NCBI GenBank assembly: GCA_022566795.1
Contig: JADFIF010000006.1
Coordinates: forward strand, 1-42,648
Source of the DNA: Chloroflexota bacterium
Lineage (GTDB): Bacteria > Chloroflexota > Dehalococcoidia > Lucifugimonadales > G022566795
Direction: 5' to 3'
Length of the DNA stretch: 42,648 nucleotides
Below the pieces are notes generated by a model. That model was given only the letters and a program-made list of their open reading frames with translations, did no database searches and was not told where the DNA came from. The position numbers and the translations under genes were made by a program. Below, one piece after another: positions 1-42,648 of the stretch. Numbering within the stretch: position 1 is the stretch's first letter; each line of letters opens with the position of its first letter.

Positions 1-1118
1 AGCGCGTGGGGCTCATCTCGTTTTGGCGCCGCTTCTTCGGCAGGGACAGTCAGGTCGATGCCCTCCAGGGCCGTCAGCACGTCGGCGGCAGACTCAGGTC
101 GCTCCGACGGGTCCTTGGTCAGCAGGCGTAGAATGAGCGCCTCCAGGGCCCTTGGGCACTCCGAGTTGTGCCAGGTGGGAGCTACAGGAGGCGTGTTGAT
201 GTGCTGCCCTATGATGGCCACCGAGTCGTCGCCGAGGAACGGCGGCCTACCGCACACCATCTCGTACAGCATGGCCCCCAGGGAGTAGAGGTCCGACTGG
301 GGTGTTACATCTCCCCCCATGGCCTGCTCGGGCGGCATGTAGGAGACGGTCCCCACCATCATGCCCTCTTGGGTCAGGCGGGAGCGGTCGATGGCCACCG
401 CCAGGCCGAAGTCGCCTATCTTTGCGGTGCCATCCGCGGTGAGCCAGATGTTGCCGGGCTTGAGGTCACGGTGAACGATGCTCTTGGAGTGGGCGAACTC
501 CAGGCCGCGGCATATCTGCGCCGCCAGGTCGATGGCCTGCTCCAAGGGCAGGCGGTGGTCCTCGGCGGTCTCAAGCAACGTCCCTACATCTCCGCCGGGC
601 ATCAGTGGCAACACCATGTAGGGCTGACCGTTGTCCTCCCCGAGGTCGTGGATGGACAGGACATGGGGATGGTCGCCCAGCCTCCCCATGGCCTGGGCCT
701 CTCTGGTAATGCGGACGCGGGAGGTCGGGTCCAGGCCCTCGGTCTTGATGACGGCCAGGGCCACGTCGCGGTCGAGGACGGAGTCGTGGGCCCGGTAGAC
801 GCGCTTCTTGCCGCCCTCTCCGAGGAACTCCTTGACCTGGTAGCGGCCATTGGCGAAGGAGGTGGGATGCTGGGTAGACTGACGATCGGCGCGCGGTGGT
901 GCGGCCTCGGCGCCTGGTCGTTCAGCGACTACAGCACCTGCCTGGGCGATACCTCGCTCAGCTAACCGCAAGAATTCCGAGGCGTCGCTGTCGCCGGCAT
1001 CGATCAGAAGGGCCTGGCGGGCGAGTTGAGCCACCTTCGCCCAGTCTTCTCGGTCAGCGGCTTCCTCCGCCTCGTCTAACAAGCGGTCTAATCGCTTTTT
1101 CATGCGGTCACCGAGCAC
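1..1118 (-). CDS. Serine/threonine protein kinase (3' end outside window)
   Basis: Hanks-type kinase that would phosphorylate Ser/Thr of unknown partners. The first ~55 residues are a charged, TPR-like helical stretch, followed by an Ala/Pro-rich linker. The kinase domain starts near residue 90 with a glycine loop GEGGKKRVY (~100), the ATP-binding lysine in AVIK (~125), the catalytic HRDLKPGN (~216) and DFG (~236), then the APE-region equivalent MPPEQ. All catalytic residues are present. GTG at 1118 is chosen as start because AGGAGG lies 8 nt upstream; an in-frame ATG at 1103 has no such site. The frame is open to base 1, so the C-terminus is missing. In related proteins this GEGGKK kinase type is often followed by AAA or TPR domains (family knowledge), which cannot be checked here. 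Confidence 0.9.
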   Translation of the reverse strand, partial: MLGDRMKKRLDRLLDEAEEAADREDWAKVAQLARQALLIDAGDSDASEFLRLAERGIAQAGAVVAERPGAEAAPPRADRQSTQHPTSFANGRYQVKEFLGEGGKKRVYRAHDSVLDRDVALAVIKTEGLDPTSRVRITREAQAMGRLGDHPHVLSIHDLGEDNGQPYMVLPLMPGGDVGTLLETAEDHRLPLEQAIDLAAQICRGLEFAHSKSIVHRDLKPGNIWLTADGTAKIGDFGLAVAIDRSRLTQEGMMVGTVSYMPPEQAMGGDVTPQSDLYSLGAMLYEMVCGRPPFLGDDSVAIIGQHINTPPVAPTWHNSECPRALEALILRLLTKDPSERPESAADVLTALEGIDLTVPAEEAAPKRDEPHA

Positions 1119-1126
1119 CGATCAAG

Positions 1127-1132
1127 CCTCCT
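1127..1132 (-). promoter_or_regulatory. Ribosome binding site fixing the kinase GTG start
   Basis: On the minus strand AGGAGG ends 8 nt before the GTG at 1118. This is why the GTG is preferred to the ATG five codons later. Confidence 0.7.
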
Positions 1133-1147
1133 ACGTTATATGGCGGG

Positions 1148-1176
1148 AGTGTAGCACCCGCTCTAAATGCGGTCAA
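1148..1176 (-). promoter_or_regulatory. Sigma-70-like promoter for the kinase gene
   Basis: Read on the minus strand, TTGACC (1176-1171) and TACACT (1153-1148) are separated by exactly 17 bp. This places transcription start about 22 nt upstream of the GTG and lets the kinase be expressed apart from minCD, which lies upstream in the same direction. Confidence 0.6.
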
Positions 1177-1356
1177 AAGTAGAGCCCCGGAGCTGTCATA
1201 CCGAGCTTGCCAGTTGGGCCAGTTCTTCCAGGACTGCGTGAGCGCGGTCTACAGAAGCCCTCAGGTGCCGTCGGAGTTGGCTGCGATCAGCACTTCGCAA
1301 TCGTCGATGAGGATCGCAGCAGGCGAGACCTGCGAATGGCGAGGAAGAGTGAAGGT

Positions 1357-2199
1357 CTACGATTCGTGCGTGCGGTGTCGGGTACTGAAGATCAGTCTGT
1401 CTGCGGCCAGGCTCGTCAGCTTGATGAGGCGAGAAAGTAACCCGTCGTCACTCCAAGGCTCCCCTATAGGGATCTTGTCCCCATCTATCCGGGCGGCGAT
1501 TGAATGAAAGAGGGGAGCCAGCGGGGTCCTGGGTCTCCCATTTGCCAGAGCGCGCTCGCCGCCCCAGAGCATGCCTTGATCGTCTTCGGGAACGATGCCC
1601 AGCAAGGAGACGGACAGGATTTTCACCACATCTTGTGCATTTAGGGGGTCTCGGCGCCTCCTGGAACGGGGCCGGGCCCGATTGACGATCAGCCACGGCT
1701 GTTCCATACCCAGCGCTTCGATCAGCCCGATAACCCGGTCGGCGTTGCGGACAGCCGCCTCGGTAGGGGTGGCTACCACAATTGCCTGGTCTGCCGGTGC
1801 AACCGCGTTACGGAACCCCTCGCCGATTCCCGCAGGCGAGTCGATCAGGACGTAATCGTGCTCCTCGCGGAGCATCAGACATAGTCCGCGCATCTCCTGA
1901 CGCTCTATAGGCAACGCTTCGCGAACTTGCGGTGCTGGGATAAGACTTAGACCAGGTATACATGGATCGCGGATGGTCGCGTCATCCACTGTGCAGCGCC
2001 CTTTGACCACATCCACTAGGTCGTGGGCTATCCGGTGCTCCAGGCCCATTGCAATATCAAGGTTCCTCAACCCAATATCTGCGTCGACCGCGACAACCTT
2101 GCGTCCGCGCAGGGCCAAAGCGGCTCCAATATGTGCCGTGAGCGTGGTCTTTCCAACTCCTCCCTTGCCCGATACGATGACGAGCACCCTACCCGACAT
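1357..2199 (-). CDS. minD: Septum site-determining protein MinD
   Basis: ParA/MinD-family ATPase of 280 residues that recruits MinC to the membrane to block misplaced Z-rings. Visible motifs are the deviant Walker A GKGGVGKTT (residues ~11-19), DADIGLRNLD (~39-48, switch I region) and the Walker B region VLIDSPAGI (~117-125). The C-terminus carries a leucine/lysine-rich stretch (LLSRLIKLTSLAADRLIF) that could act as the amphipathic membrane-targeting helix, followed by a short basic tail. The ATG at 2199 lies 7 nt after the minC stop, so the two form an operon. No minE follows. Length and motif order match the family. Confidence 0.95.
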   Translation of the reverse strand: MSGRVLVIVSGKGGVGKTTLTAHIGAALALRGRKVVAVDADIGLRNLDIAMGLEHRIAHDLVDVVKGRCTVDDATIRDPCIPGLSLIPAPQVREALPIERQEMRGLCLMLREEHDYVLIDSPAGIGEGFRNAVAPADQAIVVATPTEAAVRNADRVIGLIEALGMEQPWLIVNRARPRSRRRRDPLNAQDVVKILSVSLLGIVPEDDQGMLWGGERALANGRPRTPLAPLFHSIAARIDGDKIPIGEPWSDDGLLSRLIKLTSLAADRLIFSTRHRTHES

Positions 2200-2205
2200 G
2201 TGCGG

Positions 2206-2898
2206 CTATTCCGGGGAGTCCCAGTGGAGGACGGGGGTGTACGGCTCCACGACGATAGCTCCCTCCCTGACATACGCGATTTCGGGTCCTTCGCTTCGAA
2301 CCCGCTCGTGGCTGATGGCCAGGTCAGCGAACGAGCCGATCCTCAGCCCCCCGCGTTGAATCGAGAGAGCGAAAACGCTCGCAGTGTCATCGCCGCGGGA
2401 TCCCGCGTGGACCGTTCCTCTCAGGACTCCGTAGACGATGACATCTCCGGTCGCGTTAACCCGTGCGCCTGGGTTCACGTCTCCGAGAACGACCACATCG
2501 CCCTTATGTTGGACCGTAACCCCCGAGCGGCAGCTTCCCTTCAGAATCATCGGATGATCCTTCGAGGGACCATCTGTACCACCCCGGTGAGGGTTCGACA
2601 CGACTTTGACGGGAAGGCCGGATCGTTTGGCGAGCGCGTCCGATATGACGCTACCGTAGCACCACACCTCCGCTATCTGAAGTCCGTACTCTTCCACCAT
2701 CACGCGCTTGAGAAGGCACATGTCCTCGACCTCAAGCATGCGCTTGCCGACGTCAACGGTTACCGCCTCGCCCGGGAAGCGGTCTCTGATACGTTGGGAC
2801 AGGTCACAAAGGTCTTCTTGGAGCTCTGGAAACGGAACCTCATCGTTCAGGACAACGTCGAGCCGACGGCCGCGACCGCGGAGCCTGGCAAGTAGCAT
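2206..2898 (-). CDS. minC: Septum site-determining protein MinC
   Basis: FtsZ assembly inhibitor working with MinD. An N-terminal MinC domain (residues ~5-80, beginning RLRGRGRRLDVVLND) is followed by a linker and the C-terminal right-handed beta-helix domain, with the hallmark run GDVVVLGDVNPGARV and the turn YGVLRGTVHAG. The ATG at 2898 is preferred because a purine run GGGGG lies a few nt upstream and the domain begins right after it. An in-frame GTG at 2922 would add eight residues but has no Shine-Dalgarno sequence. minD follows after 6 nt. Confidence 0.93.
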   Translation of the reverse strand: MLLARLRGRGRRLDVVLNDEVPFPELQEDLCDLSQRIRDRFPGEAVTVDVGKRMLEVEDMCLLKRVMVEEYGLQIAEVWCYGSVISDALAKRSGLPVKVVSNPHRGGTDGPSKDHPMILKGSCRSGVTVQHKGDVVVLGDVNPGARVNATGDVIVYGVLRGTVHAGSRGDDTASVFALSIQRGGLRIGSFADLAISHERVRSEGPEIAYVREGAIVVEPYTPVLHWDSPE

Positions 2899-3190
2899 GA
2901 AACCCCCAAACTGCTCAGTCACGAATGGGCATGGGCGTGAGTACGAGCCCGCTGCACGAGGTTCTTGCAGGCGGGCCTGCCATCAGCGGAGCGGATTATA
3001 TCCCTCGGAGCCGAGCGCCGCAACCACGTCTTCAGCAGAGAACGACCTACAGAGGCGCCCAGATCAGTCCCTCGGCAACCCTTGGTTTCTCTGCACGCTG
3101 CGAGCGGCTCAACACTATGTCCAGAAGGCGACGAGTCCGGAAGAGCTTCAGCCGCTTTGGAAATCATACGGTGGGCAACCGTTCCCGGTG

Positions 3191-3196
3191 TATACT
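3191..3196 (+). promoter_or_regulatory. Candidate -10 box for the ABC operon, leaderless start
   Basis: TATACT ends 6 nt before the ATG at 3203, so transcription would begin at or next to the start codon. No Shine-Dalgarno sequence is visible before that ATG, which fits a leaderless mRNA. No good -35 is seen at 16-18 bp, so this rests on the -10 and the spacing alone. Confidence 0.35.
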
Positions 3197-3202
3197 CCCT
3201 CC

Positions 3203-4102
3203 ATGCCTCCTCTGCTCGAAGCGAAGCAGCTTACCAAATCCTATGGTGAGACGGTCGCGCTAGAGTCGGTCGATTTTCAGGTACACGAGGGAATAACCGG
3301 CCTTTTGGGGCCGAATGGAGCTGGCAAGAGCACGGCCATCAAGCTGTTCCTGGGCCTAACGCGACCGACGTCAGGTGGCGCCGAGGTACTGGGACAGCTG
3401 GCGTACAACTCTGTTGAGGTCCGCGCCCGACTCGGCTACATGCCCGAGCACGACTGCCTCCCCAGTTCGGTGACCGCGTCAGAGTTCCTCTCGCATATGG
3501 CCCAGGTGAGTGGCCTCCCTCCCTCGCAAGCTCGGACCCGTGCGGCCGACATATTGCGCCACGTTGGCCTGGCCGAGGAGCGCTACCGTCCGATCGGTGA
3601 ATACTCGACCGGCATGAAGCAGCGTGCGAAGCTGGCGCAGGCGCTGGTCCACGACCCCCTCATTGCCCTGCTGGACGAGCCCACCGCTGGCCTCGACCCC
3701 GCTGGCCGGGAAGATATGCAAGACCTTATCCGTCGCACGGGCAGGGAGTTCGGCATCAGCATCCTGCTCTCGTCGCACCTGATGGGGGACGTCGAGGCGA
3801 CGTGCGACAGGATCATCGTCCTGGACGAAGGACAAGTAACTGAGGAAGGGACCATATCGCGGTTTACACAGGAGACGCGGTCGCTGATCATCGATGTAGA
3901 TGACAAGCGCGATGAGCTGGTGGCCGCGCTGGCAAAGCGAGGCATCGAGGCCACCGTCCAGGGCGCGTCCATCGTCGTCGAGCAAGAGAGCGAGGAGGAC
4001 TACGACGCCATCAGAGATGCCGTCGTTGAGGCGGATGCTCGGCTGCGGCGTATGGCGCCGCGCCGCGGAAGTCTGACCGACATATTCCGGGCTACGACGT
4101 GA
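3203..4102 (+). CDS. ABC transporter ATP-binding protein (first pair)
   Basis: ATPase of an ABC-2 type exporter, 299 residues from the ATG at 3203. Walker A is GPNGAGKST (~37-45), the signature is YSTGMKQR (LSGGQ-like, ~134-141), Walker B is LIALLDEPTAGLDP (~155-168) and the switch histidine is in SSHLMGD. A ~90-residue C-terminal domain follows, as in NosF/CcmA-like ATPases. The frame is open further upstream, but homology begins at MPPLLEAKQLTKSYGE. The next gene's GTG start overlaps this stop. With the following three genes it forms a tandem ATPase-permease-ATPase-permease operon. The substrate cannot be told from sequence. Confidence 0.93.
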   Translation: MPPLLEAKQLTKSYGETVALESVDFQVHEGITGLLGPNGAGKSTAIKLFLGLTRPTSGGAEVLGQLAYNSVEVRARLGYMPEHDCLPSSVTASEFLSHMAQVSGLPPSQARTRAADILRHVGLAEERYRPIGEYSTGMKQRAKLAQALVHDPLIALLDEPTAGLDPAGREDMQDLIRRTGREFGISILLSSHLMGDVEATCDRIIVLDEGQVTEEGTISRFTQETRSLIIDVDDKRDELVAALAKRGIEATVQGASIVVEQESEEDYDAIRDAVVEADARLRRMAPRRGSLTDIFRATT

Positions 4103-5040
4103 CCGAACGATCCGGCGAGGTTTTCGACCTCGGCTACCAGCATTACGAGGGGCCACGCGAGGGCCGGATGCGCGCCCGCAAGGCGCTTTGGGTCAACGGA
4201 GTCCGGACGGCGCTCGGGCTTGGCCGGAGCTCTCGAGCCAAAATCCTTCCGACACTGCTGTTCGTAGCCGCAATAGGCCCCGCGATCATACTGATTCTGA
4301 TTGCGTCCGTAGCGGATGTGGGAGACCAGGTGCCCGAGTTCGCCGGGTACTATCAGATCGTGTCGATCACCCTGCTGCTGTTCGCCGCGATAATCGCGCC
4401 GGAGCTCCTGTGTCCCGACAGACGCGATCGAGTGCTCGACCTTTACCTCGTCCGGCCGCTCACACCGGTAGATTACGCCGGGGCGCGATGGCTGTCGTTC
4501 TTCTCAATTGCCCTCGCCCTCGTCTACTCGGGTCAGATTGTGCTGCTAATCGGGCTTACGTTGGCGGCCAACGACCCGCTGGAGTACCTCCGAGCCAACT
4601 GGCTCCAAGTCCCGCGGTTCCTCGGCGCAGGGGCGGTGCTTGCGATATTCATAACCACACTGCCGTTAGCTGTCGCGGCCTTCACCACCCGCCGAGCCTA
4701 TGCTGCTGCCATGGTGATTGGGCTTTTCGTCATCTCCGCTGCCACCGCCGGCGGTCTAACTGAGTGCCGCGAGGCGCACGGCGGAGGATCGAATCCTCAA
4801 GGCTGCGAGCGCCAGGCAGGAGACGCGGCGAAGTGGTTCGCCCTGATCGACATAGGACAGGTCCCGAGTCACGTGAACCGCATGATCTTCGCCGATGACG
4901 CCCAAGCCCGGGCGGCCGAGCCGAGCGTCGTTACGGCCGTTAGAGAGTTGCACTCCACTGTGCCGGTCGGCTGGTACATCCTGATGACCGCTGTGCCGGG
5001 TCTACTGCTGCTCTGGCGATATAGGAGCATTCGGTTATGA
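4099..5040 (+). CDS. ABC-2 type permease (first pair)
   Basis: Integral membrane subunit of 313 residues with about six hydrophobic segments (roughly 48-70, 83-105, 131-156, 173-195, 199-219, 291-308). The cytoplasmic N-terminus contains DLGYQHYEGPREGR, a motif common at the start of NosY-like ABC-2 permeases. An extracytoplasmic loop between the last two segments holds two cysteines (CREAHGG...GCERQ) that might form a disulfide. Its GTG start overlaps the upstream ATPase stop (GTGA) and its own stop overlaps the next ATG (ATGA), so all are translationally coupled. Export substrate unknown. Confidence 0.9.
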   Translation: MTERSGEVFDLGYQHYEGPREGRMRARKALWVNGVRTALGLGRSSRAKILPTLLFVAAIGPAIILILIASVADVGDQVPEFAGYYQIVSITLLLFAAIIAPELLCPDRRDRVLDLYLVRPLTPVDYAGARWLSFFSIALALVYSGQIVLLIGLTLAANDPLEYLRANWLQVPRFLGAGAVLAIFITTLPLAVAAFTTRRAYAAAMVIGLFVISAATAGGLTECREAHGGGSNPQGCERQAGDAAKWFALIDIGQVPSHVNRMIFADDAQARAAEPSVVTAVRELHSTVPVGWYILMTAVPGLLLLWRYRSIRL

Positions 5041-5999
5041 CTGCGGAGAGCTCTCACGAGACCGGCACAGGGGAGCCCCCGCGTGTCGCGGCGACGATCT
5101 CCGTCGATCACGTCTCCAAGTGGTTCGGCAGCGTCGTGGCGGTGAACGACGTGTCGCTGGAGATCTACCCGGGCATCACTGGCCTGCTCGGGCCTAATGG
5201 CGCTGGGAAGACCACTCTGATGCATTTGATGGCGGGACTGGCGGAGCCTTCTCGCGGCCGCGCGGAGCTACTGGGCGAGCCGGCGCGGGGCAATGTTCGC
5301 CTGTACGGCCGTCTCGGCGTTATGGCGGAGCATGAGTCGGTCTATGGCTTCTTCACGGGCAAAGAGTTCGTGGAGTTCTCCGCCAGGCTCCACGGCCTCA
5401 ATCCACTGGACCAGGCTGTGGACAAGGCGATCGCGTCGGTCGGGCTCAGGGATGCGCAGGACCGGCCGCTGAGGACGTACTCTCGAGGGATGCGTCAGAG
5501 GATGCGACTGGCCGCCACGCTGGTCCACGACCCGGAGGTACTCATTCTCGACGAGCCGCTCAACGGAACGGATCCTCGTCAGCGCATCGAGTTTGAAAAT
5601 CAGATGCGCCGGCTAGCCGCCGACGGCAGGACCATCTTGATCTCGTCCCATATCCTCGAGGAGGTCGAGGCGCTGGCAGACCGGATCCTGCTAATGGTCA
5701 GCGGCAAGCTCGCCGCGGCGGGCGACTTTCGGGCGATCCGCGAGAAGCTGGATGAACGACCCTACAAGGTGCGTATCGTCACAGGCGACCAGAGGGCGAT
5801 GGGAGCCGCGCTGATCCGCCTTGACGAAGTGGACTCGGTCGCCATCGACGCCGACGCGATCGTTGTACTGAGCAGTAACGTCCGGGCGCTTCAACGGTCA
5901 GTGCCGCGCCTGGCCCAGCAGTTAGGCATTCGACTCCTCCGCGTCGAGCCCCTGGACGAGTCGCTGGAAAGCGTATTCAGCTACGTGGTGGGGCGCTAG
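5037..5999 (+). CDS. ABC transporter ATP-binding protein (second pair)
   Basis: Second ATPase of the operon, 320 residues. It carries Walker A GPNGAGKTT (~56-64), signature YSRGMRQRM (~150), Walker B VLILDEPLNGTDP (~171-183) and switch histidine SSHILEEVEAL, then a C-terminal domain of ~90 residues. It differs from the first ATPase by an N-terminal extension of ~20 polar residues before ISVDHVSKWFG. The Walker B tail reads LNGTDP where TAGLDP is usual, a mild deviation seen in some of this family. ATG overlaps the preceding stop. Confidence 0.92.
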   Translation: MTAESSHETGTGEPPRVAATISVDHVSKWFGSVVAVNDVSLEIYPGITGLLGPNGAGKTTLMHLMAGLAEPSRGRAELLGEPARGNVRLYGRLGVMAEHESVYGFFTGKEFVEFSARLHGLNPLDQAVDKAIASVGLRDAQDRPLRTYSRGMRQRMRLAATLVHDPEVLILDEPLNGTDPRQRIEFENQMRRLAADGRTILISSHILEEVEALADRILLMVSGKLAAAGDFRAIREKLDERPYKVRIVTGDQRAMGAALIRLDEVDSVAIDADAIVVLSSNVRALQRSVPRLAQQLGIRLLRVEPLDESLESVFSYVVGR

Positions 6000-6719
6000 A
6001 TGAGGCCGCTGCTGGGCCTCTCCCTGAGGCAGCTGTTGGGCAGACGCCGCCTGCTGCTGTTGTTGCTCCTGTCGGCGCTGCCAGTAGCCGTCGCGGGCAT
6101 CATCGCCGGGTTCGCCGAAGAAGCGGACTCGGAGGGCTTCGTCAACGGTCTCCTCGATGGGATGATCGTTGGAGCCATCCTGCCTATAGTGACCATGGCT
6201 CTGGCCACCTCCGCATTCGGCGACGAGATCGAAGACCGTACCCTGAGCTACCTCGTGCTGAAACCCTTGCCGCGGTGGCGCATAGTCGTGCCGAAGCTGA
6301 TGGCGTCTATCATCGTCTCCGGCCCGCTCATTATCGCAGGCGGCGTAGGGGCGACCGTCATAGCCTTCGAAGCAGGAGTGCAGCCTGCGCTCGCGGTCGC
6401 AGCGGCGCTGGCCGTGGGAGTCATCGCGTACGCCTCCATATTCACCTGGGCAGGCCTGGTCACGACCCGCGCGCTCGGCTTCGCGCTGGTCTACGTCATC
6501 CTGTGGGAAGGGGTGATAGGCTCGTTTCTGACGGGGATACGGTATCTCAGCGTGCGAGGCTACGCCCTGGGCATTCTCCATGGGCTCGACGACGAGAGCT
6601 TCGAAGCTGTAGCCGAGAGAGCCATCGAGCTGCCGGCGGCCGTCGGAGGCGCGGCCGCGGTGACGCTCGCGTTCGCCCTGCTCACAGTTCGCCGTCTCCG
6701 TCGCATGGACGTCCCGTAG
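6000..6719 (+). CDS. ABC-2 type permease (second pair)
   Basis: Membrane subunit of 239 residues with about six hydrophobic segments (near 17-40, 53-72, 100-123, 130-153, 157-177, 214-233). A cytoplasmic DRTLSYLVLKPLPRW stretch follows segment two, typical of ABC-2 permeases of the NosY type. It is shorter than the first permease and lacks its large extracytoplasmic loop. Its ATG begins at the last base of the neighbouring region after the ATPase stop, completing the operon. Alternatively the four genes could form one heteromeric exporter rather than two. Confidence 0.88.
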   Translation: MRPLLGLSLRQLLGRRRLLLLLLLSALPVAVAGIIAGFAEEADSEGFVNGLLDGMIVGAILPIVTMALATSAFGDEIEDRTLSYLVLKPLPRWRIVVPKLMASIIVSGPLIIAGGVGATVIAFEAGVQPALAVAAALAVGVIAYASIFTWAGLVTTRALGFALVYVILWEGVIGSFLTGIRYLSVRGYALGILHGLDDESFEAVAERAIELPAAVGGAAAVTLAFALLTVRRLRRMDVP

Positions 6720-6761
6720 AGCCGCCGAGAAGACGGCCGAACCCTTGACCGCTTTGGGTCG

Positions 6762-7907
6762 ATGTGGTCGACTGTGTTGTCCGGGCGAGCCGTCTCGGTC
6801 GCGGGTCGACGACACAGCCCATGCTCAGGTGTCAGGATTCTTCCTACCAGGTCCGCCACAGCGACACGGGCCGGCCAGCACGTCTACGACGTGACGTCCT
6901 TCGGGGCAACGCTCATGGAGGATACGCCGCCGTCCGGACTCTGGGGAAACGTTATCGCCACCTTCCAGCGCTCGTGCTACGTGCTGGGGGCGAATGGCGA
7001 CCTGATGTGCATCGCAGACGACTCCCTCGTCGATGGTCCGGTCATGCTGAGGGTCGACTTCCCCAAGCCCCTTTACGTCGACGCACTCGGCGTGCGGACC
7101 GGCATGCCGCTGTGGGTGGAGGATCGCGATCTCCGCCTGGGGCCCAGGATACTTCTTCGGATGTCCGACGCCAGACTCTGGACGCCGCCGGTCGTCAAGA
7201 GGTCGGCGGCGCCCGAGCTGATTTTGGGTTCCCTGACCACGCTGGCAGCCGGCCTGGCGCCGGCCGCACCCGGCGACGGGTTGGCCCCCCTCGTCGGCTG
7301 TGGGGAGGACCTGGCCAGCGGGCGGCCGGTCCGGTCTAGCCGCAGGAGCCAGGTGGTCCGTGCAGCCTTGCCGGGCCTGCGACAGCTCGTGAAGGGTCTG
7401 CGGACCCGCGATGCATTGGCCGTCGATCGTGGGGTCGAGAGGCTGATAGGTCTTGGCCCCGGACTCACTCCGTCGGGCGACGACTTTCTGGGCGGGTTGA
7501 TGGTCGGGCTCACGAGGACGCTGGAGTCTCGGTGGGGAGAGTCGGATGGTCCTCATGCCGGCCGTCGTTACCCGAACGAGCAGGGCTCGATCAAAGCGGT
7601 GGCAGACAGCATCCGTCGCCACGCGGCGAATCGGACCACGGCGATCAGCGCGGGGTTGCTCCGACACGCCGCCCAGGGCATCGGCTCGGCGCCGGTGCAT
7701 AACCTGGTGCAGCTCGTTCTGGGGACGGCCTCTACGGCAAAGTCCACGGCCGCCGCTCTGGCCGTCGCCGGCGCCGGCCACACGTCTGGTTGGGACTGTC
7801 TGGCCGGGCTCTTTCTCGGGATGCACATCGGACTGTGGAGGGAAGGGCGCGAGGCGTCGCGGCAATGGGGTTGTCGTAGCCACAGACTCAAGTGCGGGGT
7901 GGTGTGA
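6762..7907 (+). CDS. DUF2877 protein, AllH-like subunit of an oxamate carbamoyltransferase
   Basis: DUF2877 family member. In E. coli the family member YlbF (AllH) works with FdrA (AllF) and YlbE (AllG) as oxamate carbamoyltransferase in the allantoin pathway; here the AllF and AllG homologues follow directly. The family core is visible from SGLWGNVIATFQRSCYVL (residue ~58) to the glycine-rich LIGLGPGLTPSGDDFLGG (~229-246), the strongest signature, and the HNLVQLVLG and GHTSGWDCLAG motifs near the end. The protein is 381 residues from ATG 6762, longer than usual. The first ~30 residues look non-conserved and the true start may lie further in, but no better start with a ribosome site is seen. 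It ends 1 nt before the FdrA GTG. Confidence 0.82.
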   Translation: MWSTVLSGRAVSVAGRRHSPCSGVRILPTRSATATRAGQHVYDVTSFGATLMEDTPPSGLWGNVIATFQRSCYVLGANGDLMCIADDSLVDGPVMLRVDFPKPLYVDALGVRTGMPLWVEDRDLRLGPRILLRMSDARLWTPPVVKRSAAPELILGSLTTLAAGLAPAAPGDGLAPLVGCGEDLASGRPVRSSRRSQVVRAALPGLRQLVKGLRTRDALAVDRGVERLIGLGPGLTPSGDDFLGGLMVGLTRTLESRWGESDGPHAGRRYPNEQGSIKAVADSIRRHAANRTTAISAGLLRHAAQGIGSAPVHNLVQLVLGTASTAKSTAAALAVAGAGHTSGWDCLAGLFLGMHIGLWREGREASRQWGCRSHRLKCGVV

Positions 7908-7908
7908 G

Positions 7909-9477
7909 GTGGCGAGCAAGGTGACGGCTACAAATCTCGTTCTCAAAAACACATATCGCGACTCGGTCGTGCTCATGCGCCTCTCTCAGCAGATGGAGAG
8001 CTGGCAGGAGGTGGATCAGGCGACGGCCATGATGGGGACCCCCAGCAACGTCGCCCTCCTGGAGCAGGCTGGACTGCTGACGGGTGGCCCGCAGGCCATT
8101 GGACCCAATGACCTCGTCATCGCCCTTCAGATATCGATGCCGGACTCACTGGAGTCTGTGGAGAATCGAGCCCGGGAGCTGTTCACAGCGGCGGCCAGTG
8201 CCGGCGACGCGAAGGACGAGTACCGGCCTCGCACCCTGGACGGCGCCCTGAAGGCGTTGCCGAACGCCAACCTGGCGGTGGTATCGGTCCCGGGGCAGTA
8301 CGCCGCGTACGAGGCCCGCAAGGCGCTCGACCGCGGACTGAACGTCCTCCTGTTTAGCGACAACGTCTCGCTGGATCAAGAGGTCGAGCTGAAGCGCCGC
8401 GCCATTGAGCGTGGACTCTTCATGCTGGGTCCCGACTGTGGGACGGCGATCATAGACGGCGTGCCCCTGGGGTTCGCCAACGTAGTGCCGTCGGGGAGCA
8501 TCGGGCTGGTGTCCGCCTCGGGGACCGGGTTGCAGCAGATCACGTGCCTGATAGGGGGCGCGGGCGGGGGCGTGTCCCAGGCGCTGGGAGTGGGTGGACG
8601 CGATCTGGAGGATGGCGTCGGAGGGGCGATGATGCTGAAGGGCCTTCGGGCCCTCGACGATGACCCGGGTACCGCGGTCGTCGTCCTCGTCTCCAAACCG
8701 CCCGGCCCTGCCACAGCACAGAAGGTATTTGCCGCGCTAGAGCGCTGCACCAAGCCATCTGTCGTCTGCTTCCTGGGCGCCGAAGGTGGACCCTCAGCGG
8801 CCTCAAATGTGTTCGTCGAGTCCACACTCGAGGGCGCGGCATCGAAAGCGCTCGCCCTGGCGGGTGTGCAAGGAGGGCGGGCCATCGTCCCCGGACCCCC
8901 GGCGGACCAGCTGGAGCGCCTCGACGCAAGCCTCGGAGAGGGAGGGCGGCGCATCAGGGGTTTCTACTCCGGTGGCACGCTCTGCTACGAGGCGCTGTTA
9001 GTGCTGCGCGGCCAGACTGAGGAGGTCCGCTCCAATCTTCGGCTGGCGGGTGTTCTCCCGATTGAAAATGGCGAAGAGCGCGCGGGACACCTGCTGCTCG
9101 ATCTGGGACACGAGCAGTTCACGGTGGGGAGGCCGCACCCGATGATCGACCCGGGGCCGCGATGCAAGCGGTTGGTGCAGGCTGCGAGAGACCCTGACGT
9201 GGGCATACTGCTTCTGGACGTCGTGCTGGGTTACGGAGCGCACCCTGACCCGGCGTCCCAGCTGGCTCCCGCCATCCTGGAGGCGCAGCGTATGGCCTCA
9301 GGCGACGGACGGGCACTCGTCTGCGTCGTGGCCCTCATTGGCACCGTTGGAGACCCCCAGGACCTGGACAAGCAACGGGCTGCGCTTGCCGCCGTTGGGG
9401 CGGTCGTCGTGCCCAGCAACCTCAAAGCGGCAACAATCGCCGCCGGCCTCAGCCACGGTACGGCAAGCTCGTCGTGA
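7909..9477 (+). CDS. fdrA: FdrA (AllF-like), acyl-CoA synthetase-fold subunit
   Basis: 522-residue FdrA family protein. It shares the succinyl-CoA synthetase alpha-type fold, visible in the CoA-binding-like part (residues ~100-190, with LGPDCGTAII at ~165) and the ligase-CoA-like part (SASGTGLQQI at ~196 and the GVGGRDL motif). Its partner proteins DUF2877 and DUF1116 flank it. In E. coli this trio makes or splits oxamate and carbamoyl phosphate. The frame is open upstream but homology begins at NLVLKNTYRDSVVLM. GTG at 7909 is the first start after the DUF2877 stop and fixes the family length. No carbamate kinase is found in the window to use the carbamoyl phosphate. Confidence 0.9.
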   Translation: MASKVTATNLVLKNTYRDSVVLMRLSQQMESWQEVDQATAMMGTPSNVALLEQAGLLTGGPQAIGPNDLVIALQISMPDSLESVENRARELFTAAASAGDAKDEYRPRTLDGALKALPNANLAVVSVPGQYAAYEARKALDRGLNVLLFSDNVSLDQEVELKRRAIERGLFMLGPDCGTAIIDGVPLGFANVVPSGSIGLVSASGTGLQQITCLIGGAGGGVSQALGVGGRDLEDGVGGAMMLKGLRALDDDPGTAVVVLVSKPPGPATAQKVFAALERCTKPSVVCFLGAEGGPSAASNVFVESTLEGAASKALALAGVQGGRAIVPGPPADQLERLDASLGEGGRRIRGFYSGGTLCYEALLVLRGQTEEVRSNLRLAGVLPIENGEERAGHLLLDLGHEQFTVGRPHPMIDPGPRCKRLVQAARDPDVGILLLDVVLGYGAHPDPASQLAPAILEAQRMASGDGRALVCVVALIGTVGDPQDLDKQRAALAAVGAVVVPSNLKAATIAAGLSHGTASSS

Positions 9478-9538
9478 GCGCGAACATGAGGAACCGGGAG
9501 TGTAAAGGTACGAAGCGCTCTGTTGAGCGGAGGCGGTC

Positions 9539-9760
9539 ATGTCCGAAGAGAAAGAGCTGCTAGGCCAGCGGCTTCAGGTGGTCAACATCGGCCTGGAGGT
9601 GTTCGCGGAGACGCTGAGGCGACACCAGGTGCCGCTCGTGCATCTGGACTGGCGGCCACCGGCGCAGGGCGATGCGCATCTCCTCGACCTGTTGCGGCGG
9701 CTCCAGGGCCCGCTGCCAGGGTCTTCTGAAGGGAGCGGGGAACGAGCGAAAGAGGGATGA
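9539..9760 (+). CDS. Small FdrA-linked protein (73 aa)
   Basis: Seventy-three residues with the core LQVVNIGLEVFAETLRRH followed by VPLVHLDWRPPAQGD. The same kind of short protein, often labelled 'fdrA domain protein', sits between fdrA and the DUF1116 gene in other bacteria (family knowledge). ATG 9539 is preceded by a GGAGG-type site, and the stop overlaps the next ATG (ATGA), so translation is coupled. No catalytic residues can be named. The WRPP and NIGLE motifs suggest it caps or links the two larger subunits, but that is inference. Confidence 0.8.
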   Translation: MSEEKELLGQRLQVVNIGLEVFAETLRRHQVPLVHLDWRPPAQGDAHLLDLLRRLQGPLPGSSEGSGERAKEG

Positions 9761-11016
9761 GCTCAGGACCTCTCGACATCGACGATGCCAACGGCGCGGC
9801 GCTTCAGCGTATTGTGGACGCTGAGCCCGTGTTGGTCGACGTCGCTCCGGCGGGAGAGACCATTCCCGAGCTGCGAGACATGGTCCTGCTCCACGCCGGC
9901 CCGCCCATCGGCTGGAAGGAGATGTGCGAGCCAATGCGCGCGGCCATCGTCGGCGCGATGCGATACGAGGGCTGGGCTGCCAACGACGCTGAGGCCGAGA
10001 CGCTCGCCGGCAGCGGAGAGGTGAAGCTGCTGCCGAATCACGACTTCAGAGCGGTAGGGCCGATGGCGGGGGTAACTACCCGCTCCATGCCCGTGTTCGT
10101 GGTCGAGAACAGGGCCTTCGGCAACCGGGCCTTCTGCACCATCAACGAGGGGGTTGGACAGGTCCTCCGCTTCGGCGCCAACGACCGCCGAGTCGTTCAG
10201 AGGCTCCACTGGCTTGCCGATACGTTGGCGCCCGCGCTGCGAGAGGCCGTCAAACGAGCGGGCGGGGTCGAGCTGAGGCCCTTGATGGCTCGAGCCTTGA
10301 CCATGGGCGACGAGATGCACCAGCGCAACACCGCCGCCTCGTCCCTTTTCTTGCGTGAGATCGGCCCGCCGCTGGCGCGGGCCACGACGCCGGGCGCCAA
10401 CCTTGGCGACGTCATGGACTTCCTGGCCGGCAACGACCAGTTCTTTCTCAACCTCGCCATGGCGGCAGGAAAGGCCACGATGGACCCGGTGGCGGGCATT
10501 CCCGGGTCGACGGTCGTGTCGGCGATGAGCCGCAATGGGAGGGACTTTGGGATCCGCGTCAGCGGCACCGGCGACCGCTGGTTTTCGGCGCCGGCGCCGA
10601 TGCCTCAAGGGCTCTACTTCCCGGGCTACACGGCTCAGGACGCGAACCCGGACCTGGGTGACAGCGCAATCCTGGAGACGATGGGCCTGGGTGCCTTCGC
10701 CATGGGCGGAGCGCCCGCGGTCGCGGGATTCGTTGGAGCGGGAACCTTCCGGGACGCCCTCAACTACACCCGCGAGATGGCCGAGATCACCCTGGGCTCC
10801 AATCCTAACTTCGCGATGCCCACGCTGGACTTCTCCGGGGTCCCCTGCGGCATCGATATCCGCCGGGTCGTGGAGAGCGGCGTTTGCCCTATCATCAACA
10901 CGGGCATCGCGCACAAACGGGCCGGCGTCGGGCAGGTGGGAGCCGGAATCGCCCGCGCGCCGATCGACTGTTTCGTGCGCGCGATAGAGGGCTTCGCCGA
11001 GAAGTTCTTGGCCTAG
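9757..11016 (+). CDS. DUF1116 protein, AllG-like subunit
   Basis: 419-residue DUF1116 (YlbE/AllG) family protein, partner of FdrA. Conserved runs include LHAGPPIGWKEMCEPMRAA (~47-65), GPMAGVTTRSMPVFVVEN (~104-121), TINEGVGQVLRFGAN (~128), MGDEMHQRN (~187) and GNDQFFLNLAMAAGKATMD (~228). The C-terminal IINTGIAHKRAGVGQVGAG is also typical. Length is as expected. It closes the plus-strand run DUF2877-FdrA-small protein-DUF1116. In E. coli the AllG partner is needed for oxamate carbamoyltransferase activity. The substrate here could be another ureide-derived amide. Confidence 0.9.
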   Translation: MSSGPLDIDDANGAALQRIVDAEPVLVDVAPAGETIPELRDMVLLHAGPPIGWKEMCEPMRAAIVGAMRYEGWAANDAEAETLAGSGEVKLLPNHDFRAVGPMAGVTTRSMPVFVVENRAFGNRAFCTINEGVGQVLRFGANDRRVVQRLHWLADTLAPALREAVKRAGGVELRPLMARALTMGDEMHQRNTAASSLFLREIGPPLARATTPGANLGDVMDFLAGNDQFFLNLAMAAGKATMDPVAGIPGSTVVSAMSRNGRDFGIRVSGTGDRWFSAPAPMPQGLYFPGYTAQDANPDLGDSAILETMGLGAFAMGGAPAVAGFVGAGTFRDALNYTREMAEITLGSNPNFAMPTLDFSGVPCGIDIRRVVESGVCPIINTGIAHKRAGVGQVGAGIARAPIDCFVRAIEGFAEKFLA

Positions 11017-11080
11017 GCCACGGGCTCCATCGATCGACCCAAACGCAGAACGTGCGGCCCGCCAAGGCGGTGAGCCCGCC

Positions 11081-11683
11081 CTACCGGTGCGACCACTCGC
11101 CGGGGTCGTCGGATGAGGGCGACAGGCCGAGGATGTCTCCCTTCGTAGTCACCCCGAGGCCGAGCGCCGTGCGATTGGCGTAGGCAAAGTAGGCGATCAC
11201 CTGATTGGCCTCCAAAATCTCGCCGTCGTCGCAACCGGCCGCGCGAAGGGCCTCGATGTCGCCCTCCACCATCTCCGCGGGAGCGAGCGTCAGCTTCTCC
11301 GCGTAGCGCATCAGCTCGAGCTCCTTGCCCTCGAAGGCCCGTTCGGGCGTCCCATCCTGGAGCGCCTTCTCGATGGCCGCGGCAAGCTCGTCGTCCATCA
11401 CGATACGCCGCAGCCCGGCGTAGTGGTGCCGGACGCAGTATTCGCAGCCGTTCAGCATGCTCACGTAGAGACCCATACACTCGGACAGCCGCTTAGGGAT
11501 GGAGTTGTCCCTGTGGTGGAGGACGTACTTATACAGCATGAGGTGCGCCTCCAGCGAATGAGGGCGAAGACTGTGCACCGTGAGGATGTTGTCGATGTAG
11601 CCGTCTTTTCCCTTGATACGGTCGTACAGGGCCTTGAGCCGGCCCACAGCCTCGGAGTGCGGGATGGTGCGCACCCAGCTCAT
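11081..11683 (-). CDS. Carboxymuconolactone decarboxylase/AhpD-like protein
   Basis: 200-residue alpha-helical AhpD-fold protein of the peroxidase-related type. The redox motif is CEYCVRHH (~residues 78-85), a CxxC plus a nearby His, as in alkylhydroperoxidase D. The ATG at 11683 overlaps the stop of the DUF1028 gene (ATGA), so it is coupled to it; a longer in-frame reading upstream lies inside that gene and is not needed. It is probably a thiol-dependent peroxidase or a partner in amide/ureide metabolism given the neighbours. Which one cannot be decided from sequence. Confidence 0.85.
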   Translation of the reverse strand: MSWVRTIPHSEAVGRLKALYDRIKGKDGYIDNILTVHSLRPHSLEAHLMLYKYVLHHRDNSIPKRLSECMGLYVSMLNGCEYCVRHHYAGLRRIVMDDELAAAIEKALQDGTPERAFEGKELELMRYAEKLTLAPAEMVEGDIEALRAAGCDDGEILEANQVIAYFAYANRTALGLGVTTKGDILGLSPSSDDPGEWSHR

Positions 11684-12567
11684 TTCGCCAACCCACCTCG
11701 ACTTCTCAGAAGATTCACGATCTCGCGGTCGGTCCACTCCGGGCCCTTGTCGCGGGACGCCGCAAGACGCTCCTCCAGGTTCTCGACATTGCAGAAGCTC
11801 TGCATGGCGGCGCTGGTCTCGGTGTCGTACACCGCCGTCAGCTCCCCGCTGTAGTAGCCCAGGGTTTTCAGCGCGCGCTGGACCTCTCGGACGACGTTCC
11901 CCTGCAGACGCACCAACGTCGGCCGGCCGCCGGAGCCGAAGGTCTGGCGGTGCAGCTCCAGCAGCCGTGCCACCTCCGGCAACGGATCGGGGTGATCGTC
12001 CACTCGAAGGTCGATGAACCTGTCCAGGTGGCCGCCGAAGCTGCCGCCTTCCTTGGCGACGTACAGCGCCGCGCTCTGCCGGCCGCGGCTATCGCCCCCA
12101 ATCGCCTCGCCCGCGCGTATCGCGCCCAACATCCGCTCGGGTAGCGGCCCCCCCGAGCTCTCGAAGGCGTCGGCCATCGCGTCGACGACCCGAGGGCCGG
12201 ACAGGATGTTGCCCTGACAGGTGTAGCCGGGTCCGCCCCGATGTCCTGCCCAGGGCATGCACATCCCGCCCGTATGGGCCGCACTGCCGCCGCCCAGGGC
12301 GACGAGGGCGATCTGACGATGCTCGAGCTCCGGGTCGTCGTGGGTCAGCCTCGCCAACGTCTCCTCGGCGGAGAGTCCCTGGGCCAGCAAGTCGAGTCCC
12401 CGCGTACCGTCAGCCATGTTGGCCATCGCCTGAGTCACGATGGCCCCAGCGCCGGCCCGCGCCCACGGCACCACCGCTCCGACTGCCAGAAATCTGCTGG
12501 CCACGGCCACGCCAACCTCGCCGCTGTCGCGGTCGACGGCTGCGATAGAGAATGTGGAGACGATCAT
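11680..12567 (-). CDS. DUF1028 protein with C-terminal peptidoglycan-binding-like domain
   Basis: 295 residues. The first ~210 form a DUF1028 domain (Ntn-hydrolase-like fold), starting MIVSTFSIAAVDRDSGEVG, with conserved GVAVASRFLAVGAVVPWA and TCQGNIL (~115). The last ~70 residues (LQGNVVREVQRALKTLGYYSGELTA) match the small putative peptidoglycan-binding module often appended to DUF1028. The catalytic role is unproven, and the family recurs next to hydantoinases and amidases. ATG 12567 is preferred to a TTG four codons upstream. The gene is divergent from the hydantoinase and coupled to the AhpD-like gene. Confidence 0.87.
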   Translation of the reverse strand: MIVSTFSIAAVDRDSGEVGVAVASRFLAVGAVVPWARAGAGAIVTQAMANMADGTRGLDLLAQGLSAEETLARLTHDDPELEHRQIALVALGGGSAAHTGGMCMPWAGHRGGPGYTCQGNILSGPRVVDAMADAFESSGGPLPERMLGAIRAGEAIGGDSRGRQSAALYVAKEGGSFGGHLDRFIDLRVDDHPDPLPEVARLLELHRQTFGSGGRPTLVRLQGNVVREVQRALKTLGYYSGELTAVYDTETSAAMQSFCNVENLEERLAASRDKGPEWTDREIVNLLRSRGGLAK

Positions 12568-12648
12568 CCCTGCGCTCAAGACTCTTTGCAGCAGCCAGCC
12601 TCGGTGAACACCGGCGGTCTGGGACCTCGGGTTGGGCTGCGATGGCTA

Positions 12649-12657
12649 TGGTATCAT
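12649..12657 (+). promoter_or_regulatory. Extended -10 promoter for the hydantoinase gene
   Basis: TGGTATCAT (TGn followed by TATCAT) lies ~50 nt before the hydantoinase ATG in the 141-bp divergent gap. There is no clear -35, which extended -10 promoters can tolerate. Confidence 0.4.
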
Positions 12658-12708
12658 GCGGCTACCGCAGACGGCGGGTCGCGTAGACCGGCCCAGAGGA
12701 GGCTCGAA

Positions 12709-14124
12709 ATGGCAGACCTTGTAGTACGTGGGGGACAGGTCGTGACCCCGTCGGGTGTGGGTACCTGGGACGTCGTCGTCCAGGGCGAGAAGATCGTGGC
12801 AATCGCCGAGCCGGGCACGGTCCAGACCGAGGGAGCCAGGGTCGTCGACGCCTCCGGAAAGATCGTGGTCCCAGGCGGTATCGAGCCCCACGCGCACATC
12901 GGTGGCCCACGCCAGCCCGACCGCATGGGAGCGGAGCCCGTGTCGCGAGCGGCGATCTTCGGAGGCACGACCACCGTCATGGACTTCGCGACCCAGGTGG
13001 CCGGTCACGACCTGCACCACGCGATGGGCGAGGCGGCCGAGCGCTGGAAGGGCACCGGATACACCGACTACACCTACCATCCGATCTTTACGAGCGGTGC
13101 GGGTATCGACGCCATCGGGCAGATTCCTGAGCTCATCGACGCCGGCTTCGCCAGCTTCAAGATCTTCACCACCAGCATCAGGCCGCCCAGCCCGCAGATG
13201 CAGAACAACAAGACCGACTTCGGGAGACTGTCGTCCATCATGGAGAAGATCGCCGCCGCGGGTGGGATGCTGATGGTCCACTCCGAAGACGACGACATGG
13301 TCCACTATAACTACTCGCTGGCTCAGGAGCGCGGTATCTGGGACTGGTGGAATATGCACCTGATTCATACCAACGTCTCGGAGGACGTGTCGTTCAGGCG
13401 GGTGATTCGGTTGGCCGAGCGCGTCGGCTGCCCCATCTACTTCGTGCACGTCAGCGCCAGAGAAGGGGTCGCGGCCATCGGAGAGGCGCGAAGCCGCGGA
13501 CTGCCGGTCTACGGCGAGACGCTGCACAACTACGCCTGCTTCAGCGCCGAGAACTACCGCGAAGAGAACGGCATGAAGTACCATACCTACCCCTCGCTAA
13601 AGTCTCCGGCCGACGCCAACGCCCTTTGGGACGGCCTCCTGGACGGCACGCTGTCGACTGTGGCCACCGACCTCGTGGCAACCACCTGGGAGGACAAGAT
13701 ACGCTTCAAGACGGTCGCCGACGTTACCGGTGGCCACAACGGTATCGAGACCCGGGTCGGCGTCGCCTATTCGGAAGGGGTTTCCCGAAAAGGGATGTCG
13801 CTGCAGCACTTCGTCGACATCACCTCGGCCAACGCCGCCAAGATTTTCGGCATCTATCCGAAAAAGGGCGCCATCGCCGCCGGAAGCGACGCCGACATTA
13901 CGATCATCGACCCCGCGGTGCGCAAACCACTGTCCATGGACGACTTGCATCTCGCCGACTACAGCATCTGGGTGGGGTGGCAGGCCGACGGGTGGCCGAC
14001 GACGACGATTCTACGAGGCAAGGTGATGGTCGAGGACGGCAAGCTGCTGGGCAGCGCGGGCGACGGCCAGCTCATCGGGGCCCGCAAGGTGTCTGCAGAG
14101 GTGGCTGCGGGCCCGGTCTGCTAA
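12709..14124 (+). CDS. D-hydantoinase/dihydropyrimidinase
   Basis: Cyclic amidohydrolase of 471 residues that opens hydantoin or dihydropyrimidine rings to N-carbamoyl amino acids. Metal ligands are in place: HAH (~62-64), the carboxylated lysine in FKIFTTS (~152), His in MVHSEDDD (~190), His in FVHVSAREG (~246), and Asp in ATDLVATT (~321; the usual form is GTDHCP). AGGAGG 6 nt before ATG 12709 fixes the start. The nearby FdrA/DUF1116/DUF2877 and DUF1028 genes suggest a ureide or hydantoin pathway in which the ring opener feeds a carbamoyl transfer step. An allantoinase role is an alternative. Confidence 0.92.
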   Translation: MADLVVRGGQVVTPSGVGTWDVVVQGEKIVAIAEPGTVQTEGARVVDASGKIVVPGGIEPHAHIGGPRQPDRMGAEPVSRAAIFGGTTTVMDFATQVAGHDLHHAMGEAAERWKGTGYTDYTYHPIFTSGAGIDAIGQIPELIDAGFASFKIFTTSIRPPSPQMQNNKTDFGRLSSIMEKIAAAGGMLMVHSEDDDMVHYNYSLAQERGIWDWWNMHLIHTNVSEDVSFRRVIRLAERVGCPIYFVHVSAREGVAAIGEARSRGLPVYGETLHNYACFSAENYREENGMKYHTYPSLKSPADANALWDGLLDGTLSTVATDLVATTWEDKIRFKTVADVTGGHNGIETRVGVAYSEGVSRKGMSLQHFVDITSANAAKIFGIYPKKGAIAAGSDADITIIDPAVRKPLSMDDLHLADYSIWVGWQADGWPTTTILRGKVMVEDGKLLGSAGDGQLIGARKVSAEVAAGPVC

Positions 14125-15112
14125 GCCGGCTTCGAGTCATCCGCGGGCATCCCGGTCGGCCGGCGAGCGACGTCGGCCACAGTTCCCGAGATTGGCTCCG
14201 AGAGTCCTCTTGAAGATTCTGATTGTGGGCCACTCTGTCGCCGGCTCGCGCATCCTGGTGAATCGGTTCAACAGCCCTCCGAGCCTTACCTGATCATACG
14301 TCAGGTCGACTTGTGTGCCGGCCTCCGTTGGAAGCGCCCGTTGCGCGTCTCGAGCGTTTTGACGTGAGACAGCGGGTTCCGCTCTGCACCTCAGGGGCCG
14401 TTCACATTCCTTACCCGCTGGTCACGACGATTCACCCTCTTGCCACCGTGATTTTCACTTCACTGCGTTAGGCTGCGCGTCAGTGGAGTGGGACCTATGC
14501 CTTCGAGAGCAGGAGTGGCGGGCTTAGCCACCGCTATCGCCGGGGCCGTTGCCGGCTGTAATCCGGTATTGCCCGCTTGTTGCGGCGGCAAGTCCGCGGC
14601 ACGTTCGTGCGCCCTGCCTGGTCGGGGGGCCCGGCCCGGGGTTAGCTCCGATCGCGCACCCGTAGTCCCCCTAAGCCATCCTGCCCGATTGGCCGACGCA
14701 TGAGTGTGTGGAGCGATCGCGCGTTACAACGTGTCCGGCTGAGGACCTTTCCGGCGTCACGCACGTTCGTTCTGAGGGGACTTTCCATCATCGCAGCGCT
14801 GCTTCTCCTGCGATTCGTGGCGTAGTCCGTTCGGCTGACGGGCGGCTCTCCGCTGCTCGATGAGCTGCTGGGTGCACGCGCCGCGACGTGCGGGCTTTCA
14901 ATCCCGCCGGTCGATTCGCTGACCTCCGAGAAAACCGCTGGTTCCCTTACTGTCACCCGAATTGGAACCTCTGTTCCACCAGTGTTCACGGGATTGTTCA
15001 CTTCCCCCACATACACTTGGAAAGACTAGTGCATATGATCTCGGCTGTTCGGGTTAGACCAAGTGTAGTAGTTCCCAGCACTGGCGCCGAAGGCCAAGCA
15101 GGAGAGTTCCGC
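14125..15112 (+). other. Long gap without a convincing gene
   Basis: Almost 1 kb between the hydantoinase and the sensor kinase. No open frame shows family motifs. On the minus strand about 14142-14370 is open and reads TQVDLTYDQV, then GGLLNRF, then IRIFKRTL, faintly like the tail of a SRPBCC/polyketide-cyclase protein, so it may be a gene stump. No clear terminator or promoter is seen. The plus-strand frame at 14488-14703 is low-complexity and not credible. Confidence 0.4.
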
Positions 15113-15883
15113 ATGAGAACCGTCCAAGCACAGGGTGCGGCCGATCAGCATGGCGGTCCCGTGGCCGCAGCCCCGAGACTCGTGGGCCCCGCCCACGCCG
15201 ACGCCAATGGGCCGCCCTCCCAAGACGACTTTCGGGCAAAGTGGGCCAGGGAGCTCCACGACGGCGCCGTCCAGGAGACCTGGTACTTGACGACCCAGCT
15301 CTCCTCGTTGGCCGAAAGCGTGCCTGAAGGACAGGAAGAGCTTCGCAGCGAAATTTCTCGCCTGGCGGGAGTCGCCCGACGCACCTACGACGACCTGCGA
15401 AGTACGATCAAGAGTCTGAACGAGGCTCGGCGGGACACCGTCGATCTCACGTCAGTCCTGGCGGACCTGACCCAGTGGTTCTGCCGTGTCGTGGGGATGC
15501 AAGTACAATTCGATGCTCCTGAAGGAGACGCACGGCGAGTCACCGTCGCGGCTGATTTCGGACTTGAGATTCGTCGCCTGGTCCAGGAGGCGCTGTGGAA
15601 CGGCTGGCAACACAGCATGAGCGAACAGGCGACGGTGCGGATGAGACGTTCCGACGGTCAGCTAGTTATCGAGGTAACGGACGAGGGACGCGGCTTCGAA
15701 CGCGCCACGAGTACCGAGCGCGGCAACGGATTGCAGAACATGCGAGAGCGGGCGGAAGCTTTGCAGGGGGAGCTGGAGATCGCGGCGAGCGCAGGGAACG
15801 GCACCCGAGTTACCCTCCGCATACCGTTGGAGCTGGCTTCGAAAGGAGACGAGCATGACAGCGCGAATACTGGTCGTCGATGA
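15113..15883 (+). CDS. Cytoplasmic sensor histidine kinase (NarL-partner, HisKA_3 type)
   Basis: 256-residue sensor kinase. The dimerisation/phosphoacceptor helix holds ELHDGAVQ (H ~48), the HisKA_3 signature. The ATPase part has the N-box NGWQHS, the G1 motif DEGRGF and the G2 motif GNGLQNMRERAEAL. There are no membrane segments and no sensory domain before the H-box apart from ~40 polar residues, so it likely senses a cytosolic signal or a partner. ATG 15113 with AGGAG 8 nt upstream is preferred over earlier in-frame ATGs. The response regulator start lies 29 nt inside its end, so the two are coupled. Confidence 0.9.
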   Translation: MRTVQAQGAADQHGGPVAAAPRLVGPAHADANGPPSQDDFRAKWARELHDGAVQETWYLTTQLSSLAESVPEGQEELRSEISRLAGVARRTYDDLRSTIKSLNEARRDTVDLTSVLADLTQWFCRVVGMQVQFDAPEGDARRVTVAADFGLEIRRLVQEALWNGWQHSMSEQATVRMRRSDGQLVIEVTDEGRGFERATSTERGNGLQNMRERAEALQGELEIAASAGNGTRVTLRIPLELASKGDEHDSANTGRR

Positions 15884-16535
15884 CCATGCGCTCGTTCGCG
15901 AGGGGCTAGCCAAGCTGCTGTCCGATCATGCGGGGTTCGAAGTGGTGGGCGAGGCCGCCGACGGCTTTGATGCACTGTCAAAAGCCCGCGAATTAAAGCC
16001 CGATGCCGTGCTCATGGACCTGTACATGCCGGGACTCGACGGCGTACGGACCACAGCGCTGATCAGAGCCGAGCTCCCGAATGTCGAGGTGATAGTGGTC
16101 ACGGCGTCGGAGGAAGAGGCCGACATCTTTGAGGCGATTCAGGCCGGAGCCAGGGGCTACGTGCTGAAAAGCGCCAGTGGCGCCGCGATGATTCAGCAGA
16201 TTGAGCAGGTCCTTCAAGGTGACACGGGGATCAGCGGCGACCTGACTCATAAGCTGGTTTCTGAAATCTCCCGCCGCGGTCCGCACATTGACGACTGCAC
16301 CGAAGTCCTCTCCGCTCGCGAGGGCGAGGTCCTGGTCGAGGTTGCCCAAGGCGCGACGAACAAAGAGATCGCCTCCGCCCTCTTCATCTCGGAGAACACT
16401 GTACGCGCCCACGTTCGAACGATGATGCAGAAGCTCCATCGGGCGAATCGCACCCAGCTCGCAGTGTACGGCGTTCGCGAGGGCTATGCGCTGGAGGGCC
16501 GGAGCAGCGGGCGCCTAAATGGAGTTCGCGTCTGA
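15855..16535 (+). CDS. NarL/LuxR-family response regulator
   Basis: 226 residues. The receiver domain (1-~125) has acidic pair DD at 9-10, phosphoacceptor Asp in VLMDLYMPG (~55), Thr in VVTASEE (~83) and Lys in YVLKSA (~105). A GerE/LuxR helix-turn-helix (~150-215) reads LSAREGEVLVEVAQGATNKE, then FISENTVRAHVRTMMQKL. It is the cognate partner of the overlapping histidine kinase. Target genes are unknown. A GGAG site lies just before the ATG inside the kinase gene. Confidence 0.93.
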   Translation: MTARILVVDDHALVREGLAKLLSDHAGFEVVGEAADGFDALSKARELKPDAVLMDLYMPGLDGVRTTALIRAELPNVEVIVVTASEEEADIFEAIQAGARGYVLKSASGAAMIQQIEQVLQGDTGISGDLTHKLVSEISRRGPHIDDCTEVLSAREGEVLVEVAQGATNKEIASALFISENTVRAHVRTMMQKLHRANRTQLAVYGVREGYALEGRSSGRLNGVRV

Positions 16536-16696
16536 CTTTCTTCCCGCGGTTTGCCCAGCTCTCTCATGACCCTACGCTTGGGGAGAGGCGATGAAGCCAC
16601 CCCGGGCGGGTCTGCCGCCTTCTTCAGATCCGCCTTGATGTAGACGCCTTCCACTCATGGCAGACGGCCTCCAGGTCATCCAGTGCTGCCACCACC

Positions 16697-16914
16697 GGGC
16701 GGGTGGGTGGGAACATGGCACTTGCCTTTTTGGGATAGTTTCTTGGTCAGCAAGAAAGCGATACGTATTTTTTTTCCCACCCGCCCCCCCGTGAGGACTA
16801 GGGTTTGGGGGACACCCCCAGACCCCCGCAAGTCCCGATTCGTCGGGACTTGGAACTCCCCGGGGAGTCCGAGGGGCTTGGCCCCTCGGAGCCTTTTTGA
16901 GGGCGGGCGGTGGG
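16697..16914 (+). repeat. Intergenic multi-hairpin element
   Basis: A 218-bp stretch made almost wholly of inverted repeats. An outer GGGCGGGTGGGTGGGAA arm (16697-16713) pairs with TTCCCACCC (16774-16782) and is echoed directly by GGGCGGGCGGTGGG at 16901-16914. Inside are an 11-bp stem (16801-16825, loop ACA), a perfect 10-bp stem with TTCG loop (16829-16852), a loopless palindrome ACTCCCCGGGGAGT (16855-16868) and a perfect 10-bp stem (16868-16890). It looks like a REP/MITE-type repeat. The rest of the gap (16536-17100) holds nothing else I can support. Confidence 0.7.
16868..16897 (+). terminator. Rho-independent terminator-like hairpin
   Basis: Stem TCCGAGGGGC/GCCCCTCGGA with loop TTG, followed by GCCTTTTT. 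It is the last hairpin of the element and could end transcription from the two-component pair. Confidence 0.5.
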
Positions 16915-17100
16915 CTTTATCAAGACTTATGCAGCGAGGCACTACTGCGAGCAACATGATCGCGAGCGTTGTCGGATCATCAGAAGCCCTTGCGCTGAAA
17001 CCCTGAGCAGGTTTGGACAGACTCGGGTTGAGATTGCCTGTGGTAAAGTGATGCGGAATCGACCGCACGGCTCGCCCCTTGAGCCCGCCAGGACGCCCCA

Positions 17101-18693
17101 ATGCCAGACATCCTGCTTATCTTCGGCATCATTGCCGTTGTGCTCTCGGTCACGGCGTTACTCTCGGGCGTCGTCGAGCGGTCGCCCCTGTCCTTCCCGC
17201 TGATCTTTCTCGGCCTCGGGTTCGTCCTGAGCGAGCGAGGGTTCGGCGTCATCGAGATAGGGCCTCACGATCCGTTGCTGCAGGTCGTGGCGACGCTGAC
17301 GCTGTCGCTGGTGCTGTTCCTAGATGCGGTGAACCTGAGCTTCGCCGAGGTGGGGAGGCGATGGATGGTCCCGGCCCTGGTCCTCGGGCCGGGCACAATC
17401 TTGATTATCACGCTCGGCGCAGTGCCGCTGGCTCTACTGCTGGGGTTTGGGTGGGTGCTGGCGTTTACAGGTGGAGCGATTCTGGCGTCGACCGACCCTG
17501 TCGTGCTCCGAGAGATCATTCGGGACCGCCGGATTCCCCGGTCGGTGCGGCAGACGCTGAAGATCGAGGCCGGGACCAACGACATCGTGATCTTACCGGT
17601 GGTCCTGGTGCTCATCGCCGTCGCTCAAGAGGAGATGTCCAGTGCCGCCGGGTGGGTCGGACTTCTGGCGCGACTGCTTCTGATCGGTCCGGGCATCGGA
17701 ATGGCAATAGGCGGGTTAGGCTCGTGGCTCATGGCCCAGGTCGACAAGCGAATGAGCATCCGGCGAGAGCATCAGGCGCTCTACGGTATCGGCCTCGTCC
17801 TCGCGGCCTACACGGCAGCGACTGCTGCCGGCGGCGACGGATTCCTGGCCGCATTCGGCGCCGGCATAGCGGTCGTCCTCCTGGGCCAGCGCCTGTGCGA
17901 CTGCTTCCTGGAGTATGGCGAGACTACTTCCGAGGTGGCCATGCTGCTGGCCTTCGTACTCTTTGGCGCCGTGCTGGCCGGGATGATCGGCACCGTTTCC
18001 ATCCCGTTGGCCCTCGGCCTCGCGGCCATCGTGATTCTCGTAGTGCGGCCCGCCGTCCTTGGCATCGTGCTGGCTCGAACGAAGATGAGCTGGGAGGCGC
18101 ACGCCCTCGTAAGTTGGTTCGGTCCCAGAGGGCTGAACTCGCTGCTGCTGGCGCTGCTCGTCGTGGAAGCCGGCGTGGCCGGTTCGGAGCTTCTGATGGC
18201 CGCAGTCGGAGTTGTTGTGCTCGTGTCTGTTACGGTCCACGGGGGCACGGCCACGCCCTTCAGCGCTTGGTATGGCCGCATGGCCTCGAGACGCACGCTG
18301 GAAGAGGAGCGAGAGGCGACCGCCGCCGGACTCTTCGCACGGCATCACGAGCATGAGGCGCTCGTGACGCCCGAAGAGCTCCACACGCTTGTAGCCGAGC
18401 CCAATCCCCCAGTGGTGCTCGATGTTCGATCTCGATCGAGCTACGACGGGGATGGAGCGCAGATCCCGGGCAGTGTTCGCGTCCTGCCCGACGAAGCGGT
18501 CGAGTGGGCGGCAGACCAGCCGAGGGATAGGCTGGTGGTCGCTTACTGTGCTTGACCCAGCGAGGCAACCAGCGCCCGTGTGGCGCAGCAGCTTCGAGAG
18601 GTCGGGATGAACGCGGCGGCGCTGGAGGGCGGCATCGATGCGTGGCGGGCGAGCTTCGGGGTCGAGCCTATCCGGGAGCCGGCGCCAGTCTAA
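17101..18693 (+). CDS. CPA-type Na+/H+ antiporter fused to rhodanese, with in-frame TGA (possible selenoprotein)
   Basis: Residues ~1-400 form a cation/proton antiporter of about 12 membrane segments (NhaP-like), with the ion-site motifs ASTDPVV (~139) and AGTNDIV (~159). A C-terminal rhodanese domain begins at LVTPEELHTLV (~421), with VVLDVRSRSSYDGDGAQIPG. At codon 485 (18553-18555) TGA interrupts VVAYCA-TGA-PSEATSARVAQQL; related rhodanese domains read YC-x-CP-EATSA, so TGA replaces a Cys codon two residues after the catalytic Cys. The frame continues to GGIDAWRAS and a TAA at 18691-18693. If TGA is read as Sec the protein has 530 residues; otherwise it ends at 484 without the active-site loop. 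The likely role is proton-coupled cation export with sulfur or redox sensing. Confidence 0.82.
18554..18603 (+). promoter_or_regulatory. Candidate bacterial SECIS hairpin after TGA
   Basis: GCGCC (18572-18576) pairs with GGCGC (18582-18586) around loop CGTGT, whose second base is G, about 22 nt after the TGA. GACC (18554-18557, overlapping the TGA) can pair with GGTC (18600-18603), and AGC (18559-18561) with GCT (18591-18593). Position and loop G fit the published bacterial SECIS rules, but short GC hairpins are common by chance in such DNA. Confidence 0.35.
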
Positions 18694-18940
18694 GGGTGGC
18701 GTCTGGGGGCCTGCGCTACGGATTCGTGCAGTGTGTGAGGCGATAGTCCAGGCCACACCCGCCGGGAGGCATTGGAGCCGCGGACGGCATCGTCATTATC
18801 ACCAGCGGCGGCATCACGTTTCCACACCACACGCATGTGCGGCTGGGGACTGTCAGAGGGCGCTCCAGTCAAGCTGATCGTGCGAGAATAAGGACATCCG
18901 GATGGTGGCGATTCTATAGACTGCAAGGAAAGGGTGAGCG

Positions 18941-19408
18941 ATGGAACCTGCATTCCAAGACCAACTGAAGGGGAACCACTGCTGGGGTTGCTCTCCAACG
19001 AACGACTCTGGGCTGAATATCAAGAGTTTCTGGTCCGGCGACGAGGCCATCTGCTCCTGGAGTCCGGGCGAGCAACACTCGGCGGCGACGCCGCTTGTAC
19101 TGAACGGAGGCATCATCGGCACCATCATTGACTGCCATTGCATCTGCACCGCAATCGCCGATGCCTACAGGCGGGAAGGCAGACCGATCGGGACCGAACC
19201 TGCCATCTGGTACGCGACGGGAGCGCTAAATGTCTCTTACCAGAGCCCGTCGCCGATAGCTCAGCCGGTCACGCTGCGAGCGAGAATCACAGAAACAACA
19301 GACAAGAGGACGAATCTTTCTTGCTCACTCGCTTCCGCGGGAAAGCAACGTGCCACGGCGGAGCTCGTGGCCGTGCGTGTTCCTCAAGAATGGATGGCGG
19401 GCCGTTGA
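18941..19408 (+). CDS. PaaI-like hot-dog thioesterase
   Basis: 155 residues with a 4HBT/PaaI-type hot-dog layout. An N-terminal CWGC motif (~14-17) precedes GLNIKSFW, then HSAATPLVLNGGIIGTIIDC (the helix normally HxGxxhGGxxxxLxD), and a final strand region LNVSYQSPSPIAQPVTLRA. It would hydrolyse acyl-CoA thioesters, substrate unknown. ATG 18941 is preceded by AAGG. The gene stands alone, convergent with the arsenite-oxidase remnant. Confidence 0.82.
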   Translation: MEPAFQDQLKGNHCWGCSPTNDSGLNIKSFWSGDEAICSWSPGEQHSAATPLVLNGGIIGTIIDCHCICTAIADAYRREGRPIGTEPAIWYATGALNVSYQSPSPIAQPVTLRARITETTDKRTNLSCSLASAGKQRATAELVAVRVPQEWMAGR

Positions 19409-19451
19409 CTTCTGTCTAGGAGCGCGCCGCAGACCAGACGAAAGGGATGAC

Positions 19452-20381
19452 CTAGATGATGGTACGAGGCTTGAAGGTCATCTCATCGAAGGAGCGCTTG
19501 TAGGGCGACTCACCGATCTTGCTCACCCGACCCTTCCCGAGCTTGAATCGGTATCGGAGCGTGATCGGGTCGGGAACTCGGTGGACTACGCTGTTCGCTG
19601 CGGCGCCGTGCCACCGAGGAGACAGGAAGTTAGCGAAGAGCACCCCCTGCCTGACCGCATCCGTGACGATCGCCACAGCTGTAAACTCGCCCCTCCCTTG
19701 GCGGATGAGGCCCTTCTCCTGAAGCTTGGTGAAGAGGAAGTCGTCCCCCTTGGCGATAGAGAATCCTCCCGTCTGGATGAGAACGTCGTCGTTGACAATT
19801 AGCACTTCGTCGCCGCTCTCAATGCCCCTTGGCCCGGCGTCATCGGGGTGGATCTCTATGAAGTGATCGGGCCAGCGCTGGCGCATGTACGGTTTCCTCA
19901 TGTCGTCGAAGGCAGACTGCCACACCTCGTTGACCCGACCGTTGGTAACCCAGAGCTCGTCGCCCCGAGGCTTGATACGCTCGTAGAAGTCGCTGAACCA
20001 CTCCCACGGAGACTTGTTCAAGACCGCCTTGCCGCTGTGTGTGTCGAAGTGCGTGAGCCACTTCGGGTGGACGGTAGGCCCCTGCGGAGGTCCCAGCTCT
20101 AGAGTCGTGTCGTGCAACCGTTTCGTGCCGACCAGCTGGCCGTCGACGAGTCGAATCGGCGTCTGAATGCCGGTCGTGCCCATCTCCCTCAGAAGCTCGT
20201 GGCCCTTCTTGCCTTGCTGACGCGCCACCACGACCAGCGGGTGGTAGTTGAGCATGCCGCCTCTACTAAAGCGGGCGGCCCCCTCGAACACGTCGTTCGA
20301 CTCCTTCCAGTCGTATCCCTTGAAGCCCATCTTCTGGCCGAAGCGGGCAACGATCCACCAGTCGGGTCTTGCCTCCCCGGA
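19452..20381 (-). pseudogene. Arsenite oxidase large subunit-like (AioA) fragment, 5' truncated
   Basis: Only the C-terminal ~310 residues of a molybdopterin oxidoreductase remain. The recognisable AioA-like run ARPDWWIVARFGQKMGFKG begins right after an in-frame TGA (20382-20384), and NGRVNEVWQS, QRWPDHFIEIHPDDA, GIESGDEVLIVNDDV and WHGAAANSVVHRV follow in order. The family is ~800+ residues, so the iron-sulfur and most of the molybdenum-binding part are missing. An internal ATG at 20330 could start a 292-residue product but has no family meaning. No small subunit (aioB) is nearby. It is a deletion remnant, or the C-terminal relic of another DMSO-reductase-family enzyme. Confidence 0.75.
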
Positions 20382-20624
20382 TCACATCATTGACGTCTCA
20401 AGCCCTCAAGTTGAATGTGATTTCCCATTTCCAATTGCAGGCGGCAGCAACGGTGCTTGAGCAGCGTGGTCCAACGGCTGAGTAGAGGCTACCAGCCGTA
20501 TGGCGTCGAGGACTCCCGTGCTAGAATAATGTTCACGATGACCGGACCATTCACAACAGCCGTAAACCCAATGTTTGCGCTTCCGCCGGCTCTCAAACGA
20601 GTAAAGGGTCCGTAGACTAGCTCA

Positions 20625-20699
20625 GCCAACGTAGCTCAGTGGTAGAGCAGCGGTTTCGTAAACCGCAGGTCGACGGTTCGAATCCGTCCGTTGGCTCCA
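20625..20699 (+). tRNA. tRNA-Thr(CGT)
   Basis: Complete cloverleaf: acceptor GCCAACG (20625-20631) pairs with CGTTGGC (20689-20695), D-loop AGCTCAGTGGTAGAGC, anticodon arm GCGGT-TTCGTAA-ACCGC with anticodon CGT, T-arm GACGG-TTCGAAT-CCGTC, discriminator T and encoded CCA. It reads ACG codons. Confidence 0.95.
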
Positions 20700-20716
20700 C
20701 CGTTTAGCCCATAACA

Positions 20717-20753
20717 AAGAGGCTCCTGGGTTACCAGGAGCCTCTTGCTTTTC
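20717..20753 (+). terminator. Rho-independent terminator of tRNA-Thr
   Basis: Perfect 13-bp stem AAGAGGCTCCTGG/CCAGGAGCCTCTT with a GTTA loop, followed by GCTTTT. It begins 18 nt after the tRNA CCA end. Confidence 0.9.
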
Positions 20754-20770
20754 CGCCGAAAGACGGGTTT

Positions 20771-20789
20771 GCTAACCGTTTGCTAACGC
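20771..20789 (+). repeat. Direct repeat, left copy
   Basis: GCTAACCGTTTGCTAACGC, itself two GCTAAC units. A second copy with one extra T lies at 22166-22185. The pair brackets a 1.4 kb segment next to tRNA-Thr and may be recombinase sites. Confidence 0.7.
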
Positions 20790-20915
20790 GACGGGTTCGG
20801 CGCTGCGTCAATGGCCGGTTCGTGACTCGGATAGGCAAGGTGGAGCTCGTCCCGAAGGGCAGCGCCTATGCCTACGCTCTGGCGCCCCGTGGGGTTCGAT
20901 GGCTGGAATGGTACC

Positions 20916-21086
20916 TCAGAAACGTCCCCACGGCATTGTGACCCGAACAGCCGCGGCATAGTCTCTTGTCGCTTCATCCCGGGTCGGGGCTGCTGCCCCA
21001 TTCCTGCGGTGAAGATCGACCACAAAGGCGTTGAAGTTGGACGGACCTCCCAGGTGCGCGATCGTGTTGACTAGTCTGCTCAGCAT
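20916..21086 (-). CDS. Small hypothetical protein (56 aa)
   Basis: Reads MLSRLVNTIAHLGGPSNFNA and ends PWGRF. I do not recognise it. A strong ribosome site AGGAGGG lies ~4-6 nt before the ATG, which is the main reason to take it as real. A 7-bp palindrome sits just upstream of that site. The rest of the 20754-21315 interval shows no other gene. It lies inside the direct-repeat-bracketed segment together with the FRG gene. Confidence 0.45.
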   Translation of the reverse strand: MLSRLVNTIAHLGGPSNFNAFVVDLHRRNGAAAPTRDEATRDYAAAVRVTMPWGRF

Positions 21087-21099
21087 TCCACCCTCCTGA

Positions 21100-21118
21100 T
21101 GTCGACTCTACGTCGACA
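21100..21118. promoter_or_regulatory. Operator-like palindrome TGTCGAC-N5-GTCGACA
   Basis: Perfect 7-bp inverted repeat with a 5-bp spacer (TCTAC), placed immediately upstream of the small ORF's ribosome site. The position suits a repressor site, but no regulator is identified. Confidence 0.4.
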
Positions 21119-21314
21119 GTCTGTTCCCGACTGCTCACACGATACGGCGTTCTACTCCATACGACATCGGCCATATCACCGATCTTGCGCAGGACAAAGT
21201 GACGACGGCGCGATGGCCCTATTGGGTAGATAGCAGGAGATTCGCGATGCGGAAACGGCGAAAGGTTAGGCGCTACACTCCCCGTCGGCACCGGCGGTCA
21301 TCGGGATCGTATCT

Positions 21315-22061
21315 TTACACTGTTTCAAAAGTCAACGAGGCAAGTTCCTTGGCAAGGTGCTCAAGATCTGGGAAGAGGTAAGACCCTCCCAGTCCGAAGC
21401 GACTCAGTTGCTTCTGGATGACAGGCTTGGCTGCCGCGGGCACTCGAAACTTAACTAAAAAGTGGTCACTTGGCCCGAAGTCCTCCAACGCCGTTTGAGA
21501 ACCATGAATAGTGAAGACAGAAGACTGAACCAACATTCGGAAGTCGATTTCCCGCGGAATGACCGCGACAATATCTTCGGATTGCGGCGCGGTTTCTCGG
21601 AATGGAGCGGCGAAAAGTTGAGTCGCCTTTGCGTGGCCGGGTGTTGGGATACCTCTCAGTCCCACATGCTCGCTGTTAAATATGATAGGGCTAAGAGCCC
21701 AGATCGCGCCGGGCATGTCTGGATGCTCGGTGACAGCGAAATAAGCTGCCACTAGTGCCGATTGCGTCCAATCGAGGAGGCGCGTCGGCAGCCGAGAATG
21801 CTGCATCAGAAATAGCCAGGAGTCCCACTCGCCCTCTGGCGGGCATTGTGGATGTCGAGAGTGTGCGGCATTAAAGAATCTCGCGACTAGATTACGCTCA
21901 TATCTAGCTGCGTCGGCACCGCGTCGGTACACACCAGGCACGAGTTTCCAATCTTCCAGCGAATGCCCTCGCTACCAGACGTTCCCTCGGAGCGCCGTGG
22001 CTGCGGCCTCAGTGGCATCAATGAGGCTTCGAAGATCGGTCACCTCGACGTTGTCGGTCAT
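21315..22061 (-). pseudogene. FRG-domain protein gene with an amber stop in the FRG motif
   Basis: The full frame runs from ATG 22061 (MTDNVEVTDLRSLIDATEAA) to the stop at 21315, 248 codons. Codon 30 (21974-21972) is TAG in the string NVW-TAG-RGHSLEDWKLVP, exactly where FRG-domain proteins have W(F/Y)RG. Downstream the domain is intact: WLFLMQHSRLPTRLLDWTQS (~91), the family's best conserved block, followed by ALVAAYFAV. A GTG at 21941 could restart a 208-residue protein lacking the motif. FRG proteins are frequent in defence and mobile regions, though their activity is not well defined. It may be a recent nonsense mutation or a suppressed stop. Confidence 0.75.
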
Positions 22062-22165
22062 GGCTGGTCAACACACCTTATCGCGAATTCATTGGGATTG
22101 ACAGCAAACCCAGAGAAGTGGGAATCCAGGCCCACACAGGATTTCGCCATCATCAGGTACTTTCT

Positions 22166-22185
22166 GCTAACCGTTTTGCTAACGC
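22166..22185 (+). repeat. Direct repeat, right copy
   Basis: GCTAACCGTTTTGCTAACGC, matching 20771-20789 apart from one inserted T. A further GCTAACA (22190-22196) pairs as an inverted repeat with TGTTAGC at 22217-22223. Confidence 0.7.
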
Positions 22186-22249
22186 ACATGCTAACACGGC
22201 ACACGACGCGATAGCATGTTAGCTACGAATTGGGGGGTGCGATCCGGAC

Positions 22250-22289
22250 GTGTTGTTCTAATTGCGTGCCTGGGCGCATAGAACAACAC
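22250..22289. repeat. Large inverted repeat beside the tRNA-Lys fragment
   Basis: GTGTTGTTCTA (22250-22260) is the exact reverse complement of TAGAACAACAC (22279-22289). An inner stem TGCG/CGCA (22263-22266, 22275-22278) extends it. No T-run follows, so a recombinase or protein binding site seems more likely than a terminator. Confidence 0.65.
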
Positions 22290-22299
22290 GAAGGCTTAG

Positions 22300-22347
22300 A
22301 GACTCTTAATCAGTAGGTTCTCGGTTCAAGTCCGAGGCGGGTCACCA
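22300..22347 (+). tRNA. tRNA-Lys(CTT) 3' half (attachment-site remnant, not functional)
   Basis: Runs from the anticodon loop CTCTTAA through the variable loop, T-arm CTCGG-TTCAAGT-CCGAG, acceptor 3' strand GCGGGTC and ACCA. The matching 5' acceptor strand GACCCGC and the D-arm are absent upstream, and the 5' side of the anticodon stem no longer pairs. Integrases that target tRNA genes commonly leave such a 3' fragment at one end of an island. Confidence 0.7.
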
Positions 22348-22353
22348 AGCCCT

Positions 22354-23109
22354 CTACCAAGCCCCGCAGAGCCAATCGGCAAATGCGGGGCATGCAGCTG
22401 GCAAGATATGGCCGTCGGAGCATTTCGACGTGGAGATGGCGTTGAAGATGTCGTACTTGAGGGACTCAGGTGCGCTGAGGCACTTGTCGATCATGTCGAC
22501 GCAGTCCTGCTGGTCCAGCCAGCCAGGGTACTGGCGCCTCAGCGTCGGCCGGTTCTCCGCGAGCACTCCACCCAATCGGATGCAAAGCACCGACATGTCG
22601 TACCTGTCCGAGTACCAATGGCCAAGAGCTTCGCAAAAGACTTTGCAAGCGCCGTAAATGCTCTTCGGTCGAGTCGGGTCCATGTGAGTCAGCATCCTCC
22701 ACGGCTCGGTGACCTTGTCATACTCGCCCGCGGCTAACTCGCCGTAGGGGTACTCAATCTCGTACCCGGTCATCGTGTCGCCCGTGCTTCCTAGGACCAC
22801 CCGTTTGACACCGTTCAGGCGAGAAGCCTCATACACGTTGCGCGTGCCGATGATCCCCATCTGGAGGTGCCTGTCCCACGAATGCGCATCGCTAGTGTAG
22901 TTCGCCATGTGGACGACCATGTCGATGTCTTTGAACGCCGGGAGGATGGCATCGAAGTCTGAGATGTCCGCCTGGGTGTTGGGGATCTCCGGCACTGCCC
23001 GCCGGTTCAGTCCGCTGAAATCATACTTGTGGCCAAGGTTCCGCCACGTCAACCCGCCAATCAGTCCACTAGCACCGGTAATCAACACTCTGGGCTTGTC
23101 TGTAGACAT
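22354..23109 (-). CDS. NAD-dependent epimerase/dehydratase, C-terminus apparently replaced
   Basis: Extended SDR enzyme of 251 residues. The NAD-binding motif is GASGLIGG (TGxxGxxG type, ~10-18), then DMVVHMANY, LGSTGD and the catalytic YGACK (YxxxK, ~155), with CIRLGGVL and CVDMIDKCL. It resembles uronate dehydrogenase-like epimerases, where FNAIS is normally followed by ~35 conserved residues. Here FNAIS is followed by an unrelated Cys-rich tail ending 7 nt from the tRNA-Lys fragment, suggesting the 3' end was cut by integration. AAGGAGG before ATG 23109 supports the start over an upstream in-frame ATG. Confidence 0.82.
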   Translation of the reverse strand: MSTDKPRVLITGASGLIGGLTWRNLGHKYDFSGLNRRAVPEIPNTQADISDFDAILPAFKDIDMVVHMANYTSDAHSWDRHLQMGIIGTRNVYEASRLNGVKRVVLGSTGDTMTGYEIEYPYGELAAGEYDKVTEPWRMLTHMDPTRPKSIYGACKVFCEALGHWYSDRYDMSVLCIRLGGVLAENRPTLRRQYPGWLDQQDCVDMIDKCLSAPESLKYDIFNAISTSKCSDGHILPAACPAFADWLCGAW

Positions 23110-23316
23110 TCTCTCCTCCTTGTCTACGTGTCTCCATCGGGGCGTACCTCTTTCCAATCTCCAACGGACTCTTACTTCCCCAGACCACCTCCAAGCCCGC
23201 TGATGAGGAGCCCTCGCAACGTATCACAGAGTCGAAGCTGGGGGGACACCAGACCTATGGGCAGATGATAGACTAAGCTGGGTCTCATCAATATCAACGA
23301 ACTCAAGGGAGAGAAC

Positions 23317-23667
23317 TTGGCAGATCTGCGTTTCGGTGCGTTCCTCGCACCGCACCATCCAATCGGCGAGAACCCAACGTTGCAGATACAGAGCGACCTG
23401 GAGTTCGTGGAACATCTCGAACGGCTGGGGTACGACGAATTCTGGTGCGGAGAGCATCACTCCACCGGTTGGGAGATCGATGTCGCGTGTCCTCATGAAC
23501 ATGATGCGATGCGGGCAGCACCAACATACGGGGCGCTCAAAGCGATACGTTCGGGCGCCCAGAATCGTCATCATGTATCTAGAACGTGGCTATCGGGTTT
23601 ACAGGCGATCCGGCCCCCCCGTTACGGTAGCGACGCCCGAATGCAGGGTCCGTCAGGTCGGAGCTGA
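23317..23667 (+). pseudogene. Luciferase-like monooxygenase, N-terminal stump
   Basis: The first ~54 residues (LRFGAFLAPHHPIGENP, then LEFVEHLERLGYDEFWCGEHH, then STGWEI) are the flavin-dependent luciferase-like N-terminus, including the GEHH metal/flavin-site motif. After GWEI the frame turns to unrelated sequence and stops at 116 codons, while the family is ~330-400 residues. The start is TTG 23317 with AAGGGAG upstream. It is divergent from the epimerase and the 3' part is deleted. Confidence 0.7.
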
Positions 23668-23771
23668 CCCAGCCAGGGCGCGCCGTCTTGAACACGCCTC
23701 CCCGTAGGGCTCACAATCGGCTGACTCGGGACGGCACCCAATTAATCAGAGCCTCGCCACAGGTCCAGAAG

Positions 23772-24392
23772 ATGCCAGATCCATCGCATGATAAACAATC
23801 GACGGAAGGCGCAGAGGGGGCCGCCGTTGCCGCCCTGGACCGAGGGATCAAACTCGACCAGATCCAAGATGTACAGGGAGCCATTCGGGCCTACCGGCAG
23901 GCGGTGAAGTTAGGCCACCTGAGCCAAACAGGGCCGGGGCGGGAGGTGGGCGCCCAGGCAGCCTTCAACTTGGGCTCGGTGCTGGGGGAGGTCGAGGACA
24001 CCGCGGGAACTCTCCGAGCATACTGGGACAGCGTGGAGATGGGACGCTCGAGTGAGAGTACCGTTGGCCGCGAAGCTGGGGCAGCGGCGGCCTTTAACCT
24101 GGGGCTGATGCTGGAGGAAGCGCAGGACGCCGCGGGAGCCCTCCAGGCCTACCGGGGCAGCGTGGAGCTGGGGCGTCTGAGCGAAACAGGTGCGGGCCGG
24201 GAGGCTGGGGCCAAGGCAGCATTCGGCCTGGCTCTAATGCTGGGGGAGGACGAGGACGTCGAGGGGGCCCTCCAGGCCTACCGGGACAGTGTTGAGCTGG
24301 GGCGCCTGAGCGAGACGACAGAGGGTTTCGAGGCAAGAGCGAAAGCGTCATACAATCTGAGCTTATTACAGAATCAGGCCCAAGGCATGTGA
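23772..24392 (+). CDS. TPR/Sel1-like repeat protein
   Basis: 206 residues with four copies of a ~40-residue helical repeat whose core reads AAFNLGxxLxEaqDaaGaLxAYrxSVELGrlSET. The copies begin near residues 27, 74, 117 and 158. No signal peptide is seen. ATG 23772 is chosen because the preceding 28 codons are not repeat-like. It is likely a protein-binding scaffold with unknown partner. The near-identical repeat units indicate recent internal duplication. Confidence 0.75.
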   Translation: MPDPSHDKQSTEGAEGAAVAALDRGIKLDQIQDVQGAIRAYRQAVKLGHLSQTGPGREVGAQAAFNLGSVLGEVEDTAGTLRAYWDSVEMGRSSESTVGREAGAAAAFNLGLMLEEAQDAAGALQAYRGSVELGRLSETGAGREAGAKAAFGLALMLGEDEDVEGALQAYRDSVELGRLSETTEGFEARAKASYNLSLLQNQAQGM

Positions 24393-24492
24393 TCAGCTGC
24401 CAGGCAACATTAGGCTGGTTTTCAGATGGGCACTATTTGAGACTGACTGGCCTCGGCGAGCCGATGATCCGAGCAAGAAAGGGATGGTTGAG

Positions 24493-25512
24493 ATGACGAC
24501 ACAGGAAATTCAGCAGCAGGCGGGTAAGATCCTTTCTCAGGTGGCAGGGTATGTTGGTACGAGGACTATAAACATGGGCATGCGTTTCGGGCTTTTTGAG
24601 GAGATTGCGAAACATCCAACGGGCATTACGGCAGAGGCCTTGGCCACGAAAAAGGGTCTCGATCCCTTCTATGTGCGCGTATGGGCGCGCTCCGCCTATG
24701 CGTCCGAAGTGCTAGAGGTGGGTGATAGCGACGCCTACACCCTGGCCCCCCATATGGACAAGCTGCTCGTGAACCAAGACTTTCCCGGCTACCTCGGGGC
24801 GATAACCGAAGTAATGCTACAACCCGAGATCTTCGATCGGTTCGCGGACAATTTCCATTCAGGGCAGCGAATCTGGTGGGACGATTGTGGCCCTGAGTTC
24901 ATACGGGGTGTCAGCGCCACGGGCCGCACGTTCTATAACAGGCTCATCCCCAACGGGTTTTCTCAAGTCCCAGGGCTGACAGAGCGGTTGACCCAGGGAG
25001 CGAGAGTGCTGGAGACAGCTTGTGGAGCGGGCGCCGGCCTAGTCAAGATGGCACAGGCCTATCCCCAGTCCTCATTCGTCGGCGTCGACGGAGACTCCTA
25101 TTCGTTGGAACTAGCAGGGGAGTTGCTACGTGACAGTGGACTCGAAGGGAAGGTATCACTGACACGTAGCACCCTTGAGGAGTTCAGCGCCGATGGGGAG
25201 TTCGACATGGTGCTGAACAACATTTCCATGCACGAATGCCGCGATATCGACCGGGTCACACGAAACGTTCATCAGGCGCTAAGGCCTGACGGATATTTCA
25301 TCATCTCGGACTTCCCGTTTCCTGAGTCTATAGAGGAGTGTCGGACTGTGCCCGCGAGGATCATGTCTGGCATACAGTTCTTTGAGGCCCTAATAGACGA
25401 CCAGTTGCTGTCGAAGAAAGCCTACATTGAGCTTCTCGGTAAGCATGGATTCCGCAACGTAAGCGCCTTTGACATCACACCGGTCCACGCCGTGACTCAC
25501 GGTCAGAAATAG
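24493..25512 (+). CDS. SAM-dependent methyltransferase
   Basis: 339 residues. The N-terminal ~95 form a winged-helix/dimerisation-like domain (GLFEEIAKHPTGITAEALATKKG). A class I methyltransferase domain follows, with motif I VLETACGAGAGLVKMA (~171), motif II FVGVDGD (~195) and LNNISMHECRDIDR (~240), then LRPDGYFIISDFPF. ATG 24493 (MTTQEIQQQ) is preferred because AAAGGG sits 9 nt upstream; the ATG at 24484 abuts it. The layout resembles O-methyltransferases of secondary metabolism, and the A-T genes are 2 kb away, but the substrate is unknown. Confidence 0.85.
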   Translation: MTTQEIQQQAGKILSQVAGYVGTRTINMGMRFGLFEEIAKHPTGITAEALATKKGLDPFYVRVWARSAYASEVLEVGDSDAYTLAPHMDKLLVNQDFPGYLGAITEVMLQPEIFDRFADNFHSGQRIWWDDCGPEFIRGVSATGRTFYNRLIPNGFSQVPGLTERLTQGARVLETACGAGAGLVKMAQAYPQSSFVGVDGDSYSLELAGELLRDSGLEGKVSLTRSTLEEFSADGEFDMVLNNISMHECRDIDRVTRNVHQALRPDGYFIISDFPFPESIEECRTVPARIMSGIQFFEALIDDQLLSKKAYIELLGKHGFRNVSAFDITPVHAVTHGQK

Positions 25513-25747
25513 TAGCCGTTACGAAGGCTTGCGTATCCTTCAGGGTGCACTCCAACGATTTGATTGAAGTGCCCTTCTGGCAAGTAGCAATAGTCACCAT
25601 CGTTCCGCGCGCCGCTCCTGCCGGACCGGTCAATAGAACACGCCGCTGGAGAAGGGCGACTCCCTACGCATCGGTTATCTTGAGAGGGAGTGTCAACAGG
25701 GCCTGAGTGGCGCAAGGAACGAAATCACCCCTGCCACTCGACCTAGC

Positions 25748-27010
25748 TTAACAAGCGGCTGAAGACGTGGCCTTCACACGGACTACTGGACTATCGAACC
25801 CCGGAGACTTGAAGCCTTCCGGCAGGTTGACCTCAGGCCTCAAATGGGCTATGAGCCATGATTGACTGGCTGTGCGAAAGCCAACCTGACCCTCTTCTAC
25901 CGTGCTGCTAGACCCGTCTGGAATCACGCCGATAGATGTAATAATGACGCCTGATACCCGGCGAGTGTCATTATCTAAGAATCGCTCGGTCGCTTCGAAA
26001 ACACGTTCCATCTCGATGGATTGATCGAAATATGCCGCATCGGCCAACTGTAGGCAGATTATGTTACATAGGCCCCGCTTCAGTTGCGTCCTAGCATTGT
26101 TGAGCGACGAGCGAACGTTTGCCGACCAATCAGCGGGAGTGTTATCGATGATGCCCACAGCAGACAGCTTTTCGCTCGCCGTCGCCGGGACTGATATCTC
26201 CCCCGACGTTTTGAGTACGTCGTAGCGCTCAAGGTCTCCTGATATGCTCAGTGTCCCCGACTGAGCGGTGGTGATCCAGATTGAAGATGGTCCTGGAAAA
26301 GCCACGCGATGGAGTTCGTCGGGTGGCGTCTGAATAGCGCCAACGGCGTGAAGCACTGCATCCATCTCGAGCGATCCCGCGCCCTCAGGGAGTTCGATAG
26401 AGACCACCGATGACCTTCCCCACTTGACGATGAGCTCAAGAACATTGCTTGCCAGTGCCTCTAATTCGGCGAGCCGCGTAAGGTGAGTCGCCGCGCGGAA
26501 AGTCACCCGTTTGCACTCGATGCGGGATTCCAGGCCTAGGATCATGCCTCCGATGTCTGCCGACCGTCCACCGCTGGGCGTCCGCAGATTGACGTCGTGC
26601 CCAGCATCGCGGAAGTTCAAGGTAACCTGAAGCTCGTACAGGGTCGACTCGAATTCCGAGGGATTGCGTAGTTTACTTCTGACATTCTCCGCGGTGCCAG
26701 AGTCCCAGGTCGGCCGCAGCTTGGCAAGCAGCTGCTCCACAGTCAGCAATCGGTGCGCCTGTGTGAGCTTATGCTTGATTCTGTAGTCGCCACTTATTAT
26801 GAGGTCGCTTGGCAGGTTCTTTCCGAGGACCTGTGTGTACCACAGCTTATGCAGCGCATGAGTGCCAGCTTCCACACTATTGTCCAAAAACCCAGCCTCA
26901 CGCATTTTCACAATTCTTTCATCGAGCGCCACGCAGCCGTCTTCGAGCCACTCGGCCCCCAAGAATTCTTCTACATTGCGAAAGTGCCGGTCGTCAGAAT
27001 CCGCGGCCAT
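25748..27010 (-). CDS. Unrecognised 420-aa protein with a PD-(D/E)XK nuclease-like motif
   Basis: I do not recognise the family. In the middle, FESTLYELQVTLNFRDAGHD is followed by RSADIGGMILGLESRIECKR: an early Glu in a helix, then Asp, then E-x-K at strand ends, the spacing of PD-(D/E)XK nucleases (Asp ~150, ExK ~163-165). The N-terminal ~130 residues are mainly helical, and the C-terminal ~200 are mixed with no recognised domain. ATG 27010. Lower GC than neighbouring operons and the setting near FRG and integration scars suggest acquired DNA, perhaps a defence or restriction function. That is inference. Confidence 0.65.
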   Translation of the reverse strand: MAADSDDRHFRNVEEFLGAEWLEDGCVALDERIVKMREAGFLDNSVEAGTHALHKLWYTQVLGKNLPSDLIISGDYRIKHKLTQAHRLLTVEQLLAKLRPTWDSGTAENVRSKLRNPSEFESTLYELQVTLNFRDAGHDVNLRTPSGGRSADIGGMILGLESRIECKRVTFRAATHLTRLAELEALASNVLELIVKWGRSSVVSIELPEGAGSLEMDAVLHAVGAIQTPPDELHRVAFPGPSSIWITTAQSGTLSISGDLERYDVLKTSGEISVPATASEKLSAVGIIDNTPADWSANVRSSLNNARTQLKRGLCNIICLQLADAAYFDQSIEMERVFEATERFLDNDTRRVSGVIITSIGVIPDGSSSTVEEGQVGFRTASQSWLIAHLRPEVNLPEGFKSPGFDSPVVRVKATSSAAC

Positions 27011-27363
27011 AGCACCGATATGATCTCAAAAGTATCGCGCGCGTTCCCAGAAGCGTCTCAGGCGAGTCGCCACACACCACTCTTGTTCAGGGTGGCGGAG
27101 CGGCTCCCAGACCCGGGGTATAGACCCGAAAAGTCAGCGGGTTATCACTACGTATCGTTGGGGAACAGCAGCGACCTGTCAAGCCCACGAGCCCAATCCG
27201 CAGTGGTTCTTACACCAGAGTAAGTTCAAATCTGGAGTACGACGGACAGGCTCTCGTGAGGCCGATCTGAACCTACACTGGATGGATTAGGCCGACTCAA
27301 AGGCTCCGCTACTTTCCGATTGGGCACGATAGGAAAGTTGATTCAGTCAGCGCGATTAAGATC
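27011..27363 (+). other. Gap without a recognised gene
   Basis: Upstream of the nuclease-like gene on its 5' side and before the adenylation remnant. No coding motif, tRNA or terminator seen; it may contain the nuclease gene's promoter. Confidence 0.3.
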
Positions 27364-27860
27364 ATGTTCACCAAGTATGCACTCGCCCTTCCCCTTCAAC
27401 TTCACACTAGCGGAGTAAACTACAACTGGCCGATTGTCCTTCAGGACTAGAGAGTCCGCGCCCTTCCAACGCCGGATGGCACTCGTCCTGAGTTGGACAC
27501 TGCTTTCCTGGCCCCCCGGACGCCTGTCGAAGAGGCTCTGGCCCAAATCTGGGCCGACGTCATCGGTCTGGACCAGGTAGGCATCGACGATGATTTCATG
27601 GAATTGGGTGGTGATTCTCTCCGCGCCAGCCAGGTGGTTTCAAGGGTGCTCGGGGTCTGGGGGTCGATATCCCTCTGCGTTCTCTTGTTCAGGCGTCAAC
27701 GGTGGCCGATATGGCGCTGGCCGTCACTCAGAGCCACGCCCCACAGAAAGGCGACACGGAGATGGCATCAGTGCTTGCAGAGCTGGAGGCCATGTCCTCA
27801 GAGCAGGTCCGGAAGTCGCAGGCCGACCAAAAGAGTCCGAGGACGGAGATGGGGGGTTAA
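27364..27860 (+). pseudogene. Degenerate NRPS adenylation tail plus frameshifted carrier domain
   Basis: 27364-27490 keeps traces of an adenylation-domain end (ALPLQLHTSG, stop TAG, then RALPTPDGTRPELDT). From there a carrier domain is open: TPVEEALAQIWADVIGLDQV, then MELGGDSLRASQVVSRV, with the phosphopantetheine Ser in GGDSL. One base is missing at 27658 relative to the copy at 29564-29827, so the frame breaks. In the restored frame it ends at a TAA that overlaps the next gene's ATG. It is a module remnant or a product of carrier-domain duplication. Confidence 0.75.
27568..27830 (+). repeat. Carrier-domain duplication, first copy
   Basis: 263 bp nearly identical to 29564-29827 (264 bp), differing by one deletion and scattered substitutions. 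The pair flanks most of the first A-T gene, so recombination between them would delete it. Confidence 0.85.
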
Positions 27861-29848
27861 TGTTGGAATCTGCGGCCGGGTCTAAAGACCGTTTTGAGCG
27901 ACACCAAGCCGTCATGGCCGGGTGTCGACACCCCACTGGCAGCTTTACCGAGTTCTCTGACAACGAGCTCGACGGCTCTTTGGTAGGCCGCTTCGAGCGG
28001 CAGGTCCTCGTTCACCCAGATAGGCTGGCGGTCGCGACGGACGATTATGGGCTGACATATCAGGAGCTCAACAGAGAAACCAATCGTGTGGCACAGGCCG
28101 TGCTTTCTCAGCTTGGAGAGGGCAAAGAGCCTGTGGCGTTGTTGCTGGATCATGGCCCCCAGGGCGTTGCGGCCGTGATGGGAGTGTTGAAAGCGGGCAA
28201 GTTCTACGTCCCGCTTGACCCGATGCATCCCGAGTCGAGGAGCGCGGACATACTTAGCATCTCGGGGGCGGGTCTTATCCTAACCGACGACAGGAATCTG
28301 GCACTCGCCGGTCGGCTGACTCAGGATGCAGGGGAGCTGTTGAATATCGATAATCTGGACTCTAACCTCTCTGGCGAAAACATCAAGCTGCGTGTGTTCT
28401 CCGACACCATATCCTTTGTCCTATTTACGTCAGGCTCTACCGGCAGGCCAAAGGGCGTCGTTCAGACTCATCGCAACATACTTCACGACATCATGAACTA
28501 CACCAACGCACTCCACATTTGCCCGGAAGACCGATTGTCCCTTCTCCGACCCCTGAGCTTCGTCGGCGCAACCAGGCAACTGTTTGGCGCCCTCCTCAAC
28601 GGCGCCGCCGTTTTTCCATTCGATCTGAGAGTTGAGGGTTTCGAGTACCTGGCTGAGTGGTTCGTTCGACGAGAGATTAGCGTCTACCGCGGCGTACCGA
28701 CAATCTTGCGTCGACTGACAGCAGGCCTGACCGGATCCGAACAGTTTCCCAGTGTTCGCGTGATTTACCTAGGCGGAGAGCAGACTGACGAAAGCGATGT
28801 GGCAGCGTACACGAGGCACTTCGGGTCCGATTGTATTCTCGTCTCTGCCATGGGGTCCACCGAAACCCTCGAATCGTGCTGGTACTTTGTCGACAAGGAG
28901 ACCCGGATCGTTGATAGGCCTGTGCCTGTCGGTTATGCCGTGGAAGGCAAGGAGATTTCGGTCGTAGACGATAAAGGGGTAGAGGTGGGTTCAGACGAAG
29001 TCGGTGAACTGGTAGTCAGGAGTCGATATCTTTCGCCGGGCTACTGGCGAGATCCAGACCTGACCAGCCGATCCTTCTCGGCCGACCCGAAAGGTGAGGG
29101 CTACCGCATGTACCGTACCGGTGACCTGGCTTCGATTAGCTCCGACGGCTGTCTCACCTACAGTGGACGAAAGGACTTTCAAGTAAATATCAGAGGGCAC
29201 AGCATCCAAGTCGCCGAAGTAGAGACGGTCCTTCGCTGCAACAGTGGGGTAAGAGAAGCCGTTGTCGTTGCTCGCGAGGATCAACCCGGGGAGAGTCGTC
29301 TAGTGGCCTACGTCGTCCCAGCCACGCAGACTGGCCCAACCGTCAGCCAGCTTCGACATGCTGTAGCTCAATCTCTACCGGAATACATGGTCCCATCGGC
29401 GTTCGTAGAACTCGACGCTTTGCCCCTCAATGCTAGCGGGAAAGTTGATCGACGAGCCTTGCCCGCACCCGGGACAAGTCGACCAGCACTTGACACCGAA
29501 TTCGTTGAGTCTCGAACGCCAGTGGAGCGGGTGCTAGCTCGGATGTGGGGCGAAGTTCTCGGGCTGGACCAGGTAGGCATCGACGATGATTTCATGGAAT
29601 TGGGTGGTGATTCTCTCCGCGCCAGCCAGGTGATTTCAAGGGTGCTCGGGGTCTTGGGGGTCGATATCCCTCTGCGTTCTCTTTTTCAGGCGTCAACGGT
29701 GGCCGATATGGCGCTGGCCGTCACGCAGAGCCACGCTGCACAGAAAGGCGACACGGAGCTGGAATCAGTGCTTGCAGAGCTGGGGGCCATGCCCTCAGAG
29801 CAGGTCCGGAAGCTGTTGGCCGACCAAGAGTATCCTCGAGCGTCCTGA
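27860..29848 (+). CDS. Stand-alone NRPS adenylation-carrier (A-T) protein 1
   Basis: 662 residues: an AMP-binding adenylation domain (~45-560) and a C-terminal carrier domain (~570-640, MELGGDSL with the phosphopantetheine Ser). Core motifs are A3 LFTSGSTGRPKGVV, A5-like GSTETLESC, A7 YRTGDL, A8 GRKDFQVNIRGHSIQ and A10 Lys in NASGKVDR. At A4, where amino-acid-activating domains have FDAS, it reads LSFVGATRQLFG without the Asp that holds the alpha-amino group, so the substrate may lack one. There is no condensation, thioesterase or reductase domain. ATG 27860 is coupled to the upstream remnant stop (TAATG). Confidence 0.88.
   Translation: MLESAAGSKDRFERHQAVMAGCRHPTGSFTEFSDNELDGSLVGRFERQVLVHPDRLAVATDDYGLTYQELNRETNRVAQAVLSQLGEGKEPVALLLDHGPQGVAAVMGVLKAGKFYVPLDPMHPESRSADILSISGAGLILTDDRNLALAGRLTQDAGELLNIDNLDSNLSGENIKLRVFSDTISFVLFTSGSTGRPKGVVQTHRNILHDIMNYTNALHICPEDRLSLLRPLSFVGATRQLFGALLNGAAVFPFDLRVEGFEYLAEWFVRREISVYRGVPTILRRLTAGLTGSEQFPSVRVIYLGGEQTDESDVAAYTRHFGSDCILVSAMGSTETLESCWYFVDKETRIVDRPVPVGYAVEGKEISVVDDKGVEVGSDEVGELVVRSRYLSPGYWRDPDLTSRSFSADPKGEGYRMYRTGDLASISSDGCLTYSGRKDFQVNIRGHSIQVAEVETVLRCNSGVREAVVVAREDQPGESRLVAYVVPATQTGPTVSQLRHAVAQSLPEYMVPSAFVELDALPLNASGKVDRRALPAPGTSRPALDTEFVESRTPVERVLARMWGEVLGLDQVGIDDDFMELGGDSLRASQVISRVLGVLGVDIPLRSLFQASTVADMALAVTQSHAAQKGDTELESVLAELGAMPSEQVRKLLADQEYPRAS
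29564..29827 (+). repeat. Carrier-domain duplication, second copy
   Basis: Encodes the intact carrier domain of the first A-T gene and matches 27568-27830. Confidence 0.85.
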
Positions 29849-29927
29849 TTTACGTAGGAAAGGACACTTGGTCGAGCAACCACGGCGTCGGAGTCAGTGG
29901 GGGTTTTCGCCGTCAGACACCGCAAGC

Positions 29928-30161
29928 ATGAGGGCGCGAGATGTCCATGTTTGGCGCTTATGTCTCGGCGTTGAGCAGACCGAACTCCGACGTCTCTGGT
30001 CGATTGATTGCGCTGAGAAGGCACATCCCCACCCTAGGATTGTTCCTGACGGCCAGAGGCAGAAGGTCAATTCCATCATCCCAGACGGTTGCCTGTGGTC
30101 TAAGCTCGAGATTCGACCTGAGGCCCGGACTCGACAATACGTGGGGCAGCGGACGGGCTAG
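29928..30161 (+). pseudogene. Possible Sfp-type phosphopantetheinyl transferase stump
   Basis: 77 codons starting MRARDVHVWRLCLGVEQTEL, then RRLWSI. The VHVWR-L...L..L opening matches Sfp-family N-termini. The following RQKVNSIIPDGCLWSKLEIR could be a decayed form of the RRRFVVARGxLRSILGRYL helix. It stops at about a third of the family length and lacks the Mg-binding and catalytic region. It fills the 343-bp gap between the two A-T genes. If right, the carriers need a transferase encoded elsewhere. Confidence 0.42.
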
Positions 30162-30191
30162 TCAACGGACGCTTCACTTTGGCTCGGCAGT

Positions 30192-32177
30192 GTGAACGGG
30201 ACGGGCGACGGAGATCGAGGGCGGCCAAATATGTATCTTCCCAAGCAACAGACGAGGATCCGTCGCAGGTGTGGACACGCCAATTCGGGGTTCCGTAAGT
30301 TCGATAAGTCGGAGATCGAACAATCAATAGCGGCGCGATTTGAGGCGCGGGTGCTCGAATACCCTGATCGCGCTGCTATAGTGACCGAGGCTGGAGACGT
30401 TACATATGAGCGTCTTAATAGGTCCGCCAACGCCGTGGCGCGCGCCATTCTATCGCGGCTGGGTGACGGCCAGCACGTTGTGGCGCTGTTGTTCGAACAG
30501 GGCCTTCCCTCAATTACAGCGACACTAGGAGCGCTCAAGGCTGGCAAAGTCTACGCGCCACTGGATCCGCGAGCCCCTCAAACAATGCTATCGGCACTGA
30601 TCAAAGAGCTTCAGCCAGACCTCGTCCTAGCGGGTGGAGGGCATCTGGGGACTGCGGAGGATGTGGCGTCGGCGGGCATCGCTCTACTCGACATCGCCGA
30701 AGTTGATCCCGTACGGGTGGACGAGAATCCTTCAACTCGTAGCACGCCAGATTCCTACGCCTACATCTATTACACGTCTGGTTCCACCAGCAGGCCAAAG
30801 GGAGTCGTCGATACGCACCGGAACGTTCTCCACAACGTGATGAGGTACACGAACACCTTACACATAGGCCCGAGAGATCGACTGACTTTGTTGCACAGTC
30901 CAAACTCTAGTGCAACAGTGTCGAGCCTTTTCGGGGCGTTGTTGAACGGCGCAGCCGTTTGCCCAATGGACCTCCACCCTGATCGAATAACGAGACTCGA
31001 AGACTGGCTAAGGGACCGGGAAATCACAATCTACCATTCCGTGCCAGCCGTGTTCCGTCGTTGGGCGGACAAGAGTGGGAAGCTCCCCAAACTTCGTTTG
31101 ATCCGCCTGGAGGGCGATCAGACTACAGCAACTGACGTAGAGCTTTATAGGAAGCATTTTGGGGATGATTGTATCCTCGTAAACGGGCTGGGAGTCACAG
31201 AATGCGGGATCGTCCGCCAGTTTTTCATCGATAAACGGACGGCAACGGAAGGCACAGTTCCCGTTGGTTACAGTGTCGAAGACATGGACGTTTTCGTGGT
31301 CGACGGACAAGGGCGCCCAGCCGGCACGGGCGTGGTGGGTGAGATCGCTGTCCGGAGTCACCATATGTCGCCAGGTTACTGGAGAGCCGCTGAGACCACT
31401 CAGGCTGCAATCGCACCCAACCCCGACAGGCGCCATCAGACCGTTTATCGGACCGGCGACTTGGGGCGCATGCGACCGGACGGCTGCCTCGTCCACTTGG
31501 GTCGAAGGGACTCACGGGTTAAGATCAGGGGGCATGCAGTTGAACTCGCGGACGTCGAGGTGGCGCTGCTGGACCTGAACGGCATCCAAGAAGCGGTCGT
31601 CATCCGGGAACAACGCAACGATAGTGACCGCCTCGTTGCCTACCTCGTTACAGCCGCCAGCCCGGCAACTACACCCAGCTCTCTGCGACGCAGCCTCGAA
31701 GACCGGCTGCCGGAGTATATGATTCCGTCGGCTTTCGTGATGCTACCCTCCCTTCCACTCACGGCTGCCGGCAAAATCGACCGGGGTGCTCTGCCGGCCC
31801 CGGGGAGAGCCCGGCCGCAAATCGATGTTAAGTATGAGCCGCCCCGCTCTCCGGTGCAGGCGGAGTTGGCGCGGATCTGGCGGGAAGTTCTAGACCTAGA
31901 GGGGATCGGGATTCACGATCCGTTTCTCGATCTAGGCGGGGACTCACTTTTGGCAGTCCAGATCGTATCCAGAGTTACGCGCTCGTTCCAGCTGGAGCTG
32001 GACTTGAGGGCTCTTTTTGATACGCCTACGATAGCCGATATGGCGCGCTTGGTCATTGAGCATCTTGCGTCGCGGATGAATCCGGCATCTTTGGGTCACC
32101 TTCTGGATAAGCTGGAGACGCCGTCTGGGATGGAGGGTCCACCGTCAATTGAAGGAGAGGCAGGCTGTGAATCATGA
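30192..32177 (+). CDS. Stand-alone NRPS adenylation-carrier (A-T) protein 2
   Basis: 661 residues with the same plan as A-T protein 1: adenylation domain (A3 YYTSGSTSRPKGVV, A5-like LGVTECGIV, A7 YRTGDL, A8 GRRDSRVKIRGHAVE, A10 TAAGKIDRG) and a carrier domain with LDLGGDSLLAVQ. A4 reads SPNSSATVSSLFG, again without the Asp of FDAS. IYHSVPAVFRRW is a mark of the same subfamily. GTG 30192 gives an N-terminal length matching protein 1; ATG 30231 with GAGG upstream is an alternative. The two proteins are diverged paralogues and may load two different carriers for one product. Confidence 0.88.
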   Translation: MNGTGDGDRGRPNMYLPKQQTRIRRRCGHANSGFRKFDKSEIEQSIAARFEARVLEYPDRAAIVTEAGDVTYERLNRSANAVARAILSRLGDGQHVVALLFEQGLPSITATLGALKAGKVYAPLDPRAPQTMLSALIKELQPDLVLAGGGHLGTAEDVASAGIALLDIAEVDPVRVDENPSTRSTPDSYAYIYYTSGSTSRPKGVVDTHRNVLHNVMRYTNTLHIGPRDRLTLLHSPNSSATVSSLFGALLNGAAVCPMDLHPDRITRLEDWLRDREITIYHSVPAVFRRWADKSGKLPKLRLIRLEGDQTTATDVELYRKHFGDDCILVNGLGVTECGIVRQFFIDKRTATEGTVPVGYSVEDMDVFVVDGQGRPAGTGVVGEIAVRSHHMSPGYWRAAETTQAAIAPNPDRRHQTVYRTGDLGRMRPDGCLVHLGRRDSRVKIRGHAVELADVEVALLDLNGIQEAVVIREQRNDSDRLVAYLVTAASPATTPSSLRRSLEDRLPEYMIPSAFVMLPSLPLTAAGKIDRGALPAPGRARPQIDVKYEPPRSPVQAELARIWREVLDLEGIGIHDPFLDLGGDSLLAVQIVSRVTRSFQLELDLRALFDTPTIADMARLVIEHLASRMNPASLGHLLDKLETPSGMEGPPSIEGEAGCES

Positions 32178-32359
32178 TGGCTACCGACGCGCTAGCAGCG
32201 GGTGGCGTAGGACGGCGAACTAGCGGCTGGATGCCGATCGCTAAACGACACGAACCACGGTGGCACCGCGGCTAAACCCCTTCCTCGGATCGACCACCAT
32301 CTGAGAGCACTCGAAACCCACTTTAACACCTCCTACTGCGGTTCCTGGTGATATTAGTT
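32178..32359 (+). other. Start of the 436-bp gap before the phosphodiesterase-like gene
   Basis: No gene seen. It includes a small hairpin TAGCG...CGCTA (32221-32225 with 32239-32243) and the T-box-like motif listed separately; the 11-nt tandem repeat follows. Confidence 0.4.
32257..32270 (+). promoter_or_regulatory. T-box-like sequence motif (orphan)
   Basis: ACGGTGGCACCGCG differs from the T-box antiterminator consensus AGGGTGGNACCGCG at one base. In a real T-box the UGGN part pairs with an uncharged tRNA end. I cannot identify a specifier stem or a competing terminator, and no aminoacyl-tRNA or amino-acid gene follows, so it may be a relic or chance. Confidence 0.3.
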
Positions 32360-32436
32360 GTTCACTAGCGGCTCACTAGCGGCTCACGAGCGGTTCACCA
32401 AAGGCTCAGCGAAAGCTCAGCGAGGGCTCACGAAAG
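32360..32436 (+). repeat. Seven-unit 11-nt tandem repeat
   Basis: Consecutive units GTTCACTAGCG, GCTCACTAGCG, GCTCACGAGCG, GTTCACCAAAG, GCTCAGCGAAA, GCTCAGCGAGG and GCTCACGAAAG. The G(C/T)TCA core is kept in every unit; the tail drifts from AGCG to AAAG. Eleven nt is about one helical turn, so the cores face one side of the DNA. Confidence 0.8.
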
Positions 32437-32613
32437 GCCCATTCCACCCAAAGCACCACTGCCAGCACGGGATGGTTTTTCTGGGAGGTCGCGCCACTAA
32501 GCATTTGAAAGAGTCATCCGGCGACCTCCTCCCTGGTGCTAACATAGGGCTGTAGCATAGGAGACCTGTCGAACAGTCGCTGGTGGAGTACGAGCAATTC
32601 GTTAGGAGGCGCA

Positions 32614-33384
32614 TTGAGAGTCCGCGTTCTTGGCGCCCACAACCTCGAGACCGGACGCGCAAGACATACCTGCTTTCTCATAGATGGGGTCTTGGGTATC
32701 GACGCTGGGAGTCTGGTCAGCTCGCTCAGCCTAGTTGAGCAGGGCGAGATTAGGGCGCTCCTGATCACGCACCAGCATTTCGACCACGCCCGCGATATAC
32801 CCACGCTTGGGCTGACAACCATGGGCAGTGCGGAGCCCATCCACCTCTACGGCCTTCCAGCGACGCTGGAAAGCGTGCACGCCCACCTTCTGGACGGTCA
32901 AGTCTACCCTGACCTCACCAAGGAGTTGAATGACACGCCTCCCAGGTTTCGTTCCCATAGCATCGAACCTGACGTCGCGTTCGAGACATTGGGATACACC
33001 GTGAAGGCCGTCGAAGCGTCCCACCCGGTTCCGGCGGTCGGCTACATAATCAAGTCCCCCTCCGGCCGCTGCGTAGCTTTTACGGGCGACACCGATGGCG
33101 ATATTTTGCCGATACTCCAAGACGAGTTCGCGCCGGAGGTCGTGTTTATCGACGTTACGTACCCCAACCGTCTTCAGTGGCGCGCTGAGGTATCCGGTCA
33201 TTTGACACCCTCGTTGCTGGAGCGCCAGCTCGGTCCGGCGCTGAGTGCCAGTGTCAGGTTGCCAAAGATAGTGCCGGTGCACCTAAGCCTTCATGAGCGG
33301 GACGAGATACGCGAAGAGCTCTCGGCGGTGGCCGAGCGGCTTGGCGTTGAGCTGACACCCGGCTACGAGGACATGATGCTATGA
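32614..33384 (+). CDS. Metallo-beta-lactamase-fold hydrolase, class II cNMP phosphodiesterase-like
   Basis: 256 residues. The fold starts MRVRVLGAHNLETGRARHTC with FLIDGVLGIDAG. The metal motif is THQHFDH (~53-59); further ligands are His in SHPVP (~136), Asp in FTGDTDGD (~153) and a late PVHLS (~225). The opening and the HxHxDH context resemble class II cyclic-nucleotide phosphodiesterases, and the next gene is a nucleotide cyclase, so it may degrade cAMP or cGMP. TTG 32614 is supported by AGGAGG 5 nt upstream. An RNase Z-like or other hydrolase role is possible. Confidence 0.82.
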   Translation: MRVRVLGAHNLETGRARHTCFLIDGVLGIDAGSLVSSLSLVEQGEIRALLITHQHFDHARDIPTLGLTTMGSAEPIHLYGLPATLESVHAHLLDGQVYPDLTKELNDTPPRFRSHSIEPDVAFETLGYTVKAVEASHPVPAVGYIIKSPSGRCVAFTGDTDGDILPILQDEFAPEVVFIDVTYPNRLQWRAEVSGHLTPSLLERQLGPALSASVRLPKIVPVHLSLHERDEIREELSAVAERLGVELTPGYEDMML

Positions 33385-33436
33385 TAGGCTGCGCGAAGGA
33401 CGGTTCTTGCTGTTGGGGACTCGGATGGTTTAGGTT

Positions 33437-34918
33437 ATGAATTGCACTAGCTGTCAGACTCAAAACTCGATCGACGCGAAGTTCTGCATGCAGTGTGGAG
33501 CGTCGCTAGGTTCGCGGTGTCCCCAGTGCGGAGCACAGCTCCCCACGGAGGCGCGGTTTTGCCAGAAGTGCGGACATCGGCTTGCTGGGACCGAACCGGA
33601 GCCGGCGGAAAGCCGACTCCATCAGTACATACCCAAGGAGCTGCTCGCGAAGCTGGAGTCCGCCCGTGCCGCCGGTGGGGTGCAGGGCGAGCGCCGCATC
33701 GTGACGATGTTATTCTGCGACGTCCAGGGCTCTACGGCGGCCGCCGAGAAGCTCGACCCGGAAGAGTGGGCTGAGATCATGAACGGCGCCTTCGAGCACC
33801 TGATCGCGCCGGTGTACCGTTATGAGGGTACCCTCGCCCGTCTCATGGGCGACGCGATCCTGGCCTTCTTCGGTGCCCCCATCACCCACGAAGACGACCC
33901 TCAGCGGGCGGTGCTGGCCGCGCTCGATATCATCGGGCGTTCCGTGTCCTATCGCGAAGAGGTCCAGCGAAGCTGGGGCGTGGACTTCAACGTGCGTGTT
34001 GGCATCAACACCGGCCTGGTAGTAGTTGGCGAGGTCGGCTCCGACCTGCGGGTCGAATACACCGCCATGGGCGACGCCATCAACCTGGCCGCTCGCATGG
34101 AGCAGACCGCTGAACCGGGCACGGTGCAGATCTCCGGGGCTACGTACCGGCTGGTCGCTCCCCTCTTCGACGTCGAAGATCTGGGTGGAGTCCAGGTAAA
34201 GGGCAAGGAAGAGCCCGTACAGAGCTATCGGGTGTTGCGCCAGAGCGCGCTCCCGGGCCAGCTGCGGGGGATTGCGGGCCTGGACTCTGCGATGGTCGGC
34301 CGCGAGGACGAGATAAAGACTCTGATCGAAGGGATTGAAGCGCTTCGCTACGGGCGCGCTCAGATCTTCTCCATCATCGGTGAGGCTGGCCTGGGGAAGT
34401 CACGCTTAGTAGCCGAGCTGCGGCACACACTGGCTGCCGGAGACGCGTTGGCGACCAATGGCGCGGAGCCGGGCGGTGGTGGGGATGACGCCGATCAACG
34501 GGCCGTAGTGTGGTATGAAGGGCGCTCGCTTTCCTTTGAGTCCTCGACCGCATACGCCCCGTTCGCAAGCCTGCTCAGCTCCTGCTTTGACCTACGGCCG
34601 GAGCAAACAGACGAGGAGCAGTACGAGTCGATCAGGTCTAAGATCGGAACGGTTCTTCCGGACCGTATAGACGACACCGCCCCGTTCATCGCGACTCTCC
34701 TCGGGATCGCTCTCAGCACGACGAGGCAGACGAGCGCGTCAAGTACCTCGAGCCCCCACAGTTGCGCGAGAGGGTGTTCGTTGCCACCTGCGATTTCCTC
34801 AAGCAGTTGGCGGCGGCGCAGCCGCTGGTGCTGGTATTTGAAGACCTGCACTGGGTCGATCCGACCTCCCTCGAGCTGCTGGAACGCGTGTTGGCGATCA
34901 CGGACCAAGCGCCGCTGA
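33437..34918 (+). CDS. Class III nucleotide cyclase with zinc ribbons and AAA ATPase, N-terminal part (frameshifted)
   Basis: Two zinc ribbons (CxxC pairs at ~4-20 and ~28-45) are followed by a class III adenylate/guanylate cyclase domain (~85-270). It has metal-binding Asp in LFCDVQGS and MGDAILAFFG, the EYTAMGDAINLAARME motif with the transition-state Asn and Arg, and RVGINTG. An AAA domain starts at ~288 with Walker A GEAGLGKS (~315). Real homology ends at ATLLGIALS (~425, base ~34715). The remaining codons to 34918 are out of frame, and the protein continues in the frame one base earlier. It makes a cyclic nucleotide; the C-terminal domains probably regulate it. Confidence 0.85.
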   Translation: MNCTSCQTQNSIDAKFCMQCGASLGSRCPQCGAQLPTEARFCQKCGHRLAGTEPEPAESRLHQYIPKELLAKLESARAAGGVQGERRIVTMLFCDVQGSTAAAEKLDPEEWAEIMNGAFEHLIAPVYRYEGTLARLMGDAILAFFGAPITHEDDPQRAVLAALDIIGRSVSYREEVQRSWGVDFNVRVGINTGLVVVGEVGSDLRVEYTAMGDAINLAARMEQTAEPGTVQISGATYRLVAPLFDVEDLGGVQVKGKEEPVQSYRVLRQSALPGQLRGIAGLDSAMVGREDEIKTLIEGIEALRYGRAQIFSIIGEAGLGKSRLVAELRHTLAAGDALATNGAEPGGGGDDADQRAVVWYEGRSLSFESSTAYAPFASLLSSCFDLRPEQTDEEQYESIRSKIGTVLPDRIDDTAPFIATLLGIALSTTRQTSASSTSSPHSCARGCSLPPAISSSSWRRRSRWCWYLKTCTGSIRPPSSCWNACWRSRTKRR

Positions 34919-37113
34919 TGGTCGTCGGCGTCTTTCGTCCGTGGAGGCAGGACCCCTCGTGGCGCTTCCACGAGATCGCGACGCGGGACTACTCCCATCG
35001 CTACACGCCGATTCAGCTTGAACCGCTGGACAGAGATGACTCGCGCCAGCTGGTCGCTAATCTTCTGCACGTCGAGGACCTGCCGGAGAAGGTGCGTGCG
35101 CTGATTCTGACTAAGTCCGAAGGGAACCCGTTTTTCGTCGAAGAGGTGATCAGGTCCCTGCTCGATTCCGCGCTGGTCGTGCGGGAGAACTCGCATTGGC
35201 GCGCCACCCGCGAGATCGAAAACATCGCCATTCCCGACACCCTCGCGGGCGTGATCAACGCCCGTCTGGACCGGCTTGATGAGGGTGCGAGACGGGTCGT
35301 ACAGACGGCTGCTGTCATCGGTCGCGAGTTCCAGTTCGACGCACTTACGAGCGTCTATGAGGCCGAGCAGGACTGTGAGGCAGCGCTGGCGGAGTTGGAG
35401 CGCCGGGAGCTGGTCCGCGAGAAGAGCCGCATACCGCTGCGGGTCTACATGTTCAAGCATACCCTCACGCAGGAGGCCGCGTACGGCACGCTGCTCTTGA
35501 GCAGACGGCGCGAGCTGCACCGGCGAGTCGCGGAGTGCCTCGAGCAGGCCGAGCCGGACCGTGCAAACGACATCGCTCGACATTTCCTGGAGGCCCAAGA
35601 GCAGGCCAGGGCCTTGCCCTACCTTGTCGAGGCCGGGGACCGCGCCGCCCGCGCATACTCTACGCCGGCGGCGATCGAGTCCTACCGGAAGGCGCTCGAG
35701 ATTCTCGACACCACGACGGACCTGCCGCTGGCACGTCGCGCACACGAGGGGCTTGGTTCGGCACTCACCTTATCCTTCGACATCGCAGGTGCGGTGGAGA
35801 GCTATCACAAGATGCTCCACCTCGCTGAGGAGCATGAAGACATCCCCATGCAGGTGTCCGCGCTCAACAAGCTGGGATTCGTCACCGCCCTGATGAGGGG
35901 AGAGTTTCCGGAGGCGGAAAAGCATCTGGAGGGCGCGGAGCGCCTCGCCCAATCCTGCAACGACCTCCCGGGGCTCGCCGAGCTTCATATGACCTACTGC
36001 TACATCTATACATCGACCGGCGACTTTGACGGGGCGCTGGGCCACCAGAAGGAATCGCTGCAGATCGGGCGAGACCTGGACGTGGATGAGCCCAGGCTCT
36101 TCGGGTTGGCCCATATTGCCAACACGATGACCTACCTGACCAGGTTCGACGAGGCTTGGGAAACGGCGGACGAGGCTCGCAAGAAAGCGGAAGAGCTTGG
36201 AAATCGCAAGTACCTTTCCGAAGCCTTGACCTTCCCGATACCGCTTGTTCATCTGCGAAACGGAGACATGGACTTAGCTCTTGAGGCTGCTGAGGAGGGC
36301 ATGAACATCGGCGCGCACATCGGCGCCTCGGCAGCGGAGAGTGGAGGCGCGTTCTTAGTTGGCCAGATAGCGTGGCTGAAGGGTGAGTACGAGAGCGCTA
36401 TTGAAAGTCAGCAGCGTGCTCTCGAAGCAGGACGCACGTCTGGAATGTCCTTCCTGCAGGTGGGGCCGCTGTGCGCGCTGGGCACGATATACCAGGACAT
36501 CAGCATGGAGCTGACCAGCGAGACGATGGAGTATCACGCTCAGGCGCTGGAGCTGATGGGGAAGCCTCTAGGCACGGCGCAGGGCGCGATGAACTGGGCG
36601 GAAGTTGGCTTCTGTGCGTTGGCTATGGGTGACGTGGAGCGTGCGTGCGAGCTCTTTCACAAGGGGCTGACCACCTCCACGGCGATGAAATACCTGGCCC
36701 GGCCTCAGCTACTCGTTGGCTCCGCTTTTGTTGAGCTAGCGAAGGGCCGCTCCGATGAGGCGGCCAAGCTGGTGCACGAGGCTCAACAGTTCGTTGAAGA
36801 GCGCGCTATGCAACACCTCTACGCCTTTGTCGCCTTTGCCAGCGCTCAGGTGAGTGCAGCGCAAGGTGGCGGGGACCAAGCGCTCGATGGCTTCACGCGG
36901 GCGGAGGAGCAGGCGCTCAGGATGCAGATGCGCCCGCTGGTCTGGCAAGCCCGAGCGGGAGCGGCGCGGGTGCTGTCCGGAGCAGGGCGAACGTCGGAGG
37001 CCGAGGCGAAGCGGGCCGAGGCGAGAGACATGGTCGATGAGATCGCCGGACTGTTCAAGGACGAAAAGCTGCGCGGCATGTTTCTCGAAGGCGCGACGCG
37101 CAAGCTGGCCTAG
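34762..37113 (+). CDS. Same cyclase gene, C-terminal AAA-TPR part after frameshift
   Basis: Continues the AAA domain: upstream of the TTG at 34762 the frame is open back to ~34722 and reads DEADERVKYLEPPQLRERVF, joining smoothly to the N-terminal part if one base is restored near 34715-34724. Walker B is LVLVFEDLHWVD (~23-34), then the sensor/arginine region and a winged-helix part with ARLDRLDEGARRVVQTAAVIG. TPR repeats from ~290 to ~770 include SYRKALEI, SYHKMLHL, HQKESLQIG and YHAQALELM. As a separate protein it would be a MalT-like STAND ATPase without effector, so one interrupted gene of ~1,225 codons is more likely. Confidence 0.83.
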   Translation: MRERVFVATCDFLKQLAAAQPLVLVFEDLHWVDPTSLELLERVLAITDQAPLMVVGVFRPWRQDPSWRFHEIATRDYSHRYTPIQLEPLDRDDSRQLVANLLHVEDLPEKVRALILTKSEGNPFFVEEVIRSLLDSALVVRENSHWRATREIENIAIPDTLAGVINARLDRLDEGARRVVQTAAVIGREFQFDALTSVYEAEQDCEAALAELERRELVREKSRIPLRVYMFKHTLTQEAAYGTLLLSRRRELHRRVAECLEQAEPDRANDIARHFLEAQEQARALPYLVEAGDRAARAYSTPAAIESYRKALEILDTTTDLPLARRAHEGLGSALTLSFDIAGAVESYHKMLHLAEEHEDIPMQVSALNKLGFVTALMRGEFPEAEKHLEGAERLAQSCNDLPGLAELHMTYCYIYTSTGDFDGALGHQKESLQIGRDLDVDEPRLFGLAHIANTMTYLTRFDEAWETADEARKKAEELGNRKYLSEALTFPIPLVHLRNGDMDLALEAAEEGMNIGAHIGASAAESGGAFLVGQIAWLKGEYESAIESQQRALEAGRTSGMSFLQVGPLCALGTIYQDISMELTSETMEYHAQALELMGKPLGTAQGAMNWAEVGFCALAMGDVERACELFHKGLTTSTAMKYLARPQLLVGSAFVELAKGRSDEAAKLVHEAQQFVEERAMQHLYAFVAFASAQVSAAQGGGDQALDGFTRAEEQALRMQMRPLVWQARAGAARVLSGAGRTSEAEAKRAEARDMVDEIAGLFKDEKLRGMFLEGATRKLA

Positions 37114-37129
37114 GGACTGGGAGAAAACG

Positions 37130-37840
37130 ATGGCAGCGGAGAGCCAGAAGATCACCGTCCGACCCAATGGCCCCTACATAGTCCGAGGAGGCATCCCGCT
37201 GGTTCGTAAGACGGAAGTCATGTCCGAGCACGGCGAGCCGCTCACCTGGAGGAAAGAGTCCGTTCTGAGCACTGAGAGTACCTACCGTCTATGCAGGTGT
37301 GGACAGTCCAAGACGAAGCCCTTTTGTGACGGCACTCACACCCTGGTAGACTTCGACGGATTCGAGACGGCCGATCCCGGCCCCATAGCTGACCGCGAGA
37401 CCATCTTTAGAGGCCAGCAGATAGTTGTCAGAGACGACCACTCCCTGTGTACCCACTCTGGCTTTTGCGGCAACCGAATTACGAACATCTGGAAGATGCT
37501 CAAGGATCCCGACGACTCGGTGGTTCGGGCCCAAATCATGGCCATGGTTGAGAAATGCCCGTCAGGTACGCTCTCCTTTGCTCTAGAGGCGGACGGCGAA
37601 GTCGTCGAGCCGGACCTTCCGATAGAGATCGCCGTCATTCCGGATGGGCCTCTCTGGATCAGTGGGGGCATACCCGTGGAGCGGCGTGACGGTCAACCAC
37701 TCGAGACACGCAACCGGATGACGCTGTGCCGCTGCGGGGCCTCTTCCAACAAGCCCTTCTGCGACGGTACGCACAAAGAGGTCGGCTTCACGGACGGGCA
37801 GATAGTGACCCTGCAGCTAGGCGCGACCTCCGAGGGATGA
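37130..37840 (+). CDS. Double CDGSH iron-sulfur protein
   Basis: 236 residues. Two CDGSH-type [2Fe-2S] motifs, CRCGQSKTKPFCDGTH (~55-70) and CRCGASSNKPFCDGTH (~198-213), each provide three Cys and one His. Between them a divergent single-cluster ferredoxin-like domain (HSLCTHSGFCGN, then VEKCPSGTL, ~100-150) supplies further Cys. It is a cytosolic redox or iron-sulfur carrier protein. Start ATG 37130 has GGGAG upstream, 16 nt after the cyclase stop. Family members are commonly found next to VioB-like ferritin-fold proteins, one of which lies 500 bp downstream on the other strand. Confidence 0.92.
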   Translation: MAAESQKITVRPNGPYIVRGGIPLVRKTEVMSEHGEPLTWRKESVLSTESTYRLCRCGQSKTKPFCDGTHTLVDFDGFETADPGPIADRETIFRGQQIVVRDDHSLCTHSGFCGNRITNIWKMLKDPDDSVVRAQIMAMVEKCPSGTLSFALEADGEVVEPDLPIEIAVIPDGPLWISGGIPVERRDGQPLETRNRMTLCRCGASSNKPFCDGTHKEVGFTDGQIVTLQLGATSEG

Positions 37841-37898
37841 TCGGAGCGTAAGTTAAATTTCGCGGCTAGGACCTTGAGCAGGAGCCGGAGGCGCTCCC

Positions 37899-38327
37899 AT
37901 GTCTACCACAGATGAGCTACGGCGAATCTGGTTGTTTGAGGGACTCACCGAAGACCAACTCAACTCCCTTTCGCCCTTCACCTATCGAAAGAAATTCGGC
38001 CCTGGCGAGTTGATTGTCGAGGAGGGCCATACCGGCAATGGACTGTATCTGATTGTCTCGGGGAATGTGGAGGCAGTCAAAGGGCTGGGGACTGAACAGC
38101 AACAGACCGTCAACAAGTTGGGAGCAGGGGAGGTGTTCGGGGAGATGGCGCTTCTGGGGGAGTGGCCCAGGACGGCAAGCGTGCGCGCAGTGGACCACGT
38201 CGAGTGCTTGGGTATCGACCGATGGGTGTTTCTCGCCCAGCTCGAGAGGCAGCCCAAGGTGGGGATCAGGATGCTACACATCCTCGCTCAGAAGCTGCGG
38301 GACAGCGATGCACGCCTCGTAGAATGA
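37899..38327 (+). CDS. Stand-alone cyclic nucleotide-binding protein
   Basis: 142 residues that consist of one cNMP-binding beta-roll with C-terminal helices. The phosphate-binding cassette reads GEVFGEMALLGEWPRTASVRA (split here as FGEMALL and PRTASV), with the Glu and Arg that hold the ribose-phosphate, so it should bind cAMP or cGMP. It has no DNA-binding helix-turn-helix, unlike CRP. GGAGG 9 nt before ATG 37899 sets the start. It is the likely receptor for the cyclase encoded two genes upstream. Confidence 0.9.
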   Translation: MSTTDELRRIWLFEGLTEDQLNSLSPFTYRKKFGPGELIVEEGHTGNGLYLIVSGNVEAVKGLGTEQQQTVNKLGAGEVFGEMALLGEWPRTASVRAVDHVECLGIDRWVFLAQLERQPKVGIRMLHILAQKLRDSDARLVE

Positions 38328-38336
38328 CCGTTGTCT

Positions 38337-39593
38337 CTACTGGGTGAGCTGCTCGGCATACTGGTCCAAAGACCCCCTGACCCGAGTCAATACCCCGGAC
38401 ACATCCCCCTCGGCCTGGAGGAACCCGCAATACGCGGACAACTCCCTCAACCGCTCGGTGAACAGCGCCCAGGCCGCGGCTTGGTGAGGCAGAGAGCGGA
38501 CGTCTCGCGATAGGCGGAAACTTGGACCCGCCGTCAGCCCCGGATGCGACGCTCCAGCTGGCATCGTCGTCAGCGTCGTCCCAAGAGGCCCGAGCACATC
38601 TATCATCAGGTTCACTGTAATGTCCGATAGCAGCGTCAGCTGCTCCTCGGACTCCTCCGTGTGTAGGAGCACCCGCCCGAGCATCTGCATGACGAGCTGA
38701 TAGCACCCATCGAACAGATTGCATATGTCCATGCTGAGCGTGTCTTCGATTAGGTTCAGAGCACTGTGATCGCCGATGTCATTCGGGAACATCGCATACG
38801 GGTTCTCCATCACTGGGCGTCCCGGCTCGAAATCGGGGGCGTCACTTAGAATCCGATCATACTCCTCCAGCATGGCCAGGAACCTGCGGTAATGAGACTC
38901 TTCGTTGTCGTCCCGTGCCCCCTCCCCTTGCTCGACGATCCCCTGAATCGCAGTTACGGCCGATTCGAGATCAGTGACAGGGAGCAGGCCAGGTAGGCTG
39001 AAATAGGCATCGGCTATCTGGGAGTTCGGCGGGCCGATGAACAGTTGCTCCTCACCGAACTTCTCTGTGAGGTACCTGAGGCCGTCTTCAATGCCCCTGT
39101 ATAGGTGACCCACAGTCTGGTATTGCCGTTCGCTGGAGAAGATATCGCTGAGTTTCGCCTCTGGCAGAAAAAACTCGCCTGGACTCGTAGCGCCACTATC
39201 CGCCCGCTCCTGGTCCTCAGGTCTTTCAATGAATACAAAGTTCTCCAGCGTCTCGCGGCAAAATGGTATGAGTTCAAGTCTGAAAGACGCCGGGTATGCC
39301 CTTGGACTAGTAGGAAGGTTCGGCCGATGTAGGTGAGGAGCTCCCCCGACTGCCGTGAGAAGGTTGCATGCCAGCGACATATGAACCATCTCTTGAATTG
39401 CGATCTGGAGGATGGTCCCTCGCCAGCGTCTCATCACGTCTAGCTGCTCTTCGGTGACACCTTCCTTCATATCCCGCTTGATGCTGAAGGCGGCAAACAG
39501 ATAACAGCACATGACTCCGTGCTCCAGCTCCGCTGCTTCAGTGAGAAGATATATCAGCTGGGACCTGTTTTCGATCCTGACTGGAGCGTCCAT
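38337..39593 (-). CDS. VioB-like ferritin-fold protein (iminophenyl-pyruvate dimer synthase-like domain)
   Basis: 418 residues. The N-terminal ferritin-like domain (~5-220) has helix pairs with metal-type residues: LLTEAAELEHGVMCCYLFA (E and H of ExxH ~24-27) and AIQEMVHMSLACNLL (ExxH ~68-71). EESHYRRF (~240) is a third such pair. These resemble PF12902 proteins related to RebD/VioB domains. The C-terminal half is helical, function unknown. ATG 39593 with GAAGAGAG upstream is preferred to a GTG eight codons earlier. The gene is convergent with the cNMP-binding gene (9-bp gap). Confidence 0.85.
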   Translation of the reverse strand: MDAPVRIENRSQLIYLLTEAAELEHGVMCCYLFAAFSIKRDMKEGVTEEQLDVMRRWRGTILQIAIQEMVHMSLACNLLTAVGGAPHLHRPNLPTSPRAYPASFRLELIPFCRETLENFVFIERPEDQERADSGATSPGEFFLPEAKLSDIFSSERQYQTVGHLYRGIEDGLRYLTEKFGEEQLFIGPPNSQIADAYFSLPGLLPVTDLESAVTAIQGIVEQGEGARDDNEESHYRRFLAMLEEYDRILSDAPDFEPGRPVMENPYAMFPNDIGDHSALNLIEDTLSMDICNLFDGCYQLVMQMLGRVLLHTEESEEQLTLLSDITVNLMIDVLGPLGTTLTTMPAGASHPGLTAGPSFRLSRDVRSLPHQAAAWALFTERLRELSAYCGFLQAEGDVSGVLTRVRGSLDQYAEQLTQ

Positions 39594-39946
39594 ACGTCTC
39601 TCTTCTACGGGCTGCACAGCCCACTGACCGTCGCCTCAGGGACTCATGTGCAGTCTCGCTTCAAGTGTATCTTACGAGCCTTTGCTCTTCAATCCGGCTC
39701 CGCGCCCATAACGCAGCTTGGACATGCCGATTGGAGGCTCGAAAGAACACACCCCGGCGGTTCAGTCGTGGTATAGTCGGTCGCGCAAGTTGCCAGTTTC
39801 GAGTCTCGCCCCGGAAGCCGTTTCTGGTTCTCGGCTAGCTTAGGAGGGCCGACGGCGCCTTTAGCTCAAGCCCCAAAGCTTGTGAAACGCCAACCAGGCA
39901 GTTAGCAACAATGGAGTCCTGAATATATAAGGCTAGAGGAGTAACT

Positions 39947-40594
39947 ATGGATATCAGCAAGAACGACACAGCAGTGTTGGTGACCGATCCGCAAAACGAT
40001 TTCCTGAGTGAGCAGGGCGTCACTTGGCAACTGGTGGGTGAAAGCGTCAAGGAGAACAGGACCGTCGAGAACATCGAACGGCTCTTCAAAGCCGCGAAGA
40101 ACAACGGGTTCGAGGTCTTCATCTCGCCCCACTACTACTACCCCACCGATCACTTGTGGAAATTTGGCGGAACCCTCGAGAAGATGATGCACCAGATCAA
40201 TATGTTCGATCGTAGCGGCGCGTTGAACCTCGAGGGTTTCTCCGGGTCGGGTGCCGACTGGCTCGAGCGTTACAAGCCCCTCATCGAGGACGGTAAGACC
40301 ATTGTGGCCAGCCCCCACAAGGTCTATGGCCCTGAGAATAACGACGTCATGCTGCAACTCCGCAAGCGGAACATCAGCAAGGTCATCCTGGCAGGAATGT
40401 CGGCGAACCTCTGTGTCGAGTCCCACTTGCGCGCATTGCTGGAGCAGGGCTTCGAGGTCGCAGTGGTGAAGGACGCGACAGCTGGTGCCCGGCACCCCGA
40501 GCTGGGGGACGGCTATCAGGCGGCGCTAATCAACTTTGGGTATATCGCCAACGCGGTTCTTTCAACGGATGAGGTCGTGAGGGACATGGTGTAA
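39947..40594 (+). CDS. Isochorismatase-family cysteine hydrolase
   Basis: 215 residues. The catalytic triad is visible: Asp in LVTDPQNDF (~14), Lys in SPHKVYGPE (~123) and Cys in MSANLCVESH (~152). The cis-peptide region AGMSAN precedes the Cys. GAGGAG before ATG 39947 fixes the start. The family hydrolyses amides, ureides or isochorismate. The WKFGG and HYYYPTDH motifs mark a subgroup of uncharacterised amidases. It could fit the amide-nitrogen theme of 6.7-14.1 kb but lies far from it. Confidence 0.9.
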   Translation: MDISKNDTAVLVTDPQNDFLSEQGVTWQLVGESVKENRTVENIERLFKAAKNNGFEVFISPHYYYPTDHLWKFGGTLEKMMHQINMFDRSGALNLEGFSGSGADWLERYKPLIEDGKTIVASPHKVYGPENNDVMLQLRKRNISKVILAGMSANLCVESHLRALLEQGFEVAVVKDATAGARHPELGDGYQAALINFGYIANAVLSTDEVVRDMV

Positions 40595-40641
40595 CTGCCG
40601 TCGACAACAAATGAGCCGAAGGCCGAGTGGTATGGCCACCC

Positions 40642-40743
40642 CTCGGTATGGGTGCTATGGTCCTGCCCGATGGCTGTCTGTTGGCGGCGGGCGGGTTCGC
40701 GACGAGACTCCAGGTGCTTGATAGCTTGGAGATTCTGGACTAG
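40642..40743 (+). pseudogene. Kelch-repeat stump
   Basis: The last ~30 codons before a TAG read GMGAMVLPDGCLLAAGG and LQVLDSLEILD, the typical Kelch blade pattern (LPDGrvLvaGG...LdsvEiyD). Nothing upstream keeps a frame, so it is an isolated end of a beta-propeller gene. Confidence 0.4.
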
Positions 40744-41045
40744 CAACTAGAAACCGTCAGGCTGCCTTGGGGTCGGCGAACATAAATTACCCCTCGTCTA
40801 CCATATCGCTCCGCTCAGAGTGTAGCGATCCCACTCCGCACCTGTCTAGGCTGCCCTGAAGTTTCCACATCTGGCCTTTTGGCAAGTCCGTTCGAAGCAA
40901 TGCGGATAGTCGGTCGCCATCACAGCAAGGGGGCCGCGTCACGTGTGGTTGCCACCGTCTCCTTGGAGTCAGCGAATGATACAATTCGCTCCGGATACAC
41001 CCCTGCCGCCTAGGCATGCGGAGTTCGCGTCCCCGAGGTCATGGA
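40744..41045 (+). other. Gap without a recognised gene
   Basis: Between the Kelch stump and the TPR lipoprotein. I see no coding motifs. It should contain the lipoprotein promoter, but no convincing -35/-10 pair is visible. Confidence 0.3.
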
Positions 41046-42648
41046 TTGAATAGACACTTCGTCATCGGTGTCCTAGCGCTCGCCGTTGCAACCGGCGTGG
41101 CCTGCGGTGAGCCTACCACGGCGCCTACTCCAACCCCACTAGCTGAGTCGGCCGTGGCACCGGAGGCCACAGCCGCTCCGACGTTACCCCCTGTGCCTGT
41201 CTCAACTCCGACGCCCAACGTGGTCCCGGCCGAGCAGGCAATAGCTACGCCTACTCCCACGTTTACGCCTACGGCGCAACCAACGGCCAGTGCCGGAGAG
41301 CATTTAGCCGCTGGCGTGGCGCTTAGTCAGGACGGGCGCCATGTAGAGGCTATAGTCCAATTTGGTGAGGCCATCAGATTAGACCCTCAGGACGCCGAAG
41401 CCTACAAAGGCCGGGCCTTCGCCAATATGAGCTTGAATCGCCAGTTCGAGCAGGTAATCCAGGACCTCGACGAGGCCATCAGGCTAGACCCTCAGGACGG
41501 CGAAGCATACCGAAACCGGGGCTTTGCCTATAACACGCTGAGACAGCCTGAGCGTGCTATTGAGGACTATGAGGAGGCCATCAGGCTAGACCCTGGGGAT
41601 GCCGAAGCCTACCGAAACCGGGGCATTGCCTATCAAATACTGGGCCAGCTCGAGCGTGCCATCGAGGACCATGACGAGGCTATCATGCTAGATCCTCAGG
41701 ATGCCGAAGCCTACAAAAGCCGAGCCATGGTCTATTTGAGCTTGGGCCAGAACGAGCAGGCAATCCAGGACTTTGACGAGGCCATCGGAATAGGCCCTCC
41801 GGATGCCGAAACTTACTTCAACCGAGGCGTCAGCTACGTCAGGATTGGCCAGCCTGAGCGTGGCGTTCAGGACTATACCGCGGCCATTACAGTAGACCCT
41901 CGATACACCCCAGCCTACTACAACCGGGCATTCGCCTACACGCGTCAGGGTGAGGATTCGCTGGCCGAGCAAGACATTGACCGTGCAATAGAACTGGGGA
42001 TCGACCGTGAACTTCTGGAGAGGCAAATCGATCGAGTGAAGCAAGAGCGCCAAACACTGACGCCAACGCCGACTGCCACCGCCACACCCACGGTCACGCC
42101 GACCATAACATCCACTATCACCCCAACACCGACGCCTAACACTCTCTTGCCAACCCCTACACCCACACCGACTGCCACGCCGACACAGGCGCCGACCGCC
42201 ACGCCCGTCGCCTTGGCACAAGGGACTTGGTCGATGAAGATGGTCACGTCTCGCGGAGATTCCTTCTACCCGAACCTCGAAGTGAACTTCTCCCAAAAAG
42301 GCGGTGTGCTCAGCGGAACCGGTCCGCATACATACAGCAGCGGGGGAACAACACTGCTGACGGAAGTTCTCAGTGGCACGGTCGACGGCACTGGAAACGT
42401 GATCTTGAATTTCACCGTCAAGGAGGGAACTTCTCTGCGCGCGACGTTCAGGTTTACTGGCAAGGCAGGCTCCGTCCCACCTTCGACCCGTAACAAGATT
42501 AGCGGCGATCCTGTACCAGATGCAGGTTCGGGGTTCGAACCGTGCGCCGGTGCCTGTGCTTACGAGGCGATCCTAGAGGGTGGAGATACCGAGACCGGCT
42601 TTTTCACGATGTCTAATCAATCCGCGACGCTAATTAACCCCCCAACTG
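41046..42648 (+). CDS. TPR lipoprotein, 3' end outside window
   Basis: Starts at TTG 41046 (GAGG 7 nt upstream) with a lipoprotein signal peptide: HFVIGVLALAVATGVAC, the lipobox Cys at ~21. A Pro/Thr-rich linker follows, then seven 34-residue TPRs (~80-320) of consensus AEAYxNRGxAYxxLGQxExAIxDxdEAIRLDPqD, a second Thr-Pro-rich linker (~340-390) and a C-terminal domain beginning QGTWSMKMVTSRGDSF. It is anchored to the outer face of the membrane and likely binds proteins or cell-wall partners. The 102-bp DNA repeat behind the TPRs is well conserved. The frame is open to the window end. Confidence 0.88.
   Translation, partial: MNRHFVIGVLALAVATGVACGEPTTAPTPTPLAESAVAPEATAAPTLPPVPVSTPTPNVVPAEQAIATPTPTFTPTAQPTASAGEHLAAGVALSQDGRHVEAIVQFGEAIRLDPQDAEAYKGRAFANMSLNRQFEQVIQDLDEAIRLDPQDGEAYRNRGFAYNTLRQPERAIEDYEEAIRLDPGDAEAYRNRGIAYQILGQLERAIEDHDEAIMLDPQDAEAYKSRAMVYLSLGQNEQAIQDFDEAIGIGPPDAETYFNRGVSYVRIGQPERGVQDYTAAITVDPRYTPAYYNRAFAYTRQGEDSLAEQDIDRAIELGIDRELLERQIDRVKQERQTLTPTPTATATPTVTPTITSTITPTPTPNTLLPTPTPTPTATPTQAPTATPVALAQGTWSMKMVTSRGDSFYPNLEVNFSQKGGVLSGTGPHTYSSGGTTLLTEVLSGTVDGTGNVILNFTVKEGTSLRATFRFTGKAGSVPPSTRNKISGDPVPDAGSGFEPCAGACAYEAILEGGDTETGFFTMSNQSATLINPPT

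Follow-up and report, generated by a model that had tools for sequence, protein, structure and literature searches.

A predicted membrane selenoprotein of Chloroflexota combining a CPA1-type antiporter with a selenocysteine-containing rhodanese domain

In the window, a 42,648-nt stretch of DNA from a Chloroflexota bacterium, the ORF at 17101-18693 on the forward strand (start ATG at 17101, TAA terminator at 18691-18693) forms a complete coding sequence of 530 amino acids when its in-frame TGA is read as selenocysteine (Sec), and this frame is colinear with about 50 homologues. Under the standard code the same ORF stops at 484 aa. The sequence predicts that the product joins a CPA1-type Na+(K+)/H+ antiporter to a rhodanese domain at its C-terminus, and the gene very probably encodes a membrane selenoprotein with a Cys483-x-Sec485 active site. 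We regard the fusion as a well-supported candidate selenoprotein, a new architecture made from known modules.

The antiporter domain (residues 17-389; 17149-18267, forward strand) matched Pfam Na_H_Exchanger (PF00999) at 2.1e-34, with 119 bits against a cut-off of 26. N160-D161 (17578-17583, forward strand), which we take to be the ND motif with which CPA1 antiporters bind ions, was invariant in alignment A2, and the other CPA1 hallmarks, D132-P133 and G341-P-R-G, were invariant or nearly so. The predicted structure (pLDDT 84) matched PaNhaP (1.8e-11), SOS1, NHE1, and KefC (9e-9). The AlphaFold confidence was low in the linker, where the segment 414-418 was below 50, so the placement of the antiporter and rhodanese domains relative to each other is uncertain. 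Among protein families, the transport domain came closest to the K+/H+ antiporter models PRK05326 (YcgO/CvrA type; 6.9e-42, under the cut-offs), and a sequence search of the PDB gave only weak matches, to an uncharacterized protein (over the rhodanese domain) and to a NhaP-type antiporter.

The rhodanese domain (residues 423-517; 18367-18651, forward strand) matched Pfam PF00581 (8e-11) as well as the model NF041203 (4.5e-22), and this C-terminus of the antiporter is presumably cytoplasmic. With TGA written as U, the motif around residue 485 is Y-C-A-U-P-S-E-A-T-S-A, in which Cys483 (18547-18549, forward strand), the first residue of the CxU motif, is aligned with the rhodanese catalytic Cys, and the UGA codon for Sec485 occupies 18553-18555 on the forward strand. 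A sequence-only reading of the window had placed this TGA at the second Cys of the rhodanese motif, which agrees with two homologues that have Cys there (YCTCRNEATSA in L036 and YCTCNDEATSA in L035).

We assembled 50 non-redundant Chloroflexota copies covering the TGA position from the relatives, the class, the phylum, and one genome collection. Their identities range from about 69% down to about 40%, they extend outside the class of the source genome, and the named records belong to Dehalococcoidia/SAR202 and other Chloroflexi MAGs. The codon at the Sec position was TGA in 47 copies, TGT in one (L036), TGC in one (L035), and TGG in one (L054/L040). The mixture of TGA, TGC, and TGT that the sequence-only reading had named as a sign of Sec was thus present, with TGA conserved phylum-wide. 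The tree placed both the Cys pair and the copy with Trp among TGA copies, which indicates that Sec is most simply ancestral and was lost twice. Cys483 was invariant in the 35-sequence alignment. Outside this alignment, one copy (L029, G182:C63) has Tyr for Cys483 and keeps the TGA (YYAU); it is possible that Sec is kept there in the absence of the partner Cys, or that the Tyr codon reflects a one-base error. The Trp copy (L054/L040, G066) shows a degraded motif, YCSWHRESSS, and an intact antiporter, and its rhodanese may be decaying. These two cases indicate that neither half of the Cys-Sec pair is absolutely required.

A hairpin with a G in its loop had been proposed downstream of the TGA, and it was recovered at 18572-18586 on the forward strand (GCGCC-CGUGU-GGCGC), +17 to +31 from the TGA. 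It consists of a 5-bp stem (18572-18576/18582-18586) and a 5-nt loop (18577-18581) with G at position 2 of the apical loop, 21 nt from the UGA. The hairpin conforms to the rules given for bacterial SECIS (bSECIS) elements (PMC13188914), which ask for a stem of 4-16 bp, a loop of 3-9 nt with a G within its first two positions, and a spacing of 16-37 nt. Comparison of synonymous codons in 30 TGA copies showed that constraint greatly exceeded expectation at codons +6 to +10, which encode the hairpin, and nowhere else; the flanking codons were used about as expected from codon usage. The hairpin codons were Ser AGC in 29/30, Ala GCC in 25/26, Val GTG in 23/23, and Ala GCG in 27/29 copies, and the Arg codon was CGT in all 30, whereas CGT makes up 10% of the Arg codons of the same genes. 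In the non-TGA copies, the codon in this Arg column was AGA (TGT copy), CGC (TGC copy), or CAC (TGG copy). The loop was CGUGU in 32, CGUGC in 14, and CGGGC in one of the 47 TGA copies; the single variant fits the loop pattern G[G|U] given for bSECIS (PMC13188914). The TGT, TGC, and TGG copies carry AGAGC, CGCGC, and CACGC, respectively, so that the canonical loop is lost in exactly these three. Stem pairs were formed in 98.6% of cells among 43 TGA copies, with both-sided, compensatory changes at three pairs. The peptide SAR[VA]A by itself predisposes the RNA to this stem, which still pairs in the Cys copy L036, so TGA and Cys copies are distinguished by the hairpin loop and the CGT codon and not by stem pairing alone.

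The frame downstream of the UGA is evidently translated. The 45 codons after the Sec codon (18556-18690, forward strand) had been described as open and rhodanese-like up to a TAA, in line with the Pfam Rhodanese match, which continues through residue 517. Within 35 codons after the TGA, none of the 47 TGA copies has an in-frame stop, as against 29 and 24 copies with stops in the other two frames. A codon model fitted to 26 TGA copies gave an omega of 0.041 for the antiporter part, 0.101 for the portion of the rhodanese upstream of the TGA, and 0.168 for the first 35 codons downstream. The last value is expected to be higher since the hairpin suppresses synonymous change, and for the post-TGA codons beyond the SECIS omega was 0.096-0.105. 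These values indicate that the protein sequence downstream of the TGA is under purifying selection, the opposite of the pattern named beforehand as contrary to Sec, namely Cys in all relatives with decay of the downstream sequence. Since the standard code makes these genes look like shortened antiporters, annotation errors may affect dozens of genes in Chloroflexota.

The machinery for Sec insertion is present in the source genome (2.77 Mb, 84.8% complete), as the sequence-only reading had suggested checking. SelB (343 bits, above the cut-off), SelA (548 bits), and SelD (385 bits) were detected, and a tRNA with the anticodon TCA was identified as tRNA-Sec by both ARAGORN and Rfam. The selD gene of this genome (L056, G000:C113:4309-5229) is itself interrupted by an in-frame TGA, in the context CAG-U-ASK where SelD usually carries Sec, so its product would be a Sec-containing SelD. 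SelB was above the cut-off in 41 of the 49 genomes carrying the fusion, and six of the eight with SelB under the cut-off had SelA over it. Neither selA nor selB was found in the fragmented carrier genomes G109 and G830 (77-83% complete), probably because the assemblies are incomplete. All three genomes whose copy has Cys or Trp retained SelA and SelB, so that their codon change cannot be put down to a lost Sec system. With the sel genes, the codon mixture, and the constrained hairpin all in its favour, the Sec reading proposed from the sequence held up, and UGA 18553 would be decoded by SelB and Sec-tRNA by means of the hairpin.

The claim of a new selenoprotein architecture was borne out in part: the fusion to an antiporter seems to be undescribed, but the Sec-rhodanese module is already catalogued, and the novelty appears to be limited to the fusion. 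Rhodanese form 3 (CxU) is listed as a selenoprotein in a 2026 review of the prokaryotic selenoproteome (PMC13188914). NF041203 (rhodanese_LYCAU, 'rhodanese-related (seleno)protein') represents the same rhodanese type with the same Y-C-x-U motif; it has 126 positions and a cut-off of 115 bits, whereas the domain of the fusion scored 78-79 bits, under the cut-off, and forms the C-terminal part of a membrane transporter of 530 aa. This cut-off was reached in none of 197 relatives or 400 phylum genomes, and the strongest matches in the 197 genomes of the source order were the antiporter fusions. The active-site motif YC-x-U/C is present in them, as YCAU here and as YCTU or similar in the homologues. 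The single-domain Sec-rhodaneses that occur in Chloroflexota (e.g. L133, L141, L142, and L148) share with the fusion the C-T-U motif followed by a TSAR/TSTR stretch and, equally far downstream, the hairpin core CCCG[UG]G, but they are open frames of about 130-160 aa lacking the antiporter. The finding of this module with its SECIS both alone and fused is a clear case of a Sec domain shared between architectures. TsoB (form 5, NF045694), a Rhodanese/DsbD fusion-like protein, likewise combines a rhodanese selenoprotein with a membrane-protein-like part (PMC13188914) but differs in its UxxxxU motif and DsbD-like part and has no ion antiporter. The same review mentions several Sec transport proteins and no antiporter or exchanger (PMC13188914). 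A description of a selenoprotein with antiporter and rhodanese was not found in the open-access literature searched, and one may exist elsewhere. The fusion would add a secondary ion transporter to the known selenoprotein architectures.

As to the role of the rhodanese, parallels are offered by antiporters with regulatory domains. YcgO/CvrA/NhaP2, a CPA1 K+/H+ antiporter, represents the family that the transport domain matches best, and PtsN acts on YcgO as a regulator. Its membrane domain of about 383 aa is followed by a cytoplasmic region through which it is regulated (PMC11808508); this region is composed of RCK and CorC-like domains, where the fusion has the Sec-rhodanese. The K+/H+ exchanger KefC is gated by glutathione adducts, and its cytoplasmic domain senses the thiol/electrophile state (PMC10224563, PMC11150392). 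KefC detects glutathione conjugates with an RCK/KTN domain, which also binds nucleotide, and has neither rhodanese nor Sec, whereas no such domain was found at the C-terminus of the fusion, which ends in the rhodanese. By analogy with KefC and YcgO, both regulated by cytoplasmic C-terminal domains (PMC10224563, PMC11150392, PMC11808508), we tentatively propose that the rhodanese regulates antiport according to its redox or persulfide state, a proposal with nearly even prospects. The Cys-x-Sec pair might serve as a fast redox or persulfide-reactive couple, either through a selenenylsulfide between Cys483 and Sec485 or through their reaction with oxidants, electrophiles, or persulfides; the resulting redox state of the rhodanese might then open or close antiport, and cytoplasmic pH and cation level would be coupled to redox or sulfur stress. 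The lack of a conserved neighbour gene in the regions of 18 relatives speaks against an operon partner and suggests that this one polypeptide probably carries the whole function, which was counted in favour of the regulatory reading.

The main competing explanation is that the Sec-rhodanese is simply a membrane-tethered enzyme, a persulfide, oxidant, or sulfur-transfer catalyst that does not gate the antiporter. The single-domain Sec-rhodaneses of the same phylum, with the same motif and SECIS, need no antiporter, and the rhodanese catalytic Cys is retained. However, the antiporter is the most constrained part of the protein (omega 0.04) with invariant ion-binding residues, the fusion is kept across classes, and C-terminal cytoplasmic domains are regulatory in related antiporters; we therefore consider a purely tethered enzyme rather unlikely, although it deserves serious attention. 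The fusion is maintained across several branches of Chloroflexota, in more than one class, and this distribution likewise hints at an ion exchanger controlled through a selenium-based domain. In a broader and somewhat more speculative form, these proteins might constitute a widespread group of selenium-switch antiporters in Chloroflexota, in which oxidation or persulfidation of Cys-x-Sec toggles exchange, possibly together with a selenium-dependent choice between full-length and truncated forms. They provide a concrete candidate for selenium control of membrane ion exchange.

A switch set by selenium status alone is improbable. It would have the UGA act as a stop when selenium is lacking, yielding a 484-aa antiporter that misses half of the rhodanese and is differently regulated. 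Since the UGA lies past the complete antiporter domain, termination would indeed spare the transporter, but the UGAs of most selenoproteins are generally known to mark merely the active site, and a truncated rhodanese is probably unstable.

Decoding of the TGA as an ordinary amino acid in place of Sec, whether by codon reassignment or by programmed readthrough that inserts Trp or Cys, is highly improbable. One homologue has TGG (Trp) at this position, as such decoding might predict, but that copy lacks both the motif and the hairpin loop. Several of the fusion homologues terminate with a TGA stop codon, which rules out general stop-codon reassignment, and the dedicated tRNA-Sec and SelB in the genome and the SECIS-type hairpin with G in its loop also argue against it. 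A nonsense mutation or sequencing error, which the sequence-only reading had held to be the main alternative, would need one base (TGC/TGT to TGA) in one strain and would leave the antiporter domain, which finishes well upstream, with a broken rhodanese tail, but it is excluded for practical purposes by the 47/50 TGA codons spread phylum-wide and by the tree, which makes the Cys and Trp copies derived, and is further contradicted by the downstream omega of about 0.1 and by the hairpin kept at synonymous sites.

Plasmid or viral spread of the fusion was considered and rejected, as no match came from viral contigs and those in plasmid sequences were confined to a part of the antiporter. In one genome (G165), the fusion gene has a second, shorter antiporter-related ORF of 431 aa (L126) at a distance of about 1 kb. 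In the window, 19452-20330 on the reverse strand encodes the C-terminal part of a molybdopterin oxidoreductase, arsenite-oxidase-like by eye; it has no upstream in-frame N-terminal half and is probably a remnant. Further rhodanese ORFs in relatives, only weakly related to this one and each with a single in-frame TGA (G049:C5:11756-12079, G049:C6:73209-73487, G092:C179:30103-30429, G066:C1:2054433-2054753, and G003:C1:1035085-1035408) are possibly other Sec-rhodanese forms. Rhodanese matches with two in-frame TGAs were observed in G213:C47, G657:C55, G650:C3, G636:C313, and G727:C29, and it is possible that these represent two-Sec rhodaneses.
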